Assembly (NCBI GenBank): GCA_030426345.1
Contig: JAUHYU010000001.1
Coordinates: forward strand, 62,001-126,000
Source: Bacteroidia bacterium
Lineage (GTDB): Bacteria > Bacteroidota > Bacteroidia > Cytophagales > Cyclobacteriaceae
Length of the DNA stretch: 64,000 bases
Direction of reading: 5' to 3'
The notes beneath the pieces were generated by a model. The model was not told where the DNA came from. It saw only the letters and a list, made by a program, of their open reading frames with translations, and did not search any database. This document shows positions 1 to 64,000 of this stretch, in pieces. The position numbers and the translations under genes are program-made. The first letter of the stretch is position 1, and the number at the start of each line of letters is the position of its first letter.

Positions 1-137
1 GGATGGTCAAAGGGAAGGATATCATATTTCTATCTAGGACGGCCTACGATGACGGTGTTGGCGGGGCTAACAATAATCATGATGCTAATTTCCTAACCTT
101 TCATAAGATCAAGAAATTTAGAAAAACGCTAAAATAA
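1..137 (+). CDS. Sialidase-fold protein, C-terminal end only (cut by window edge)
   Basis: This is the last 44 codons of a gene whose body lies left of the window; the frame is fixed by the TAA at 135-137. The tail matches the C-terminus of the next gene (299-1483) almost residue for residue. Most differences are third-base changes, and the only clear replacements are in the stretch after 'DDGVGGA', where this copy reads NNNH and the other RDNH. That pattern suggests two tandem paralogues both under selection. Function is inferred from the neighbour: a secreted sialidase-superfamily beta-propeller. Nothing can be said of its N-terminus. Confidence 0.85.
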
Positions 138-153
138 GTACTAAATCTTAAAG

Positions 154-188
154 AATAGTTCTGGGATATCCTAGGACTATTTTTTTTG
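154..188 (+). terminator. Rho-independent terminator after first sialidase-like gene
   Basis: A stem ATAGTTCT / AGGACTAT closes a short loop and runs into eight T. It lies about 17 nt after the stop. The same structure follows the paralogue at 1500-1532 with compensating base changes in the stem, which supports a real RNA hairpin. Confidence 0.8.
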
Positions 189-204
189 TCTTTATTATAA
201 TAAC

Positions 205-225
205 CATGGATTTTAGAGGCTTTTT
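205..225 (-). repeat. Interspersed intergenic motif, copy 1
   Basis: On the minus strand this reads AAAAAGCCTCTAAAATCCAT followed by G, the best form of the recurring motif with core AGCCTYYAAAAYCCATGA. It lies about 70 nt after the stop of the first gene and 17 nt past the terminator T-tract. The equivalent place after the paralogous gene carries the same sequence, so it was copied with the tandem duplication. Confidence 0.7.
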
Positions 226-298
226 AATACGCAAGCGATGGTTATCAAACCTAAAGTAGCCGTGATTTGATGCAATTAACCCACTAAAAAATTTACCA

Positions 299-1483
299 AT
301 GAAGAAATTTACATTACTATTTTTTAGCCTTTCGATTTGTTATTGTTTGAATGCACAACAATTCGATGATTCAAAAGTCCCGGGGGTTGTTGTGGCATAT
401 AGCCCCGCCTCGTCAGGAAAATACATAGGCTCACCCAGTTTAGCCATTCTTCCAAATGGAGACTATGTGGCTTCTCATGATTTTTTTGGACCTGAATCCA
501 ATGAATATGTGAGCGCGATTTCTAAAATTTACACTTCAAAAAATAAAGGTAAAACATGGAGCGAGATAGCTGAGATTGATGGGGCATTTTGGTCTAAGCT
601 TTTTGTCAATCAAGGAAAACTTTGGTTTTTAGGCACCGACAGACATAATGGAAATACGGTTATCAGGCTTTCAGAAGATGGAGGGAGCACCTGGACCAAC
701 CCCAGCAACTCGGCAAACGGATTACTCTTAGAAGGAGAAGAATATCATTGTGCACCTACGGCAGTACTAACGTATAATGGTAGGATTTGGAGAGGTATGG
801 AAAGTGCTCTGGGACCAATTAATAAGTGGGGTAAGCGCTTTGGAGCATTTATGCTTTCTGCCCCAATTGATGCGGACTTATTAAAAGCGGATAGTTGGAC
901 TAGCAGCGACATACTCTACCATGATTCAACTTTACTTAATGGGAACTTTGGAGGTTGGGTTGAAGGTAACGCAGTAGTAGATAAGAAAGGGCAAATGTGG
1001 GACATTCTTAGAGTGCATGATCCCTCAACATTGGAGGAAAAAGCAGCATTTGTTAAGATTAGTGCTGATGGTAAAAATGCTTCTTTTGATCCCAAAACAG
1101 GCTTTAAGGATTTTCCGGGTGGCAGCAAAAAATTTACCATCCATTACGATGTGCCTTCCGGACTGTATTGGACTTTAACTAATGTAATCCCCGAAGAGGT
1201 AAAAAAGGATAATGAAGGAACAAATCCTGCCAAGATCAGAAATACCCTGGCATTATTTTCTTCTCCTGATCTAGTGCAATGGGATGAAAGAAAAGTGATT
1301 TTGCAACATCCAGATGTTGCAAAGCATGGTTTTCAATATGTTGATTGGATGGTAAAAGGAAAGGATATCATATTTCTATCTAGGACAGCCTACGATGATG
1401 GCGTCGGCGGAGCTAGGGATAATCACGATGCTAATTTCCTGACTTTTCATAAGATCAAGAAATTTAGAAAAACATTAAATTAA
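299..1483 (+). CDS. Secreted sialidase-fold (BNR/Asp-box) protein
   Basis: The product is 394 aa with a signal peptide (residues 1-20, ending LNAQ), so it is exported. Two Asp-boxes are visible, SKNKGKTW at about 80-87 and SEDGGSTW at about 125-132. These mark bladed propellers of the sialidase superfamily. Other members of this superfamily are exo-sialidases, but also lyases and plain sugar-binding or glycosidase proteins, and I cannot identify the arginine triad of a true sialidase with confidence. It is one of a tandem pair with the partial gene at the window start and is closed by its own terminator. The substrate is unknown; the neighbouring DapA-like and SSS genes lie too far away to prove a sialic-acid pathway. 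Confidence 0.75.
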   Translation: MKKFTLLFFSLSICYCLNAQQFDDSKVPGVVVAYSPASSGKYIGSPSLAILPNGDYVASHDFFGPESNEYVSAISKIYTSKNKGKTWSEIAEIDGAFWSKLFVNQGKLWFLGTDRHNGNTVIRLSEDGGSTWTNPSNSANGLLLEGEEYHCAPTAVLTYNGRIWRGMESALGPINKWGKRFGAFMLSAPIDADLLKADSWTSSDILYHDSTLLNGNFGGWVEGNAVVDKKGQMWDILRVHDPSTLEEKAAFVKISADGKNASFDPKTGFKDFPGGSKKFTIHYDVPSGLYWTLTNVIPEEVKKDNEGTNPAKIRNTLALFSSPDLVQWDERKVILQHPDVAKHGFQYVDWMVKGKDIIFLSRTAYDDGVGGARDNHDANFLTFHKIKKFRKTLN

Positions 1484-1499
1484 GTACTAAAACTTAGAA

Positions 1500-1532
1500 A
1501 ATAGCCCTGGGATACCCTAGGGCTATTTTTTT
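1500..1532 (+). terminator. Rho-independent terminator after sialidase-like gene
   Basis: Perfect stem ATAGCCCT / AGGGCTAT with a T7 tail, about 17 nt after the stop. Compared with the paralogous terminator at 154-188, one T-A pair has become C-G on both sides and one G-T pair has become G-C. Confidence 0.85.
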
Positions 1533-1549
1533 GTCTTGATTACGGTCAT

Positions 1550-1570
1550 CATGGATTTTAGAGGCTTTTT
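1550..1570 (-). repeat. Interspersed intergenic motif, copy 2
   Basis: Minus-strand reading is AAAAAGCCTCTAAAATCCAT then GA, an exact match to the best consensus. It sits just beyond the terminator of the sialidase-like gene. With the inverted copy at 1629-1650 it forms the ends of a roughly 100-bp inverted-repeat unit (20-bp arms, two mismatches). Confidence 0.75.
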
Positions 1571-1628
1571 ACCTATTTTTCTTCCAAAGGTCAATCGGTT
1601 AGACTAATGTCATTATACTTCCACGAAG

Positions 1629-1650
1629 AAAAGCCTCCAAAACCCATGAA
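1629..1650 (+). repeat. Interspersed intergenic motif, copy 3 (inverted partner of copy 2)
   Basis: Plus-strand AAAAGCCTCCAAAACCCATG, facing the copy at 1550-1570. The spacer between the two copies is 58 bp with no coding potential. Confidence 0.75.
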
Positions 1651-1705
1651 AACCTATAGGTTTCCATTTCGCACTTTTCATGAAATAACAAGGACATCTT
1701 GATAC

Positions 1706-1738
1706 TTTGCTCGATAAGATTAAATTTGAAAAGCAATT
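1706..1738 (+). promoter_or_regulatory. Candidate Bacteroidota promoter before small membrane ORF
   Basis: TTTG at 1706-1709 and TAAATTTG at 1731-1738 are separated by 21 bp, matching the -33 TTTG and -7 TAnnTTTG boxes of the Bacteroidota primary sigma factor. A short hairpin (TGGGG-TTATA-CCCCA, 1799-1813) lies in the presumed leader. The rest of the 372-bp gap 1484-1855 holds only the terminator and two motif copies. Confidence 0.4.
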
Positions 1739-1855
1739 GCACTCATTGGGTGCGGTCTTTTGTTAAACATGTGAAAATTGGATTTAGAAACAGCAGCATG
1801 GGGTTATACCCCAATTATATTAACAACTACTGAATAAATTATTTCAATTTGGATT

Positions 1856-2059
1856 TTGAGAGAACGTTTCAAATTGAACAATATAATCTTGACATCATTA
1901 ATCGCCATTCTCAATGGCTTTTCTTTCTATTTACTTGTTCAAATGATCAAGGGCGCTTGGCCAACTTTTTTGCCATATTTAGGAATTGGAATTTCAACAA
2001 TATTGTTTTTCCTTCAATTTGGACTTTTCAAAAAAGAAATGAATCGTCGCAAGAATTAG
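1856..2059 (+). CDS. Small two-helix membrane protein, hypothetical
   Basis: A 67-aa frame starting at TTG 1856 (an alternative TTG lies at 1874) predicts two hydrophobic helices, about residues 9-30 and 37-55. They are linked by a short loop with 'KGAWPTF' and followed by a basic tail (KKEMNRRKN). That topology, together with a promoter-like sequence upstream, favours a real gene over the overlapping +1 frame from 1849, whose peptide is compositionally random. I do not recognise the family. It lies between the sialidase-like gene and the convergent beta-helix gene, ending 20 bp from the latter's stop. Confidence 0.45.
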   Translation: MRERFKLNNIILTSLIAILNGFSFYLLVQMIKGAWPTFLPYLGIGISTILFFLQFGLFKKEMNRRKN

Positions 2060-2078
2060 CGTAGCGGTTTTTATGATT

Positions 2079-4445
2079 TCACTTCAAAATCAAAATAATA
2101 TCTTCTTCCTTTTGATTTCTGACCACACGGATATTTAATTTTCCTTTCCAGTTGTTTCCCTGATAGGCGATCATCAAATCCGCTACATTTTTCACGACAC
2201 TTCCTGCGCTTTGAATAATTACATCTCCAGCCTGCAGTCCTCCTTTTTTGGCTAAGCTTCCATCGGAAACTTTCAATACCAATACTCCGCTGACATCGCT
2301 CAATCCTGCGGCAGAACGCTCGCCCATGGTTTCTATATCCTTTATATCCGCTCCCAGCCATTTTATGGATTTATTGCCTGAAAAATCCATGGCATACATC
2401 ATCAGTGGTGGAATATCCGGTGTTTTGGCAATTTTTTTCAAAGATGGTTTTTGCACACCAAATTGTTGCATCGAAAAGTTCCTAAACCCTAATTTCAAAG
2501 CTGGAGAATTTCCCTGAACACGAAAATCCGCATATACAGGATCTACAAACTTCGCATCACCAAATAAGCTGTGTTCATCCGTGCCATTTTGTTGCGCCTT
2601 TTCCAGAGCTTCCTTGTTCGGAAACAGGTTGTAATCCACTTCCTTGCCCCACCCTTGCAAACGAATATCCTGATGGCCTGTCATGACGATATTCCTTCTG
2701 AATACATCGCCACTATTCTTGAACCACACATGCGGGTGAAACCCATTGTTTACCATAATGTTATTTTCGACAGTCCTATAAAAACCCTCCCTCAGTTTGA
2801 TGCCTCCGTTCAGGCACAGATTGTTATATAAGTGGTAGTTTGATGAGCCATCATCCAAATCTATGTCCCAACCATGATCGCAGCGCATCCTATTATTCCT
2901 AATCACTGTCGTGTGGATCGCATCCCAATATGGCATTTCAGGATTATCCGTAGTGATCTGATCCATCGTCTTTCTATTGGGATGCCAAAAACGGTCCCTA
3001 CCCCATGAATTGAACGCCCCATGATCAGAAGATTGCAGCACTGTATTGAACACATCGTTGAACTCAATGACGTGTCCGCCCCAAGTTCCTTCGCTGACAT
3101 TGATTCCCGCACGGGGAACATCATAAATCGAATTGTGGCGCACGGTAATGTCCATTGCCATGGAAATCTCCACCCCGGCAGTTTGTATTTCAGTTTGTCC
3201 AGTATTGTGAATCAAGTTATCATCCACTAGGCACTCTGATGGATATTCATGGGTTTTAGGGCCTTTTTCAGTGTCAATATCCTGCAAAGGCACAAACTCT
3301 TTATAATTAAAAGAAGGTGACCGCACCGCAGACGGCAATCCGACAAAACAAATTGCACTTGCCCCAATCCCATAAATGTGATTTCCTCTTACGGTCATGT
3401 TTCGGTTGTAACCGGAAAAGAAAATGGCATTTCCGCCAAGGTTTGTCAATTCGCAATCAGTGATGCTACAATTCTCGGCATTTTCAAACCGAATGGCCCC
3501 GGCACTATGAATCATCCAATCACTTCGCAACAAAGGTTCGTATTCCTTCATGAAGGTACGGTTGGTCTGTTCCATCTTGATACCCTTAAAATTGATCTGC
3601 TTAGCAGGATTGTCGTCAGTTCCTTTTATGAAAAATAATTGATCCAACATAGTGACCTCCACGGTCGAATTGTTCAAATCCATATTGTCAAATGGATAGA
3701 AGTAAAGCGTAGATTTTTTAGAGTCAAAATACCACTCACCGGATTCGTCCAATTCTTCGAATACATTTTCTACCATCCGGTATTTCTCGTGCATCGGTGA
3801 CGGACGATTGTTTTGATGGCCACCCTTCAGCACTGGATTTCCGTCTTGATCGACAGATTCAACTTCATAGTAGAAATCACCCCACTCGCCCTTGTGCATT
3901 GCATGTACAATCGCGCCCTCAGGGTGTTCCCATTGACTTACCCTTTTGGGTGAAATGGCATCGGCAGCATAACCGTTAAAATGGCTTGCTGCACTATCGA
4001 TGTTTGGATACCGCGCTAAATGCTGTTGTTTTCCATGAACATAAAGTTGTGCGTAAGGAGAAATATCAACCTTGGTTTTCAGCTTCGTGACCCCACCCTG
4101 ATACACTTTCCATTTACCCGTCAATACTTGAGAACCTTTGACGGTAACTGTTCCGGGCTCATAGGCCTCAAAAGTAACCGGGCCCAATTCTGGGCCCAGT
4201 TTAATTGTTTTTTCTAGATAGTAAGTTCCTGGAAGTAATGAGATTCTAGAGGTATTTTCAGAAGTCTTAATTTGCTTTTGCAATTGCTCCAATGCCGATT
4301 CAATGCTTTTTTTCGGTGCATCCTTTGTCCGTCCATCGTACTTGTCGTTACCGCTGGGACTTACAAAAACCTGTTGGGATTTACTTGTAAAAGCATTAAA
4401 AAAGAACAGTAACAGAACTACATAAAACAGCCTACTCACCACCAA
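2079..4445 (-). CDS. Secreted right-handed beta-helix protein (GH141-like) with C-terminal PDZ domain
   Basis: 788 aa with a signal peptide (residues 1-23). The mature protein opens with the 'VFVSPSGND..DG' strand typical of pectate-lyase-type beta-helix enzymes and continues with many short N/G-rich rungs. The block DHGAFNSWGRD near residues 474-484 resembles the conserved region of GH141-like proteins (fucosidase/xylanase family); that assignment is from memory and tentative. The last 100 residues form a PDZ domain (GVLVLKVSDGSLAKKGGLQ, then AGDVII), unusual on a glycosidase and suggesting substrate or partner docking. It is the last gene of a minus-strand run: 4 bp separate it from the DUF1080 protein upstream, so the two are co-transcribed. 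Likely periplasmic. Confidence 0.75.
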   Translation of the reverse strand: MVVSRLFYVVLLLFFFNAFTSKSQQVFVSPSGNDKYDGRTKDAPKKSIESALEQLQKQIKTSENTSRISLLPGTYYLEKTIKLGPELGPVTFEAYEPGTVTVKGSQVLTGKWKVYQGGVTKLKTKVDISPYAQLYVHGKQQHLARYPNIDSAASHFNGYAADAISPKRVSQWEHPEGAIVHAMHKGEWGDFYYEVESVDQDGNPVLKGGHQNNRPSPMHEKYRMVENVFEELDESGEWYFDSKKSTLYFYPFDNMDLNNSTVEVTMLDQLFFIKGTDDNPAKQINFKGIKMEQTNRTFMKEYEPLLRSDWMIHSAGAIRFENAENCSITDCELTNLGGNAIFFSGYNRNMTVRGNHIYGIGASAICFVGLPSAVRSPSFNYKEFVPLQDIDTEKGPKTHEYPSECLVDDNLIHNTGQTEIQTAGVEISMAMDITVRHNSIYDVPRAGINVSEGTWGGHVIEFNDVFNTVLQSSDHGAFNSWGRDRFWHPNRKTMDQITTDNPEMPYWDAIHTTVIRNNRMRCDHGWDIDLDDGSSNYHLYNNLCLNGGIKLREGFYRTVENNIMVNNGFHPHVWFKNSGDVFRRNIVMTGHQDIRLQGWGKEVDYNLFPNKEALEKAQQNGTDEHSLFGDAKFVDPVYADFRVQGNSPALKLGFRNFSMQQFGVQKPSLKKIAKTPDIPPLMMYAMDFSGNKSIKWLGADIKDIETMGERSAAGLSDVSGVLVLKVSDGSLAKKGGLQAGDVIIQSAGSVVKNVADLMIAYQGNNWKGKLNIRVVRNQKEEDIILILK

Positions 4446-4449
4446 TCTA

Positions 4450-7400
4450 TTAAAGTTCCTTGATCCTGATATTCCTAAAATACACTATAGATCCATGCCC
4501 CAAGTATCCGATATGACCTTTTTTCCTTTTCAACCCCGGATGATCTTTATGGTCTGCGGTACCATTTTTACTAGCCTCTATCATATTTCCATCAAGGATA
4601 ACCGTTCCGTTCAAAATTACCTTTACATGATCACCCTTCACTATTACTTCCTGTGAATTCCATTCTCCGACCGGTTTCAAATATCCTCTCTTTGCAGCAA
4701 TTATGCCGTAGGCCGAACCATGGTATTGGTAAGGCTGAAGGTCTTTATAAATGTCTGCTGTGTTATCTAGGATCTGCAATTCCGTGCCAACATATGCGGC
4801 ATCACCTTCGAGCGGAGCGCGAATGCCCAACCCATTGTTTGCTCCAGGAGTCAATTTAAATTCAAACCTGTAGTTAAAATCTGCATACTCCTTGGCGGTA
4901 AATAAATTGCCATGGCCACCTTTTTCAGGGTAAATCACAAGCTGACCATCCTCAATGACATAAGCAATCTTGTTTCCAACCCAATGATCTAAGTTATCGC
5001 CTTGAAAAAGCGGTGTAAATCCATCAGCAATTTCTTCTTCCGTTATTTTATTTTCACCTGATTGGGAGAGGTCTTTAATATAAATATCCCGAAAACCCAG
5101 TTCATTTCCATGAGCTTGCAATTCTATTTGCTCTACAGGAAAGATTGGCTGAGTACGATCCCAATAATTCTCCAACACCACATTGTCCACCACCAATTGA
5201 CCGTTGAGATAAACAGTAACCTTGTCTCCAATCATCGTGATGTGAAATGTGTTCCAATCGTCTATCGGGTTGTCGGCTACAACGAGGGGAATCCGCTCAT
5301 GCTTTTGATTATTGTATAGTCCGCCTGAACCAACTTGCGCACCAACATCAACCCTAGAAGTATCCCAAACCTGCACCTGTGGCGTACCACGCAAGTAAAT
5401 TCCACTATCACCATTTTTGGATATTCTCCAATCTACCAGCATTTCGAAGTCGCCATATTTTTTGTCTGTACACAAATTATGTCCTTTTCCATTGAACCAA
5501 AGTACGCCATCTTTCACACTCCAAAATTCCGTCATTTCTTCATCTGCCTTGGCCTGCTTCTTGGCCAATTCCTTTTCGCTCATTTTGGCTCTTGCTATTG
5601 GATTTTCCACCAGCCCTTTCCATCCTGACAAATCTTTTCCATTAAAAACAGAAACAAAGCCGGCTTCTTCCGGCATCTCATTCAGGTATTTTTGAATATT
5701 GGCAATATCATAATCACTTTCACCACCTTCAATTATATCAATTACATTTTCCAAAGATTGCCTCACAATAGCTCCAGTCAACCCTTCATGCCCATTTCCC
5801 GGTAAGGCGATTCTCATCACAGATCTCGCAGCATCTTGCTTCAAAGCATTGTCATCCAAATAATTCTTAACAAATGTCAATGCGGTAAATGTATGTATCT
5901 GCCCAATGGATTGTATGGCTTTCCTCTCTACCTCTTCAGATGCCGCAGTACCCATTATCTTTCGGATCAACAAAAGCTTTTGTGCATCTGGAGCATCCGA
6001 ATTATTTACCTGTTGCAAAAACGCCATAGCGGCCTGATTGCCCATTCCCATATCGTTTTCTGAAATATCATACAATGTCGAAGTCGCTTCAAGACCTTTC
6101 CAATTGGTAAGGGCAGTGAATGCGGATTTTTTTAATTTAGCATTGCCTGAATTGAAATTTTCGTTAACAACATCCAAAGCTTCTGTACCTCCCAATTCTG
6201 GCAAAATCTCCAGGAACAAGGCAGTCTTGTCGACATTCAGGCTTTGAGAACCTTGCAAAAAGCTCTTTTTTTCCATGGGTGTTTCCAAGCGCATTGCAAC
6301 CGCCAGTAGTGCATTTTGAATGGCTTTTAATTCCTCCGTATCCGAGGTAGATTGAAAAAGACTAAACAATTTTTGCTGGTCAGATTTTTCCGAAACAGAC
6401 GCCAATGCATTTAATGCGGCGAGTCTAACCTTAGCATCGGAATTAGTTGTTTCCGCGTAAATCACTTCTTTGAAATCCGTTGCTCTTTTTTCAGCCAAGA
6501 TTTCCATCAAGGCAATTTTTGCTTCACCGTTATTTTGAGGAATGGCTTTGGCAACTTCAGCAGCTACCCTGTCTGATTTTAGCCATAGCATGGTTTCTTT
6601 TAGAGATTCCAAAACTTTGCTATCCGCTGTTTGAAATTTGCCTATGAAAATATCGACAGCACCTTCTGGGTTCAACTTAGCCAATGCTCCAATTGCAGCG
6701 ACTTGTATCGCCGACTCATTGCTATTCATGGAATTAAAGGCCATTGCAGATGCCGCAACATCGCCACGGTTGCCAAGCATCGTGATGATCTCAGCCTGCA
6801 CGTTTGCCGGGTAATCTTTCATAATACCCAACCAGAATGATGTTGGCTCGTCGCCCAATTTTTCAGCACCTAAATGCAAAGCCGCTCCCCTCACTTTTAT
6901 ATCTTCGGAAGTAAGTGCCTTTTTCAGGTATTTTTGTGCGTGTTTGCTGTGGTTGCTCACCAACAAACTCAATGCATCTGCACTAGTATGTCCAGTAGAT
7001 TTGCCTATTAATTTCTTGCAGATTTTTTCACTTTTTGCTAATTCACCTTTTTCAGCCAACCGACTGGCATAAAGTAAATAGCTTGCATTGGCACGTGTAG
7101 GTTCAAAATCAAAATTAGCAGTTTCTGCGGCAGATTCCAGTATTTTCCCATGTTTCAATGTTGGTAAATTTGCCAGATAGAACAAACTGACTTTTGTTAA
7201 ATCTGGGTTTGAGGAATTTGTCAAACCAGCAATTTCTCCTTCAGCAGAAGCCACTTTAAGTACACCCAAAGCTTTCACAACAGTGATCTGATTTTTCCCT
7301 GATAAATTGGAAAGTGAAGCGGATAAAGCTTCTCCAGCCTTCGCAGAACCAATAGCAGTAAGTGCTTGAGTTGCCGGTTCGCACAAGCGATTATCCGACA

Positions 7401-7818
7401 GATAGGTACTCAACTGATCTACTGCTTCATCCTTACTTACCAATTGAATTTGCTGGATCAAGAAAGCTGATATCTCCTTATTTTGTTGGCCTTGCAAAGC
7501 TGCTAAATATGCATTGGAAACCATCAGCCTGTCAGAACTGCTACTTGATGAAGTGATGTATTTGGACAGATTCCCTAGCGCAAATCTTACTTTCACATCC
7601 CCGCCCTTTTCTGGAGGGGTAAGCATGTCTGCATATTTTAAGATTCCTTTTTCGCCCAAACTAACCAGCTCTCCCATTTGTTTGTTGAGTATCTCCAAAT
7701 TGGAAGCTGGCATTTCAGTAAGTATATCAGCGATTCTGGTTTCAAAAGTTTTGCCCTGTGCCAGCACAATATTTTGTGCCAGTACCAGAACTATGATTAT
7801 TGATGTTAATTTTCTCAT
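4450..7818 (-). CDS. HEAT-repeat protein with tandem DUF1080 (3-keto-disaccharide hydrolase) domains
   Basis: I place the start at ATG 7816-7818, giving MRKLTSIIIVLVLAQNIVLA as the signal peptide; an upstream ATG would run into the neighbouring gene. The protein is about 1122 aa. Residues about 30-690 are alpha-helical HEAT-like repeats (repeated A-A-x-x-A-L patterns). Two DUF1080 lectin-like sandwiches follow, beginning FVSVFNGKDLSGW (about 718) and FTPLFQGDNLDHW (about 931). DUF1080 is now named 3-keto-disaccharide hydrolase: it cleaves glycosides oxidised at C3 by Gfo/Idh/MocA enzymes. Such an enzyme is the next gene upstream, 57 bp away, which supports a joint periplasmic pathway. The HEAT array plus two catalytic-type domains is an uncommon length. 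Confidence 0.8.
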   Translation of the reverse strand: MRKLTSIIIVLVLAQNIVLAQGKTFETRIADILTEMPASNLEILNKQMGELVSLGEKGILKYADMLTPPEKGGDVKVRFALGNLSKYITSSSSSSDRLMVSNAYLAALQGQQNKEISAFLIQQIQLVSKDEAVDQLSTYLSDNRLCEPATQALTAIGSAKAGEALSASLSNLSGKNQITVVKALGVLKVASAEGEIAGLTNSSNPDLTKVSLFYLANLPTLKHGKILESAAETANFDFEPTRANASYLLYASRLAEKGELAKSEKICKKLIGKSTGHTSADALSLLVSNHSKHAQKYLKKALTSEDIKVRGAALHLGAEKLGDEPTSFWLGIMKDYPANVQAEIITMLGNRGDVAASAMAFNSMNSNESAIQVAAIGALAKLNPEGAVDIFIGKFQTADSKVLESLKETMLWLKSDRVAAEVAKAIPQNNGEAKIALMEILAEKRATDFKEVIYAETTNSDAKVRLAALNALASVSEKSDQQKLFSLFQSTSDTEELKAIQNALLAVAMRLETPMEKKSFLQGSQSLNVDKTALFLEILPELGGTEALDVVNENFNSGNAKLKKSAFTALTNWKGLEATSTLYDISENDMGMGNQAAMAFLQQVNNSDAPDAQKLLLIRKIMGTAASEEVERKAIQSIGQIHTFTALTFVKNYLDDNALKQDAARSVMRIALPGNGHEGLTGAIVRQSLENVIDIIEGGESDYDIANIQKYLNEMPEEAGFVSVFNGKDLSGWKGLVENPIARAKMSEKELAKKQAKADEEMTEFWSVKDGVLWFNGKGHNLCTDKKYGDFEMLVDWRISKNGDSGIYLRGTPQVQVWDTSRVDVGAQVGSGGLYNNQKHERIPLVVADNPIDDWNTFHITMIGDKVTVYLNGQLVVDNVVLENYWDRTQPIFPVEQIELQAHGNELGFRDIYIKDLSQSGENKITEEEIADGFTPLFQGDNLDHWVGNKIAYVIEDGQLVIYPEKGGHGNLFTAKEYADFNYRFEFKLTPGANNGLGIRAPLEGDAAYVGTELQILDNTADIYKDLQPYQYHGSAYGIIAAKRGYLKPVGEWNSQEVIVKGDHVKVILNGTVILDGNMIEASKNGTADHKDHPGLKRKKGHIGYLGHGSIVYFRNIRIKEL

Positions 7819-7874
7819 TGAATTATTCTTTGCTTTAAATATTTTTCTGTGGTGATAATTATTGACTTCGAAAC

Positions 7875-9137
7875 TTAAATAGTCCACGGCCCACGCATCG
7901 GTTGATCAATCAGCCTGTTGGCTCCTTCATCATCAATAAATTGCTGCTTTACAGGATCGTATTTAAGTGATCTTCCCAATCTCAGGGCAATTTTACCCAG
8001 GTTGATAATGGTACAAGATCTGTGTCCATTTTCTTCATTTAATGCAAATTTCTTCCTTGTTTTCACCGAATCGATAAAATCAGTTTGCTGAGGTTCAGGA
8101 TCTGGAAGTGAAGCAAGTTTCTTTTCCAAGTTTGGAATATCAGATCGCATTCTTTTATAAAGCCTCCCTTTAGGGCCTTCCAGAAAGGCAGCGTCTTTAT
8201 CTTTATTTTCACCATCTAAAATAATCTGGCAACCGTCTTCATAGGTATAAGTGATCCTGCGCCAAGAACCAACAGCATCATAGTGTTGTTGTCCTGTATC
8301 TACTTCCACACTTACAGGGCTCGTATTGTCTTTACCCAAAATATACTGAACCGGGTCTAGGTAGTGCTGCCCCATATCTCCCAGTCCGCCACCATCATAG
8401 TCCCAATAACCGCGAAACTTGGCATGGACTCTTTCTACATTATAAGGCTTATATGGCGCAGGCCCAAGCCACATATCGTAGTCCAACTCACTAGGCACTT
8501 TCTGTGGCTTTAAATCAGGATTTCCTGACCAATAAAATTTCCAATTAAACCCTGTGATACCACTCACTGTAGCTTTGATTGGCCAGCCAAGCATATCATT
8601 TTCAACAACTTTTTTAATAGGTTTCACAGGAGTACCAAATCCATAAAATGTACTATCAAACCTAAACCATGTATTTAACCTAAACATCCTACCTTGACGC
8701 TGAACAGTATCTACCAACTTGATACCCTCTCCGATGGTCCGTGTCATGGGTTTTTCACACCATATATCTTTCCCTGCCTTGGCGGCATCTGAAGCGATAA
8801 TACCATGCCAATGTGGTGGTGTAGCAATGTGCACGATATCAATATCAGGCCGTTGCAAAACTTCCCGGTAGTCACTGTATGAATCTACTTCATTACCTAC
8901 CTGATCCAAAGCCAGCTTAATATGACTTTTATCTACATCACATACAGCAAGGAGTTTAGTGCCACCATATTCGAAATGGTTGCGACCCATACCGCCTACG
9001 CCAATGATGGCTTTTGTAAGTTGCTCACTCGGAGCAGTAAATCCAGTACCACCAAGCACGTGACGGGGGACGATATAAAACGCTCCGGCTGTAGCAAGTG
9101 ATTTTTTAATAAAATCCCTCCTATTATTACTCTTCAT
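7875..9137 (-). CDS. Tat-exported Gfo/Idh/MocA family oxidoreductase
   Basis: Start chosen at ATG 9135-9137 so that the protein begins MKSNNRRDFIKKSLATAG, a Tat signal with the NRRDF twin-arginine motif; the eight codons upstream look like leader. The Rossmann loop GVGGMGRNH lies near residue 45 and the conserved EKP (CEKPMTRT) near residue 130. The C-terminal half is the family's alpha/beta dimerisation and substrate domain, ending with the 'DFIDSVKTRKK' and 'GRSLKYDP' blocks typical of exported members. Such enzymes oxidise or epimerise sugars with bound NAD(P) and are paired with DUF1080 hydrolases in 3-keto-glycoside degradation, which fits the next gene. It heads a three-gene minus-strand unit with the DUF1080 and beta-helix genes. 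Confidence 0.85.
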   Translation of the reverse strand: MKSNNRRDFIKKSLATAGAFYIVPRHVLGGTGFTAPSEQLTKAIIGVGGMGRNHFEYGGTKLLAVCDVDKSHIKLALDQVGNEVDSYSDYREVLQRPDIDIVHIATPPHWHGIIASDAAKAGKDIWCEKPMTRTIGEGIKLVDTVQRQGRMFRLNTWFRFDSTFYGFGTPVKPIKKVVENDMLGWPIKATVSGITGFNWKFYWSGNPDLKPQKVPSELDYDMWLGPAPYKPYNVERVHAKFRGYWDYDGGGLGDMGQHYLDPVQYILGKDNTSPVSVEVDTGQQHYDAVGSWRRITYTYEDGCQIILDGENKDKDAAFLEGPKGRLYKRMRSDIPNLEKKLASLPDPEPQQTDFIDSVKTRKKFALNEENGHRSCTIINLGKIALRLGRSLKYDPVKQQFIDDEGANRLIDQPMRGPWTI

Positions 9138-9401
9138 TTCAGTCAATTTTATGATTTTCACTAGGTTTAATTTGCAATATATGGCTTATCTTTTATCGAT
9201 CTTAAGTACAATAGGCATAATTGTTTTCCAAAGACAAATCAGGAATGTAATTATTCTATCGCATGGATTTTCATAGTAGTTCGTACAAACACAAACCAGA
9301 TAAACCCTGACATCTCAAAATTGAATAATATTGAAATAAATTCAAAGACAATCAAGGTAATGTTATCGAACACACATGATAATCTAGCCTACCACAAGAT
9401 C

Positions 9402-9423
9402 AAAAAGCCTTCTAAAATCCATA
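9402..9423 (+). repeat. Interspersed intergenic motif, copy 4
   Basis: Plus-strand AAAAAGCCTTCTAAAATCC then AT, with one extra T relative to the consensus. It lies 23 bp beyond the stop of the minus-strand acyltransferase gene. The surrounding 284-bp gap (9162-9445) shows no gene; a half motif, CATGGATTTT, is present at 9262-9271. Confidence 0.6.
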
Positions 9424-9430
9424 GAATCAT

Positions 9431-9451
9431 AAAAGCCTCGAAAATCTATAA
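9431..9451 (+). repeat. Interspersed intergenic motif, copy 5 (direct doublet with copy 4)
   Basis: Plus-strand AAAAGCCTCGAAAATCTATA, a diverged copy 7 bp from copy 4 in the same orientation. It overlaps the TAG stop (9446-9448) of the acyltransferase gene, so the gene's end has apparently been rebuilt from the repeat. Confidence 0.5.
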
Positions 9452-10192
9452 ATGGCAACTTTCTATTAATTGTCCAAGTTCCTTTTTAATAGCTTCTTCG
9501 CACAGCAAGGTGATTTCTTCTGCGCTTCTGTTTCCTCTTTCGATCGGATCAAGAACAGCATAAGTCAATTGCTTACCCAAACCCATGGGAAATCGCTGCA
9601 TTTGATAATTTCCATCGATAGCAAATGGTATGACAGCTGCAGATGGGGCAGTTTTGAGCAAGGTCCCCAAACCTCCGACTTTAAAAGTCCTCACCTTTCC
9701 ATCCTTGCTTCTGGTACCTTCTGGAAAAATACAAGCCGCATAGTTGTTAGCCTCAACCAACCTTCCTAGCGTAATGATTTCTTTGATGGCCTGCGACCTG
9801 TTTTTGCGATCTATCAAGGCCGAGCCACCTTTGCGAAGGTTGTAGGAAATACTCGGAATACCCTTACCAAGTTCAATTTTAGAAATAAACTTCGGATAAT
9901 ATTTTCTAAATACCCAAACCACCGGTGGAATATCATATTGGCTTTGATGGTTAGAAACTATAATCAAAGGGCGGTTTGCCGGCAACTTCTCAACGCCCTT
10001 GAACCGGATACGCGCGCCAAGTAGATGTAAACACCTCATGATGGATAGATTCAAAAGTATTACGACCCTCCTCTGAACACGATCTCCCCAAATATTCCAT
10101 GTAATCACCTGAATGGGGTGAAAAACACCAAGCAGTAAACCGAATAGGAAAATATAAATCGGGGTTAATATGTAAGCCAATATTTTCTTCAT
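9446..10192 (-). CDS. Lysophospholipid (1-acyl-glycerol-3-phosphate) acyltransferase
   Basis: Start placed at ATG 10190-10192 (MKKILAYILTPIYIFLFG), giving 248 aa, the usual PlsC length; the 31 codons upstream lack family character. A membrane segment occupies about residues 5-27. The catalytic NHQSQYD (HX4D form) is at about 103-109 and FPEGTRSKDG at about 175, the two signature motifs of PlsC/LPLAT enzymes. It transfers acyl chains to lysophosphatidic acid at the inner membrane. It stands alone on the minus strand, divergent from the oxidoreductase at 10387, and its stop overlaps a motif copy. Confidence 0.9.
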   Translation of the reverse strand: MKKILAYILTPIYIFLFGLLLGVFHPIQVITWNIWGDRVQRRVVILLNLSIMRCLHLLGARIRFKGVEKLPANRPLIIVSNHQSQYDIPPVVWVFRKYYPKFISKIELGKGIPSISYNLRKGGSALIDRKNRSQAIKEIITLGRLVEANNYAACIFPEGTRSKDGKVRTFKVGGLGTLLKTAPSAAVIPFAIDGNYQMQRFPMGLGKQLTYAVLDPIERGNRSAEEITLLCEEAIKKELGQLIESCHL

Positions 10193-10386
10193 TTCGCCTG
10201 CAATATTATGAAAATAATAGAAATTTAATCCATCATGCCCCCGATATCGAGCCCCTAAAAGCAAATCATTAATTAACTTTTCCAAAGATGATTATTTGGC
10301 AAGGTTCCTAATGAGTTTAAAATTGATTTCATATTATTGCAATTACTTTCAAAGATGACTTTGATAGAATTGTTGATTTAAAAAAT

Positions 10387-11463
10387 ATGACGATGAATAA
10401 TAAAGTAAGGGTTATGGTAGTTGGCTGTGGCAATATGGGTTCTTCCCATGCAAGAGCATACCACAAATTGGAAAATTTTGAATTGGTTGGCCTAGTCGAT
10501 CAAAACCAAGAAAATAGGGAACGGCTATCTGATGAATTTGGTGGTGTTGATCAATACGATGATTTTGATACAGCTTTGGCCGTAGCCAAACCAGATGCCG
10601 TAGCAGTTTGTACCTATCCTGGTACTCATGCCGAATTGACTATAAAATCCTTGAAAGCAGGTGCCCATGTATTTTGTGAAAAACCCCTAGCGCCAAATAT
10701 CAAAGACGCGGAGCAAATGGTGGCTGCTGCCGAAAAATATGGCAAGAAACTGGTAATAGGATATATTTTGCGTGTTCATCCTTCATGGAAAAAATTCATT
10801 GAGATTTCACATGGACTCGGAAAACCTTTGGTTATGCGCATGAATCTGAACCAACAGAGCAGCGGAAAAACCTGGCAAACCCATCGCAAGATTCTAGAAA
10901 GCATGTCCCCTATCGTGGACTGCGGCGTACACTATATCGATGTCATGTGTCAAATGACCCGTTCAAAGCCCATCTCTGTAAGCACGATCGGCGCACATCT
11001 TACCGACCAGATCGACAAGGATATGTACAATTATGGTCAGTTACAGGTTCGTTTTGAAGATGGCTCAGTGGGCTGGTACGAAGTGGGCTGGGGCCCAATG
11101 ATGAGTGAAGTCGCCTTTTTCGTAAAGGATGTAATCGGTCCAAAAGGCTGTGTAAATATCATGGATGCAGAAAAAGGAGAGAAAGGATCAGATGATATCG
11201 ACTCACATACAAAAACAAATCGGTTAAAAATTCACTATTCCGAACGGGATGAAAATGATGAATTTACCAAGCCTGACGAAATCGTCAATACAGAGGACGA
11301 GCCGGACCATCAAGGACTATGCGATTTGGAGCAGGAATTTTTCTACAATTCCATAGCCAATGATGCCGACCTTACCAATCACTTAGAAGATGCGGTGAAC
11401 AGCCTAAAAATTGTTTTGGCAGCTGACGAAGCATACCGAACTGGAGAAACAGTAAAGCTTTAA
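10387..11463 (+). CDS. Cytoplasmic Gfo/Idh/MocA family oxidoreductase
   Basis: 358 aa with no signal peptide. The nucleotide-binding loop GCGNMGSSHARAY is at about residues 14-26, an acidic residue ends beta-2 (VDQNQ), and FCEKPLAP carries the conserved EKP near residue 98. The C-terminal domain contains DCGVHYIDV, the H of which matches the usual catalytic His/Asp region. The exact substrate is unclear: inositol, keto-sugar or UDP-sugar dehydrogenases share this fold. It may be the cytoplasmic partner of the exported paralogue at 7875. The HAD phosphatase follows 31 bp downstream on the same strand, so co-transcription is likely. The start could be either of two ATGs six bases apart. Confidence 0.85.
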   Translation: MTMNNKVRVMVVGCGNMGSSHARAYHKLENFELVGLVDQNQENRERLSDEFGGVDQYDDFDTALAVAKPDAVAVCTYPGTHAELTIKSLKAGAHVFCEKPLAPNIKDAEQMVAAAEKYGKKLVIGYILRVHPSWKKFIEISHGLGKPLVMRMNLNQQSSGKTWQTHRKILESMSPIVDCGVHYIDVMCQMTRSKPISVSTIGAHLTDQIDKDMYNYGQLQVRFEDGSVGWYEVGWGPMMSEVAFFVKDVIGPKGCVNIMDAEKGEKGSDDIDSHTKTNRLKIHYSERDENDEFTKPDEIVNTEDEPDHQGLCDLEQEFFYNSIANDADLTNHLEDAVNSLKIVLAADEAYRTGETVKL

Positions 11464-11494
11464 AAATAAATACAGTTCATACTTTTTTAGCAAA

Positions 11495-12085
11495 ATGAAA
11501 CAAGGGCTAGCGCTTTTTGACTTTGATGGCACCATCACTAGCAAGGACTCCTTACTGGAATTTATAAAATTTGCATCTGGCCCTGCAAGGTTCATTACGA
11601 CGATAGCTATTTTTTCTCCGATAATTATTTATTATGCTTTTATAAAAAAAGACGGGGAATTTGCCAAGAAAAAAGTATTGTCGTTTTTGTATAAAGGAAA
11701 ATCAGAAACAGAATTGAGGCAATTGGGTAATTCCTTTGCTAAGAAAATCCTCCCAACCATGCTTTTTCCCAAAGCCATGGCCGAGATACAAAAGCACATA
11801 AAGGCCGGCAGAAAGGTCGTGGTTGTCTCAGCATCATTGGAAATATGGCTAAAACCATGGACAGACAGCCTGGGGATAGAATTGTTATGTACCAAAATGC
11901 AGTTTGAAAATGGTAAATTCTCAGGTCAATTTGCCACCGCCAACTGCAACGGTGAAGAAAAGGCAAACCGGGTCAAGGCTTCAATGGATTTAAAAGACTA
12001 TTCGCCAATTTATGCCTACGGCAATAGCAGTGGGGATGATGCCTTGCTTGCCTTGGCAGACTATCCGCATTACAGGCTTTTCTAA
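11495..12085 (+). CDS. HAD-IB (SerB-like) phosphatase
   Basis: 196 aa. The nucleophile motif FDFDGTITSKDS is at about residues 8-19, the second motif (VVVSAS, Ser/Thr) near 109-114, the Lys in 'EEKANR' near 152, and the third motif YGNSSGDDALL near 174. That order and spacing define the HAD-IB group (phosphoserine phosphatase-like and HpnN/CicA-type hydrolases). A cap-region hydrophobic stretch (TTIAIFSPIIIYYAF) is typical of the group. Substrate unknown. It follows the Gfo/Idh/MocA gene by 31 bp. A motif copy begins 8 bp after the stop. Confidence 0.85.
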   Translation: MKQGLALFDFDGTITSKDSLLEFIKFASGPARFITTIAIFSPIIIYYAFIKKDGEFAKKKVLSFLYKGKSETELRQLGNSFAKKILPTMLFPKAMAEIQKHIKAGRKVVVVSASLEIWLKPWTDSLGIELLCTKMQFENGKFSGQFATANCNGEEKANRVKASMDLKDYSPIYAYGNSSGDDALLALADYPHYRLF

Positions 12086-12092
12086 GAAGGCT

Positions 12093-12114
12093 AAAAAGCA
12101 TCTAAAACCCATGA
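12093..12114 (+). repeat. Interspersed intergenic motif, copy 6
   Basis: Plus-strand AAAAAGCATCTAAAACCCAT then GA, beginning 8 bp after the stop of the HAD phosphatase. Relative to the upstream gene it is in the opposite orientation to copies 1 and 2. Confidence 0.65.
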
Positions 12115-12224
12115 CATATTTAATATCAAATTTTATAAAGTTCTATTGGCAGAGCTGTTAAATGTAGATTGAGTTTGTTATTTTACGATCAATATATTAT
12201 TACCTTCTAACAGACTATTTTCAA

Positions 12225-15200
12225 GTGACCAATTGCCCCAAAATTATTTTGAAAGCACTTTTTATCGTCCTTTTCTTTTCAGTCCAATTATATGCGCAAC
12301 AGTGGAACCAAAACTATTATGTCAAGCATTTTGGTGCTGAAGAGGGGCTATCCCACACTACTATAAATTGTTTTCATCAAGATGCAAGAGGATACATGTG
12401 GATCGGCACCATTGATGGATTGAACAGGTTTGACGGGAAGAACATGAAAGTGTATCAGGCGAATTCATCCGACTCCAATGCCATCGTAAACGGTCGGATC
12501 AATGTGATCATCGAACACCAACAAAAACTTTGGATTGGTACATCTGAGGGTATCAGCATGTTTGATTACTCGATCAATCGATTTCAAACTTATCAAAGTC
12601 CCGATGGCTTCAACAGGGTAAAAGACCTAGTATATGATTCGCTTAACAATAGAATCTGGATGGCTGCCTCAGATGGTGGACTGAAGTATCTAGACATGGA
12701 TTCTGATAGCATTGAAAGCTTAGAAAGTGAAATAATACGAGATGCTGTACCAAATAAATTGGTGTTGATCAATGGCACGTTATACATAGGAACCATCCAT
12801 CATGGCGTGTACAAAATGGATATAAATACCATGAAAATCCATGAATTTTTCAATTCCAATTCTGACAAATTCCATCTCATTAGCGATAAAATATTGGTAT
12901 TGAAACAATATGATAATGGTCTTTTCATTGGAACAGAAGGTGGTGGTTTTGCAGTACATCATTTCGCCGACTCCACCACCACTTATCGCACTAAAGACAG
13001 AAATAATGAGTCAAAATTTGTGGTGACCTCTTTGGCAAAATACAGTGATCATACCATTATTGTAGGCTCATTGAATGGTGCATATGTTTACAACGAAGAT
13101 TTTGAGATGATTCATTATGAGCGCCACATAAGTGACACCGGCCCTTCTTTGAGTGCCAACGTCCTTAGAGCACTATATCTCGACAAAAACCAAGACCTTT
13201 GGGTAGGCACACGACAAAAGGGGGTCGATTTTCTAGGCAGAGAAAGCTTAGATTTTAACCTTATCAATGCTCAAAATAGCAACTTATCAGGAAACAACAT
13301 CACTGCCTTTGCCCGGGACGAAAAAGAAGGAATCTGGATCGGCACCCTGGAAAATGGTTTAAATTATTATAGAAATGGGAAATTCACAATTTATAAACCT
13401 GAAGACAAGTCCCACTACATTAATAGCAATACCATCAATGATGTTTACACAGATAAAAAAGGAGATGTATGGGCATCTACCCTTGAAGGTGGGTTATCAG
13501 TATTGAAAAATGGAAAATTCAAATCCATAGATGATAATGGCCGAATCACCCCTAAAGAAATCCTCCAAATGTCTGAAGATAATAAGGGCAATTTATGGTT
13601 GGCGACTACCAAAGGGCTTGATAGCTACAACGTGCAAACGGGCACGATCACGCACCACTTTCTGGACAAAGAAAATAAGATAATCAACAAACGTCGAAAT
13701 ATTAGAAGTGTATTTGCTGGCACTTCAGGTAATATTTATATTGGTACAAGCCTCGGGCTGTATGTCTACCATGAAGATAGTGCTGAGGTGCAATTTTATA
13801 ACCATGACATTAAAGACAGCACTTCTCTCAGCAACAATGTGGTTATTAAAATATACGAAGACTCGAAAAATAGAATTTGGCTTGGTACGCTTGGTGGTGG
13901 CCTGATCTATTTTAATGAGCAAGAAGGGACATTCAAGAACTATAACATGCTCCATGGATTTCCAGACAATTCTGTCAAAAGTATTGAAGAAGATGCTGAT
14001 CTCAACTTATGGATAAGCACCAACAATGGCTTGGTGCGTTTCAATCCCGACACTAAAGAGACACTCATTTTTGGTGAATCTTATGGCTTGCAAAACCTAC
14101 AATTCAACATCAACGCTTCTGCCATGTGTGAAGATGGAAACCTGGTTTTTGGTGGGATTGGCGGGTTCAACGTGTTTGATTCAGAAGGAATAAACATGAG
14201 ACGAACGAAACTTCAGGTAGTTCTGACAGGATTGCAATTGTTTGGCCACGACGTGCAGGCCATGGATAAATCGGGCATTTTGACCAAAGATATCAGCCTG
14301 ACAGATGAACTGGTGATTCCATACGATAATGCTCGACATTTTTCTTTTAGCTTTATCACCATGCGATTTTCTAATCCCAACCATATACAATATGCATATA
14401 AATTAATGGGTTTTGAAAATGCCTGGAATTACATAGGAGAAGTCAACAACGTTTCATTCACCAATCTGGAACCGAAAAAATACACGCTGCAAATTATGGC
14501 CAGCGACGATGGGAGATGGAACAACCCGATCAAAACCATAGAAATATCCATCCCCCCGCCGTGGTATATGCAGCTCGTTTTCAGACTGCTTATTATGGCA
14601 CTGATCATGGCGATGATCGGGGCGGTATTTATCTATCGCGGATATGCCCATAAAAAACAGGAGCAAATATTAAAAGCCATGGTAGAAGAGAAGAATCGTG
14701 AAATCACCATACAAAATAAAGAACTACGCTCTGTCAATGAAAATCTTCATGCCCAAAACCTAGCTGTGCTTGAACAAAAAGAAGTGATAGACAGTCAAAA
14801 TAAGATATTGACCACTTTCAGCAATGAACTGAAAACCAGCAATGATTCTTTGGAAAAAAGAGTGGAACTGAGAACCAAGGAGCTTCATGACACAAACAAT
14901 AAGCTGAACAAGACTGTGAAGGAGCTGGATAGGTTTGTCTATAGCGCTTCCCATGATCTGAGTGCACCACTCAAATCAATATTGGGATTAGTAAACATTG
15001 CCAAAATAGACAACACCAATGATAATCTAAAAATACATCTGGAATACATTGAAAACAGCATCAAAAAGCAGGAAGAAGTCATCAAAAGTCTAATACAATA
15101 CTCTAGAAATACGCGGCAAGAAGTGGAACTGGTATCCCTTAGTCTGAATGACCTTGTAGATGATACGATTAAAGAATTGAAATATATGCCGGGTGCTGAG

Positions 15201-15581
15201 CACTTGCACTATATGGTAGAACTCGAATCAGACATAACGATCAGCACAGACACACAGCGGATCAAAATGATCTTGAACAACCTAATCAGCAATGCCATAA
15301 AATATAGAAACCCAGAAAGTGCATCCCCTTATATGAAGATAAGTTATGCCCGCACGGAACACAGCTGGCTTCTAAAAATTGAAGACAATGGACTGGGTAT
15401 CGCAAGCGACCAACATCAGAAAATCTTTGAGATGTTTCACAGGGCTACGGCAACCTCAGACGGCTCTGGGCTGGGATTGTTTATTGTGAAGGAGGCAGTG
15501 GAGCGCCTAAACGGTACAATGGTTTTGGAATCGCGCCTACGTCAAGGATCTACATTCACTATTTCATTTCCATTTGTTTGA
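12225..15581 (+). CDS. Two-component 'reg_prop' sensor histidine kinase
   Basis: 1118 aa from a GTG start that yields a good signal peptide (MTNCPKIILKALFIVLFFSV). Residues about 27-690 contain repeated 'W.GT..G' blades (two regulator-propeller modules in the periplasm), followed by a Y_Y_Y domain near 700-780 ('YKLMGFENAWNYIG') and one membrane helix near 785-805. A coiled coil follows (about 815-895). The kinase core has the phospho-acceptor in SASHDLSAP (His about 910), the N-box NLISNAIKYRNP (about 1019), DNGLGIA (about 1053) and GSGLGLF (about 1079). There is no receiver or AraC domain, so unlike classical hybrid HTCS regulators it needs a separate response regulator, not found in this window. 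Probably senses a glycan fragment. Confidence 0.9.
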   Translation: MTNCPKIILKALFIVLFFSVQLYAQQWNQNYYVKHFGAEEGLSHTTINCFHQDARGYMWIGTIDGLNRFDGKNMKVYQANSSDSNAIVNGRINVIIEHQQKLWIGTSEGISMFDYSINRFQTYQSPDGFNRVKDLVYDSLNNRIWMAASDGGLKYLDMDSDSIESLESEIIRDAVPNKLVLINGTLYIGTIHHGVYKMDINTMKIHEFFNSNSDKFHLISDKILVLKQYDNGLFIGTEGGGFAVHHFADSTTTYRTKDRNNESKFVVTSLAKYSDHTIIVGSLNGAYVYNEDFEMIHYERHISDTGPSLSANVLRALYLDKNQDLWVGTRQKGVDFLGRESLDFNLINAQNSNLSGNNITAFARDEKEGIWIGTLENGLNYYRNGKFTIYKPEDKSHYINSNTINDVYTDKKGDVWASTLEGGLSVLKNGKFKSIDDNGRITPKEILQMSEDNKGNLWLATTKGLDSYNVQTGTITHHFLDKENKIINKRRNIRSVFAGTSGNIYIGTSLGLYVYHEDSAEVQFYNHDIKDSTSLSNNVVIKIYEDSKNRIWLGTLGGGLIYFNEQEGTFKNYNMLHGFPDNSVKSIEEDADLNLWISTNNGLVRFNPDTKETLIFGESYGLQNLQFNINASAMCEDGNLVFGGIGGFNVFDSEGINMRRTKLQVVLTGLQLFGHDVQAMDKSGILTKDISLTDELVIPYDNARHFSFSFITMRFSNPNHIQYAYKLMGFENAWNYIGEVNNVSFTNLEPKKYTLQIMASDDGRWNNPIKTIEISIPPPWYMQLVFRLLIMALIMAMIGAVFIYRGYAHKKQEQILKAMVEEKNREITIQNKELRSVNENLHAQNLAVLEQKEVIDSQNKILTTFSNELKTSNDSLEKRVELRTKELHDTNNKLNKTVKELDRFVYSASHDLSAPLKSILGLVNIAKIDNTNDNLKIHLEYIENSIKKQEEVIKSLIQYSRNTRQEVELVSLSLNDLVDDTIKELKYMPGAEHLHYMVELESDITISTDTQRIKMILNNLISNAIKYRNPESASPYMKISYARTEHSWLLKIEDNGLGIASDQHQKIFEMFHRATATSDGSGLGLFIVKEAVERLNGTMVLESRLRQGSTFTISFPFV

Positions 15582-15611
15582 TAAATTTGCCGCACATAAA
15601 ATAACATTAAA

Positions 15612-16325
15612 ATGAAAAAAGGGATTCTATTGATTTCATTTTTTACAATGCTATTTGGTTGTCAATCCAACAAACAAAAAGATCATGAGGCCCCTTCTGC
15701 CAAGCACATAAAACCCTTCAATGAGGATTTGCCTACAATCGGATTATTGATGTATGATGGGGTGCTGACCACTGAAGTCACAACAGCATCGGATGTCTTT
15801 GCCAAACCAACTGAAGAAGGTAAACAACTTTTCAATGTCATCACGATAGCTGAAACTGCGGCCGCTATCGTTACCGAAGAAGGGCTGAAAATCGTGCCTG
15901 ACTATGCTTTTGAAAATTGCCCAAAATTGGACATAATGTTCGTGCCTAGCGCATATGACATGTGGGCACAGGTTCACAATGATAAAATTGTTTCTTTTAT
16001 AAAAGAAAAGAACAAAGAAACTGAATATACCGTCAGCAACTGTGCTGGAGCACAACTGATCGGGGCATCCGGAATCGCTGATGGAAAGAAAATAGTCACG
16101 TGGGTCGGTGGTGGAAAGCAATTGCAAAAGGATTACCCAAACCTCAAAGTTCAGAATGATTCCTTGGTTAGTTATGTAAAAGACGGCAAGTTCGTTTCAT
16201 CAAATGGCAATTTAGCCAGCTATATATCTTCACTCGAGTTGCTTGAAAAAATGACTAGCCCCGAGCATAGAAAGTTTGTAGAATCCTATCTATATCTTGA
16301 CAGATTAAAGCGATGGGGAGAATAA
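15612..16325 (+). CDS. DJ-1/PfpI family lipoprotein
   Basis: 237 aa. The N-terminus MKKGILLISFFTMLFGC ends in a lipobox with Cys17, so it is anchored in an envelope membrane. The mature part is a DJ-1/PfpI (class-I glutamine-amidotransferase-like) domain with the nucleophile elbow in TVSNCAGAQ (Cys about 144) and 'GLLMYDGVLTTEV' as the first strand. This resembles the N-terminal domain of GlxA-type proteins without the AraC part. Its chemistry is not known. It begins 30 bp after the sensor kinase on the same strand and may belong to the same transcript, which could make it an accessory of the sensor. A weak stem (AGCTT/AAGCT) with T5 follows at about 16330-16366. Confidence 0.75.
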   Translation: MKKGILLISFFTMLFGCQSNKQKDHEAPSAKHIKPFNEDLPTIGLLMYDGVLTTEVTTASDVFAKPTEEGKQLFNVITIAETAAAIVTEEGLKIVPDYAFENCPKLDIMFVPSAYDMWAQVHNDKIVSFIKEKNKETEYTVSNCAGAQLIGASGIADGKKIVTWVGGGKQLQKDYPNLKVQNDSLVSYVKDGKFVSSNGNLASYISSLELLEKMTSPEHRKFVESYLYLDRLKRWGE

Positions 16326-16425
16326 ATTTAGCTTGTCGATACGGAGTGAGGATGAAGCTGGTTTTTCATATACTTTCATTTGTATAAAAAAATATATTTT
16401 TAAATGGCCTAATCCATTATTTAAA

Positions 16426-16457
16426 TTGTATTCTTACCTAAATGTATCTTATTTTTG
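16426..16457 (+). promoter_or_regulatory. Bacteroidota-type promoter for the DapA-like/SSS unit
   Basis: TTG at 16426-16428 and TATTTTTG at 16450-16457, 21 bp apart, match the -33 and -7 consensus. The start codon lies 85 bp downstream, leaving a leader of about 75 nt. Confidence 0.5.
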
Positions 16458-16541
16458 AAAAAGGATTTCATGGATTATACATGCTTTTATTCCTTTGCTT
16501 TTTAATAAATGATAACTAAACCAATTTAACAAAATATAAAT

Positions 16542-17471
16542 ATGAAAAAACTTCCTGGCGGCTTATGGCCCGTAATGATAACCCCCTTTACCGTAAACAA
16601 CGAAATCGATCATGATGGGGTGCGTAAGGTAACGGATATGTACCTCGCATCGGGTGCCAATGGCATGTTTGCCAATTGCCTTTCAAGCGAAATGTATCAA
16701 TTGACCAAGGACGAGCGGTTGGCACTTACCAAAACGGTGGTAGATCACTGCAAGGGTAAAGTACCTGTAGTTGCTACCGGAAGTTTCTACAATAACAGTA
16801 AAGACAATGCAGATTTCATCAAGGAGATTTATGACATCGGAGTAGATGCTGTCATCCTGATCAGTAGCATTTTGGTTACACCTGAAGAAAGTGATGACAT
16901 CTTGAAAAGAAGGATTGAAGAAATCCTGCAGCAAACAGGTGAAATTCCATTGGGTCTGTATGAATGCCCCGTACCCTACAAGCGCGTGATCAACCCGGAC
17001 ATGATGGAGTGGCTAGCCAATACAGGAAGGTTTTGGTATCACAAAGACACAACCTGCGATGCTGGAGCTATCAAACCAAAAATCGACAAGATCGCCGGCT
17101 CCAATTTCCAATTATATAATGCCGACACTCCATCAGCTTTGCAGTCATTGAAAGACGGTGCCATGGGAATTTCCCCTATTTCTGGCAATTTCTACCCGGA
17201 ACTGTATGGACATTATCTTAAGCTATTTGCTGCAAAAGATTGGGAGAACCTGGAAAGACTTCATGCCAAACTATCTGTCATGGACAAGGTAACGCACGAA
17301 TTCTATCCATGGTCTCCAAAGGTATTCTTAGAAATGAGGGGTCTCGACATTTGCACCAACACCAGGATTCCTATGGGCACAATGATAGAGAAGGATAGAA
17401 ATATTTTAAATGCCCTGTACCAGATGTTTTTGCAAATCATGGATGAATTCAATATCAAGCCGGTAATCTAA
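16542..17471 (+). CDS. Dihydrodipicolinate synthase/N-acetylneuraminate lyase family protein
   Basis: 309 aa TIM barrel of the class I aldolase DapA/NanA family. The Schiff-base lysine is in WYHKDTTCD (Lys about 168) and the catalytic tyrosine in LYECPVPYK (Tyr about 140); the usual GxxGE-type loop is altered to ANCLSSEMYQL. The alteration suggests it is not housekeeping DapA but a catabolic lyase or dehydratase for a keto-sugar acid. It is followed 41 bp later by a sodium:solute symporter, with a hairpin overlapping its stop codon. The pair probably imports and splits a sugar acid. N-acetylneuraminate is one option because sialidase-fold proteins occur in the window, but this is only a guess. 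Confidence 0.85.
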   Translation: MKKLPGGLWPVMITPFTVNNEIDHDGVRKVTDMYLASGANGMFANCLSSEMYQLTKDERLALTKTVVDHCKGKVPVVATGSFYNNSKDNADFIKEIYDIGVDAVILISSILVTPEESDDILKRRIEEILQQTGEIPLGLYECPVPYKRVINPDMMEWLANTGRFWYHKDTTCDAGAIKPKIDKIAGSNFQLYNADTPSALQSLKDGAMGISPISGNFYPELYGHYLKLFAAKDWENLERLHAKLSVMDKVTHEFYPWSPKVFLEMRGLDICTNTRIPMGTMIEKDRNILNALYQMFLQIMDEFNIKPVI

Positions 17472-17483
17472 ACCGGCTTTTCT
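17457..17483 (+). terminator. Hairpin overlapping stop of the DapA-like gene
   Basis: Stem AAGCCGG / CCGGCTT, loop of nine, then TTCTT. The 5' arm lies inside the last codons. Because the symporter starts 30 bp later on the same strand, it probably acts as a partial terminator lowering symporter expression. Confidence 0.65.
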
Positions 17484-17512
17484 TATATTATTACAACCCA
17501 AAATTATTAAGC

Positions 17513-19003
17513 GTGAAACTACTTGATCTAATTGTCTTCTTTGTATACATGATAGGTGTGACGGCCTTTGGAATGTCTTTTTATAGAAAAAATAAATCCT
17601 CTGCTGCCTTTACCCTTGGCAACAGTAGCATTCCCGGCTGGGTAGTTACCATGTCCATCTTTGCGACATTTGTAAGTAGTATTAGCTTCTTGGCCTTACC
17701 TGGAAATGCCTTTCAAGGTAATTGGAATGCTTTTGTTTTTAGCCTTTCCATTCCAATAGCATCTATCATGGCGGTCAAATTTTTTGTTCCGCTATACCGA
17801 AAAGCCAACAGCCCATCTGCGTATGCTTATCTTGAAACCAGATTTGGGCCATGGGCCAGAGTGTATGCCTCGGCATGTTATCTGCTTACGCAGATCATGC
17901 GCATGGGTACGATCTTGTATTTGCTGGCCTTGCCTGTCAATGCCATGTTTGGTTGGAATATCATCGTGATCATTGTTGTGACAGGATTGGTTGTGATGGC
18001 CTATTCATTGATGGGTGGTATTCAAGCCGTGGTATGGACAGATGCCATACAGGGAATTATAATGATCGCTGGAGCAGTCCTTTGTGTGGTCTATATACTT
18101 TTTGCCATGCCGGAAGGTCCCGGACAAATGTTTGAAATCGCTAATGAACATAATAAATTTAGCTTGGGCAGTTTTAGCCTTAGTTTAAAGGAATCGACAT
18201 TCTGGGTCGTTTTGATCTATGGTATTTTCATCAATTTGAATAATTATGGAATTGATCAAAACTATGTGCAGCGATACATGGCTTCCAAATCTGATCGGGA
18301 AGCAAAACGCTCTGCCCTGTTCGGTGGCTTGTTGTACATTCCTGTGTCACTTGTTTTCTTTCTAATTGGTACGGCTCTTTTCTCTTATTACACAGCTGTT
18401 CCTGATGCGCTTCCTGCTGAATATGCGGATGCCAGCCAAAGTGATAGAGTATTTCCCTTTTTTATTGTGAATAATTTACCTGTCGGATTTACAGGACTGC
18501 TAATTGCATCTATTTTTGCTGCGGGGATGAGTACCATTTCTACAAGCATCAATAGTGGGTCGACAGTTGTTCTCACTGATTATTATAAAAAATATGTAAA
18601 GAAGGAAGTCTCGGACAAGCAATCTATGAAGGTGCTTTACATTTCATCATTGGTATTTAGCATTATTGGCATTATCATCGGCGTAGCCATGATCAATGTG
18701 CAAAGTGCGCTGGATGCCTGGTGGAAACTCGCATCTGTATTTAGCGGGGGTATGCTGGGATTATTCCTATTGGGTGCATTCGTAAAGGTCGTGAACATAA
18801 AAGGGGCCATCATCGGAGTGATCCTCGGGTTGATCGCCATCCTCTGGCTAAGTGTTTCACCGATGATCTTTACAGAAGAGCCTATGCTAAGTTTTGCTAG
18901 CCCATTTCACACTTACCTTACGATTGTGATCGGTACACTGATTATCTTCTTTACAGGATTTATAGCTACGATTTGGAATAAGGATGTGAGCCTGAAAAAA
19001 TAG
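17513..19003 (+). CDS. Sodium:solute symporter (SSS/SLC5 family)
   Basis: 496 aa from a GTG start, predicted 13 transmembrane helices, the normal size for the family. Recognisable SSS features are the early TM2 segment 'SIFATFVSSISFLALPG', 'YLETRFGPWAR' after TM3, 'GGIQAVVWTDAIQG' near residue 170 and 'FAAGMSTISTSINS' near residue 342 (sodium-site helix). It imports an organic acid or sugar coupled to sodium, probably the substrate of the DapA-like enzyme just upstream. It is not closely similar to the second SSS transporter at 20975. Two hairpins, the second a clear terminator, end the unit. Confidence 0.9.
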   Translation: MKLLDLIVFFVYMIGVTAFGMSFYRKNKSSAAFTLGNSSIPGWVVTMSIFATFVSSISFLALPGNAFQGNWNAFVFSLSIPIASIMAVKFFVPLYRKANSPSAYAYLETRFGPWARVYASACYLLTQIMRMGTILYLLALPVNAMFGWNIIVIIVVTGLVVMAYSLMGGIQAVVWTDAIQGIIMIAGAVLCVVYILFAMPEGPGQMFEIANEHNKFSLGSFSLSLKESTFWVVLIYGIFINLNNYGIDQNYVQRYMASKSDREAKRSALFGGLLYIPVSLVFFLIGTALFSYYTAVPDALPAEYADASQSDRVFPFFIVNNLPVGFTGLLIASIFAAGMSTISTSINSGSTVVLTDYYKKYVKKEVSDKQSMKVLYISSLVFSIIGIIIGVAMINVQSALDAWWKLASVFSGGMLGLFLLGAFVKVVNIKGAIIGVILGLIAILWLSVSPMIFTEEPMLSFASPFHTYLTIVIGTLIIFFTGFIATIWNKDVSLKK

Positions 19004-19023
19004 TCATCAATAATATGCTGCTG

Positions 19024-19089
19024 GGTCACCCGCACTTACCAAGGAGTGACCTGGCATCATTACCAGCCTTGGAAAATGATGCTTTTTTT
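19024..19089 (+). terminator. Double hairpin with terminator after the symporter
   Basis: First hairpin GGTCAC (19024-19029) with GTGACC (19046-19051). Second hairpin GCATCATT (19054-19061) with AATGATGC (19075-19082), running straight into seven T (19083-19089). The second is a standard intrinsic terminator. Confidence 0.8.
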
Positions 19090-19201
19090 CGTGGAAAATT
19101 ATGTTTTTTTTGCAACAGATAGAACTGAAACTGTGCAAATAAATGTAACAATAATTTGCTTTTTTCAGGTCTAGTCGTCTATAGAGCATATTCACATGCC
19201 C

Positions 19202-19223
19202 AAAAAGCCTTCAAAATCCATGA
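19202..19223 (+). repeat. Interspersed intergenic motif, copy 7
   Basis: Plus-strand AAAAAGCCTTCAAAATCCAT then GA, close to consensus. It lies 4 bp beyond the stop of the minus-strand APC permease. Confidence 0.7.
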
Positions 19224-19227
19224 CTGA

Positions 19228-20973
19228 TCAAATGATCAATCTTACGCCACCTAACTGCTCTATTTTATAAGGAAAACGATCGCCGGGAGAGGCTATGAAC
19301 ATGAAATTTACCGGAATCTTCCATTTTTTAGACAACTTGTTGATCAATTCCGGGCCAAAGCTATCTTCCAACTGGACAAATTCAATCTTTATTTTTGGAT
19401 ATTCCCTATCCAATACATCCAAGTCAGCCAAAAACTGATCCGAGGCTTTGTCTCCATCTTCAAATGCCGCAACAATTTTCAGCTTTTTTGTATGCTCGTT
19501 GTTTTGGATATAAAGCATTACCTTATTCAAGGTTTCGACATCATCGTTTTTAGTGAAATACACGAATTGCTGCGAATTGATTTTATCAACCATGTGTAAA
19601 ATCCCGACGTTTGATTTTTTTAAAACAGATTCAATTGGAGACAGAAAATATTTAATAATCTTGAGCAATAGTTTAAGCAGCAATGTCCTATTGAGCATAA
19701 TCATCACCACGAGAATTGTCGGAAAAAAATACTCAAAGAAGACACCAAGATATGCTGGGTTTAAAATGGCATTGCCCACTATCGCTATAATAACAGCAGA
19801 AATCGCAATCAATAATGATAGCCATGAAGACTTTTCCGGCCTTGGCAAATTTTCCCTTCTTAATTTTAGAAGAATATTACCTATGCCAAATAATACCATG
19901 ACTGATAAAAACGCAATGGTATACACGCCGGCCAAAGCACTCAATTTTCCATTCGTAATCAATAATATCGACACGCACAGTAAAAAGAAAGCAATGGCTA
20001 TTCGGTAAGAACTTCCCCGCTTATTCTTTTTTAATAAAAAAGGTGGCAGCACCCGATCCAAAGTCATTCGCTCAACCAATCCGGTTACGCCGACATATGA
20101 TGTCAAAACAGCTCCACTCAATACTAATGCTGCATCGATAGAAACTAAAAAAGACAACCATGAACCTCCTGACACCCCTCCCATGAAAGATAAAAGAGCC
20201 TCCTGATTATGCTCAATATCAGAAATAGGAATGATGGCTAATGCCAAAAATGCCATTAGCGGATTGAATACCGTGACTACAATCCACATATTTCTAAGAG
20301 TTTTTGGGAAAACCCCTTTTTTCTGTTCTTCAACAAAATTTGCTGAACTTTCAAAACCACTGATTCCGAGCATTGCCGCAGAAAATCCGAAAAATATGGC
20401 GGTCATTATACTCCCTTCTTTCAGAGGAATATTTGAGTTGGCAGTGAAAACATCAAATCCATGATTAATCAAATAAAGTCCACAAAAAAGGGATAATGTT
20501 ACCAGCGATACGAGATGAAATATAAATATAATAATGGCGACTTTTGAGGACTCTCCTATTCCAATAATGCTCAGAATCATGAATATCCCAAGCAATACTA
20601 TTGTCGATATGATTATCGGCAACCCTTCGAACAATATGTGGGCATAGTGCATGGCTTCATTGGCTGAAATAACAGCTGTTGCCATATAAGAAAGCAACGT
20701 TAACGTGGCAGCAAGGGAGGCTAGAGTTTTACTAGTCGTGTTAAGCAAAGCATTGTACGCTCCCCCATTCAAAGGCAGGGCTCCAACTACTTCTCCATAA
20801 ATTTTTCGAAAGAGAAAAAGCACAACTCCTACCATAAGAAGGGCTATCCAGGCATATTGTCCTGAATAAATAATAGCAAGCGCAGATACGTACAAACAGG
20901 ACGAACTAATGTCATTTCCCGATATTGCGGTAGAAGCAAGTTCGCTAAGCTTCTTTGATTGGGTTGGTTTCAT
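19228..20973 (-). CDS. APC-superfamily permease with C-terminal soluble domain
   Basis: 581 aa. Residues about 20-430 carry roughly 12 transmembrane helices with the APC pattern: an early 'ISGNDISSSCLYVSA' unwound helix 1, 'GGAYNALLN' in helix 3 and 'GFSAAMLGISGFESSANFVEE' in helix 6. About 130 residues follow that are soluble and alternate strand/helix ('LKIVAAFEDGDKASDQFLADLD'), probably a cytoplasmic USP-like regulatory domain. It likely exchanges amino acids or related organic cations; the substrate cannot be read from the sequence. It is the last gene of a four-gene minus-strand operon, separated by one base from the SSS symporter, so the two are translationally close. Confidence 0.85.
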   Translation of the reverse strand: MKPTQSKKLSELASTAISGNDISSSCLYVSALAIIYSGQYAWIALLMVGVVLFLFRKIYGEVVGALPLNGGAYNALLNTTSKTLASLAATLTLLSYMATAVISANEAMHYAHILFEGLPIIISTIVLLGIFMILSIIGIGESSKVAIIIFIFHLVSLVTLSLFCGLYLINHGFDVFTANSNIPLKEGSIMTAIFFGFSAAMLGISGFESSANFVEEQKKGVFPKTLRNMWIVVTVFNPLMAFLALAIIPISDIEHNQEALLSFMGGVSGGSWLSFLVSIDAALVLSGAVLTSYVGVTGLVERMTLDRVLPPFLLKKNKRGSSYRIAIAFFLLCVSILLITNGKLSALAGVYTIAFLSVMVLFGIGNILLKLRRENLPRPEKSSWLSLLIAISAVIIAIVGNAILNPAYLGVFFEYFFPTILVVMIMLNRTLLLKLLLKIIKYFLSPIESVLKKSNVGILHMVDKINSQQFVYFTKNDDVETLNKVMLYIQNNEHTKKLKIVAAFEDGDKASDQFLADLDVLDREYPKIKIEFVQLEDSFGPELINKLSKKWKIPVNFMFIASPGDRFPYKIEQLGGVRLII

Positions 20974-20974
20974 T

Positions 20975-22684
20975 CTATTTTAAATCCCCATCAGGTCGTT
21001 GATTTTTTGGCGTCATGGATTGTATCAGCATAGATATAAAAACCACGGTCATACATCCTATTATGTTAAAATTAAGATAGGCAATTTCTGTAAAGAAATA
21101 ACAGTAGATCACTAATATTTGCCCAAGAATTCCCGCGATGAATACCGCTGTACCTTTAACAAATTTCACGTAAAATGACACAACAAACAGGCCGAGGATC
21201 GTGCCATAAAACAATGACCCCAAAATATTGACTGCCTGGATTAGATTCTCCAACTGGGAGGCAAACGTGGCAAATCCCACAGCCAATATGCCCCAAAACA
21301 ACGTAAATAATTTAGACGCGATCAAGTAGTTTCGCTCAGAACCATGTCGTGCAAAATTCCTTTTGTAAAAATCTATGGTTGTGGTAGAGCCTAAGGCATT
21401 TAATTCGCCACTGGTAGATGACATGGCCGCAGAGAAGATTACAGCCAATAAAAGCCCCACAATTCCATGAGGCATATATTTCATTACAAATGATAGAAAT
21501 ATATAATCTCTGTCTTCAGTTTCTGCCAATGGATCCGCTTTGGAAATCAAAACAGTAGCTTCCTCTTCAAGTCCCTTCATTTCCTGCTCCAGTGCTTTCA
21601 CTTCCCCGGTTAGCTCATCGATCTGCTGTTCATTTTCTGAGTGGAATGCAGAAATCAACTCATCAATCTTATCTCTTTTCTTTATAAATACATCTTTATG
21701 TTGATCTTCCACAGAACGAAAAGCTTCTGAATATTCGGTAGTATAAACTTTGTCTTTTACAACTTCATTGAAGAATACCGGAGGCAAATTGAATTGATAG
21801 AACAGAAATACCAATACCCCAATAAATAAGATCACGAACTGTAATGGGATTTTCAGAATGCCATTAAACAATAATCCTAATCTGCTTTCTGCTATAGATT
21901 TTCCGGTAAGGTATCGCTGCACCTGACTTTGATCAGTTCCAAAATAGGCCATCGCAAGAAAGAATCCGCCAATCAGTCCTGACCAAATATTGTAACGATC
22001 ATTCATGTCAAAATCAAAAGTGACCACGTTCAATTTATCCATTTTCCCGGCCACCTTAAGCGCATCTACCAGCCCTACATGTTCTGGTAAGTAAGACAAC
22101 ACCATAATACCAGCAAGTATAATACCTCCCATCATCACGGCCATTTGATGCTTTTGGGTTTGACTTACTGCTTTAGTTCCACCAGAAACTGTGTAAATGA
22201 TCACTAATGTGCCAATGAAGATATTGGTAAAAGTGAGATTCCACCCGAGAAGAGATGTCAAAACAATGGAAGGAGCATATATCGTGATCCCTGCGGCAAG
22301 CCCTCGCTGTACCAAAAATAAGAATGCACCGAGAATCCTTGTTTTCAAGTCAAAACGGGTTTCCAGGTATTCGTAGGCTGTAAATACTTTAAGCTTATGG
22401 AAAATAGGTACAAACGTAAATGACACCACCACCATGGCTATCGGCAATCCAAAATAAAACTGGATAAAACGCATGCCATCGTCAAATGCCTGCCCAGGAG
22501 TGCTAAGGAAAGTGATCGCACTTGCCTGAGTGGCCATGATCGACAAACCAATGGTCCACCACTTCATTTTTTTATCGCCAAGTAGATACCCTTCGATATT
22601 TTGGCTACCACGGGTTTTCCAAACACCATACCCTACAATCGTGGCAAGCGTACCTAATAAAATAAACCAATCTAACGTACTCAT
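20975..22684 (-). CDS. Sodium:solute symporter with coiled-coil insertion
   Basis: 569 aa, about 70 longer than the SSS gene at 17513. The core SSS helices are clear ('GLSIMATQASAITFLSTPGQAF', 'YEYLETRFDLKTRILG', 'SAAMSSTSGELNALGSTT'). Between the helices near residues 310-390 there is an extra, strongly charged stretch of heptad-like helices ('IDELTGEVKALEQEMKGL'), predicted to form a coiled coil. Members of this family import sugars, nucleosides or uronates with sodium. The ATG overlaps the TGA of the 43-codon gene upstream (ATGA), so the two are translationally coupled. That peptide and the insertion may interact. Confidence 0.85.
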   Translation of the reverse strand: MSTLDWFILLGTLATIVGYGVWKTRGSQNIEGYLLGDKKMKWWTIGLSIMATQASAITFLSTPGQAFDDGMRFIQFYFGLPIAMVVVSFTFVPIFHKLKVFTAYEYLETRFDLKTRILGAFLFLVQRGLAAGITIYAPSIVLTSLLGWNLTFTNIFIGTLVIIYTVSGGTKAVSQTQKHQMAVMMGGIILAGIMVLSYLPEHVGLVDALKVAGKMDKLNVVTFDFDMNDRYNIWSGLIGGFFLAMAYFGTDQSQVQRYLTGKSIAESRLGLLFNGILKIPLQFVILFIGVLVFLFYQFNLPPVFFNEVVKDKVYTTEYSEAFRSVEDQHKDVFIKKRDKIDELISAFHSENEQQIDELTGEVKALEQEMKGLEEEATVLISKADPLAETEDRDYIFLSFVMKYMPHGIVGLLLAVIFSAAMSSTSGELNALGSTTTIDFYKRNFARHGSERNYLIASKLFTLFWGILAVGFATFASQLENLIQAVNILGSLFYGTILGLFVVSFYVKFVKGTAVFIAGILGQILVIYCYFFTEIAYLNFNIIGCMTVVFISMLIQSMTPKNQRPDGDLK

Positions 22685-22812
22685 GAAAAATAGCTGGTAA
22701 AAAGATAAAAAAGCAAGATCATAAAGGCGAGATTCCCCAGAACTACAAGATATATTTTAGTCCAACTGCCCAATATTGGCGGTCGCTCTTCTTTGTCAAT
22801 TGGTTTCGTCAT
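22681..22812 (-). CDS. 43-aa single-helix membrane peptide upstream of the symporter
   Basis: ATG at 22810-22812, TGA at 22681-22683. The peptide begins MTKPIDKEERPPILGSW, then has one hydrophobic helix (about residues 19-40) ending YLFTSYFS. It starts 5 bp after the phosphatase stop, and its TGA overlaps the ATG of the SSS symporter by 4 nt. The compact fit, the basic/Pro-rich cytoplasmic head and the single helix argue for a real gene. I recall short 'PPxLxSW' peptides next to SSS transporters in other Bacteroidota, so it may be a transporter subunit; that is recollection and inference, not shown here. Confidence 0.75.
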   Translation of the reverse strand: MTKPIDKEERPPILGSWTKIYLVVLGNLAFMILLFYLFTSYFS

Positions 22813-22817
22813 AATTC

Positions 22818-23468
22818 TTAGATATCGTGTAAGTGTTCCCGATCATTATGGGTTTTTATCTGCCATACCCCATCTTGATAATGCAAAATATACAAACTCA
22901 AGTTGTCATGATCAAATATATCCATTTCTTTCATGGATTTTCCTGTGATCCAGGCCAACAATATCTTAAGAGCTCTACCATGCATGCACACCAAAACTAA
23001 ATCTTCCGGCTGGCTGACAATATATTCCAATGCTTCTTTCTGCCTTTTTCGAACATCCAACGGATTTTCACCACCTTTTAGCCGGGAATCCAATTCGCCA
23101 TGTTTCCAAGCATTGATGATATTCTTATATTTCTTATTGTTTTCACCATTGGCAAAAAGTCCTTCAGATTCACCCCAGCATATTTCGTCAAGCCCGGGCA
23201 ACGCCTCATGTGGCAATCCCAAATCAAGAAATTGTTGCACCGTTTGCACAGTTCTTTGCAACGTTGATGTATAAACTTTTTGAAATGGCATCTCTTTGTA
23301 AGCATCAAAAAATGCAGCGGCCTGTCTAAGCCCTTTTTTGCTGAGATTTGATTTGACATTCCTTCCCTGGACTATCCCGCGATGGTTGTGACCTGTCTGG
23401 CCGTGACGTATTAAATAAATTTTTTTACCCTCCAATTTTACATATATTTGGCCGCAAAGAAATAGCAA
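22818..23468 (-). CDS. Histidine phosphatase (phosphoglycerate mutase-like)
   Basis: The catalytic motif LIRHGQTGHNHRG lies near the N-terminus and the second catalytic histidine in VCMHGRALK, with Glu in 'CWGESEG'; this is the complete RHG family set. About 205 aa. The ATG at 23468 would place the start 11 bp from the divergent thioesterase gene and inside its promoter box. A TTG at 23435 (MEGKKIYLIRHGQ) gives the normal family N-terminus and may be the real start. Substrates range from phosphosugars to cobalamin precursors; none is indicated here. It heads the minus-strand operon with the membrane peptide, SSS symporter and APC permease. Confidence 0.85.
   Translation of the reverse strand: MLFLCGQIYVKLEGKKIYLIRHGQTGHNHRGIVQGRNVKSNLSKKGLRQAAAFFDAYKEMPFQKVYTSTLQRTVQTVQQFLDLGLPHEALPGLDEICWGESEGLFANGENNKKYKNIINAWKHGELDSRLKGGENPLDVRKRQKEALEYIVSQPEDLVLVCMHGRALKILLAWITGKSMKEMDIFDHDNLSLYILHYQDGVWQIKTHNDREHLHDI
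23443..23450 (+). promoter_or_regulatory. -7 box for the thioesterase/menF unit
   Basis: TATATTTG matches the -7 TAnnTTTG consensus 30 bp before the thioesterase ATG. No convincing -33 TTTG is seen at the right distance. Confidence 0.4.
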
Positions 23469-23479
23469 ATAGACAAGTA

Positions 23480-23914
23480 ATGCAAACGGTTATATTTGAT
23501 AAAAATATCCAGCCTTCCGAACTTCAAAGAGTTAGCGAGCATACCCTGGTAGATCATTTGGGTATTGAATTCCTAGAAATTGGAGATAATTATATCACTG
23601 CCAAAATGCCTGTGGATCATCGGACCGTACAGCCAATGGGTTTACTACACGGGGGAGCATCTGTGGTACTTGCCGAGACCCTTGGAAGTGTGGCTTCAAG
23701 TATTATAGCTGATAGAAATAAGTCATATGGCGTAGGGCTGGAAATCAATGCAAATCACCTCAAATCAGCTAGAGATGGATTTGTGACAGGTAAAGTTACA
23801 CCGATTCATATAGGTAGAAAAACCCATGTCTGGGATATAAAAATTTACAACAACAATAATGATCTCATATGTGTTAGCAGACTGACGGTAGCTATTCTTG
23901 ATATAAAAAAATAA
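23480..23914 (+). CDS. Hotdog-fold acyl-CoA thioesterase (probable DHNA-CoA thioesterase)
   Basis: 144 aa hotdog protein of the PaaI/YbdB type. 'MGLLHGGASVVLAETLGSVAS' (about residues 53-73) holds the HGG motif and the glutamate of the central helix used for hydrolysis. The C-terminus has the usual 'VTPIHIGRKTHVWDIKI' strand pair. It precedes isochorismate synthase by about 65 bp on the same strand. In menaquinone synthesis, 1,4-dihydroxy-2-naphthoyl-CoA must be hydrolysed by a thioesterase of exactly this family, so that role is likely, though the family includes other acyl-CoA thioesterases. Confidence 0.8.
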   Translation: MQTVIFDKNIQPSELQRVSEHTLVDHLGIEFLEIGDNYITAKMPVDHRTVQPMGLLHGGASVVLAETLGSVASSIIADRNKSYGVGLEINANHLKSARDGFVTGKVTPIHIGRKTHVWDIKIYNNNNDLICVSRLTVAILDIKK

Positions 23915-23979
23915 TCAATGCGTGAATTGCAAACTCTCCACATTGAAAAAAGGAAGCAGACGAAAGATTAAAGCAGTTG

Positions 23980-25203
23980 ATGGGACAACCACAAACAGAA
24001 CCAATTAAGACATCAGTAGATTTACTTCTGCGTGATGTATCTATAGAGCAATTATTTGTCATAGGAAAATCCAGAGGATTTGCCTGTGCATTGTATCGAT
24101 TACCGAATCAGCATACCAAACATCTTCTAATCGATACCTCATCAGGAAAAAATCTTAACCACTTGCATCTGGACGAGATGGGAAAGGGCTTTATATTTCA
24201 TCCGTTTACCACCGAACAGCATCAGGTCAAATTCATTCAAAAAGATCTTCATTTTACAGAAGATACCATTACCGGGAAAACTAAATTAGCATATACAACC
24301 CTTACCGATGATGAGCTTGCGGGCCTATTAGGGTCAAAACATGATATTAAAGCCTCCATTTTCCATGAAACATCTATCCGTGTAAATGGTCTTGACGACA
24401 AGGATGAGTTTATTCATTTGGTGAATAAGGCACTTGACTTTTTGAAAAACGATGCTTTTCAAAAAGTAGTAGTCGCAAGAAATAAAATAATTGAATTGCC
24501 TGAGCAATTTGATGTCAGCGAAATGTTTTTGTCGCTGGTAGATCAATATCCTAATGCTTTTGTTTATCTGACACATTTGCCCGATACTGGCTCTTGGCTT
24601 GGCGCCACTCCAGAAACGTTGATCAACATAGATAAAAACAGAAAGTTTCAAACCGTTGCCCTCGCCGCGACACAATCATATCGAGACGATATGGATTTAG
24701 AAGATACGTCTTGGTCTCCAAAAGATATTGAAGAACAAGCCATGGTTTGTAGATACATTGTCAATTGTTTTAAGAAGATACGGCTTCGTGAATTTGACGA
24801 AATTGGCCCTCGTACCTATCTAAGTGGCAACCTTGTCCATTTGAAAACAGATTATAAAGTTGACATAGATGAAGTGGATTTCCCGCAATTGGGCCAGCAA
24901 ATGTTGGAATTGCTACATCCTACCAGTGCCGTTTGTGGAATGCCAAAAGAACCTTCTAAGCAATTTATCATGGAAAATGAAGGCTTTGATAGGTCATATT
25001 TCTCCGGATTTCTCGGCCCGGTTCATGTAGGCAAGGAGACCAATATTTTTGTAAACCTGCGATGCATGAAGTTATTGCCAAAACAAGCAATTTTATATGC
25101 CGGTGCAGGCATCATCGCCAATTCCATTCCAGAAAAAGAATGGAAAGAAACCGAGATAAAAATGCAAACACTGTTAAAAGTTTTCGGAAAATTGTATGGG
25201 TAG
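23980..25203 (+). CDS. menF: Isochorismate synthase (chorismate-binding enzyme)
   Basis: 407 aa from ATG 23980; the TTG one codon earlier is less likely. The conserved chorismate-binding core is complete: 'FQKVVVARNK', 'WLGATPETLI' near residue 206, 'TVALAATQ' with the catalytic Lys/Ala region, 'HLKTDYKV', 'TSAVCGMPK' near 323 and 'FDRSYFSGFLGPV' near 338. The lack of the anthranilate-synthase LLES regulatory motif points to isochorismate rather than anthranilate or aminodeoxychorismate synthesis. It catalyses the first committed menaquinone step. The upstream thioesterase supports that pathway. The rest of the men genes are not in this window. Confidence 0.85.
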   Translation: MGQPQTEPIKTSVDLLLRDVSIEQLFVIGKSRGFACALYRLPNQHTKHLLIDTSSGKNLNHLHLDEMGKGFIFHPFTTEQHQVKFIQKDLHFTEDTITGKTKLAYTTLTDDELAGLLGSKHDIKASIFHETSIRVNGLDDKDEFIHLVNKALDFLKNDAFQKVVVARNKIIELPEQFDVSEMFLSLVDQYPNAFVYLTHLPDTGSWLGATPETLINIDKNRKFQTVALAATQSYRDDMDLEDTSWSPKDIEEQAMVCRYIVNCFKKIRLREFDEIGPRTYLSGNLVHLKTDYKVDIDEVDFPQLGQQMLELLHPTSAVCGMPKEPSKQFIMENEGFDRSYFSGFLGPVHVGKETNIFVNLRCMKLLPKQAILYAGAGIIANSIPEKEWKETEIKMQTLLKVFGKLYG

Positions 25204-25205
25204 CC

Positions 25206-25240
25206 AAAAAAAATGCAACATCCCTTAGTTGCCCATTTTA
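25206..25240. terminator. Bidirectional terminator between menF and the TPR gene
   Basis: GCAAC (25215-25219) pairs with GTTGC (25228-25232), flanked by eight A on the left and TTTTA on the right. It sits between convergent genes and could stop both transcripts. The stem is short. Confidence 0.5.
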
Positions 25241-25243
25241 AGG

Positions 25244-25840
25244 CTATCTGCAATTCTTTCTAAGTGCCTTGTCCGCACCTTCAGCTTTAAGTTCGACAGC
25301 TTTATTTAAGTCAATACAAGCAGCTTTTTTTTGTTTTAAAAGCAGTTTAAGTGCTCCACGGTACAGGTATGCCTCTCCAAAATTTGGCGTCAAGTTAATT
25401 GCAGTGTTGTAGTTATTCATAGCATCCCTGGTCATCCCTTGTCGATGATTAGCCCTCCCAATCAGGTAAAAAGCCATGGCATTATCGGGGTTTTTCTCCA
25501 GCACTTTCTGCGCATAAAAAATAGTTGATTTAAAATCATCTTTCCCATAAAATACTTGACCAAGACTGAGCAAAGCATTCTCATTATTACCATCCAACTC
25601 GATTACTGTATTAAAATCTTCCAAGGCTTTATCTTGCTTGCCCAGTTCCTGATAGCAGCGACCTCGATTATAAATCGTCTTGACATGGCGAGGTTTTAGT
25701 TCCAAATATTCGTTGTAAGCCTCGATGGCTTTTTCATACTTTCCTGTTTCAAAATATTCGTCACCCAAAAGGGAGTTTTCGTTTTGACAAGAAACGACTG
25801 CGATCAGCATAATGATGACCAAATAAAATTTAAACCTCAT
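25244..25840 (-). CDS. TPR-repeat lipoprotein
   Basis: 198 aa. MRFKFYLVIIMLIAVVSC is a lipoprotein signal with Cys18 in the lipobox. The mature protein consists of about five tetratricopeptide repeats ('YNRGRCYQELGKQDKALEDF', 'AFYLIGRANHRQGMTRDAMN'), each with the W/L-G-Y-A-F-A pattern, ending with a basic 'ADKALRKNC'. Such proteins scaffold envelope complexes; no partner is evident. It is monocistronic. An unusual inverted repeat around its -7 box lies upstream, and a hairpin separates it from dapD. Confidence 0.8.
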   Translation of the reverse strand: MRFKFYLVIIMLIAVVSCQNENSLLGDEYFETGKYEKAIEAYNEYLELKPRHVKTIYNRGRCYQELGKQDKALEDFNTVIELDGNNENALLSLGQVFYGKDDFKSTIFYAQKVLEKNPDNAMAFYLIGRANHRQGMTRDAMNNYNTAINLTPNFGEAYLYRGALKLLLKQKKAACIDLNKAVELKAEGADKALRKNCR

Positions 25841-25863
25841 GATAAATGGAATATTTGGAAAAG

Positions 25864-25918
25864 TTCACGTTAACATCCAAGCGTTTTGTTTTGCAAAAGT
25901 ATGGATTAATAACGTGAA
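25864..25918 (-). promoter_or_regulatory. Promoter framed by a 9-bp inverted repeat, TPR gene
   Basis: On the minus strand TACTTTTG (25894-25901) matches the -7 TAnnTTTG box. It is framed by TTCACGTTA (25864-25872) and its perfect inverted copy TAACGTGAA (25910-25918), with an additional ATCC/GGAT pair inside the arms. The layout could be an operator with half-sites 46 bp apart or a large hairpin. Confidence 0.45.
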
Positions 25919-25999
25919 AACCCGCTATAGAATGTGCTTAGAAAGAACAAAAGCAACTAAAAAATTACATCATTTTTATTTCATCGGATAGGAAATATC

Positions 26000-26032
26000 A
26001 TCCAAAACCCATCAATATGATAGGTTTTGGAT
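26000..26032. terminator. Long hairpin after dapD
   Basis: ATCCAAAACCCATC and GATAGGTTTTGGAT form a 14-bp stem with one mismatch and a 5-nt loop, 22 bp beyond the dapD stop. There is no clear T-tract on the minus strand, so it may protect the 3' end rather than terminate. The left arm resembles the tail of the interspersed motif (TCCAAAACCCAT). Confidence 0.5.
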
Positions 26033-26053
26033 AAATCAATAGGCCTTGTATTA

Positions 26054-26866
26054 CTAGACTGAAACGTTATTTTCCCTCAGCGCATCATTGAGAGATGTCT
26101 TGCGGTTGGTACTTTCTTTTCGTTGTCCTATGATCAGGGCGCAATTTACATTGTAATCACCGGCAGGGAATTTCTTAGTAAATGAACCAGGAACAACTAC
26201 CGATCTCTCAGGAACATATCCCCGGTATTCCACAGGCTCCTCTCCTGTCACATCAATTATTTTACTACTCGAGGTGAGCGTCACATTTGCTCCCAAAACA
26301 GCCTCTTTGCCAATTCTGACTCCTTCTACCAAAATACACCTTGATCCGATAAATGCTCCATCCTCTATGATCACAGGTGCTGCTTGGATTGGCTCCAATA
26401 CCCCACCAATACCAACGCCACCACTTAGATGCACATCCTTACCGATTTGGGCACAACTACCTACCGTAGCCCATGTATCTACCATCGTACCGGCATCTAC
26501 ATAAGCTCCAATGTTCACATATGAAGGCATCATCACAACTCCTTTGGAAATATACGCCCCATATCTTGCTACTGCAGGCGGAACCACTCGAATTCCTTTT
26601 TTTGCATATCCAGTTTTCAATTTCATTTTGTCGTGAAATTCAAACGGACCAACTTCAATCAATTGCATATTTTGAATTGGAAAATAAAGAATTACTGCTT
26701 TCTTCACCCACTCGTTTACCTGCCAATCATTGCCTACCGGTTCAGCTACCCGAATCGTTCCTTGATCCAAATCTTCAATGATTGTTTTTATAGCTATTTT
26801 AGTTTCCTTATCGTTGAGCAATTCACGATTATCCCAAGCCTTTTCGATTAATTCTTTTAGTTCCAT
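26054..26866 (-). CDS. dapD: 2,3,4,5-tetrahydropyridine-2,6-dicarboxylate N-succinyltransferase
   Basis: 270 aa, the normal DapD length. The N-terminal helical region ('LIEKAWDNRELLNDKETKI') is followed by a left-handed beta-helix of hexapeptide repeats ('GAYVDAGTMVDTWATVGSCA', 'GVLEPIQAAPVIIEDGAFIG'). The conserved C-terminal strand SLNDALR is present. It succinylates tetrahydrodipicolinate in the lysine/diaminopimelate pathway in the cytoplasm. Divergent from the glycosyltransferase at 26906; the 39-bp gap must hold both start regions. Other dap genes are not adjacent. Confidence 0.95.
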   Translation of the reverse strand: MELKELIEKAWDNRELLNDKETKIAIKTIIEDLDQGTIRVAEPVGNDWQVNEWVKKAVILYFPIQNMQLIEVGPFEFHDKMKLKTGYAKKGIRVVPPAVARYGAYISKGVVMMPSYVNIGAYVDAGTMVDTWATVGSCAQIGKDVHLSGGVGIGGVLEPIQAAPVIIEDGAFIGSRCILVEGVRIGKEAVLGANVTLTSSSKIIDVTGEEPVEYRGYVPERSVVVPGSFTKKFPAGDYNVNCALIIGQRKESTNRKTSLNDALRENNVSV

Positions 26867-26877
26867 TAAACTAATTT

Positions 26878-26885
26878 TAGTTTTG
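26878..26885 (+). promoter_or_regulatory. -7 box before the glycosyltransferase
   Basis: TAGTTTTG fits TAnnTTTG and lies 20 bp before the ATG. It would give a nearly leaderless mRNA. No clear -33 box. Confidence 0.3.
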
Positions 26886-26905
26886 ATATTCTAATTGATT
26901 GATAC

Positions 26906-28018
26906 ATGACAAAAAAAGTCATTGCCATAATTTCGGTTTTAAAGCCAATTGACGATACACGCAATTTCGAGAAGATTGCAGTACCGTTGAGCAATACAAA
27001 TAAATATGAGATTAATATCATAGGGTTTTCCTCAAAAGTTATCCCAACCCATCCAAATATTACCACATATCCAATATTTAATTTCAAAAGAAACAGCCTG
27101 AAAAGACTTGCAGCATCATTTAAAATATGGAAATTATTACTTAAACTAAAACCTGAACTAATAATAGTTAACACTATTGAATTACTGATTATTAGCATTG
27201 CAAACAAAATAATATTTGGTGCGAAAATAATTTATGATATCCAGGAAAATTACTATCGAAATATCCTTTATGCGGGTTCATATCCCACGCTGATTAAATT
27301 ACCATTGGCACTTGCTGTACGTGCTTTGGAAATAGCCTCAACTCCATTCATCTCAAAGTTCTTCCTTGCCGAAAAAGTATATTTAAAACAGTTGATTTAT
27401 CTTCCTAAGTCAAAAACCATAATCATGGAAAATAAGGCCATTATCCCCGATTTTGTACACCAATCCCAGCCAAACATTAATAAAAAAATAGTCTTTGTTT
27501 ATACAGGAACCATCGCAAAGCACTACGGCATCTTTGAGGCAATTGAGTTCATTAAAGCATTAAAAATCCATGAAGCAGCCATTGAACTAAGAATCGTTGG
27601 ATATGCAGCCGACAATAAAGTATACCGACAATTGCTTAGTTCCATTCAAAAATATGACTATATCAAATTAATATGTGGAGATACTTTAGTACCACACAAT
27701 CAAATACTTATAGAAATAGAACAAGCTGATTTTTGCTTGTTGCCATATCAAGAAAATAAGAGTACAGCAGGCCGAATCCCTACAAAACTATACGAATGTC
27801 TAGCCATGGAAAAACCAATGATTATTACTCAAAACCCAGCGTGGAACCATCTAATCAGTGCTAATAATGCAGGAATTACGCATGATTTTCAAGGCGATTG
27901 CCAGTTAATTTTGCCGCTATTGACGCAAGTATTTTATGGCAGACAACAAGCTGATAAATATCTGTGGAATACTTCTTCGAATGAATTGTTAGAAATCGTT
28001 AATGAGGTTGTTTTTTAA
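26906..28018 (+). CDS. Glycosyltransferase, GT4-like
   Basis: 370 aa with a GT-B layout. The N-terminal Rossmann domain carries 'KPELIIVNTIELLIISIA' and 'AKIIYDIQENYYRN', the latter resembling the D-x-x-E-x-Y motif of GT4 enzymes. The C-terminal nucleotide-sugar domain begins 'KIVFVYTGTIAKHYGIFEAI' and ends with 'KSTAGRIPTKLYECLAMEKPMI', the E-x7-E-type region. It lacks a signal peptide and is probably cytosolic or membrane-associated, working on a lipid-linked or surface glycan. It is a single gene, divergent from dapD, and AT-richer than its neighbours (many ATA/AAA codons), which may reflect transfer, as is common for surface-glycan genes. Confidence 0.8.
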   Translation: MTKKVIAIISVLKPIDDTRNFEKIAVPLSNTNKYEINIIGFSSKVIPTHPNITTYPIFNFKRNSLKRLAASFKIWKLLLKLKPELIIVNTIELLIISIANKIIFGAKIIYDIQENYYRNILYAGSYPTLIKLPLALAVRALEIASTPFISKFFLAEKVYLKQLIYLPKSKTIIMENKAIIPDFVHQSQPNINKKIVFVYTGTIAKHYGIFEAIEFIKALKIHEAAIELRIVGYAADNKVYRQLLSSIQKYDYIKLICGDTLVPHNQILIEIEQADFCLLPYQENKSTAGRIPTKLYECLAMEKPMIITQNPAWNHLISANNAGITHDFQGDCQLILPLLTQVFYGRQQADKYLWNTSSNELLEIVNEVVF

Positions 28019-28038
28019 ATTTAGCATTAGCTAAATTT
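28017..28038 (+). terminator. Perfect hairpin at the glycosyltransferase stop
   Basis: AAATTTAGC-ATTA-GCTAAATTT, a 9-bp perfect stem starting inside the TAA stop. It lacks a T-tract. The inner TTAGCATTAGCTAA also resembles the DtxR-type box found 85 bp downstream, so it could be a second operator instead. Confidence 0.45.
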
Positions 28039-28114
28039 ATTATTAGACATCGCTAATATGCCAAAATTCATGAAAAACGAATATTTACTAATGTTTATTA
28101 TTTATGAAATATAC

Positions 28115-28144
28115 TTTTAGATTAGCCTAAAAAATGTATTTTTG
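28115..28144 (+). promoter_or_regulatory. DtxR-type operator overlapping the promoter of its own regulator gene
   Basis: TTTTAGATTAGCCTAAAA (28115-28132) has perfect TTTTAG/CTAAAA arms. TTAGATTAGCCTAA differs by one base from the first 14 bases of the classic DtxR box (TTAGGTTAGCCTAA, known from the family). It sits where the -33 region of a promoter with -7 box TATTTTTG (28137-28144) would be, 17 bp before the regulator's ATG. This implies metal-dependent autorepression. Confidence 0.6.
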
Positions 28145-28160
28145 ATAAAAAAAATAGCAT

Positions 28161-28826
28161 ATGTCCACACTAAGTCTTGCTGAAGAAAATTATTTAAAAG
28201 CAATTTATCACCTGTCTGCATCCAGCAAGAAACAGGTCAGCACCAATGCCATTGCCGAGAGGCTTACCACCAAGCCTGCTTCCGTTAGCGACATGATCCG
28301 AAAGCTGTCGGAGAAAAAGGTCATTACTTATGTAAAATATCAGGGAGTTAACATTACAGACGAAGGAAAAAAATATGCCCTCAATGTGATCCGAAAGCAC
28401 CGACTTTGGGAAGTATTTTTGGTTGACAAGCTGAAATTTAATTGGGACGAGGTCCATGAAATTGCGGAACAATTGGAGCACATCCACTCCCCCCTGCTCA
28501 TCTCTCGCTTGGATGAGTTTTTGGATTTTCCGAAATTTGATCCTCATGGCGACCCCATTCCAAATGAAGATGGAGTCATTTCTACCAGACCTCGAATGGT
28601 ACTTTCCGGTCTTTCTTCAGGGACATCCTGCCTTCTGGTTTCAATGAAGGACACCGGCGTGGTCTTTCTTAATTATCTAGATAAAATTGGCTTGAAAATC
28701 GGCACCAAACTAAAGATCACGGAAGTATATGAGTTTGATGGATCCATGGAAGTAGAAGCGGATCAGGAAAACAGTATGACCATATCCAAACAGGTTGCTG
28801 ACAACCTCTTGGTAGTGTCGGAGTAA
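28161..28826 (+). CDS. DtxR/MntR-family metal-dependent transcriptional regulator
   Basis: 221 aa. The winged-helix N-terminus reads 'LAEENYLKAIYHLS' and 'VSTNAIAERLTTKPASVSDM' (recognition helix, about residues 28-47). The dimerisation/metal domain follows ('HRLWEVFLVDKLKFNWDEVHEIAEQLEHI', about 78-106, with the His/Glu ligands E and H-E-x-A-E-x-x-E-H). The C-terminus is an SH3-like FeoA domain from about residue 150. It would repress metal-uptake genes when Fe or Mn is abundant. A DtxR-like palindrome overlaps its own promoter. No metal transporter is adjacent; the His-rich transporter at 34206 is a possible target, without visible operator. Confidence 0.9.
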   Translation: MSTLSLAEENYLKAIYHLSASSKKQVSTNAIAERLTTKPASVSDMIRKLSEKKVITYVKYQGVNITDEGKKYALNVIRKHRLWEVFLVDKLKFNWDEVHEIAEQLEHIHSPLLISRLDEFLDFPKFDPHGDPIPNEDGVISTRPRMVLSGLSSGTSCLLVSMKDTGVVFLNYLDKIGLKIGTKLKITEVYEFDGSMEVEADQENSMTISKQVADNLLVVSE

Positions 28827-29010
28827 AAACCATATGAAAGAGAAAAGAGATTGCTCTTGAGAAAATTTCGTTCCTACTAAGCATTCTTAAATGTATAATC
28901 AAATGGAAAAACATACTTCGGGTAAATCATTTTCTTATTTTTTGCGTTCTTTGTGAAAGACTTATTTTATCAAAATTTCCATTTTGAAATTTATTTATAA
29001 CAACATACAA

Positions 29011-29541
29011 ATGAAACATACATTAATAATAGTGTTCATTTTCATGACATTTCTTCATATCGAATCCTCTGCACAGGAAGCAAAGGTAAAGTGGTACACC
29101 ATAGAAGAAGCTGAGGCCCTGACCAAAAAAGCGCCTCGAAAGATATACATCGACATGTATACCGACTGGTGTGGCTGGTGCAAAACCATGGATAAAAAGA
29201 CGTTTACTGATGAAAGAATAATCGAGCACCTTAACACCAATTTCTATGCTGTTAAATTCAATGCTGAGAGCAAAGATTCTGTAGTCTTCAAAAACACTAC
29301 TTTCAAGTTTGTCGCTCAAGGTTCCAGAGGGTATAATGAATTGGCTGCGGCTTTAATGCAAGGTAAAATGAGTTATCCTACTTCTGTTTTTCTGGATGAG
29401 GAGTTGAACCTGATATCTCCTCTCCCAGGTTATCATCCTCCTGACAAGTTAGACCCCGTATTAGATTTTATTGGCAATAGCCATTATGAAACAACAAGCT
29501 ACGAACAATTTCTTTCCAATAAAGGAAACCTTAATAATTGA
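29011..29541 (+). CDS. Periplasmic thioredoxin-fold protein
   Basis: Start placed at ATG 29011 (MKHTLIIVFIFMTFLHIES) because it begins a clean signal peptide; nine codons earlier there is another ATG-like start with no family character. 176 aa. The active site WCGWCKTMDKKTF lies about residues 48-60, within 'IYIDMYTDWCGWCK'; the cis-proline occurs in 'SYPTSVFLDEE'. It resembles DUF255/thiol-disulfide reductases that act in the periplasm. Its TGA overlaps the TTG start of mnmE (TTGA), so the two are translationally coupled even though their jobs differ. Confidence 0.85.
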   Translation: MKHTLIIVFIFMTFLHIESSAQEAKVKWYTIEEAEALTKKAPRKIYIDMYTDWCGWCKTMDKKTFTDERIIEHLNTNFYAVKFNAESKDSVVFKNTTFKFVAQGSRGYNELAAALMQGKMSYPTSVFLDEELNLISPLPGYHPPDKLDPVLDFIGNSHYETTSYEQFLSNKGNLNN

Positions 29542-30923
29542 AAAAAAAAGAATCAAATGACTTTGAGGAAACTATCGTGGCCCTTGCTACTCCTCAAGGC
29601 ATAGGAGCCATAGGAACTATTCGGATTTCGGGCAATTCTGCGATCGATGTTGCAAACAGTGTTTTCAAAGGAAAGGATCTCCGCAAACAAGAATCTCATA
29701 CCATTCATTTTGGAAAAATAGTAGATCAGGATATCATCATTGATGAAGTATTGGTATCGGTTTTCATTGCACCAAAATCCTTTACGCGCGAAAATGTCAT
29801 CGAAATATCATCGCATGGTTCTCCATATATTCTACAAAAAATCATCCAATTGCTAATAAAGCAGGGCACACGATTTGCCAAGCCGGGAGAGTTTACGAAG
29901 CGAGCATTCCTCAATGGACAATTCGATCTTGCTCAAGCCGAAGCCGTGGCAGACCTGATCAATTCCGATTCGAATGCCGCACACATGGCAGCCATGAACC
30001 AGATGCGAGGTGGGTTCTCAAAAAAAATAAAAGCATTGCGCGATGAATTGATCCACTTTGCTTCCATGATTGAGCTCGAACTGGATTTTGCAGAAGAAGA
30101 TGTAGAGTTTGCTAATCGCGATCAATTGGTGGAACTGATCCTTTCAATTCAAAAAGAAATAAGCAAGCTGATCGAGAGTTTTCGCATAGGAAATGTGATA
30201 AAAAATGGTGTGCCAACAGTCATCGCCGGCAAGCCAAACTCCGGCAAGTCCACGCTACTCAATGTTTTATTAGAAGAAGAAAAGGCCATTGTCTCTGACA
30301 TTCCTGGAACGACTCGCGACCTTATCGAAGACGAAATCCACATTGAGGGAATTAGCTTTAGATTCATTGACACAGCAGGAATCCGCGAGGCAAAGGACAA
30401 AATTGAAGCTATTGGAATAGAGCGGACTCACTCTAAAATGAAAACAGCTTCGGTAATCCTGTACATCATCGACTTGGCAGAGGAGAACACCCTTGACATA
30501 AGAGAAGCAGAACAGAAGTTAAAAAGCCTCAAAATTCCATGGATTTTGATTGGCAATAAAACGGACAAATTAAGCGAATCTGCTCTTAGCAAACTCAAAA
30601 AGGAATTTCCAGATATGATCTTTATCTCCGCTGCCGGAGAAGTCAATATTGATATTTTAAAGAAATCCCTTCTCAACTTAATAAAGGCAGATAGTTTTAA
30701 GACTGGAGATACGATCGTTACCAATATCCGTCATATAGAAAGCCTAACAAATACCCAAACTGCATTGGACGATGTGCTAAAAGGAATTGACAGAAAAGTC
30801 ACAGGTGATTTTCTGGCCATGGATATTAGGCAGTCTTTATACCATCTGGGTGAGATCACAGGTCAGATCACTACAGATGACCTCTTAGAAAACATTTTCT
30901 CCAAGTTCTGTATCGGGAAGTAA
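29538..30923 (+). CDS. mnmE: tRNA-uridine 34 carboxymethylaminomethyl synthesis GTPase
   Basis: 461 aa. The N-terminal tetrahydrofolate-binding domain carries 'IVALATPQGIGAIGTIRISG' and 'KPGEFTKRAFLNGQFDLAQAEA'. The G domain has GKPNSGKST (G1, about residue 229), 'DIPGTTRD' (G2), DTAG (G3, about 278) and GNKTD (G4, about 337). The C-terminus ends in the family signature FCIGK, with the catalytic Cys. It works with MnmG on wobble uridines of tRNA. The start is TTG at 29538, overlapping the stop of the thioredoxin gene; no ATG gives the N-terminal domain. This is housekeeping and strongly conserved. Confidence 0.97.
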   Translation: MKKKESNDFEETIVALATPQGIGAIGTIRISGNSAIDVANSVFKGKDLRKQESHTIHFGKIVDQDIIIDEVLVSVFIAPKSFTRENVIEISSHGSPYILQKIIQLLIKQGTRFAKPGEFTKRAFLNGQFDLAQAEAVADLINSDSNAAHMAAMNQMRGGFSKKIKALRDELIHFASMIELELDFAEEDVEFANRDQLVELILSIQKEISKLIESFRIGNVIKNGVPTVIAGKPNSGKSTLLNVLLEEEKAIVSDIPGTTRDLIEDEIHIEGISFRFIDTAGIREAKDKIEAIGIERTHSKMKTASVILYIIDLAEENTLDIREAEQKLKSLKIPWILIGNKTDKLSESALSKLKKEFPDMIFISAAGEVNIDILKKSLLNLIKADSFKTGDTIVTNIRHIESLTNTQTALDDVLKGIDRKVTGDFLAMDIRQSLYHLGEITGQITTDDLLENIFSKFCIGK

Positions 30924-31234
30924 TTACACTTAATTGGATAAACATCTCTTTTCTAGACGAGACGTTTAAATATATTCTTATATTTTTCGCTAATCTACCC
31001 TATCTTTTATTGATGAAAACTATCCCTTAACCTATACTCATAGTTGATACAAGGTTTAGATAAAATCATATAGCCCTTAGGTACTATACTGGCTTAGGAT
31101 GAAGAACATAAAAGAAGGCTCTCGATTGCAACATAAAATGTGTTTAGTAGACTGTCTTTTCCTTTCATCCCCATTCAAAATACAGTAGTTAAGCAAAATT
31201 TAAAATTGTGCTTTCTTATTTCAAACATGATGAT
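30924..31234. other. Intergenic stretch, no gene seen
   Basis: AT-rich DNA after mnmE without a coding frame, T-tract terminator, tRNA or motif copy that I can find. It is part of a 567-bp gap ending at the core-MetE gene; only the part from 31235 on has recognisable structure. It may contain decayed intron sequence. Confidence 0.5.
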
Positions 31235-31311
31235 GAGAGCCTCAGCCTAAGTCCAAGTAACTCAATCTGAGGCTCTCACACCACCGTAGGTACGGTTCTC
31301 GTATACGTGGG
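31235..31311 (-). mobile_element. Remnant of a group II intron 3' end (domains V and VI)
   Basis: On the minus strand, 31311-31281 reads CCCACGTATACGAGAACCG then TACCTACGGTGG. This resembles, from memory, domain V of bacterial group II introns (CCGCCGTATACG...CGTACGGTGG). It is followed by GTGTGAGAG and an 11-bp perfect stem GAGAGCCTCAG/CTGAGGCTCTC (31235-31245 with 31267-31277), in the position of domain VI. No reverse-transcriptase frame exists around it, so only the 3' tail would be left. Two mismatches now weaken the outer domain V stem. Confidence 0.5.
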
Positions 31312-31468
31312 TTTGTAATACATAGGCTCACCCCTCTTTACACAGGAATATTGCTAAATGTTATAAAACGTGAGGTATGCCGTGAAGTAATTGACTCCTC
31401 ACAAATACTTGAAAGTGCCATGTAAATTGGATACTTTTAACTGATCATAAAATTTAGGGGGTATGCGC

Positions 31469-31476
31469 TATATTTG
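31469..31476 (+). promoter_or_regulatory. -7 box before the core-MetE gene
   Basis: TATATTTG matches TAnnTTTG. The predicted transcript would start near 31483, leaving a 62-nt leader to the ATG at 31545. No cobalamin or SAM riboswitch fold was recognised between them. Confidence 0.4.
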
Positions 31477-31544
31477 CGGATTAGCTCTGAATGAAGAAAA
31501 GCAAACTACGGTTCACAAGAATTATTTCTAAATCACCAAACAAT

Positions 31545-32414
31545 ATGAATTCCATACAAACTGAATCTGTAGGAAGTATCCCTCGTCCTCGCAAATTACA
31601 AAACGCTATTACCGCCTTTTCTCAAGGAAATCTTTCATCCGAAAAACTAAATGGACTCTTTGACCACGTGGTTGAAGAAACAATTAAAGGTTTGGGAGCT
31701 ATTGGGTCGCCAATTGTAAGCGATGGAGAGCAAACCAAAACAAGCTTTGTAACTTATCCTCAAGATGGATTACCGGATTACACCCAAGAGCAATTTATTA
31801 ATGACCTAGTTCAACATTCGGTGGCGGATATAAAAAGCTGCTTTGACAATGGTGCACATCATATACAGGTAGATTTTACGGAAGCTAGATTGGCCATTAA
31901 ATTAGATCCATCAAAAGGATTGTTACAGCCGTTTATTAATTTAAATAATCAGGTTTTGTCTCACTTTACAGAACAGGAACGACAACGCATTGGTTTTCAC
32001 ACTTGCCCAGGTGGTGATCATGACAGTACACATAGTGCAGATGTTGACTACGCCGACCTAATTCCACTGTTTTTGACCTTAGATGCCGGAAATTTCTATA
32101 TGCAAATGGCGAGTGAAACAAATCCAGTTAAGTCCTTGAAATTGATTGGTGAAAATATTCGTTCAGATCAAAGAGTTTATATCGGAGTAATTGATATTAT
32201 CAAAGAAGAAATAGAAACCCCTGAAATGGTTTATGACTGCATAATGACTGCAGCTGAATATATTCCTATCAATCAGTTAGGTACAACCGATGATTGTGGT
32301 TGTTCTCCTTTTAGTGATGATATAGCCACAAGTCGTGAAACTGCCTTCGCAAAAATCACCGCCCGGGAAGAAGGAACCAAGATGGCATCTGAAAAGCTAA
32401 AAATTGGCTCTTAA
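31545..32414 (+). CDS. Core-MetE-like cobalamin-independent methionine synthase
   Basis: Start placed at ATG 31545 (MNSIQTESVGSIPRP), where family similarity begins; an ATG 18 codons upstream adds a basic, unrelated leader. About 289 aa, matching the short single-domain 'core MetE' rather than the 750-aa two-domain MetE. 'SVGSIPRP' is the opening strand, GFHTCPGG contributes His and Cys, and 'TTDDCGCSPF' near the C-terminus supplies the second cysteine of the zinc site. Core-MetE enzymes methylate homocysteine from methylcobalamin-type donors rather than folate; this role is by family knowledge. It is a lone gene downstream of the intron remnant. Confidence 0.75.
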   Translation: MNSIQTESVGSIPRPRKLQNAITAFSQGNLSSEKLNGLFDHVVEETIKGLGAIGSPIVSDGEQTKTSFVTYPQDGLPDYTQEQFINDLVQHSVADIKSCFDNGAHHIQVDFTEARLAIKLDPSKGLLQPFINLNNQVLSHFTEQERQRIGFHTCPGGDHDSTHSADVDYADLIPLFLTLDAGNFYMQMASETNPVKSLKLIGENIRSDQRVYIGVIDIIKEEIETPEMVYDCIMTAAEYIPINQLGTTDDCGCSPFSDDIATSRETAFAKITAREEGTKMASEKLKIGS

Positions 32415-32467
32415 TAATCATTCATGAATTAATTCAAGTTTGAATTCTAAAAAATGCATTCTAAAAT

Positions 32468-33589
32468 ATGAAACAGCTTATAATCATTTTAATCTCAATT
32501 ATTGCCCTTTCTTGTCAACCTAAAACAGAACCTGAATCCTACAAGGTGCCAGTGTATGCCTGGGTAGGTGGGCCGGGGAAATCTACGGATCAAGAAATCA
32601 CGGAGCAGTTTACCAAATTAAAAAACCACGGCATTGACGGATTGATGTACAATGGAGGACAAAATCCGGAAACGTACAAGCGTGTTGGTAAAATTGCCAA
32701 AGCTGTTGGACTGGAATTTCACACCTGGATACCAACCATGCTCCAAGGTGGTTCTGAGATGAAGCAAGAATGGTACGCCATCAATGGCAAAGGGGAATCC
32801 ACTTATGACAAGCCTCCATATGTCAACTATTACAAATTCCTGTGTCCAAGCCATGAAGGGGTCTATGAGTTTTTGGCAGGGATGTATGGGGCTGTTGCCG
32901 ATGTACCGGAAGTAGATGGAATTCATTTGGATTATATCCGGTTTCCTGACGTGATCCTGGCGCGAGGCCTTTGGGACAAATACGGGTTGGTCATGGACAA
33001 AGAATATCCAGAATATGACTATTGCTATTGCGATAAATGCACAGGTGATTTCATGGAAAAAACAGGCATTGATATCAAATCTGCAGATGATCCTTCGCAG
33101 GTGCAGGAATGGAAGCAATTCCGCTACGATCTGATCACTAAAATCGTAAACCGACTGGCTAAAGTCGTGCATGAAAAGGGCAAGAAAATCAATGCTGCTG
33201 TATTTCCGGGGCCTAATTCCATTGCTAAACAAATTGTGCGGCAAGAATGGGACAAGTGGGATCTCGATGCGGTCTATCCTATGAACTATAATGACTTTTA
33301 CCTGAAAAGCCCTGAGTGGGTAGGTGAGGTCACCAAAGAGGGTGTCGATGCCCTTGATGGAAAAGCAAAACTTTACAGTGGGCTGTTCATCTGCCCCAAT
33401 CCCGAGAAAAAAATGGCTCAAAAAGACCCTGAAAACCATGGATTACTTCCCGAAGAACTTGAAACGGCTATTCGCGGATCAATGGAAAACGGTGCAACAG
33501 GGATCTGCCTGTTCACCCCCGGCAGGATGACCGATGCACACTGGGCCGCATTTGATAAGGCCATTCGAACTAAATACGAAGTCAAGTAG
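32468..33589 (+). CDS. GHL10-like TIM-barrel lipoprotein
   Basis: 373 aa. MKQLIIILISIIALSC is a lipoprotein signal (Cys16). The mature domain is a TIM barrel with 'VDGIHLDYIRFPDVI' near residue 150, the hallmark of glycosyl hydrolase-like family 10 (GHL10/DUF4015) proteins, and 'DLDAVYPMNYNDFY' near 262. A C-x-C-x-x-C cluster ('YCYCDKC', about 185) may bind a metal or form disulfides. The substrate is unknown. A second, distantly similar TIM-barrel lipoprotein lies at 35029 on the other strand. The gene is followed by a motif copy, inside which the start codon of the next gene lies. Confidence 0.75.
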   Translation: MKQLIIILISIIALSCQPKTEPESYKVPVYAWVGGPGKSTDQEITEQFTKLKNHGIDGLMYNGGQNPETYKRVGKIAKAVGLEFHTWIPTMLQGGSEMKQEWYAINGKGESTYDKPPYVNYYKFLCPSHEGVYEFLAGMYGAVADVPEVDGIHLDYIRFPDVILARGLWDKYGLVMDKEYPEYDYCYCDKCTGDFMEKTGIDIKSADDPSQVQEWKQFRYDLITKIVNRLAKVVHEKGKKINAAVFPGPNSIAKQIVRQEWDKWDLDAVYPMNYNDFYLKSPEWVGEVTKEGVDALDGKAKLYSGLFICPNPEKKMAQKDPENHGLLPEELETAIRGSMENGATGICLFTPGRMTDAHWAAFDKAIRTKYEVK

Positions 33590-33601
33590 CGTTATATGTC
33601 T

Positions 33602-33625
33602 AAAAAAGTATCATAAATCCATGAC
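33602..33625 (+). repeat. Interspersed intergenic motif, copy 8 (supplies a start codon)
   Basis: AAAAAAGTATCATAAATCC then ATGACG. The copy is diverged, but length and spacing match. Its terminal ATG (33621-33623) is the start codon of the YdeI-like gene, 13 bp after the stop of the GHL10-like gene. Confidence 0.45.
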
Positions 33626-34152
33626 GACTTTCACAACAACCCTCCAAGATTTTGACACTAAACTATGGCGACATCATTTTCCTGTTCCAACTGAAATCGC
33701 CAATCAATTTATTAATGGCAACAATCGCAGGGAAATCTGCATAATCAATCAACAAATCAGGCTTCAATGTGCCTTGATACCCTATACTGATGGATATTTT
33801 ATATTGATTAATAAACCTTTGGTTGAACGACATCAACTGAAGGTTGGCATGGAGGTAAATATTTCCATAGAAAAGGACAGTTCTGAGCATGGCCATGAAG
33901 TTCCTGAGTCGTTCAGCATGCTTTTGGATCAGGATGAAGCAGGTAAAAAGTATTTTGATCAACTGACACCGGGAAAGAAAAGAAGTCTGATTTTTTTTTG
34001 TGGCAAAAGTCAAAAACATCGACAGCCAATTGAACAAAGGGTTGGCAATTATAGACCACCTCAAACAAGAAGAGGGCATACTGGATTTTAAAAAATTGAA
34101 TGAAGTAATCAAATCTTATAATCAGCGATCAAAACTTAAAAATAATATTTAG
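33621..34152 (+). pseudogene. YdeI/OmpD-associated-like protein with homopolymer frameshift
   Basis: The first frame (ATG 33621) encodes a DUF1905-type beta barrel: 'MTTFTTTLQDFDTKLWRHHF', 'ALIPYTDGYFILINKP' and a linker 'KKYFDQLTPGKKRSLIFF'. It then hits a run of nine T (33991-33999). After this run the original frame turns into unlikely sequence and stops at 34091. The next frame continues as VAKVKNIDSQLNKGLAIIDH with the rest of a YdeI C-terminal helical domain, ending at TAG 34150-34152. Eight T would restore one protein of about 177 aa. It could be a real inactivation, phase-variable slippage or a read error. Family members are bacteriocin-protection or uncharacterised YdeI-like proteins. 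Confidence 0.7.
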
Positions 34153-34205
34153 ATTTGCATAATAAATTGAATTAAGCGCTTCACAACCCTTTAATCTTTT
34201 TTGCA

Positions 34206-34922
34206 TTGATCAATTCGGAAATTTTACTTTTATGTTGGACAGCAGCCTCGATTGGGCTGATACATACTGCTCTCGGCCCGGATCATTATTTACCATTTAT
34301 AATGATGGGGAAAGTGCGAAAATGGTCAATGAGTAGAACAATGTGGATAACTTTCCTATGTGGTATTGGGCACGTAATGAGTTCTGTGGTACTGGGATTG
34401 CTTGGTGTTTATCTCGGTGCAGAGGTCATGAAGTTGGAAGCTCTTGAGACCTATCGGGGAACACTTGCCGCATGGCTTTTGATAGGTTTTGGATTCGCTT
34501 ATTTCGTTTGGGGCATCCATCGTGCGCTGAAAAACAAAACCCACAGCCACTTACATGCTCATGACAACGGAATTGTCCATGATCATCCTCACAAACATAC
34601 CTCGGATCATGCACATGTTCATGATAAGAAGGTCGGGAAAGAACTCACGCCATGGATTTTATTCACTATTTTTGTACTCGGGCCATGCGAGCCTCTAATA
34701 CCTTTATTGATGTACCCAGCGGCTAAAAGCAGCATTACAGGCATGTTTTTGGTGGTAGGCATATTCGCCATTGCGACCCTTGCTACCATGATGACCATCG
34801 TTTGGTTTTCCTCCTGGGGCATCGGATTTGCCAAACTGGGAAAGCTCGAAAGGTTTACTCACGCCATTGCCGGGGGTACTATCTGCTTTTCAGGATTGGC
34901 AATTATGTTTTTGGGATTGTAA
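34206..34922 (+). CDS. His-rich metal transporter-like membrane protein (UreH/TauE-SafE type)
   Basis: 238 aa from TTG 34206, with six predicted transmembrane helices. Helix 1 contains 'GLIHTALGPDHYLPF', a histidine-aspartate-histidine pattern close to that of nickel/cobalt permeases and UreH. Between helices 3 and 4 is a loop with ten histidines in about 30 residues ('HSHLHAHDNGIVHDHPHKH'), a typical metal-binding stretch. 'FVLGPCEPLIPLLMYP' in helix 4 resembles the second conserved half. It probably moves a divalent metal. The product could also be annotated as a sulfite exporter because the folds are related. It is a lone gene convergent with the PUL end. Confidence 0.75.
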   Translation: MINSEILLLCWTAASIGLIHTALGPDHYLPFIMMGKVRKWSMSRTMWITFLCGIGHVMSSVVLGLLGVYLGAEVMKLEALETYRGTLAAWLLIGFGFAYFVWGIHRALKNKTHSHLHAHDNGIVHDHPHKHTSDHAHVHDKKVGKELTPWILFTIFVLGPCEPLIPLLMYPAAKSSITGMFLVVGIFAIATLATMMTIVWFSSWGIGFAKLGKLERFTHAIAGGTICFSGLAIMFLGL

Positions 34923-35028
34923 GAAGATCAACAAAAGTATTTCCGCTTAGGCCACACCAATTCGTTTATTCATCCAGGCTTCCGATCAACCACTCTATCA
35001 CTCTACTTCAACATACTGGAGAACAAAA

Positions 35029-36663
35029 TCACTGGTCAATATAAACTTCAAGCCATGTTACAGCTTGTATTTCTTCATTTATATTCGTCACACTTATCAG
35101 GTTGTAGCCTTCTTTTACTGAATTTATATCAGCTTTAAACTGCATAACCCTGGCACCAGTCTCAGAAACATTCATAACAATATCCCAGATTTTAGTATTA
35201 TCGTATTCATAAGCGGGATCTCTTGGTAAATCCTCAATCTGGGAACAATTTTTATTATTCAATTTCACTTTCAGCTTGGCACTTTCAAATCCCTCTTTCG
35301 AGTCCAATCCAACTCGAATCACGAATTCTCCTTGTGCTGATTGAGTACCAGTGTATATTTTAAATATCTTTTCTTCTCCTTGAGGCAATGCTGGCGCATC
35401 CTTTCTTGATAATATGGTATCAGGATTAGTAAATGTGTAAACATGTTTTCTGGGGGCATTTAGCGAACTTTCAAGATTTCCAGCCTCTCTCAATATCGAT
35501 AGCTTATCATCCACCACCTCAATTTCACCATCCTCTTTAATAATTTTTTGCTTGTAACTCGGATCGAAATTATTGAAAAGATAAATAGCATCAGCACCAC
35601 GACTGTATGATGCGACAGTGAAACCACACATAGACTCCGCGCTACTTTTCATGGATTTTAAATACTTATTCTCCGCAATCTTGTAGGCAAAGTCGGCACC
35701 CGGTGCAAGAGTATAATCAGGCTCTGGTCCTATTTCACTTTTCCAGAGCTCTACAGGAATATCAAAATTGGTTGGAACATACCAATTTGTTGGCACAAGA
35801 ACATCCACTAATCCATCCTTGACCCAAGCCGCTCCATCTAGTCCAAAACGCCTTCCAACTGCCGGAGTTGACGGAACACGTACCGCTACTTGGATCGAAT
35901 GACCACGCTTTGAAGCTACTTGCTCAGTGATTTGTCGAACCTCCTTCATGAATTCATTGATTAAGTTAATGCCTTCAGCCGCTTCATTTTCTTTGAAGAT
36001 AGTATGTGTCCGCATCCAATCAAGTTCAATACCATCAACATCATACTTCTCAAGTGCCTCCTCAATAAATGCTATATAATAATCTCGAACATCTTTATTA
36101 GAATAATCAAACATACCACTGGGAGATAATCGAAGTTCGGGATGATCAAGCCATAGTTGGTTTATCTTAGTCGAATCAGTAAAATAATGGTGGTCATTCA
36201 TCCTGAAAGAAATCCATGGAGAAATACCTCTTTTCCTTGAATGATTAAGGCTCACATCATATACATCAATGCCCATTTTATAAATCTTCCAATGATTTAA
36301 TGGCCATCCTGTTATCGCAGAATCTGGATTATCTAGATTCCAAAATGATTCCATTATTTTGCTGTCGTAACAAGCCCGTTGGTAATTAACATTAAAAAGC
36401 AAGGTAGATACCTGTGTGTTTGCATATACATCAATGTAGTCTTCAATTGCCCTTATGGCATTTTCTTTACTGATGGTATCAATATCCTCCCACTCAGGTT
36501 TCTCAATAATAGCATCTGCTGCAATATTTAGAATCAATCCTTCTATTTTATTATAACCATCTTGTTTTTCTAAATAGTTATCACACGACACAAAAACAAT
36601 CAAAAAAAAACAAAACACAAGAGTGTATAACTTATAAATTGAATGTGAAATTTTTACTTGCAT
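35029..36663 (-). CDS. Family-10-like TIM-barrel lipoprotein at the distal end of the PUL
   Basis: 544 aa with lipobox in 'FFLIVFVSC' (Cys about 27). A TIM barrel spans about residues 45-400 ('YDVDGIELDWMRTH' near 212, 'DVLVPTNWYVPTN' near 290), the same GHL10-style 'DGIxLD' strand seen at 32468. A C-terminal beta-sandwich of about 110 residues follows ('EGYNLISVTNINEEIQAV'), perhaps carbohydrate binding. It likely cleaves or binds a uronate- or hexose-containing oligosaccharide; the substrate is not readable. It lies 175 bp from the fucosidase gene upstream, with a possible but weak promoter box (TAACTTTC on the minus strand near 36732), so it may have a separate transcript. Confidence 0.7.
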   Translation of the reverse strand: MQVKISHSIYKLYTLVFCFFLIVFVSCDNYLEKQDGYNKIEGLILNIAADAIIEKPEWEDIDTISKENAIRAIEDYIDVYANTQVSTLLFNVNYQRACYDSKIMESFWNLDNPDSAITGWPLNHWKIYKMGIDVYDVSLNHSRKRGISPWISFRMNDHHYFTDSTKINQLWLDHPELRLSPSGMFDYSNKDVRDYYIAFIEEALEKYDVDGIELDWMRTHTIFKENEAAEGINLINEFMKEVRQITEQVASKRGHSIQVAVRVPSTPAVGRRFGLDGAAWVKDGLVDVLVPTNWYVPTNFDIPVELWKSEIGPEPDYTLAPGADFAYKIAENKYLKSMKSSAESMCGFTVASYSRGADAIYLFNNFDPSYKQKIIKEDGEIEVVDDKLSILREAGNLESSLNAPRKHVYTFTNPDTILSRKDAPALPQGEEKIFKIYTGTQSAQGEFVIRVGLDSKEGFESAKLKVKLNNKNCSQIEDLPRDPAYEYDNTKIWDIVMNVSETGARVMQFKADINSVKEGYNLISVTNINEEIQAVTWLEVYIDQ

Positions 36664-36837
36664 AATTTATTAGTCTAGATCTGCTACATAACATCTATCA
36701 ATGATCAATTTTATAGTTTTCAATTCAGATAAAACGAAAGTTAGTGGGTATAAATCAATTGCCAATTGTTGTTTAACTAACTGTCCGCTTTTTTGTAGTA
36801 TGCCTGGTTCATTCTAAATATTTGTCAAATTCTACAA

Positions 36838-38817
36838 CTAATACTTCAAGGCCTTCTTTATAGCCTTCTGAACCAGAGGTTCCATCACTTTAAAACCTTC
36901 TAGTGTTGGATGAACTCCATCTTTGCTATACTCCTTTTTCAATCCCTTCTGATCATTCACCATGGGCGAATAATAATCCAGATAAACAATGTCATGTTTT
37001 TCAGCGTAAGCTTTAATCAATTTGTTCAATTCAATGATTTTATCAGCCGGATAGATAGCAGGCCTCCACGAGTAGCGGTCAGCAGGCAGGGCTGAAGAGA
37101 GCACTACTTTGATGCCATTAGCCTGCGCCAATTCTACCATAGAAAAAATATTTCCAGCTGTGTTTTCGAGGGTCACCGGGCCATTGTTGGCGGCAATGTC
37201 ATTAGTCCCAGCTAATATCACCACGGCTTTAGGTTTCAGATCAATCACATCTGGCCTGAATCGAATCAGCATTTGAGCAGTGGTCTGACCACTGATTCCC
37301 CTTCCGATATAGGCGTTAGAACTAAAAAAATCAGGATCATTCCTAACCCATCCTTGTGTGATGGAATTGCCCATAAAAACAACTCGGTCTTCATTGGCAG
37401 AGGGCAACCCAACTTCAGCATTGGCTTTGTCATACCTGTGCAGATTTGCCCAGTCTTCTGATGGAATGGTTTCAATTTTTATGACGGTGGCGCTACTGTC
37501 GGGGGCCTCTTCGGGAAGAAGGATAATGTCGCCAGAGTCAGATGTCATGATTTCAAGTTCTTTGTCAGGTTCTACCAAAAGATACGCCTTAGTCACCTTT
37601 ACATCATTGCTAATCTGTATGCGGGAATCCTCTGGCCAATCAAATATATGAGCATAAAGCAATCCCTGTTTGGAAGTGAACCTGCCCCAATCTGGTCGAT
37701 CGTAGGGACTGGCCTTTGCTCCATAGATGGATTCACCATTGGCTTTTGTCCATTCTCCAATGGCGCGCAGGCGTTCCACACTTTCGGGTGGAAACAAACC
37801 TTCAGCGTCTGGCCCGACATTCAGTAAAAAATTACCACCCTTCGAAACAATATCTACCAAATTTTGAATCAACACTTTGCTACTCTTCCAATTGTGGTCT
37901 GATGGCTTGTAGCCCCAGGAACCATTCATCGTCATACAAGATTCCCAATCGCTGTCAATCCCTGTTGCGGGAATCTCTTGTTCCGGAGTTCCAAAATCCC
38001 CAGCAAAATCCCCCTCTTTATCCATGCCTTCCATGCCCATGCGACCCTTGTCCACACGGTTGTTCACAATGGTATTGGGCTGAAGATCCATGATATAATC
38101 ATACATTTCCTTTCCCATTTCAGTGGTATAATCAGGAATCCAATCACCATCGAACCATACGACACCGATATCACCGTAGTTTGTGAGCAATTCAGCAATC
38201 TGAGGTTTCAAATAGTTTTCAAAGTATTGAGGAAACTCAGGATTGAAAACTGACTGATCCTTCTGCCCCGCATTATAATTTGGGTATAATGGCGCCTGTG
38301 CCTGTGGGTGATGCCAATCTACGATAGAGTGATAAAAACAAAACTTAATACCTTCCTTTTTGCAAGCTTCAGCCAGTTCCTTCACAATATCTCGCTTAAA
38401 AGGCGTGGCATCCATAATGTCGTAATCTGTTACTTTAGAATCCCACAAACAAAAGCCATCATGGTGTTTTGAAGTGAGCACTATATATTTCATGCCGGCA
38501 TCTTTGGCCATGGCAACCCAATCGTCAGCATTAAATTTCTCAGGGTTGAACTGGGCCACAACTTCGTTTTCATAATCTTCTACAGTATAATCCAGCTTGT
38601 CCATGACCCATTCGGCCCCTCCTCTACAAATTTCTCCATTACGCTCACCACCCGGGATTGCGTATGCGCCCCAATGGATAAACATCCCGAATTTTGCATC
38701 CCGCCACCATGCCATTCGCTCGTCTTTGCTTGGTGGGTTTTGGTCTGTATCACTTTGAGCATAAGAAAAATCAAAGCAAATAATGACTACAAAGCAGCAT
38801 AAAAGTATCTTTTTCAT
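36838..38817 (-). CDS. Alpha-L-fucosidase (GH29) fused to SGNH/GDSL esterase
   Basis: 659 aa with signal peptide (1-20). Residues about 30-440 are GH29: 'WWRDAKFGMFIHWGAYAIPG', 'LTSKHHDGFCLWDS' near 114, and the nucleophile in VVWFDGDW (Asp about 223). From about 470 a second enzyme follows: an SGNH hydrolase with VVFMGNSITQGW (Ser about 485), 'VVILAGTNDIA' and 'DGVHPTLEGF' (Asp/His). The fusion combines removal of alpha-fucose with deacetylation, so it should act on O-acetylated fucosyl side chains. It is exported, consistent with periplasmic oligosaccharide processing. A DUF1961 gene fossil lies directly upstream of its start. Confidence 0.9.
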   Translation of the reverse strand: MKKILLCCFVVIICFDFSYAQSDTDQNPPSKDERMAWWRDAKFGMFIHWGAYAIPGGERNGEICRGGAEWVMDKLDYTVEDYENEVVAQFNPEKFNADDWVAMAKDAGMKYIVLTSKHHDGFCLWDSKVTDYDIMDATPFKRDIVKELAEACKKEGIKFCFYHSIVDWHHPQAQAPLYPNYNAGQKDQSVFNPEFPQYFENYLKPQIAELLTNYGDIGVVWFDGDWIPDYTTEMGKEMYDYIMDLQPNTIVNNRVDKGRMGMEGMDKEGDFAGDFGTPEQEIPATGIDSDWESCMTMNGSWGYKPSDHNWKSSKVLIQNLVDIVSKGGNFLLNVGPDAEGLFPPESVERLRAIGEWTKANGESIYGAKASPYDRPDWGRFTSKQGLLYAHIFDWPEDSRIQISNDVKVTKAYLLVEPDKELEIMTSDSGDIILLPEEAPDSSATVIKIETIPSEDWANLHRYDKANAEVGLPSANEDRVVFMGNSITQGWVRNDPDFFSSNAYIGRGISGQTTAQMLIRFRPDVIDLKPKAVVILAGTNDIAANNGPVTLENTAGNIFSMVELAQANGIKVVLSSALPADRYSWRPAIYPADKIIELNKLIKAYAEKHDIVYLDYYSPMVNDQKGLKKEYSKDGVHPTLEGFKVMEPLVQKAIKKALKY

Positions 38818-38839
38818 TTCTTTTTAAGTTTTTTGTATA

Positions 38840-38935
38840 AATTTTAGAATCACTATATCTGGCCGATCTGGTGTACATGTGCCTCACACGGATATAATCT
38901 ACTTCAGGATCATCATTCACTATTTCAATTTTCAT
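38840..38935 (-). pseudogene. Fossil of a DUF1961-like gene with an internal deletion
   Basis: On the minus strand this reads EIVNDDPEVDYIRVR joined directly to HMYTRSARYSDSKIY. In the intact gene at 41695-42546 the two segments (VNEDPDNDYIRVR and HMYTRSARYKDFKVW) are separated by 73 residues. The junction falls on CCT, which is present at both edges of the missing segment in the intact gene (41749-41751 and 41968-41970); the deletion equals 219 bp and keeps frame. The N-terminal half of the gene is also gone. The remaining frame starts at ATG 38935 and runs into the fucosidase start in another frame. Confidence 0.8.
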
Positions 38936-38951
38936 AAACCTTGTATCTTAA

Positions 38952-40445
38952 TTATTCTATGTTGTCAACAAGAAATGGTATTGCTGGCAATCCTTCAATA
39001 TTGAAAACATTTGTTACGCATCCTGCTTTCCAGGCATACCGAATGCTTAATGGCTGAGGAACACAATTACTTGACACGATGGCCTTGTTGTCTTCCAACC
39101 TGGCTTTTGCCGGGTAAAAAACGCCATCGTCCCCTGCAAGTTCAAACCACATTGCTTCACTACCAGTTGCTACTAAACCATTCTTGGCATGATCAAACTC
39201 AACTGTAACTTTATCGTTTTCGACAGCACATTTTTTATAAGTTGGCCCCGAATACTCGATATCTTTAAACCCATATGTTTTAGAGAGAGCGATATAAGCT
39301 AAGCGCTCTCCAATAGGTCTTTTCAGGTTAGGGTGAACATTTTCAGGATTACCTACATCCATAGTTCCTGCCATCCCTGAGTTTTTAAGTTTTAGTGTAC
39401 GATATTGTGCTTCGCGTAAATATGGAGCATTAAGGCTTTTGTCTACACCAAATTTCATGGGATAATCATAAGCTGGAATTTGAACAAAATAGAAAGGAAA
39501 ATCACCTTGCCCCCATGCCATGCGCCACGAAGTAATTAAGTTTGAAAAAAGCGCCTCATATTCATTGGGCCACTCCATGTTCCCTTCACCCTGATACCAA
39601 ATAACACCTTTTATTCCGTAAGGTATAATAGGCTGAACTTTGTCTTTGTACAAAATACCACGCTGATGGTGATAACGAGGAATTGAATAAACCGAACGTG
39701 GAATCGATGGTTCTTCGCCTTTTTTACCGTTTGCTTCCCACTGAGCATATTCCGTATTATATCTAATTGAATCCTTTGTCTTGTAATCACTTAGCCACCC
39801 ATCCCAACGATCAACGGTCACTTTAAGTTCAGGGTCGTTTTGCATGGTTTCGAGCGGTATCCAAGCTTCAACCGGACTACCACTAACTGAAGCAGAAATC
39901 AAACCTATAGGTACATTTAGCTTTTGATAAATATTTAAACCAAAGTAAAAACCAACAGCCGAAAATTGTGATGCAATTTTATAGGTGCTTTCTTCCCATC
40001 CTGTACGAGGGTCAGAATATAAACGAATCTGAGAATTGTTAGCGAGCAAAGAATCTTTTTCAACCCCCTTGCTACGGTAGAGCTTAAATGCCATATTTGA
40101 TTGACCGGAACAAAACCAAACTTCACCTGTTACCACATTCTTTAGAGTAACAGTATTATTACCACTTACAATCGTCAAATCATATGAACCGCTTCCTGCC
40201 TTTGGTGTTTTTATATAAGTTTCCCATTCACCTAAATCGTTAGCTGTGGCTTTTGCTATTCCGTTCCAGCTTGCATCAATTTTTACAGAAGCCCCCGCAT
40301 CAGCAGTTCCCCAGATTTTAACTTTTTGGTTTTGCTGCAACACCATATTATCTGAAAACATTCTGTCAAGCTTAAGCTGAGCATGTAAGTTCGATATTGT
40401 CAAAAATGCTATTAGCAGTATCGTTAGTTGTAGTCGAAAATTCAT
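38952..40445 (-). CDS. Sialate O-acetylesterase-like secreted esterase
   Basis: 497 aa with signal peptide (1-22, ending LHAQ). After an N-terminal beta domain ('DRMFSDNMVLQQNQKVKIWG') the SGNH-type catalytic core appears: 'EVWFCSGQSNMAF' (Ser about 115) and 'IKGVIWYQGEGN' near 280, both typical of sialate-O-acetylesterase (SASA) proteins. An Asp/His pair expected near 'DVGNPENVHPN' is present. In polysaccharide loci these enzymes remove O-acetyl groups from many sugars, not only sialic acid, so here it probably de-esterifies the target polymer. It lies 32 bp from the SGNH esterase gene upstream. Confidence 0.85.
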   Translation of the reverse strand: MNFRLQLTILLIAFLTISNLHAQLKLDRMFSDNMVLQQNQKVKIWGTADAGASVKIDASWNGIAKATANDLGEWETYIKTPKAGSGSYDLTIVSGNNTVTLKNVVTGEVWFCSGQSNMAFKLYRSKGVEKDSLLANNSQIRLYSDPRTGWEESTYKIASQFSAVGFYFGLNIYQKLNVPIGLISASVSGSPVEAWIPLETMQNDPELKVTVDRWDGWLSDYKTKDSIRYNTEYAQWEANGKKGEEPSIPRSVYSIPRYHHQRGILYKDKVQPIIPYGIKGVIWYQGEGNMEWPNEYEALFSNLITSWRMAWGQGDFPFYFVQIPAYDYPMKFGVDKSLNAPYLREAQYRTLKLKNSGMAGTMDVGNPENVHPNLKRPIGERLAYIALSKTYGFKDIEYSGPTYKKCAVENDKVTVEFDHAKNGLVATGSEAMWFELAGDDGVFYPAKARLEDNKAIVSSNCVPQPLSIRYAWKAGCVTNVFNIEGLPAIPFLVDNIE

Positions 40446-40477
40446 TTACAATATTTTAGGTCTACCATTGTACATAG

Positions 40478-41566
40478 CTATTTATCTTCCTCATTGTTGG
40501 TTAAGAATTCTTTCACAATACCATCTGCGAGTTTTCGGGCTCCTTGCTCATTCAAGTGTACCCTGTCATGCAAATCATCCTCAGAAGTTACATATTTTAG
40601 CCCATCCAAAAGGAAGAGATTATCATACTTTTTTTGGAGTCTCTCAACCGTTTCTTTTGTCCAACTTCGTAATGAGTCAATACCATTATCCGGATTCACT
40701 TTGCCAACCACGGTTGTGGTAAACGTCTGAGAAATGCAAATTATGTCGGCTTGCGGAAACTTGGAGCATAAGCTACTTACAAGGGATTCGTAGATAGGCA
40801 TAACATCTATCAGTGGATCTGCTTCATAGGTGACATCATTATACCCCCACAAAATAGAAATAAGGCGTGGGGATACATCCTCAAAATTCCTCAAAGTTTC
40901 TGTTGAGATTTCAGAACCACCTGTAGCTATATTAATATAATTGAACCCGAGGCAGTTAGCCACCAGATAAGGATATGTATCAACTGTGCCGGTTTGTCCG
41001 ACTCCATGAGTTATTGAATTGCCGACAGCAATATAAAGTGGCTTTTCTTCATTTGGTAAATCAAGTAGTATGTACCCCTTGGACAATTCTAAGCCCAAAA
41101 ATTTCACACCTGAAAAATGAGGAAGATAAACTTCCCATTTGCTGGAATCTTTAGCCGGATTGGCTATCGTAAATTCGAGATCTGAAATGAAGTCAAAGGT
41201 CTGGATTCCGTCCTTAAAAACCGTAAACCTTCTCTTTCTGTTCTGACTGTTCTCTAATTTGGCAAATTTCAGCTTAATTAAAGGACTATTGGTTTTGAAA
41301 CTAAGGCTAATTCCTGGCTGAGTCCTTGCTCTAGTCACTTCAATAGTACCATCGAATCCATTATTAAAGAACTCTTCGGTATAACGATGCAGCTCAGCCT
41401 CCTTATCCGTTATTCGAGCATTGAGCACACCATTGAAGTGTATTCTGCCATCATTCGGCTTAATATGTGTACTTATCCCAAAACTGGATTGCTCCTCCTG
41501 GCCGAGGACACTACGTGTTAAAAAGCAAAACAAAACGAACAGGCTTGTGACATTCAATACTTTCAT
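40478..41566 (-). CDS. SGNH/GDSL esterase with N-terminal CE2-like domain
   Basis: 362 aa with a signal peptide (1-22). A jelly-roll N-terminal half ('GISLSFKTNSPLIKLKF') resembles CE2 acetylxylan-esterase accessory domains. The SGNH core has LYIAVGNSITHGVGQ (Ser about 180, 'GNS' variant of GDS), 'ISILWGYNDV' in the Asn block position and 'DRVHLNEQGARKLAD' (Asp/His). It probably deacetylates the same polymer as its two esterase neighbours; three carbohydrate esterases in a row imply a heavily acetylated substrate. It ends 32 bp before the SASA-like gene; the 128-bp gap towards the DUF1961-like gene contains only a small hairpin (GCATAA-CAAT-TTATGC, 41638-41653). Confidence 0.8.
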   Translation of the reverse strand: MKVLNVTSLFVLFCFLTRSVLGQEEQSSFGISTHIKPNDGRIHFNGVLNARITDKEAELHRYTEEFFNNGFDGTIEVTRARTQPGISLSFKTNSPLIKLKFAKLENSQNRKRRFTVFKDGIQTFDFISDLEFTIANPAKDSSKWEVYLPHFSGVKFLGLELSKGYILLDLPNEEKPLYIAVGNSITHGVGQTGTVDTYPYLVANCLGFNYINIATGGSEISTETLRNFEDVSPRLISILWGYNDVTYEADPLIDVMPIYESLVSSLCSKFPQADIICISQTFTTTVVGKVNPDNGIDSLRSWTKETVERLQKKYDNLFLLDGLKYVTSEDDLHDRVHLNEQGARKLADGIVKEFLTNNEEDK

Positions 41567-41694
41567 AAATCGTTAATTTCTGGCTCTAAATAATGATGCA
41601 GGTAACCCTTCTTTATTTTATAACTTGGCTAAGTTTTGCATAACAATTTATGCCTATTCATTTTTTCAATTCAGATTATAATTTCGCAATACTC

Positions 41695-42546
41695 TCATTT
41701 AATCCAGACTTTAAAATCCTTATATCTGGCTGATCTGGTGTACATGTGCCTTAAGCCAATTCTACCTTCTGTTATCGGATCAAAAGCCGTCAAAATCCAT
41801 GAATATTGCTTTATCTCCCCTGCCCCTTCTACCGAAAGGAAAAGTTCTGAACTCGTTTTAATCCAGGTTATTTTATAAGTCACATTGGGCAGAAACAATC
41901 CCGTATTGAAAAACGCCGGAGGAATCTCCGTGTCTTTGAACTTGAGAGATGCCGTGGCAGGATACCTCCTCACACGGATATAATCATTATCAGGATCTTC
42001 ATTGACTGTAGGAAATGCGGCATAACTAATATGAATTGCTTTCATATAATTATAGTACTTGCTCATTGTTGGCACCTGCCTGAAATCATTCCATTTTGAT
42101 ATGTCTATGTCAAATGAGTCCTTCCCAATCCCCGTAGCTTGGATGTACAAAATATTGACATTGATCGCTTGAGTATCAGTGCGTGTATAATTGTATTCTA
42201 TCTTCACGTCTCCTGCAAAAGACTCTTTCGTCCATAGCACAGCATGGTGGGCATTATCCCTGTTCACAGGACCGGCACTAAAATTCATTCCTTTTTCAGA
42301 ATGCTCAATAGTAGCCTTTTGCCCATCCAGGAACCAATTATTCCTCCAGTCTTCAGTGCATGGATCAGAAAACTGAAGTTGCCAATCTGGTGATTCATTT
42401 ACCTTATTAAAGTTGTCTTGTGCCTCTACTGTCCCGACAATCACCATAAGAAAGAACAACATCCCAATTATAACCTGAGTCTTATTCAATACTTTATTGA
42501 CTAGAATGTCAATATTTTTCAATCCTCCCTTTTTTAGATACATCAT
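41695..42546 (-). CDS. DUF1961-like secreted protein
   Basis: 283 aa. The N-terminus is a long leader with a hydrophobic core near residues 24-42 ('VIIGMLFFLMVIVGTVEA'); the true start may be the ATG at residue 29 (42462), giving a cleaner signal peptide. The mature part is a beta-sandwich with 'LQFSDPCTEDWRNNWFLDG' and the C-terminal 'GRIGLRHMYTRSARYKDFKVW', resembling DUF1961 proteins found in uronate-polymer loci. Role unknown, perhaps a lyase accessory or a binding protein. It begins 2 bp after the heparinase-type lyase stop. A deleted relative of this gene survives at 38840. Confidence 0.7.
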   Translation of the reverse strand: MMYLKKGGLKNIDILVNKVLNKTQVIIGMLFFLMVIVGTVEAQDNFNKVNESPDWQLQFSDPCTEDWRNNWFLDGQKATIEHSEKGMNFSAGPVNRDNAHHAVLWTKESFAGDVKIEYNYTRTDTQAINVNILYIQATGIGKDSFDIDISKWNDFRQVPTMSKYYNYMKAIHISYAAFPTVNEDPDNDYIRVRRYPATASLKFKDTEIPPAFFNTGLFLPNVTYKITWIKTSSELFLSVEGAGEIKQYSWILTAFDPITEGRIGLRHMYTRSARYKDFKVWIK

Positions 42547-42548
42547 TT

Positions 42549-44504
42549 TTATTTTAATATTGGTATATATTCAACAGTAATGGATCCCTCCTTGATGGGC
42601 TCAGTAAAATCTATCCCTATTCTGTGAGCAGGCCCTCCCTCCCGCAGATGTTCCACAGGTACCAGCTCGTCAATAATTTTAATTTCAGCACCTTTGCCAG
42701 AGATTCTAGCTTTGACTTTTTGATTTTCATTAGTCAAAATGACGGTATTATCATCAACAATTTCATATTCATATAAAGTCATAATTGCAACTCCAAAAGC
42801 TACAGGTTGGGTAGAAGTAAACTGATCTTCTATGGTGATTATGCCTTCTCCGGATTTGTCATTAACCATAGTTCTGACAAGCGATGTTAATGAAGGAATT
42901 TTATATGCTGACTTAATATCAATTTCTACCTTATCACCATCATGAGAAAATTCAGTGGATATTATACGACCAGAAAAGTCTTTTCCATTTGATTGAAGTT
43001 TTCTGTCAATCATTGGCACAGGATGCCCCCACGAACTTCGGGCAGGATTGTCAGGAGAAAATGCGCCAGCGATGTATGATGGCGCACCTATATCACCCGT
43101 CACAATATCATCTCCCAAAACGATAACATAACTACCCACATCGCTGTGATTGTGGTTTTCAGCATTGTGCCCGGCTTTAATGGCTATTGAAAATGGTGTT
43201 TTTTGTTGTCCGCGAGAGATCACAATCCCATAATCATCAAAATAAGTATATTCAGGCAAATGCGATTCACCTCCAATTCCCGCAACATATGCTTCAGCCC
43301 CTGACCATCCAACAATTGTCTGAACTGACTCATCAGGAATAAATGTAACGGGTTTTCTTGCGCCATAATATTTTGACGCCATCAGATAAGCAAAATTATT
43401 GCTCCCATCATTGACGCGCGTTACTCCGTCTGAAAACGGCGCATAGAGTCCTTGATGTATTTGGAAATTTTCAGGAAAGTTGGCTACCCTATTCAGTTTT
43501 TCAGCATTGTTGAAATCAAAAAGGTTAATTTTTCCATTGGTATAATCATCTATAATTTCAGCCAAATACAGATAGTGCCCAAAACCATAATTCCAGTAAC
43601 CGGTACCCTCAGAGCAATAACCGTCTTCACCAAAACCGGAAAGGTAATATGCCATGCTGTTCAGAGCACATCCAATAGCCGCAATCCGCTCATCTGAGTT
43701 TTTCGATGCTACAATTGTTGTAAATACAGTCCCGCTTGTACAAACTGAATTCCAGTTGCTGGTGCTTCTGATCCAATGATTCCCAACTGTATCTTCTCCA
43801 AGACATGTTTTAAAATAGGAATCCATAATACGCCACTGAAGCTGAGTCGCAATTTCTGCTCTCAATTCACTCGGCAATTTTTCTTCCAAAAGCGCATCTG
43901 CAAGGGCTAAAACCAAGCCGAATTTACGGGCTCCTAAATCAATGGCCACACGCTTTCCTTCGAGTACGCTATTTTCATTATCGTCATGATTGGGGTGCAT
44001 CCATGATTTCATTTCCATAATTGCCCGACAATACACATCAATCTGCCCAAGAAATCGTCCTTTATCTTCGATACATTCTCCAAGGATATATTTCTCCAAT
44101 CTGTCCATGGTACGGTAATACCTCGGTTTATAAATCCTCCGATTCCCCTCCTTATTTGCGCGATGATAAATCTCATCCGATATAGGGACTTCCGGCTCCT
44201 TGCCCACTTCCGATATGGCCATTTTCAGATAGTCCTGACCAGACTTAGTAGCGCCAATTTTATCCCAATAATCCCGGTTACTCACAGATGGAGCTGGTTG
44301 AAATGATTCTGCCGGGACAACAGATTTGAGCATTTTTATTTGCTCAGGAGACGGATAAATATGCTCTCCATCTGAAGCTTCCAGATATGCATTTATGTCA
44401 AGCGTCTTCTCTTTTATTTTTACTTCTGCACAACCGAAAATTAGACCAGCTATCACAATAGTTAGAAAAGACAATTTGTAGAACTGAAGTAGTTTCATTT
44501 TCAT
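42549..44504 (-). CDS. Heparinase II/III-family polysaccharide lyase lipoprotein (lyase 3)
   Basis: 651 aa. The lipobox is in 'VIAGLIFGC' (Cys about 25). The alpha/alpha toroid contains 'GNHWIRSTSNWNSVCTSGTV' (about 240-260) and 'GFGEDGYCSEGTGYWNYGFG' (about 292-312), characteristic of heparinase-type lyases. The C-terminal beta-sandwich contains 'AGHNAENHNHSDVGSYVI' (about 445), the conserved histidine block. It probably cleaves uronate linkages by beta-elimination, leaving unsaturated ends for the GH88-like enzyme. It is one of three heparinase-type lyases in the locus, each different. It starts 2 bp after the esterase stop, and the DUF1961-like gene follows at once. Confidence 0.85.
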   Translation of the reverse strand: MKMKLLQFYKLSFLTIVIAGLIFGCAEVKIKEKTLDINAYLEASDGEHIYPSPEQIKMLKSVVPAESFQPAPSVSNRDYWDKIGATKSGQDYLKMAISEVGKEPEVPISDEIYHRANKEGNRRIYKPRYYRTMDRLEKYILGECIEDKGRFLGQIDVYCRAIMEMKSWMHPNHDDNENSVLEGKRVAIDLGARKFGLVLALADALLEEKLPSELRAEIATQLQWRIMDSYFKTCLGEDTVGNHWIRSTSNWNSVCTSGTVFTTIVASKNSDERIAAIGCALNSMAYYLSGFGEDGYCSEGTGYWNYGFGHYLYLAEIIDDYTNGKINLFDFNNAEKLNRVANFPENFQIHQGLYAPFSDGVTRVNDGSNNFAYLMASKYYGARKPVTFIPDESVQTIVGWSGAEAYVAGIGGESHLPEYTYFDDYGIVISRGQQKTPFSIAIKAGHNAENHNHSDVGSYVIVLGDDIVTGDIGAPSYIAGAFSPDNPARSSWGHPVPMIDRKLQSNGKDFSGRIISTEFSHDGDKVEIDIKSAYKIPSLTSLVRTMVNDKSGEGIITIEDQFTSTQPVAFGVAIMTLYEYEIVDDNTVILTNENQKVKARISGKGAEIKIIDELVPVEHLREGGPAHRIGIDFTEPIKEGSITVEYIPILK

Positions 44505-44506
44505 GG

Positions 44507-45382
44507 CTATAATTGCGGTTTACCTTTCAAGTATTTTAATGAGATTAAAAACAGATCAGTTTCGTGCACTGTCTTTTGATAAAACACTCCATCATATTTG
44601 TACTTATTAAAAAATCCATGCCCTGCTCCATCGTACAAAAATAAATCGCAGCGACTACCGACTCCCTCCATTTGAGCTTTATAGTTTTCAGCAATTGATA
44701 TAGGAATGAGATGATCTTCTTTACCCAAAAATACAATGGTTGGAGGTGCTCCATTTTTGATATTATGAGCAGGTGAAATCTCTCGCCAACGTTCCCCCAT
44801 GCGTTTATTTTGAAAACCTTCAGGACCATTGTCGAATACGGGATTAAACAATACCAAAGCATTGGCCTTTGAGCTAATACTCAAATCTTCTCCCGGCTCA
44901 TCCAGTCCTGATAAATTGCCACACGCTGCTGCCAAATGCCCTCCCGCAGACCCTCCAGATACCACAATTTTATGAGGGTTAATATTTAGTGCTTTAGCAT
45001 GCTGCCGTAAAAAGCGAATTGCTGATTTGGCATCGGCTACCGCTTCGTAGGGTGTTGTTTGATGCCTCGATTTCACACGATAATCAGCCAAAATGGTAAT
45101 CATTCCTCTTGATGAAAAATACTCAGCATGTGGTTTAAATTGCTCTACTGTTCCGCCATTCCATCCACCACCAAAAAAGAAGATGATCGTTGGGTATTTC
45201 TTTGACTTTTTGAAGTTTGTCGGATAACGAAGGATGAGATTGAGTGTATCTCCATCAATGATTTTATAGGTCAATTCAATGGGTTGATTTCGCTCTTTCC
45301 CAAGCATTTCCATGCTTATATCCTGAGCATACAATACGGCAGATAAAAAAACAAAGGCAAGAATAAGAGATAGTTTTTTCAT
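44507..45382 (-). CDS. Alpha/beta-hydrolase, carbohydrate acetylesterase-like
   Basis: Start set at ATG 45380-45382 (MKKLSLILAFVFLSAVLYAQ), a proper signal peptide; the longer frame would overlap the upstream sulfatase. About 291 aa. The oxyanion motif 'FFFGGGWNGGT' replaces HGGG (first Gly-rich loop, about residues 67-77). The nucleophile elbow is GGSAGGH (Ser about 150), and the catalytic His is in 'DGAGHGF' near 262. This is the BD-FAE/acetyl-esterase family common in polysaccharide loci. It likely removes acetyl or feruloyl esters in the periplasm. It lies 23 bp after the sulfatase gene. Confidence 0.8.
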   Translation of the reverse strand: MKKLSLILAFVFLSAVLYAQDISMEMLGKERNQPIELTYKIIDGDTLNLILRYPTNFKKSKKYPTIIFFFGGGWNGGTVEQFKPHAEYFSSRGMITILADYRVKSRHQTTPYEAVADAKSAIRFLRQHAKALNINPHKIVVSGGSAGGHLAAACGNLSGLDEPGEDLSISSKANALVLFNPVFDNGPEGFQNKRMGERWREISPAHNIKNGAPPTIVFLGKEDHLIPISIAENYKAQMEGVGSRCDLFLYDGAGHGFFNKYKYDGVFYQKTVHETDLFLISLKYLKGKPQL

Positions 45383-45405
45383 TGCTGAACTAATTTTTGG
45401 TGTAA

Positions 45406-46980
45406 TTATTTCCAATCTCTTAAGCTCATCCACTTTACTTGTTCCCAATTTTCCTTTACATAAGGTTGAGGCATACCCGGCGTTGATCTTCCATTTGCTA
45501 TTATATGTGTAATTTTCTCAGTAAGTTTTTTCACAACTTCAGGATGTTCGAAATAAAGATTGGTGGTCTCCTCAGGATCTTCTTCTAAATTATATAATTC
45601 AAAAACAGCCTCCCCTTCCTCAGGAATAATAATTATCGGTTTTAAAGAGCCTCCTGAACCTCTAAGCATATTTAATTTCCACTTCCCTTCGCGTATGGCA
45701 AAATGACCGGTAAATGAATGATGAATCAAGGGTCTGCCGGAATTGTAGTCTTTGGAATCATCACCTTTTAGCAGCGGATAAAGACTATAACTGTCTTCAC
45801 CTGCATTATCAGGAATAGAAACACCAATAATATCTGCTATGGTCGCCAGGTAATCTGATTGGCAAACCGGTACATCTACTTTTCTACCGGCTTTAATCAG
45901 GTTTGGCCATCTCATAATAAAGGGCACGCGGTGGCCACCCTCATAGATATCTCTTTTGCCGCCTTTAAATTGCATACTACTATAATGTTTAAAAGTATCT
46001 CTTTGATATATATAGTTGGTTTCGGCACCATTATCGGATGAAAAGATCACCAAGGTATTTTCTTCCAGACCATTTGCTTTTAATGCATCTAAAACTTGCC
46101 CAACCCTGTAATCCGTCTCTTCCATAAAATCACCGTAATTACCACAATCACTGCGCCCCTGAAAATCCGGATGTGTACAATGAGGTAAATGTGGGCTGGT
46201 TAAGGGAAAATATAAAAAGAAAGGTTTGCCGTTTTTAGCATCCTTGGCAGATTTGTTAATGTACTCCACAGCCTTTTTGGTTAATGTTTCCAATACCAAC
46301 TCGTCGTTAAACGAAGGAGCAACTTCAACATATCCTTTGCTCTGTTCTTTTTGATATGGGGGAGTCATTCTGTATGTGCGAGGAGTAACATCGAGCTTCT
46401 TTTTGGTAAATAAAACCGGAGGATCCGTTACACGATCATTTTCTAAATAGGTTAAAATTCCATAGTTCATTGAAGCCGGAATCCCAAAAAAGTAGTCAAA
46501 TCCCCTGTCAGTAGGACCATCCGTAAATGGTTTTGACCAATCTCGACCTTCACCTAACACTCCTTCAAACTCCATTTGAAGATGCCATTTACCCACCATA
46601 GCAGTATTGTATCCATGTTCTTTAAGCAAAGAAGCTATGGTCATCCTGTCTTTTTCAATCAAACAAGGCCCATCGGTGCCTAAAACTCCCTTTTTTAACG
46701 AGGTGCGCCAACTATATCTACCAGTTAACAGCGTATATCTGGATGGGGTACAAACTGCATCACTGCTGTGTCCATCGGTAAAAATTATTCCATCGTTTGC
46801 CAGTCTGTCAATATTTGGAGTTTTAAATTTGGCATCCGGATTAAGTGCGCTCACATCTCCAAAACCCTGATCATCAGTATAAATGATGATGATATTAGGG
46901 TGCTTCTCATCCACATAATTGCACGAAAATAAAGTAAACGTCAATAAAAATATTACTATAAAAAATTGCGTAAACTTCAT
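45406..46980 (-). CDS. Arylsulfatase lipoprotein (sulfatase 2 of the PUL)
   Basis: Start at ATG 46978-46980 (MKFTQFFIVIFLLTFTLFSC), which gives a lipoprotein signal. 524 aa. The formylglycine signature SDAVCTPSRYTLLTGR (Cys about 77) is intact, along with the calcium-binding 'YTDDQGFGD' near 35 and 'SSDNGAE' near 314. It is a type-I sulfatase (S1 class) that hydrolyses sulfate esters from the polysaccharide. It requires conversion of its Cys to formylglycine by an anaerobic sulfatase-maturating enzyme (anSME), which is not in this window. It lies 37 bp from the ThuA gene and is followed by the esterase. Confidence 0.92.
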   Translation of the reverse strand: MKFTQFFIVIFLLTFTLFSCNYVDEKHPNIIIIYTDDQGFGDVSALNPDAKFKTPNIDRLANDGIIFTDGHSSDAVCTPSRYTLLTGRYSWRTSLKKGVLGTDGPCLIEKDRMTIASLLKEHGYNTAMVGKWHLQMEFEGVLGEGRDWSKPFTDGPTDRGFDYFFGIPASMNYGILTYLENDRVTDPPVLFTKKKLDVTPRTYRMTPPYQKEQSKGYVEVAPSFNDELVLETLTKKAVEYINKSAKDAKNGKPFFLYFPLTSPHLPHCTHPDFQGRSDCGNYGDFMEETDYRVGQVLDALKANGLEENTLVIFSSDNGAETNYIYQRDTFKHYSSMQFKGGKRDIYEGGHRVPFIMRWPNLIKAGRKVDVPVCQSDYLATIADIIGVSIPDNAGEDSYSLYPLLKGDDSKDYNSGRPLIHHSFTGHFAIREGKWKLNMLRGSGGSLKPIIIIPEEGEAVFELYNLEEDPEETTNLYFEHPEVVKKLTEKITHIIANGRSTPGMPQPYVKENWEQVKWMSLRDWK

Positions 46981-47016
46981 TTTTTCAATCTTATAAGCCA
47001 CTAAATCTATCATAAT

Positions 47017-47931
47017 CTAATCTTCATCAGACAAACTTATATTGTATTCAGTAGGAAAATCTGCAGGCACATTATAAGTTGTTTCTCCTGTTGCCAGCCA
47101 TTCTGTTGCCCTAATCATTGTTGTCTGAAATCCAACACACTTATAGCTAACTGGAAAAACATCCCCCTTCCACAAGTGGCCCATGCTGGAATTATATACC
47201 CTTCCCTTTCCGTAGGCTACCACCCATTCTACTGGCCAGTTGATGTTTGTTTCCTCGTCCTTTGCATACGATAGTACGGTCAGGTTTTTGGCCGGGCCTC
47301 TTGCGAATTTATACAACTCCATGTCTGGTGTTTTCCAGGCATTTGGGAAGTTTTTATTAATTGGATGTTCTGTTAATTTATAAATCACTTCGTCATATCT
47401 CGGCCCATGATAGGTTGCCTTCCCTTCACCAACGGGGATCGTAATTAATTCCCCATTTTCAGCTACCTGAACTGCTTTTCCTTCTTCAGGAGTTCTCCAA
47501 CCTAAGCCTATCATTTCATTGTATTCAGGCCAATGGGCAAATGAATTGTTTGCAGAATGAAGGATGTATAAACCTCCGCCGGAGCTTACATATTGCTCCA
47601 ACTTTTTCTCCACACCGGCCGGCCACCGAATTTCTTTATTTTGAATATTGTTGCAATTCAGTAATACCACATCAAAATCACCGAATTCAGGATCCCAATC
47701 TTTCCATCCATCATCTTCAAGTGTTGAAGGAGAGGTTGATACAGCAACTTGAAATAATCCGCTCGTTTCCAGAATAGACTTAACAACCTTCGTTGTTTGT
47801 TTCCAGCCATGGTTGCTAAATCCATCAACAATTAAAACTGATATTTTATCCGATTTTGATGCTGCACTGATATTACCAGTGGATAGAATTAGAGTTAGCA
47901 CATAAAGGATTGTATTGCGTAAGCTTTTCAT
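47017..47931 (-). CDS. ThuA domain-containing secreted protein
   Basis: Start at ATG 47929-47931 (MKSLRNTILYVLTLILSTG); the 13 codons upstream overlap the sulfatase. 304 aa after signal peptide cleavage near residue 24. 'VLIVDGFSNHGWKQTTK' and 'DFDVVLLNCNNI' form the Rossmann-like core, and 'GGGLYILHSANNSF' carries the conserved Ser/His region of ThuA/GATase-like proteins. The family was named after trehalose utilisation, where ThuA works with a Gfo/Idh/MocA dehydrogenase in 3-keto-disaccharide handling. Here it sits between two sulfatases, so a sugar-lactone or keto-sugar role is plausible but unproven. Confidence 0.8.
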   Translation of the reverse strand: MKSLRNTILYVLTLILSTGNISAASKSDKISVLIVDGFSNHGWKQTTKVVKSILETSGLFQVAVSTSPSTLEDDGWKDWDPEFGDFDVVLLNCNNIQNKEIRWPAGVEKKLEQYVSSGGGLYILHSANNSFAHWPEYNEMIGLGWRTPEEGKAVQVAENGELITIPVGEGKATYHGPRYDEVIYKLTEHPINKNFPNAWKTPDMELYKFARGPAKNLTVLSYAKDEETNINWPVEWVVAYGKGRVYNSSMGHLWKGDVFPVSYKCVGFQTTMIRATEWLATGETTYNVPADFPTEYNISLSDED

Positions 47932-47935
47932 ATTC

Positions 47936-49384
47936 TTAGTTGGTTTGATCCCACAAACGATATGGGTCATTGTTTATCGTCATTTGTTCTAACAAAAGAG
48001 CTTCCATTTCCACCAGTTTTTTAGCATATTTTGGGTCACTGGCCAGGTTGGTTTCCATCTCTCCGGTTTTATGGTGTTCAGGCAAGTACTCGTTCGGGTT
48101 TTCTGCGAGGTTGAAGAGTTGCGTTTCCCTCACGGCTCCGTCCATCATGTCGTACTTTATCAACTTCCAATCTCCCTTCCTCACTGTTCGCATGCCCGGC
48201 TTAGTTCCTCCGCAATACACGCCATACTGCACATCCCTAATAGTTTCCTGTTTACTTGTTAAAATTGGCTTGAAACTGACCCCGTTCACGGTGGACGGGA
48301 TTTCAATTCCTGCAAGATCACAAACCGTCGGTAGGATATCCAACAGGTAAATATTCCCTTCTACTCTTGAGCCGGCTTTAACTCCCGGACCTCGAACAAT
48401 AAAAGGCACCCGCCAGGTATGTTCGTATAAGTTTTGCTTGCCCATCAATCCATGGCGGCCAATCGCAATACCATGATCAGAAGTATAGATGATATATGTG
48501 TTGTCCAACTCACCCATGCTTTCCAGCTTGTCGAGCACTTTGCCCAATTGAATATCGATATTTTCAGCGCAAGCATATTCTCTCCCCAACTCGTTTCTGA
48601 CAGTTTGCTCATCCCTGTTCTTCAAAACGCCACTCACTTTTTCTTCGTCCCGAAGCCCCGGATGTCCATGGAAAAATGGGTGTTTTGTAAGGTAATTTTC
48701 CTGTAAAGGTGGTTGTTTAGGATTGGCCGGAGGAAGGCTACTCGTGTCTGTATGATTTACTGCACCATATTTTGCGAGGAGCTCAGGAGTGCCATCGCGT
48801 GTGTCGTGAGGATGAGAGAAACCAAAGTTTATAAAAAACGGATTTTTATCCTGTCCAACTTCTCTTTCATTCAGGTAATCCAATACCTGTTTCCCATGCC
48901 AGTCGCTACCACTTTCTTCTGTTCCTCCTCGCTTGGTAGCATCACGCACAACTGTAAATTGCTTATTAGCCGCTGCGTAGGAATTTCCTTTTTTGCAAGT
49001 GCGCATGGTACTGTAGCCTGCCCTGTTGAATACGGCTCCAATAGTTTGCAGCTCAATGCTATCCGGACAATCCGGATTTTGAAAAGCCTTCCCAATGGAT
49101 GGGAGATTCCATAGCATTCGACCAGTCATGATCATATGCCTTGATGGTGTACATACAGCACCAAGCATCGCTCCCATGTGTCTGGCACTTTCGAAAACCA
49201 TGCCTTCATTGGCAAGTTTGTCAATGTTGGGAGTTTCCAATATTGATTTAGGATCATAAATGTTAATATCAAAGGGGGACTGATCATCTACCAATACAAA
49301 GAGAAAGTTTGGCCTCTTTTGTTCCGTTTGGCACTGACTGAAAAGTATTATGACGAGAATTGCTGTAGCGTATTTTTTTATCAT
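47936..49384 (-). CDS. Sulfatase lipoprotein (sulfatase 1 of the PUL)
   Basis: Start at ATG 49382-49384 (MIKKYATAILVIILFSQC, a lipobox); a start eight codons earlier would be less clean. 482 aa. The formylglycine site is GAVCTPSRHMIMTGR (Cys about 78), with 'VLVDDQSPFDI' near 30 and 'TSDHGIAIGRHG' near 300 supplying metal and substrate residues. It differs strongly in sequence from the other sulfatase, so the two probably remove sulfate from different positions. Only four bases separate it from the ThuA gene downstream. Maturation by an unseen anSME is needed. Confidence 0.92.
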   Translation of the reverse strand: MIKKYATAILVIILFSQCQTEQKRPNFLFVLVDDQSPFDINIYDPKSILETPNIDKLANEGMVFESARHMGAMLGAVCTPSRHMIMTGRMLWNLPSIGKAFQNPDCPDSIELQTIGAVFNRAGYSTMRTCKKGNSYAAANKQFTVVRDATKRGGTEESGSDWHGKQVLDYLNEREVGQDKNPFFINFGFSHPHDTRDGTPELLAKYGAVNHTDTSSLPPANPKQPPLQENYLTKHPFFHGHPGLRDEEKVSGVLKNRDEQTVRNELGREYACAENIDIQLGKVLDKLESMGELDNTYIIYTSDHGIAIGRHGLMGKQNLYEHTWRVPFIVRGPGVKAGSRVEGNIYLLDILPTVCDLAGIEIPSTVNGVSFKPILTSKQETIRDVQYGVYCGGTKPGMRTVRKGDWKLIKYDMMDGAVRETQLFNLAENPNEYLPEHHKTGEMETNLASDPKYAKKLVEMEALLLEQMTINNDPYRLWDQTN

Positions 49385-49404
49385 TGACCTAATATTTCTA
49401 TTTA

Positions 49405-52164
49405 TCATTTAATTTCTATTGAGCGCAATTCTCCAATCTCGTACCTCTTATCGCTTTTGTTGTAGGAAATTGTAACAGGAATTTCGTTATGCAACATCAA
49501 TTTACCATCCTTTTTTTCCAAAATTACATTTCCTATTTCAGTGGTAGAAATGGTATATCCTTCTCCTATTAAAAGTTTACCATTACCCATAAAAAGCACT
49601 AAATCCCCATGATTTTCTTTTCCGATCAAGGCATAGGCGGCATCGGATGATATACCTTTATAGCTTGCCAGTTTTCCTTCCGAGGATGAAAATATATAAT
49701 CTTCACGGCCGGATTTATTTAAAACTTGGATTCCTGCAAAATCCTTATTTCCATTTTCATCGTCAAAGCCCTGAATAGATGCAATGCTTTTTCCTTGTTC
49801 TGAAGTGAAAGGTTCGTAAACCGAAATAAACGGATGCTCCCATGCTTCTCCGTGCTGTCGAGCGGCAAAGGTCAAATAAGGTGCTTTATCAACATCGTAC
49901 GGGATGCCACTTCTACCACGAAAGGCTTTGTTTGATGGCGATTTTATCGAGAACACTTCTCGCCCTTCGGTTCCTTTCATCCAAAGGTTCATAAACACAT
50001 CATCCTCTCCATCAGGCATATCGATTTTCCATTCTGCCTGGTAATCGTCATCTGTGAGAAGTGATTTTTTATCCCACATATAATCCAGCGCATAAAGATG
50101 ACCTCCGGCAAAAGCCATTTCTTCACTTGGAGATAGTGCTAAAGGTTTTCCTGAGGCATCCTTCAACTGCATAGTCTGCCCTAAATTATGGTAGAAATAA
50201 TCATGAAATTTATCCCCTTTTTTCTGCTTTTTCGATCGAAATATATCGACATAATACCCAGTGGTCTCGCCTGTCCGGACAATACTCACCAAACGACTTT
50301 GGTCGCTTTGGCTTTCCGGTTCTAAAAAGTAAACATCTGAATAGGTGATGTTTGGATAATATCCTTCTTTTTGTTCAGATTTTGGATATGCTCCCTTCAA
50401 ATCAAAAGCATGGTAACTCAACATTTCGGTATAGGAGGATATTCCATCAACCATCACCGTATTGTGTGCCGGGAACTGTGAATAATATTCCAGATAAATA
50501 GGCTGAAGATAATTGGCCCCTTTGCCAGGATCGGCTCCTTGCACAAAGCCCTTTCCATACAATTCCATGTTGATCCCATTGGCATGCATGTGGTTGCCCA
50601 GCGAACCGTTCAATGAAACCATCATGCCATCCTTGCCAGCGCCCATACGCTGCACATGCCAGCTAACATTAGGAGCGTGAAAGGTTTGGGTGATATAATC
50701 ACTTAATTTTCCAGTCTCGTATTTAGGATTCAACGCCAAAGGTTTACTGGCAAAAAAAGAAGATATATTGGCCCTGGGCCTTCGAAACTCATTTTGTTGT
50801 CCGGCATTTGTTTCAAACAAGCGATACATCGAAGTGAATTCTTCTTCTAATTTTTCATTCCCGTTTTTTTGAGCGATGCGCACCATGTCGCTCATTGATT
50901 CCGTACTGATCGAACCGTAATAGCTGTCTCCGAAAGCAACGGCCTGGCCGTTGGGAAATAGATATTGTGGAAGCATTTTCACAGCCTTTCCCATCACCGG
51001 AGTATAAGGCAAGAGGTTAAAATCGAAAGAATTATCGAAGTCGCGGATAAAGTTTGTAAGGTCGTTTGTTACACCTTGCGAGTAGCCCGGACATTCAGCC
51101 CAAACGCCATTGTTTTCGTCATAGCCATAATCCATGAATTTTGTTAGTGACCATTGTCGAGCCGAAGTGATATTCAGGATATAATCTATATAGTATTCCC
51201 GGCCTTTTTTGTCTTCATAGTTTTTATTGTCCTGCAAAACCATAGCAGCCTTCAGTATTATTTTTGCCTGATGCAGGTTCCAGTTGTTTTGCGGCACACC
51301 GTTTTTAATGATCTGATCCGTCCATCTTTTGATGGTGGTATCGTACGTAGCAATTTTTTCTGGATGGTTGGCCTTAATGTATACATGCAAAAAGTCGTAG
51401 AGTTCAGCTATATCGCGGAGCGTTCCTTCGTGTATCACCTGAAAGTGAGTGAAACCAACCAAAGTTTGAATATGGCCATTGAGTAAATCTATCGGCTCAC
51501 TTCGATATGACATTCCAGTCATGTAGGTATCGAAAACGTCGAAAGAAAATTTGGCGAAATGCTCATCATTTTCGAGCCAATAGATGAAGGCAGCATCTCG
51601 CGCCAATCCAAGAATTTCTCTGTTGATATTGGCAATGATATTGCCTGTTTTGGCTTGCTCAACCCATTCAAAAGGTGCTCCCTCTTTGCTGCGGTTAGGT
51701 AGATAAAGTCCACGTGGATCATCCATATAAGGAGTTATATCTTCGAGCTTAGGCGTACCATAGTTGGTAGTTGAATTTCGTGATCCCGTAAAGCGAACTG
51801 TCGGAACAGGTGCTTCACCATCGGCATGAGAGTAGTCAACTCCATTGACATAGACATTGGTAGCCTTGGTATTCCAGTACATCTGCAAGCGCGATACCAT
51901 CCATTCAGGGTCGGCAATATGACGCTCAACGTGCTCATCAAGTTGTTTATGAATGCCTTTTAAGACTTCCTTCGCCCAATCTTCATCCTGAATTGTAAGT
52001 TCCAGATTACTTTTTTCATCTTGTGTAATGTAGATGCGCGGATATCCTTGCGGAAGATCCGAAGGAAGAGGGATTTTGTTAGTAGTTTGAGCAATAGCCA
52101 AACTTTGATATAAAGCAAAAGCTATAATACTGATCAGAATCTTTATCATGTCAAGCGTTTTCAT
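49405..52164 (-). CDS. Large heparinase II/III-fold polysaccharide lyase (lyase 2)
   Basis: 919 aa from ATG 52162-52164 (MKTLDMIKILISIIAFALYQ), a signal peptide. The ATG overlaps the TAA of the preceding truncated frame (TAATG), giving translational coupling. The N-terminal part is an alpha/alpha toroid ('NWNLHQAKIILKAAMVLQ', 'GYDENNGVWAECPGYSQG' near 350). The C-terminal beta domains hold 'GSLGNHMHANGINMELYGKG' (about 545), the family's His/Asn block. It is clearly longer than the other two lyases (about 630-650 aa) and not closely similar to them. The length and domain order resemble large ulvan- or GAG-type lyases, but a family number cannot be given from reading. Confidence 0.8.
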   Translation of the reverse strand: MKTLDMIKILISIIAFALYQSLAIAQTTNKIPLPSDLPQGYPRIYITQDEKSNLELTIQDEDWAKEVLKGIHKQLDEHVERHIADPEWMVSRLQMYWNTKATNVYVNGVDYSHADGEAPVPTVRFTGSRNSTTNYGTPKLEDITPYMDDPRGLYLPNRSKEGAPFEWVEQAKTGNIIANINREILGLARDAAFIYWLENDEHFAKFSFDVFDTYMTGMSYRSEPIDLLNGHIQTLVGFTHFQVIHEGTLRDIAELYDFLHVYIKANHPEKIATYDTTIKRWTDQIIKNGVPQNNWNLHQAKIILKAAMVLQDNKNYEDKKGREYYIDYILNITSARQWSLTKFMDYGYDENNGVWAECPGYSQGVTNDLTNFIRDFDNSFDFNLLPYTPVMGKAVKMLPQYLFPNGQAVAFGDSYYGSISTESMSDMVRIAQKNGNEKLEEEFTSMYRLFETNAGQQNEFRRPRANISSFFASKPLALNPKYETGKLSDYITQTFHAPNVSWHVQRMGAGKDGMMVSLNGSLGNHMHANGINMELYGKGFVQGADPGKGANYLQPIYLEYYSQFPAHNTVMVDGISSYTEMLSYHAFDLKGAYPKSEQKEGYYPNITYSDVYFLEPESQSDQSRLVSIVRTGETTGYYVDIFRSKKQKKGDKFHDYFYHNLGQTMQLKDASGKPLALSPSEEMAFAGGHLYALDYMWDKKSLLTDDDYQAEWKIDMPDGEDDVFMNLWMKGTEGREVFSIKSPSNKAFRGRSGIPYDVDKAPYLTFAARQHGEAWEHPFISVYEPFTSEQGKSIASIQGFDDENGNKDFAGIQVLNKSGREDYIFSSSEGKLASYKGISSDAAYALIGKENHGDLVLFMGNGKLLIGEGYTISTTEIGNVILEKKDGKLMLHNEIPVTISYNKSDKRYEIGELRSIEIK

Positions 52165-52451
52165 TACCATAATATTTTCACATCCTTGGGCCATTGTGCT
52201 ACATCGGCATACAGTTGATTTCCCGTAGAAAAGGTACTATTTTCCATGGTCACGCCGCACTTGAGCAATCCCATGTCGATTTTCTTATTAGCAAAGTGAC
52301 AATTGATCACATACGAATCACCTACCATCCACCACATGGCTCCCCATGTATTATTGACTATTTCACATCGGTTAAGTATCACTTTCTGAGGGGCGTATTT
52401 TGGGTCTTCGGTGTAATTGTATTTGTCGTAATAATCCTCACATGGAAACAT
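52164..52451 (-). pseudogene. C-terminal remnant of a beta-helix protein
   Basis: A 95-aa frame preceded directly by an in-frame TGA. The peptide 'VILNRCEIVNNTWGAMWWM' and 'GVTMENSTFSTGNQLYAD' shows parallel beta-helix rungs (N-x-x-W ladders) but no signal peptide, no N-terminal cap and too few rungs to fold alone. It looks like the end of a secreted pectate-lyase-type or glycosidase beta-helix whose front was deleted. Only 40 bp separate it from the alpha-glucuronidase-like gene. Its stop still provides coupled re-initiation for the lyase gene. A short adaptive protein is possible but less likely. Confidence 0.7.
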
Positions 52452-52491
52452 TCAGTATGAATTAAACAATTGCAAATCATATTTCTAAAAA

Positions 52492-54906
52492 CTACTTAAT
52501 TATTATTTGTACCGTTTTCTCAACCTTATTGCCAATATTATCACTCACAGTTGCCTCAAGAATATAACTTCCCGAATTCATATTTTTCAATGCGGCATCT
52601 TTTTCGGCATCCCATCGATAAGGCGCTTTGCTAATCCGCCCAACCGATTCGCCATTTACCTTGAGACTAACTACTTTAAGGTCGAATGTAGACTCAACTA
52701 TAATATTCACAGTCAAATCGGTTCCTTTGGGATATTCAGCCCCTTCTTTAATGTTTTCAAAATCAATTTCGATATTAAACTTTTCTATGGTTCTTGCTAA
52801 TTCAATATCATGTTCAACTTCCCTGGTTAATTCTTTCCAATCCAAATTACCTGATCGGGAGTACCTCCGTGAGATATATTGACTCTCCATTATATTAACA
52901 TATTTATTCCAATGTACAAAAGCAGTTTTCAAATGTGCTATTGCACGGTCTTGATGTGAGGTTTCAGATGTGAAATTGTATAAAGACAACTCGGTTGCAC
53001 CCCTGATTTTCTCGCTATAGTAATTGCCAAGATGGGCAAAGGCCATGATGTCATTTTTAGTTTGTAGAAGTTCTGCATTTTCCGCAGTTTCCATTCCATC
53101 GATCATTAATAAGGTTTGGTAAGCATACCCCTCTAATTTATTGGCAACATCAAGGGGCGTTGTACTCGATATTTGTTCCTTATTAATTATTTTTTCACTG
53201 TAGTCTGCAATGTTTAAAATACCGCTTCCTTCCATGGTATTGCCTCCCATAAATTCTTTCACTGTAATTAAATTTCTGCTTTTACATGCTTCGGGATACC
53301 ATTGAAAATCCCAATCACGCCAGAAAAATCGGGTAGTTTGAGGTATTATCTTTGATGCCGTCTCCCAGGCTTCGTACATCACTTCTGAAGAAACTTCAGG
53401 GAAATGATGCTTGATGTGGTTTTTAAAAACATCTGTTGATAAATCCGGGTTGTACCCCAATCGCCCCCATAGCATAAAATTATACCAATGTTTTTTGTTT
53501 TCTGTGCTGCCATTGAATGCAGGGTCGGTGCTGCTATAGACCCTCCCCCAAACATAGCCATCGGATCCCATCAGATAACCGGCAGTCTTTTCTTTATCGA
53601 AGCCAAGAATGAAATCGCGGGTATATTCCGGATCGCCCCAACGCAAGTAAAAAATATCGTCGTTGCGCAGGTTCCACCAGCTCTTCGTCCCCTCAGGCAT
53701 TTCGTCTAACAGAAAATCTTCGAATGGTATGTTTGGACTGGAATATAAATGGGCTCTTGCATATTTAAAGCTGAAATCAAAGGTGTCGGGATAGTCCTTA
53801 AAATAGCTCATAATATCGCTACATGAAGAATACCAGTGCCTATGTATAAACCTGATTTTACGATCAGGCTGTTCCTTTTTTGCATCCATTATTCCCAAAG
53901 CATAAGTATCCCAAAGCCATTTTTCTCTTTCTTCAAATGTCATGTTGGGCATTTGCTCGCCGGCTGTTACTCCAATACCATCTACGTTTGGATAGGTTAA
54001 TAAAAATTGTTTTACGGATTTTCTTAGGTATTCTATGGATTTCTCATTTTTACTATCATTGGTAATTCCATATTTGCCTTCGGCGTTGTTCAGGTATATA
54101 TTCCAGGTGATATAAAAAATATCGATTGACCTGTCAGAGGCATATTGCATCACTTCCTGCCAAAATTCTATTTTTTCTTCGATGGTCATTTTCTTTACAA
54201 AATTCCCATATCCATCAATCACATCGTGAACTTCCACATCGCGATAATCATCTAATTTAATCATCGTGGTAAAAGCATTTTTTGTCCAATAAGACAAGGT
54301 GTTGTAACGGTTTCGGGCCAAATCGTCAAGGTATTCCTTCCAGAAATCCATATCCCACATGTCTTTTATATTACTTTTTTCCTGATCTCCATTGTAGTTA
54401 AAAGTGGGCGCCCTTTGGTCGAGAGGGATGTTATACTTGATGCCTCTTTTTTTAATATAAGGCTCCTGCTCTTCGTTATAAGAAGCATTTAGCGAATTGA
54501 AAGTAATATTTTCGGCAAGCTGCAATCCACCGTACATGGCTCCGACAACATCGCCGCCAACAGCCCAATGGGATTTTTGTTTTGTGTTGGTTGTTCGCAA
54601 GGCAAAGGCTTGTTCGCCCAACTTATCTAGTTCAATTGTTTGTCCTCCCTCCTTTAACAAAACCTCAATCACAGCATCGTCTGATTTTAGAGCGATAATG
54701 ATTTTCTTAACTGCATAACAGGCTGATAATTCATCTATTGGTTTCAGCTCAACTTCGAAACTATTTTTTTCCAAAGCTGCTTTAATGTCCGAAGCTGCAA
54801 ATTCGAATTGCGGAATAGTGTTATTATAAAAAACACCTATACTTTCTGCCTTAATGACATTATTCGCAAGGAATAGAACCGCTATAAGAATTTTAAAAAA
54901 ATTCAT
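52492..54906 (-). CDS. Alpha-glucuronidase-like (GH67/GH115-type) secreted glycosidase
   Basis: 804 aa with signal peptide (1-20). The N-terminal 130 residues look like the GH20b-type domain ('EFAASDIKAALEKNSFEVEL') found before GH67 and GH115 barrels. The TIM barrel follows ('YIKKRGIKYNIPLDQRAPTF', 'FYITWNIYLNN', 'VDGIGVTAGEQMPNM' near 310, 'IRFIHRHWYSS' near 355). A C-terminal Ig-like module (about 725-804, 'DLKVVSLKVNGESVG') completes it. It may remove glucuronic acid or a similar uronate; the class is inferred from layout, not from a catalytic motif I can confirm. Confidence 0.65.
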   Translation of the reverse strand: MNFFKILIAVLFLANNVIKAESIGVFYNNTIPQFEFAASDIKAALEKNSFEVELKPIDELSACYAVKKIIIALKSDDAVIEVLLKEGGQTIELDKLGEQAFALRTTNTKQKSHWAVGGDVVGAMYGGLQLAENITFNSLNASYNEEQEPYIKKRGIKYNIPLDQRAPTFNYNGDQEKSNIKDMWDMDFWKEYLDDLARNRYNTLSYWTKNAFTTMIKLDDYRDVEVHDVIDGYGNFVKKMTIEEKIEFWQEVMQYASDRSIDIFYITWNIYLNNAEGKYGITNDSKNEKSIEYLRKSVKQFLLTYPNVDGIGVTAGEQMPNMTFEEREKWLWDTYALGIMDAKKEQPDRKIRFIHRHWYSSCSDIMSYFKDYPDTFDFSFKYARAHLYSSPNIPFEDFLLDEMPEGTKSWWNLRNDDIFYLRWGDPEYTRDFILGFDKEKTAGYLMGSDGYVWGRVYSSTDPAFNGSTENKKHWYNFMLWGRLGYNPDLSTDVFKNHIKHHFPEVSSEVMYEAWETASKIIPQTTRFFWRDWDFQWYPEACKSRNLITVKEFMGGNTMEGSGILNIADYSEKIINKEQISSTTPLDVANKLEGYAYQTLLMIDGMETAENAELLQTKNDIMAFAHLGNYYSEKIRGATELSLYNFTSETSHQDRAIAHLKTAFVHWNKYVNIMESQYISRRYSRSGNLDWKELTREVEHDIELARTIEKFNIEIDFENIKEGAEYPKGTDLTVNIIVESTFDLKVVSLKVNGESVGRISKAPYRWDAEKDAALKNMNSGSYILEATVSDNIGNKVEKTVQIIIK

Positions 54907-54917
54907 AATAATAGTTT

Positions 54918-55960
54918 TTAAGATTTACTCTGTCTCTTTTTTAACTTCCCCCATTCTTCCAAATCAAACAAATAGATTCCACAGCCCACCCCTGCATCAT
55001 CTTTGGCATAAGCCGCCTGAAAAACCATCATTTTTCCATCATCACTTACTACCGGATTAGATCCCTTGTAGCCTTCCAAATCATTGAAAAATGTCAGACG
55101 CTCCATGTCCTGACCTGTTCCGTCCAGCTTTATCTTGTAGATGTCAATTTGTTTTATGCCTTTCATACTATGCCTGTCACACTCTATAAGCGTGTACTCT
55201 CCATCAGGAAATATTCCTTCCGGTTCTGAATATTGATTGGGTGATTTTGAGAAATTGATCATTTGACCAGTGCTAAGATTATAACCCATCACTTCACTTG
55301 TGAAAAGTCCGGCCTCTGTATTTCCGTATTGTGTCCAGGTAAATACTTCTTCTTTTGGTCTGATGAAATTTTGCGGTTCAAGGATTCCGTCATACTTGAT
55401 TCCATCAACTATGACGGAATCATTATCGATGATTAGCTTCTTATTTTTAATGGATGGTTTTCCATTTTCATATCCGATATTGCCCGAATAAATAACCTGC
55501 TGATCTGGAGTCCATACTATTTTCATATCAGTTCGGGAAATGGCCGGGCCTTCATCAATGGCCTCATTGATTTTCTGAGGTGGACCATCTGAGCCTTCAG
55601 GAAGTATCTGGATATATAAGTTATGCCGAGAAGGGCCACAGGTAAAAAACAAATCTCCATTAGAAAGCTGATAAACCCTGTAATATCCATGCCCTTCTGG
55701 CCTCCAATCCTTTTTGGTAATTTGAGTTGCCTCTTTTGACTTAATATCAACTTTCCAAACCTCACCCCCGGCCCGATCAACATAATAAACAGTTTCACCA
55801 TCAATGACCACTCTGATCGTTGTCCTTCATCAGTTAACGGGGCAATGTAGTGTGGCAACTGATCAACAGGAAAACATCCTTCTGGCCCATAATGGCTGCC
55901 TCCGCAAGCAAATATGCCTGTGATGAATAACAACACCCATGCTACCACTTCAATTTTCAT
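54918..55960 (-). pseudogene. TolB-like beta-propeller lipoprotein, interrupted by a frameshift
   Basis: Two overlapping frames make one protein. The front (ATG 55958-55960) gives MKIEVVAWVLLFITGIFAC, a lipobox, then 'QLPHYIAPLTDEGQRSEWSL'. It falls out of frame near 55802/55803, after which the other frame continues 'DGETVYYVDRAGGEVWKVDI' to the stop at 54918. Restoring one base after TCATT gives RSEWSLDGETVYYVDRAGG, the expected PD40/TolB-like blade. The joined protein (about 347 aa) has several WD40-like PD40 blades ('DDGKMMVFQAAYAKDD'). It is likely an oligogalacturonate-lyase-like or glycan-binding propeller in the envelope. The lesion could be real or a base-calling error. Confidence 0.75.
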
Positions 55961-55973
55961 TACCATCCAATTA

Positions 55974-57869
55974 TTATTCCCCTGACAAACGCACTTTAAT
56001 GATTGTTTTATTCCACTCAATCGTCCAGGCCGGAACCCGGATTTCAATTCGCTTTAGATTTTCTTTCTTAGCATCTAAATAGAGCGGTGGTGGGTCGAGA
56101 GAAATGACAGAAACTGTAAACTGCGGATGCGAAAGATTCTCTAGTTTTAAGCTATGTCCATCTTTACTTAATATCGCACCGCCATCAACAATTTCTACAT
56201 CCGACTGTGTCATCATTTGCCACGTAATCAATTCAGTCTCATCGATGATTTCAATTTCATCTTCTATCAAAAGTGACTTAGGACTGTCCTTTATAAATTT
56301 GCGATAAGCACTTTTCAGCTGACCTTCAAAAGTTGGTGTTAAATCGATCGTAGCCTCGGGATGCTCTCCAGCTTTAAAATCAATAATTGATGCCTTGCCT
56401 TCAACATTATGTAGTTGGTTGTTGACTGAGATTGAGCTGTGGCCGAAATTGTTTTTGTCCAATAATTTCCACCTGTCGCATTCCTGGCATCTGTGCCATA
56501 GATCAAAACCTGTTCTTTCGATCATTCCATAGCTTCTGTAGTTTCCGGGGTCAATGCTCCATCGCACTTCCTTCAATTCAAAGACAAAGGAACCTGCATC
56601 CATATTGCCATGGCTAACTGAACCGCTGCCGCCTTTCCCACCAAAATAATATTGATTGGGGTCTTGCCCTCCTCCCGTAAAAAAAACAACTGGATTGACT
56701 CCATCTCCTTTCCAAACTGTTGGTATAGTTTCCCCTTCCATCTCTTTGAACTGGGCCAACCAAACTAGTGATACTCCTGCCAATCGCGAGATTTTCCCCA
56801 TCTCGTCTGGAGGTTTCAGAAATAATTCTTTTTCAAAAAATGCCCTATTGCCGGTTTTGGATGCAAACCAAGCCAAGGTAAAATCACCATTCTTGCTGCG
56901 CCTTTCTCCACAGTCAGCAAAGTTGAACATCAAACCCGATGGAGCATTAGACAACATCCTAAAAACTGCACTTTCTTTAAAGGCAGGGTAGTTAAGAATA
57001 CCGAAATCTGTTCCGAATGCACTTTCAAACATTGCTGCCGTTGTCACTGAAAATGAAGTGCCATAGTTCCAATAAGTTGCTCCTTCAGGGTAAACACCAT
57101 CCGGATCATATTGAGATAAGGCAGATGCCATACCATCAATCGCCCTGTGAATTGTTTTAGCTGCCAATTCGGGATCGATTTCAGCAATAGCTATTGATGC
57201 CGCTACCATCCCCCCATTGCAAACCTGGTTCCAATTATTAGTTCCATAGGCCCAATGCGAATGGTCGCCTCCTTCAGGCCAGCTTGGTTTTATCCCTTTT
57301 TCTATTAGAGAATTCTTTGCCAGTTCAATGGTTTTGGCAGGCAAATCCCCGGCTGTCCAGTCGATTGCCAAAGCAATCGCCAATGACATTTCACCAACAT
57401 CTAGAAAGTGCTTGGGATTCCAAGTAGGAAAATTACAGGCGGCAATTACTTCCTCATTAATCCGCTTTAACATTCTGGGGTCCTTTTCAACTCGATAGAC
57501 CATGGCCAGCATATTTATGCGATAAAGCATATCTCGGGAAATATCAAGTTGGTTGTCTTGTGTCCTTTCTTCGAGTGGGATATCCAGGTTGATTATTGGC
57601 ATCTCAAATACGCTTTCGGCATTGAGTTTTATCCCCTCATAGACATTTTGAGTGACCGGATCTGTCTTCAGCTTTTCCTTTAGATTTGCATCTATGTTCT
57701 TGTTCAGAACAAGCCGTGGTAATTTTTTACTCAAATTCCTTTTGAGATACGCAACGGAAATAGGATTTTCTAATTTATAAGGTATGGATTGGGCATTTGT
57801 AGATAGGGTAGTCCCCAAAATCAAAAATGAAGCTGCTAACCATAAATGCATTTTATCAAATCTTTTCAT
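55974..57869 (-). CDS. Heparinase II/III-family polysaccharide lyase (lyase 1)
   Basis: 631 aa with a signal peptide (1-26, ending TNAQ). The toroid domain contains 'DHSHWAYGTNNWNQVCNGGM' near 205 and 'DPDGVYPEGATYWNYGTSFS' near 258, the latter being the Tyr-containing active-site segment of heparinase-type lyases. The beta-sandwich has 'GSGSVSHGNMDAGSFVFEL' near 415, the conserved His/Asn/Asp block. It probably cuts uronic-acid linkages, releasing unsaturated oligosaccharides for the GH88-like enzyme encoded upstream. 13 bp separate it from the frameshifted propeller. The ATG at 57869 or one at residue 7 could start translation; both leave the signal peptide. Confidence 0.87.
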   Translation of the reverse strand: MKRFDKMHLWLAASFLILGTTLSTNAQSIPYKLENPISVAYLKRNLSKKLPRLVLNKNIDANLKEKLKTDPVTQNVYEGIKLNAESVFEMPIINLDIPLEERTQDNQLDISRDMLYRINMLAMVYRVEKDPRMLKRINEEVIAACNFPTWNPKHFLDVGEMSLAIALAIDWTAGDLPAKTIELAKNSLIEKGIKPSWPEGGDHSHWAYGTNNWNQVCNGGMVAASIAIAEIDPELAAKTIHRAIDGMASALSQYDPDGVYPEGATYWNYGTSFSVTTAAMFESAFGTDFGILNYPAFKESAVFRMLSNAPSGLMFNFADCGERRSKNGDFTLAWFASKTGNRAFFEKELFLKPPDEMGKISRLAGVSLVWLAQFKEMEGETIPTVWKGDGVNPVVFFTGGGQDPNQYYFGGKGGSGSVSHGNMDAGSFVFELKEVRWSIDPGNYRSYGMIERTGFDLWHRCQECDRWKLLDKNNFGHSSISVNNQLHNVEGKASIIDFKAGEHPEATIDLTPTFEGQLKSAYRKFIKDSPKSLLIEDEIEIIDETELITWQMMTQSDVEIVDGGAILSKDGHSLKLENLSHPQFTVSVISLDPPPLYLDAKKENLKRIEIRVPAWTIEWNKTIIKVRLSGE

Positions 57870-57961
57870 TGTAGTATTTATTCTTCATGTCAATGAATTA
57901 TGATAATCGATTAATTTCAATTGGTCTTAGACCTTATCCGAATTTGCTCATATTTCTTACA

Positions 57962-57984
57962 AAAAAAGCCCTAAAAATCCATGA
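57962..57984 (+). repeat. Interspersed intergenic motif, copy 9
   Basis: Plus-strand AAAAAAGCCCTAAAAATCC then ATGA, 3 bp beyond the stop of the minus-strand enolase-superfamily gene. Relative to that gene the motif reads CATGGATTTTT and ends in a T-run. Confidence 0.7.
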
Positions 57985-57986
57985 AT

Positions 57987-59282
57987 TTATCCATCACTTA
58001 ATACTGTATGGGTTTTAATATAATCCGGATCTATAATAATCCCCAAACCAGCCCCCGATGGCACTTTGATAGCTCCATCTATGCTTTCAAAGGGTTCTGC
58101 CTTGCTCTCTATTGGAATGGTCGTTCCATTGGCATCTTTGGTTTCAAACATTTTGAATTCATGAAATTCGGCAGCAGCCGGGCATACTGAAACCATCTGT
58201 AGCAAATACACAAACCCAAGTCCGCCAGCAGAAATATGCGGTGTGATCTGCAAACCCGCAGCCTCCACCATCCGCGCCACTTGCATCGTCCGGGTCATCC
58301 CTCCAAAATAAAACAAATCGGGCTGTAGAATCTGAAAGACTTCTTTCCCAATAAGGTATCTAAATCCATGAATTCCGAACTCCTCTTCACCGCCGGCTAT
58401 GGGGATCGTGAGTGCTTCTTCTACCTGCTTTTGCTCTTCGTACCAATCCCACGGCACCGGCTCCTCGTAGAAATAATAGTTGTATTCTTCCAGAATTTTG
58501 CCAATCCGGATAGCCTCCTTCACAGAATACGACCCGTTTCCATCGATCATCAATTTTGTATCATTGCCAAACTTCTGCCGCGCCATTTTGATCAACTTCT
58601 CCGTTCGGCCAGGGGCGTTGTCGATATCGCTGGCCAGATTATCGCCTCTACCTGCTCGGAGCTTAACGGCCTTGGCATTGGTTTCTAAATAATCCGTATA
58701 CATCATTTCCAGAGATTCTTCGGGCTCTCTATTGCGAAAATCCCACAGGTGATGTCCCAAATAAATCGGCACTTCGGGATTTTGCACATCACCAATCAAT
58801 TGTCCGGCTGGCTTGTCGGCAATGTTCCCAAGCATGTCAAGTATGGCAAATTCGATTACAGCTATTTGTACGTTGAGTGGGATTCCCTGTCGCTTCACAT
58901 TTCGTTCGGCAGCATTGTAAATGAGCAAATCAAGATCGCGGGCGTCTTTCCCTACAAAAAATTGTTTGAGATTTAGGTTGAACATTGGATAGCTGGACTG
59001 CGCGATGAATGGATGGCCGACCGCAATGCCAACTGCTCCGTCCTTAGAGCGCACACGGCAAATTGTATTTTTCCTGTCCCGAAGCAATTCTAATGTTTCG
59101 ATGATGACTGGGTCAGGAAAGAGGGCTTTTTTTAATACTGGCTTCCTGAGTACTTCATCCAATCTGGAATATGCACCATCAAGTTTTGATTTCTTATCCG
59201 TTCCAAAACATGAGGTGAAAAATGCAGATGCACCTCCGGTCAAGGCAGCTGTTTTCAAGAAACTACGTCTATTGTTCTTCAT
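57987..59282 (-). CDS. Tat-exported enolase-superfamily dehydratase (mandelate racemase type)
   Basis: 431 aa beginning MKNNRRSFLKTAALTGGA, a twin-arginine signal, with a possible lipobox 'FFTSCFG' near 23. The barrel has 'AVKLRAGRGDN' (K-x-R base position, about 203), MIDGNGSY (Asp ligand, about 241), YEEPVPWD (Glu ligand, about 268), 'GGEEEFG' (Glu, about 293) and 'ITPHISAGG' (His, about 347), the full mandelate-racemase set. It probably dehydrates or epimerises an acidic sugar released from the polymer. Placement of such an enzyme in the envelope is unusual but seen in uronate loci. It lies between lyase 1 and the GH88-like gene. Confidence 0.87.
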   Translation of the reverse strand: MKNNRRSFLKTAALTGGASAFFTSCFGTDKKSKLDGAYSRLDEVLRKPVLKKALFPDPVIIETLELLRDRKNTICRVRSKDGAVGIAVGHPFIAQSSYPMFNLNLKQFFVGKDARDLDLLIYNAAERNVKRQGIPLNVQIAVIEFAILDMLGNIADKPAGQLIGDVQNPEVPIYLGHHLWDFRNREPEESLEMMYTDYLETNAKAVKLRAGRGDNLASDIDNAPGRTEKLIKMARQKFGNDTKLMIDGNGSYSVKEAIRIGKILEEYNYYFYEEPVPWDWYEEQKQVEEALTIPIAGGEEEFGIHGFRYLIGKEVFQILQPDLFYFGGMTRTMQVARMVEAAGLQITPHISAGGLGFVYLLQMVSVCPAAAEFHEFKMFETKDANGTTIPIESKAEPFESIDGAIKVPSGAGLGIIIDPDYIKTHTVLSDG

Positions 59283-59437
59283 GCTATTTTGGGTGTTTTA
59301 CTATAAACCCAATATATAAATTTTTGATGTAGATTAGTTCAAAACCCTTTCCATCTAAATAGCCATATAGAATAATTTCATTGGTTTTGCCCCTTTCGCC
59401 CCAACCCTCTCTATACATTGTCTCCATTACATACCTA

Positions 59438-59459
59438 AAAAAGCCCTAAAAACCCATGA
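59438..59459 (+). repeat. Interspersed intergenic motif, copy 10
   Basis: Plus-strand AAAAAGCCCTAAAAACCCAT then GA, 9 bp beyond the stop of the minus-strand GH88-like gene, nearly identical to copy 9. Confidence 0.7.
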
Positions 59460-59468
59460 AATCCTTCA

Positions 59469-60686
59469 CTACTTCACATAAGCCCATTTCACATTGTCCT
59501 GGGTTTTTTTCAATCGCAGCAATGCTTCCAGAAAGTAATAATCAGCATAAATTATTGACGCATCTATTTCTGTCCCATTGGGTTTGTGGCCTGTAGAATG
59601 CAATAGGAAAGATCGATTGCTATCACCACTCAGATATTGATCAGTCGATAGTTTTGCCAGCAATTGAGTAGCAGCTTTTTTATACTTTAATTTATCAGCG
59701 TCATGCTTCATGTATTCCGAAAGTTCCAACAAACCTGAGGCTGCCACCGCTGCTGCAGAAGCATCCTTTGGGGCATTGGGTATGTTGGGGTCGTCAAAGT
59801 CCCAGTATGGAATTCCATCTTCTGGCAACCTATTGATAAATACATCGGCCAGCTTTCTCGCCGTTTGCAAAAATTGCTCATTCCCGGTTTCTCGATAGCA
59901 CATGGTATAGCCATATATGCCCCAACTCTGACCTCTGGCCCATTGTGAATCATCTGCATATCCCTGATGTGTAACGCCTTTTATAAAATGCCCGTCAACA
60001 GTATCGAAAACAGCCACATGAACTGTACTATAATCAGGACGAATCAGCGTTTCCATTGAAACTTCAGCATGGGAAACGGCCATGTCAAATAGCTCCGAAC
60101 CATCGCCATTTTTTGATGCCCAGAATAATAATTCCAGATTGATCAAATTATCAATGATCGTGTTGTGTGGCCAATTCATCTTTTTGCGCATCACCGGCCA
60201 TGAAAGTATGGTCCCCACTTTGGGGTTATAGAGTGTTGCCAGAGAATCTGCTGCCAATAATAATAAATCATGGTATTTGGCATCATTTGTCAAGCGATAC
60301 CCATTGCCAAAGCTACAGTAAAGCATAAAACCCAAGTCGTGATTATCCACAGGAACATCAAGCACACCGCTCAGCACTTCTGTATATTTTTTGGCCTGCT
60401 CAAGAATGTCCTTATCTCCAGACGCTTCATAGGCATACCATAATACCCCTGGCCAAAAACCGCTTGTCCAATCATGAATGCCAACTTTGTTCCATTTGGT
60501 CTGATCCGGATAAATATTACGCGGAATGCTATCTGTTCCAGAAAGACCATTTAGGCTTACCTTGGTCTTTTCGACACAATATGCCAGCATTTTATCTACA
60601 TCCAATTTTTCAGGTTGTTGCTCTGTTGTGCTGGAACAGGCAAACATAGCGAAGGCTATACAAATTAATATTGATCTATAAATCAT
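59469..60686 (-). CDS. GH88-like unsaturated uronyl hydrolase lipoprotein
   Basis: 405 aa. MIYRSILICIAFAMFAC is a lipoprotein signal (Cys17). The (alpha/alpha)6 barrel carries 'VGIHDWTSGFWPGVLWYAYE' near 70, 'DNHDLGFMLYCSFGNGY' near 120 (catalytic Asp region), 'TIIDNLINLELLFWA' near 176 (second Asp) and 'QWARGQSWGIYGYTM' near 245; this is GH88 rather than GH105. It hydrolyses the unsaturated uronic acid left at the end of oligosaccharides after lyase cleavage, so it completes the work of the three lyases. It follows the susD terminator and has its own leader. Confidence 0.9.
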   Translation of the reverse strand: MIYRSILICIAFAMFACSSTTEQQPEKLDVDKMLAYCVEKTKVSLNGLSGTDSIPRNIYPDQTKWNKVGIHDWTSGFWPGVLWYAYEASGDKDILEQAKKYTEVLSGVLDVPVDNHDLGFMLYCSFGNGYRLTNDAKYHDLLLLAADSLATLYNPKVGTILSWPVMRKKMNWPHNTIIDNLINLELLFWASKNGDGSELFDMAVSHAEVSMETLIRPDYSTVHVAVFDTVDGHFIKGVTHQGYADDSQWARGQSWGIYGYTMCYRETGNEQFLQTARKLADVFINRLPEDGIPYWDFDDPNIPNAPKDASAAAVAASGLLELSEYMKHDADKLKYKKAATQLLAKLSTDQYLSGDSNRSFLLHSTGHKPNGTEIDASIIYADYYFLEALLRLKKTQDNVKWAYVK

Positions 60687-60741
60687 ATCGATTCGTGTTT
60701 TTATTTAGTTTTTCAATTATCATTTTCAAATAATTGATTTG

Positions 60742-60782
60742 GAAAAAAACAGCCGACAGCAACTTGTTTTGACTGTCGGCTG
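60742..60782 (-). terminator. Terminator after susD
   Basis: CAGCCGACAG (60750-60759) pairs with CTGTCGGCTG (60773-60782), a perfect 10-bp stem. On the minus strand it is followed by seven T (60743-60749). It stands between susD and the GH88-like gene, so it should separate or attenuate downstream expression. Confidence 0.9.
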
Positions 60783-60808
60783 CACCCAAACTATGAAGGA
60801 AATAGTAG

Positions 60809-62740
60809 TTATTGATTACCCCAACCAGGGTTTTGCTTTAAAGCCGGATTCAACTCGATCTGAGTTGTAGGAACAGGATCAAGATAGTTTTTCTTGCTAA
60901 AAAGTCTGTTTCCAGCATTATCAATGATCAAAGCACCTGCTTTAGTTGTAGCAATTCCTGAATAGCTATATGCAGGCTCTTCTTCGGTAGTCAATCCATG
61001 AGCCCATACAGCTGGATCAAAGATATTTGAACTTGGATCTTTTGGATTTACTGCAGTCTCATATTCTGTGCTGGCTCCTCCATATTGAACATATGCAGTA
61101 CATATATTCCTGTTGAGTTCTGTTTCAGCAATTCCCCAACGCTTTAAATCACTAAATCGGAATCCTTCGCCAAATAATTCAATGCCTCTTTCCCTCCTAA
61201 TCTCACCTAACATATTGAGGTCACTATAAGGCGCGATCAAAGCAGCAGTCAATGGAGCAACACCAGCCCTTTCCCTCAATAAATTGATTGAAAGATCAAG
61301 GTCTCCATCTGAAATAGATCCACTACCAAGTTCAACAGTTGCTTCAGCATATATCAACAATACTTCACCATACCTGATCAGTGGATAATTCTCTGAGGCT
61401 TCATTTTGTTGACGTCCTCTGTGATTTGAAACCATCTTGAACCCTTGGTAACCTAAATTACGACCATTCGATGGCGCATCTAGATTTGGCACATATCTGA
61501 AGTCAAAACTCTGGTCCTCAATATTTTCATTCCAGATGCCTCCACCGCCACGTCCACTGGCTCCGTAGCCCCAGTAATAGTCTATGGGAACAGCGACAAA
61601 AGAAGCAACACGAAGATCACGGTTTTGAAACTCATCGACCATATTGTCGTAACCCTGGAACAATGATGAATGCTGGATTGGCAAACCATCGGTGCAAAGG
61701 TACATATCCATCAATTTACGGTTAGGACTAACCGGCATCGCGTGCTGGTTGTTATGCCTGGTCTGACGGAAGGTATAGTCATAAATAGTCTGAAAAATGA
61801 ATTCCTTATTATCGGCCTTTGTTAGGCCGGCAGGATTATCTCCACCATCATCCAGCGTAAACAAGTAATGGAGGTGCCTGTCTCCTAATTCAGCCCGCTT
61901 GTCCCAAAGTTCAAATTGGCCACCAGTAATAATACCTGAAGCCAAGCTTTTCGCCTCATTGAGCATATCATCGACAGATGGATATCCAGCAGGCTTTGCA
62001 GAACCTGCTTCACCATCAGTTGAATTACCTACATACTTTTCCCAGGTGGCTTGGAAAAGCAGTATGCGGGCTTTAAAAGCTTGAGCTGCTTCTTTGCTTA
62101 GTTTACCGAGATCACTAGAGCTCAGGCTGCTTTGACTAGGAAGCAAGGCAATAGCTTGATCTAAATCATCAAATATCTGTTTTGCCACTTCATAACGGCT
62201 GTTCCTTGGCCCATATAAAACTTCTGAAGAAATATCCAGAGCGGTAGTAACAATTGGCACACCACCAAAGCGAACCAATAATTTGTTGTGATGCCAAGCC
62301 CTGAAAAAGTAAGCTGTTCCCATGGGTACCGCTATCTCTGACACTTCACCAGGATAAAGCTCTACCTTATCCAGTAGCTGGTTTACAGCTCGCATTTGAT
62401 TGTAATTGTCTTCCCAAACATCATCCTCATTGGGTGCAAGCGAGTATCCCTGTCCATACTGTCTTTCAGATCCATATCCAATGTTGGTAGATAGATCAGA
62501 TGCAGCATCATATTCCTGACTACCAACCTGACTTGTACCACCAGTACCGGATTCATAACCTAAACGGGTATACAAATAATTAGCCGCTAGTTCAAATTGG
62601 TCTGGAGTTTCGTAGTATACAGCTTCTGAAACGAAATCCTGTGGATCCTGATCCAGGAAATCCTGACAACTGCTCATGAACAAGCCCACAAATAAAAGCG
62701 CCAGACTTAGTCCTTTTATATTAATACTTATATTTTTCAT
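60809..62740 (-). CDS. SusD/RagB-family glycan-binding lipoprotein
   Basis: Start at ATG 62738-62740 (MKNISINIKGLSLALLFVG); nine codons further upstream would cross the likely leader. 643 aa. The lipobox is 'GLFMSSCQ' (Cys about 26) followed by DFLDQDPQDFVSEA, the acidic lipoprotein start that marks surface export in Bacteroidota. TPR-like helices ('YFFRAWHHNKLLVRFGGVP') and the C-terminal 'IELFGEGFRFSDLKRWG' are family hallmarks. It forms the lid of the SusC channel and binds glycans at the cell surface. It lies 29 bp from susC and precedes a strong terminator. Confidence 0.95.
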   Translation of the reverse strand: MKNISINIKGLSLALLFVGLFMSSCQDFLDQDPQDFVSEAVYYETPDQFELAANYLYTRLGYESGTGGTSQVGSQEYDAASDLSTNIGYGSERQYGQGYSLAPNEDDVWEDNYNQMRAVNQLLDKVELYPGEVSEIAVPMGTAYFFRAWHHNKLLVRFGGVPIVTTALDISSEVLYGPRNSRYEVAKQIFDDLDQAIALLPSQSSLSSSDLGKLSKEAAQAFKARILLFQATWEKYVGNSTDGEAGSAKPAGYPSVDDMLNEAKSLASGIITGGQFELWDKRAELGDRHLHYLFTLDDGGDNPAGLTKADNKEFIFQTIYDYTFRQTRHNNQHAMPVSPNRKLMDMYLCTDGLPIQHSSLFQGYDNMVDEFQNRDLRVASFVAVPIDYYWGYGASGRGGGGIWNENIEDQSFDFRYVPNLDAPSNGRNLGYQGFKMVSNHRGRQQNEASENYPLIRYGEVLLIYAEATVELGSGSISDGDLDLSINLLRERAGVAPLTAALIAPYSDLNMLGEIRRERGIELFGEGFRFSDLKRWGIAETELNRNICTAYVQYGGASTEYETAVNPKDPSSNIFDPAVWAHGLTTEEEPAYSYSGIATTKAGALIIDNAGNRLFSKKNYLDPVPTTQIELNPALKQNPGWGNQ

Positions 62741-62769
62741 CTTATTATATTCCTTTAAGAGTTTCAAAA

Positions 62770-64000
62770 TTAAAAAGTAGCTTCTATACTAAACATCAAA
62801 GAAGAATTATATGGATATATATCACCATTGGTCTGATCATTATCAGCTTCAGGATCTAACCCATCTTTTACATTGCTTATGGTAAACAAATCATTGCCAC
62901 TAACAGAGATGCGTGTTCTTCCCATTTTCAGCTTTTCCATTACACTGATTGGAATAGTATAACCAAGTGATATCACTTTTGCACGTACATAAGATGCTTT
63001 GACTACATTCACGTCATTTCGATGATCATAATTCCATGCTTTCCTTGGTCCGTTGTAATGAATTATTGGGAAATCAGCATTTGTGTTATCAGGAGTCCAG
63101 CTTCTATCAATATAGGTGTTGTTCTGATTGTTCCACCATCTTCTGAATGGATAGCCTAATGTTCCGGTTCGAAGGATATTTACATCAGCTACACCCTGGA
63201 AGAAAGCTCTAAAGTCGAAACCTTTCCAATCAAGGCCCAGATTTAAATTAAAGCTGTAATGTGGATTAGCATCACCATAGAATACCAGGTCATCATCTGT
63301 GATAATACCATCAGGCACCCCATCAGGACCGCTCACATCAACACGTCGTACACTACCAGGAGTAAGTTTGTCTTTGCTCCTGTAGGTAGGAAGCAGTGTC
63401 CCTGCTTTCATTACTGTCTGGTCTGACTCGTTTTCAAAACCCAACTGATTATAATAAGCAACTACTTCCTCTTCATTCTGCAAATAACCATCAGTTTTGA
63501 AAACAAATAAAGATTTAAGAGGATAGCCTTCTACAATTGCATTCTCTCCTCTGTTAATATTTACAGCTCCATCCATTCTCGTAACCTCACTTTTAGAATC
63601 CCAAATTGCTGCACCTATGTGGTAGGTCCAATCTCCGATTTTATCCCTCCAATTGAGTGATAATTCCCAACCTTTAGTACTGAAATCCCCACTGTTGGTT
63701 TTTGGTGCAGTTGCACCCAATACCTGTGGATATGTAATAGGTATCAACATATCGTTGTTCTGTCTATGGAAATACTCAAAAGTACCACTCAACTTGCTAT
63801 CAATTACAGAAAAGTCCAAACCAATATTAGAAGTGGCCACTCTTTCCCATGTACGGTCTGTTGTTGTCATGCTAGCTATCCTGGCAGTACCATATAAGGA
63901 AGGTGACACACCAAAATAAGTCGATGCACCAGTATTGATACCAGAGATATAGTCATAAGCCCCAATACCTGTCAGTGATCCCATTTCACCATACGAAGCT
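62770..64000 (-). CDS. SusC/RagA-family TonB-linked outer-membrane protein, C-terminal part
   Basis: The frame runs off the right edge, so only the last 410 or so residues are present. The visible part is outer-membrane beta-barrel: alternating aromatic strands ('FNLNLGLDWKGFDFRAFFQG', 'WELSLNWRDKIGDWTYHIG'), SusC-typical 'DGVPDGIITDDDLVFYGDAN' near the middle, and the terminal strand ending 'SLMFSIEATF' with a C-terminal Phe. The TonB box, plug and carboxypeptidase-like domain lie outside the window. With SusD it imports oligosaccharides. The pair is the first gene set of the visible locus. Confidence 0.95.
   Translation of the reverse strand, partial: ASYGEMGSLTGIGAYDYISGINTGASTYFGVSPSLYGTARIASMTTTDRTWERVATSNIGLDFSVIDSKLSGTFEYFHRQNNDMLIPITYPQVLGATAPKTNSGDFSTKGWELSLNWRDKIGDWTYHIGAAIWDSKSEVTRMDGAVNINRGENAIVEGYPLKSLFVFKTDGYLQNEEEVVAYYNQLGFENESDQTVMKAGTLLPTYRSKDKLTPGSVRRVDVSGPDGVPDGIITDDDLVFYGDANPHYSFNLNLGLDWKGFDFRAFFQGVADVNILRTGTLGYPFRRWWNNQNNTYIDRSWTPDNTNADFPIIHYNGPRKAWNYDHRNDVNVVKASYVRAKVISLGYTIPISVMEKLKMGRTRISVSGNDLFTISNVKDGLDPEADNDQTNGDIYPYNSSLMFSIEATF

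Follow-up and report, generated by a model that had tools for sequence, protein, structure and literature searches.

The window analyzed here is a 64,000-nucleotide stretch of a Cyclobacteriaceae genome. It contains three consecutive minus-strand ORFs, listed at positions 7875–9161, 4450–7887 and 2079–4445. Inspection of the sequence suggests an ATG at 9137 as the start of the first gene and an ATG at 7818 as the start of the second, which would leave a gap of 56 bp between them. The first gene (7875–9137, minus strand) encodes a Gfo/Idh/MocA oxidoreductase with a Tat signal that we predict, from Pfam matches and conserved residues, to be a periplasmic glycoside 3-dehydrogenase. The second (4450–7818, minus strand) encodes a 1122-amino-acid protein in which Pfam matches and an AlphaFold model identify HEAT repeats fused to a Q-type and then an E-type DUF1080 domain, behind what by inspection is a Sec-type signal peptide. 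The third ORF (2079–4445, minus strand), as listed, starts with a TTG 4 bp past the stop codon of the HEAT gene and by Pfam encodes a beta-helix and PDZ protein, a local neighbor. ORF calls and Pfam matches are therefore in agreement with the original prediction of a Gfo/Idh/MocA, HEAT-DUF1080-DUF1080 and beta-helix row on the minus strand. No SusC or SusD family member was found by a Pfam scan of the 10 window ORFs between 299 and 17471.

The oxidoreductase matches GFO_IDH_MocA and GFO_IDH_MocA_C2 (481 bits), with both its Rossmann and its C-terminal domain above cut-off, and its best solved relatives are 8tdf and 8tdh. We spotted by eye a twin-arginine motif, NNRRDFIKK, at the N-terminus. 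Residues R6, R7 and F9 of this motif are the same in all 24 aligned orthologues (14 of the 38 loci were left out of this alignment), and from this conserved signal the enzyme is predicted to be Tat-exported. The lysine of the EKP motif (K129) and D254/H258 are also invariant in the 24 orthologues; by analogy with the Gfo/Idh/MocA family, this Lys, Asp and His are putatively catalytic. The best NCBIfam model is BT_2158_fam (NF058561), of which the protein is not a member; because its score of 157 bits is far below the equivalog cut-off of 750, its substrate may differ from that of BT_2158.

In the AlphaFold model of the HEAT protein (mean pLDDT 88.6), two beta-rich domains come after an alpha-solenoid. 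The solenoid corresponds to the HEAT region (approximate limits 5698–7752, minus strand; HEAT_2, 64 bits), for which the structural matches listed were all of a generic solenoid kind (importins, CAND1, designed repeats), so that no ligand could be named. PF06439 matches the protein over two stretches, scoring 276 bits overall against a cut-off of 26.8, and both DUF1080 domains were above the cut-off in a search of the genome. The first domain, D1 (5068–5673, minus strand), is of the Q type and has a helical insertion, with D827 and Q837xQ839 in its motif; the second, D2 (4453–5034, minus strand), is of the E type, with N1017 and E1036xQ1038 (residue numbers are those of the 1145-residue ORF). 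Both resemble the fold of 9fbe, D2 with a Z score of 24.1 (rmsd 2.4 over 197) and D1 with a Z score of 21.2 (rmsd 2.0 over 174). Their depositors' titles describe 9fbe and 8rr2 as 3-keto-glycoside eliminase/hydratases, and 8tda and 8v31 as hydratases; 'hydrolase' is Pfam's label for DUF1080, whereas the solved members were deposited under these other names. For the fusion protein as a whole, 4jqt is the top match in both sequence and Foldseek searches. Median pairwise identity is 62% for D1, 65% for D2 and 27% for the HEAT region, after two incomplete rows (L077 and L063) of 31 fusion rows were dropped, and 68% for the oxidoreductase. Hence, D1, D2 and the oxidoreductase are under similar constraint, and the HEAT region evolves fast.

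Among 390 genomes of the family, the HEAT protein is present in 33 and the oxidoreductase is present in 33, the window's own genome included in each case. Both occur together in 32 genomes (Fisher p about 1e-44, not corrected for common descent). The mismatches in the family coincide with contig ends: in G410 the start of the HEAT gene is present and the contig then ends, and in G408 the HEAT gene runs to the contig end. In a sample of the phylum, the fusion was detected in 9 of 395 genomes, all nine of which have the oxidoreductase. The oxidoreductase gene lies directly upstream of the HEAT gene at 43 of 44 loci, comprising 36 of 38 fetched loci from ORF calls, one (L078) from a six-frame scan, and, by coordinates, all six family loci that were not fetched; the remaining locus is cut by a contig end. 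At L078, the oxidoreductase gene is overlain by a longer antisense ORF. Since the HEAT-DUF1080-DUF1080 architecture is conserved across the phylum, it reflects neither chance nor an assembly join, and the neighborhood search suggested by the original prediction, for Gfo/Idh/MocA genes next to such fusions, has revealed a conserved, co-inherited two-gene module. Six genomes of the phylum sample encode the oxidoreductase and lack the double-domain fusion. In five of these, the gene directly downstream of the oxidoreductase has a product that matches a HEAT profile and contains a single E-type DUF1080 domain; the sixth, G533, has no gene of this kind next to the oxidoreductase. D1 is missing from the module in five genomes, indicating that it is not indispensable there; two of them (G606 and G577) have D1-like domains elsewhere.

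Neighbors at other loci were compared by similarity clustering, with a Pfam scan of a few. The clustering revealed no neighbor family common to every clade, and no transporter or regulator hinting at the substrate. Of the neighboring proteins scanned with Pfam, three had no match and one was a serpin. The beta-helix protein (Beta_helix, 41 bits; PDZ match at or just below the cut-offs) has relatives in 10 of 59 genomes, including its own. Three of the 59 genomes (G000, G022 and G046) have both the beta-helix and the HEAT gene, and the two are side by side only in the window's genome; in G022 and G046 they are on different contigs. An ORF search of the fetched loci found a relative only in G001, after a stand-alone DUF1080 gene. 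This unconserved position rules out the beta-helix gene as a third member of the module, contrary to the proposal that a beta-helix enzyme is part of the unit; that proposal was made for positions 4450–9137, and the gene itself falls outside them.

The ExQ motif of D2 (E1036 and Q1038) is kept at all 38 loci. By contrast, the corresponding motif of D1 is QxQ at 37 loci and KxQ at one; Asp827 and His926 of D1 are present in 38/38. In the alignment, 3osd and 8rr2 read peyqvld at the ExQ motif, and its conservation suggests that this Glu is catalytic in DUF1080 proteins. A figure of PMC9765024 shows, with BT3761 as the anchor, where the putative active-site positions lie in 240 members of the family. 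Judged by conservation, D2 keeps the family-conserved motif columns with two exceptions, Ser-to-Asn at 1018 and Gln-to-Leu at 1129, the Leu being at a position, two residues ahead of a conserved His, where most members have Gln. D2 is therefore predicted to be an eliminase/hydratase, and D1 differs from it in motif. Loss of catalytic residues from both DUF1080 domains, which would have counted against the original prediction, was not observed as judged from conservation. The double active site that it envisaged is not supported, given the Gln of D1, where characterized members have Glu, and the asymmetry of the two motifs at every locus; nor did the data lend support to its suggestion of a larger glycan.

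The same combination of types occurs in other DUF1080 proteins. DUF1080 domains are abundant in these genomes; that of the window has 29 matches, of which two (L126 and L130, with fewer than 150 residues matched) were dropped from the motif table. All 17 two-DUF1080 proteins without HEAT repeats that were inspected combine one Q-type with one E-type domain, and most of them share one origin. The HEAT fusion likewise has two domains, one of each type. Unfused neighboring DUF1080 pairs are mixed in type. The Q-type domain of the tandem proteins has QxE with Asn, as opposed to QxQ with Asp in D1, and is on a separate branch of the tree from D1. In this tree, fused and stand-alone D2 domains interleave, with four changes of the F2 label, at least three of them forced by starred branches, indicating that there was probably more than one fission or fusion event. 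Of the 12 rows labeled stand-alone, one (L080_5080) is another kind of DUF1080. Recent replacement of D2 by a stand-alone copy was considered and rejected for this lineage, since the D2 of the window clusters with that of G004 (98/94) and not with stand-alone copies.

Based on these data, we consider it probable that the two genes form a conserved periplasmic module that cleaves glycosides by a stepwise 3-keto route. The Tat-exported oxidoreductase would oxidize the C3 hydroxyl of a glycoside; elimination would then open the 3-keto-glycoside to 2-hydroxy-3-keto-glucal and the aglycone, and hydration of the glycal would yield the free 3-keto sugar. D2 is the likely catalyst for elimination and/or hydration. 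D1 may play a complementary part, by performing one half-step, by acting on another anomer, or by keeping the substrate in place. The HEAT solenoid would serve as a variable-length, fast-evolving scaffold bearing both DUF1080 domains, possibly with a docking role toward the oxidoreductase or the envelope. An enzyme exported by Tat would travel with its nucleotide already bound, so the oxidoreductase may also re-reduce the released 3-keto sugar, completing a redox-neutral cycle. The data themselves show the architecture, the co-inheritance, the folds and the motif asymmetry; export, chemistry, division of labor and the scaffold role are the parts of the model that we infer. Chemistry on C3-oxidized glycosides, as originally predicted, is supported by the co-inheritance and by the fold match to 3-keto-glycoside eliminase/hydratases, in the form of elimination and hydration rather than hydrolysis.

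The proposed module resembles a pair from Bacteroides thetaiotaomicron, the periplasmic glycoside 3-dehydrogenase BT2158 and the DUF1080 protein BT2157. The latter (structure 3osd, with 8tda, 8rr2 and 9fbe as solved relatives or copies) shares the ExQ motif and fold of D2; however, it is a single-DUF1080 protein, whereas the window's protein has two unlike DUF1080 domains and a HEAT solenoid. A 2024 Nature paper reportedly treats the 3-keto-glycoside pathway of this species. BT3469 (4jqt) is similar to the fusion in having two DUF1080 domains, which we read from alignments as QxE and ExQ, but its chain of 431 residues has no HEAT region; a literature search found no function for BT3469. The available text of PMC9007349 calls BT2157 a 3-ketotrehalose hydrolase, and proposes that the DUF1080 protein CCNA_01705 of Caulobacter cleaves a 3-keto-disaccharide in the periplasm. 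The lactose 3-dehydrogenase of Caulobacter is LacABC, with a single-domain DUF1080 protein, and thus differs from the window's module. The O-glycoside beta-eliminase system of Agrobacterium tumefaciens (AtOGE, AtHYD and Gfo) is similar to the proposed module in that 3-keto-glycosides pass through distinct elimination, hydration and reduction steps; its eliminase is a Mn-dependent barrel enzyme and the hydratase proposed there carries a sugar phosphate isomerase annotation, neither being described as DUF1080 in the available portion of the source (PMC10628242). Among the openly licensed literature we found no paper on a HEAT-DUF1080 fusion, and we do not claim its absence from print. The oxidize-eliminate-hydrate chemistry is known; what seems to set this system apart as a variant is the HEAT architecture, in which the two terminal domains are unlike.

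It is quite possible that D1 is instead a non-catalytic, lectin-like substrate holder, with D2 as the sole enzyme and HEAT-D1 as a binding platform. The 3-keto module model, in which D1 may hold substrate, partly covers this reading as well. Consistent with such a role, D1 lacks the Glu of ExQ, the module of five genomes retains the E-type domain alone, and CBM66 (4azz; Z 14.6) ranks right below the DUF1080 entries in the list of D1 fold matches. However, the DUF1080 entries in that list are well above the lectins, and the near-equal conservation of D1 and D2, together with invariant Asp827 and His926, suggests a role beyond loose binding. A scaffold with two equivalent active sites, acting with the beta-helix enzyme on a large glycan as originally predicted, would fit one polypeptide with two PF06439 domains and a beta-helix ORF immediately downstream, but the motif asymmetry at all 38 loci and the scattered positions of beta-helix relatives make this improbable. 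Action on unoxidized glycans, a reading to which THTE_1561 points, named as a characterized single-DUF1080 enzyme in the available text of PMC9007349, is similarly improbable given the near-perfect co-inheritance of the HEAT protein with the oxidoreductase, and given that the best-matching structures with a described function are eliminase/hydratases.

A broader version of the 3-keto module model is speculative, and we regard it as rather unlikely in full: DUF1080 proteins would fall into an E class (ExQ) and a Q class (QxE, or QxQ with Asp) that complement each other, paired on successive half-steps, such as elimination by one and hydration by the other, or on two anomers. The HEAT scaffold would fuse both and dock an oxidoreductase that keeps its NAD trapped; the result would be a redox-neutral glycosidase that is self-contained and has three active sites. 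The oxidize-eliminate-hydrate route is a recently recognized alternative to ordinary glycosidases, and a fused, co-inherited form of it offers a clean system in which to study how DUF1080 domains divide their work. The pairing of one Q-type with one E-type domain could split the large and loosely annotated DUF1080 family into two functional classes; if this pairing rule is true, many proteins labeled as hydrolases would need relabeling.

Three minus-strand open reading frames (ORFs) lie in a row in the window. The most upstream (likely start ATG 9137, stop 7875) encodes an oxidoreductase with Gfo/Idh/MocA domains (Pfam) and, by inspection, an N-terminal twin-arginine signal. The second (likely start ATG 7818, stop 4450) encodes a 1122-residue protein in which Pfam identifies HEAT_2 and two PF06439 (DUF1080) domains, referred to here as D1 and D2, and which by inspection begins with a Sec-like signal peptide. 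The most downstream (2079-4445) encodes a beta-helix/PDZ protein (Beta_helix in Pfam). A genome search gave 29 PF06439 matches, indicating that the DUF1080 family is common in this genome. Elsewhere in the window, Pfam finds Reg_prop, Y_Y_Y and histidine kinase domains in a regulator (12225-15581), near which lie a DHDPS-family gene (16542-17471) and a second Gfo/Idh/MocA gene (10387-11463, Rossmann domain from residue 7).

We observed the HEAT-DUF1080-DUF1080 fusion (E <= 1e-110 in the family search) in 33 of 390 family genomes and 9 of 395 genomes across the phylum, counting the source genome, and the oxidoreductase (E <= 1e-130) in 33 and 15 genomes of the same samples. Both genes occurred together in 32 family genomes (Fisher p about 1e-44, uncorrected for shared ancestry). 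Both family exceptions are assembly ends: in G410 the start of the HEAT gene is followed by the contig end, and in G408 the HEAT gene extends to the contig end. ORF calls placed the oxidoreductase directly upstream of the fusion, on the same strand, in 36 of 38 wide-flank loci; a six-frame scan added a 37th, L078, where there is a longer antisense ORF, and the 38th is that of G408. Match coordinates gave the same order in six further family loci outside these 38, for 43 of 44 loci overall. Among the neighbours of fusion loci we found no gene common to all clades; some recur within clades. We conclude that the oxidoreductase and the HEAT protein form a conserved two-gene module, bearing out the core pair of the original prediction. 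The oxidoreductase copies of G293 and G024 were reported with a stop codon inside the match. In a congener (L096:2484-8194, G004), a stand-alone DUF1080 gene, the oxidoreductase and the fusion form one row. In G425 (L078:275-13930), a second, related set adjoins the module, made up of a Gfo/Idh/MocA gene, a ThuA-HEAT fusion, a DUF1080 gene and, immediately downstream of the fusion, another Gfo/Idh/MocA gene with a Tat signal.

The beta-helix gene had been proposed as a third member of the unit. We found relatives in 10 of 59 genomes, including the source genome. Three of the 59 have both this gene and the fusion, but in two of them (G022 and G046) the two genes lie on separate contigs. In G001, a congener lacking the fusion, a stand-alone DUF1080 gene precedes the beta-helix gene. 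We therefore rejected it as a conserved member; it is a local neighbour of the module, perhaps co-transcribed with it in the window.

The whole HEAT protein was modelled as an alpha-solenoid with two beta domains (mean pLDDT 88.6). D2 matched 9fbe with Z 24.1 (rmsd 2.4 over 197 residues), 8v31 with 23.4, 8rr2 with 23.2 and 8tda with 23.1; four structure entries without a described function scored equal to or slightly above these. D1, folded alone (pLDDT 89.4), matched 9fbe with Z 21.2 (rmsd 2.0 over 174), CBM66 and lectins scoring far lower (Z 14.6 and below). The titles of 9fbe and 8rr2 name a 3-keto-glycoside eliminase/hydratase, with 2-hydroxy-3-keto-glucal and with alpha-3-keto-glucose, and those of 8tda and 8v31 a 3-keto-2-hydroxy-glucal hydratase. 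The likeness of both domains to 9fbe supports the general chemistry first proposed, cleavage of C3-oxidised glycosides. Solenoid matches were generic HEAT/armadillo structures. Median pairwise identity was 27% for HEAT, 62% for D1 and 65% for D2 (29 of 31 aligned fusions, two incomplete rows being left out), and 68% for the oxidoreductase (24 sequences). The catalytic-type parts are similarly constrained and the scaffold drifts.

The original prediction also envisaged two equivalent active sites and a larger glycan as substrate, neither of which is supported. In an alignment of 114 domains, with residues numbered on a 1145-residue ORF, D2 retains N1017 and E1036xQ1038 in 38 of 38 sequences, an ExQ motif (E type) also present in BT2157 and 8rr2, whereas D1 retains D827 in all 38 and has Gln at the motif position (Q type; Q837xQ839) in 37, with KxQ in one. 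The weight given here to the DUF1080 Glu as a putative catalytic residue derives from its conservation. D1 forms a single clade of 38 (support 100/100), indicating a lineage that is old and distinct, and stand-alone DUF1080 copies are interspersed among the D2 domains. After two short domains were dropped, the source genome contributes 21 further, single-domain DUF1080 rows, of which 16 have Glu and five Gln at this position.

Pairing of the two types recurs. Among the matches listed (17 genomes), all 15 further two-DUF1080 proteins that were recognised combine one Q-type with one E-type domain, Q first in 14 and E first in one (L149). The source genome's two other such proteins also combine the two types and so, read from alignments, does BT3469 (4jqt). 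Since 14 of the 15 resemble the source genome's two domain by domain, the 17/17 pairing represents far fewer than 17 independent events. L149 groups with other subfamilies and probably represents a second origin of the pairing; the HEAT fusion is probably a third. Unfused adjacent DUF1080 genes are mixed: Q with E in L163, L166 and L125, E only in L164 and L165. The L125 genes (5668-7087, contig C96 of the source genome) are very similar, with motifs QxQ and ExQ. G606 has only an E-type domain in its HEAT protein; elsewhere, a D1-like Q-type gene (45% identity) is flanked on each side by an E-type DUF1080 gene; their cluster also has a TonB-dependent receptor, SusD, a sulfatase and two Gfo/Idh/MocA genes. 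Cooperation between Q and E types would predict such an arrangement. This locus (L167:1-11900) resembles a polysaccharide locus; its three DUF1080 genes stand in a row, of types E, Q and E by eye, and it also has a PIG-L deacetylase. For a weaker D1-like gene in G577 (36%), the 8.5 kb retrieved contains neither a DUF1080 nor an oxidoreductase partner, which does not fit such cooperation.

Six phylum-sample genomes encode the oxidoreductase but lack the double-domain fusion, even when the threshold is relaxed. In five, a protein with one E-type DUF1080 domain is encoded directly downstream of the oxidoreductase. All five match the HEAT profile, L143 weakly; a Pfam scan of three placed HEAT_2 over the cut-off in L144 and L145, with none in L143. 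D1 can thus be absent from the module without the oxidoreductase being separated from an E-type domain. In the sixth genome, G533, no such HEAT-DUF1080 gene adjoins the oxidoreductase, which is preceded by a 657-residue ORF (L142:4027-7528). HEAT length is also variable, the fusion in L077 having 705 residues.

The best reading is a periplasmic system that would carry out C3-oxidation, elimination and hydration, in which D2 is the predicted eliminase/hydratase and D1 a putative partner. Bound NAD may allow redox-neutral recycling, as suggested by the Tat signal and by comparison with glucose-fructose oxidoreductase. BT2158 is described as a periplasmic glycoside 3-dehydrogenase required for disaccharide and glucosinolate metabolism (PMC11300592), which by analogy supports the oxidoreductase side of the proposal. 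The oxidoreductase of the window falls outside the BT_2158 equivalog. In Agrobacterium, the separate steps are described as carried out by other enzymes (PMC10628242). Overall, the module is real and conserved and probably represents a known kind of chemistry in an unusual architecture.
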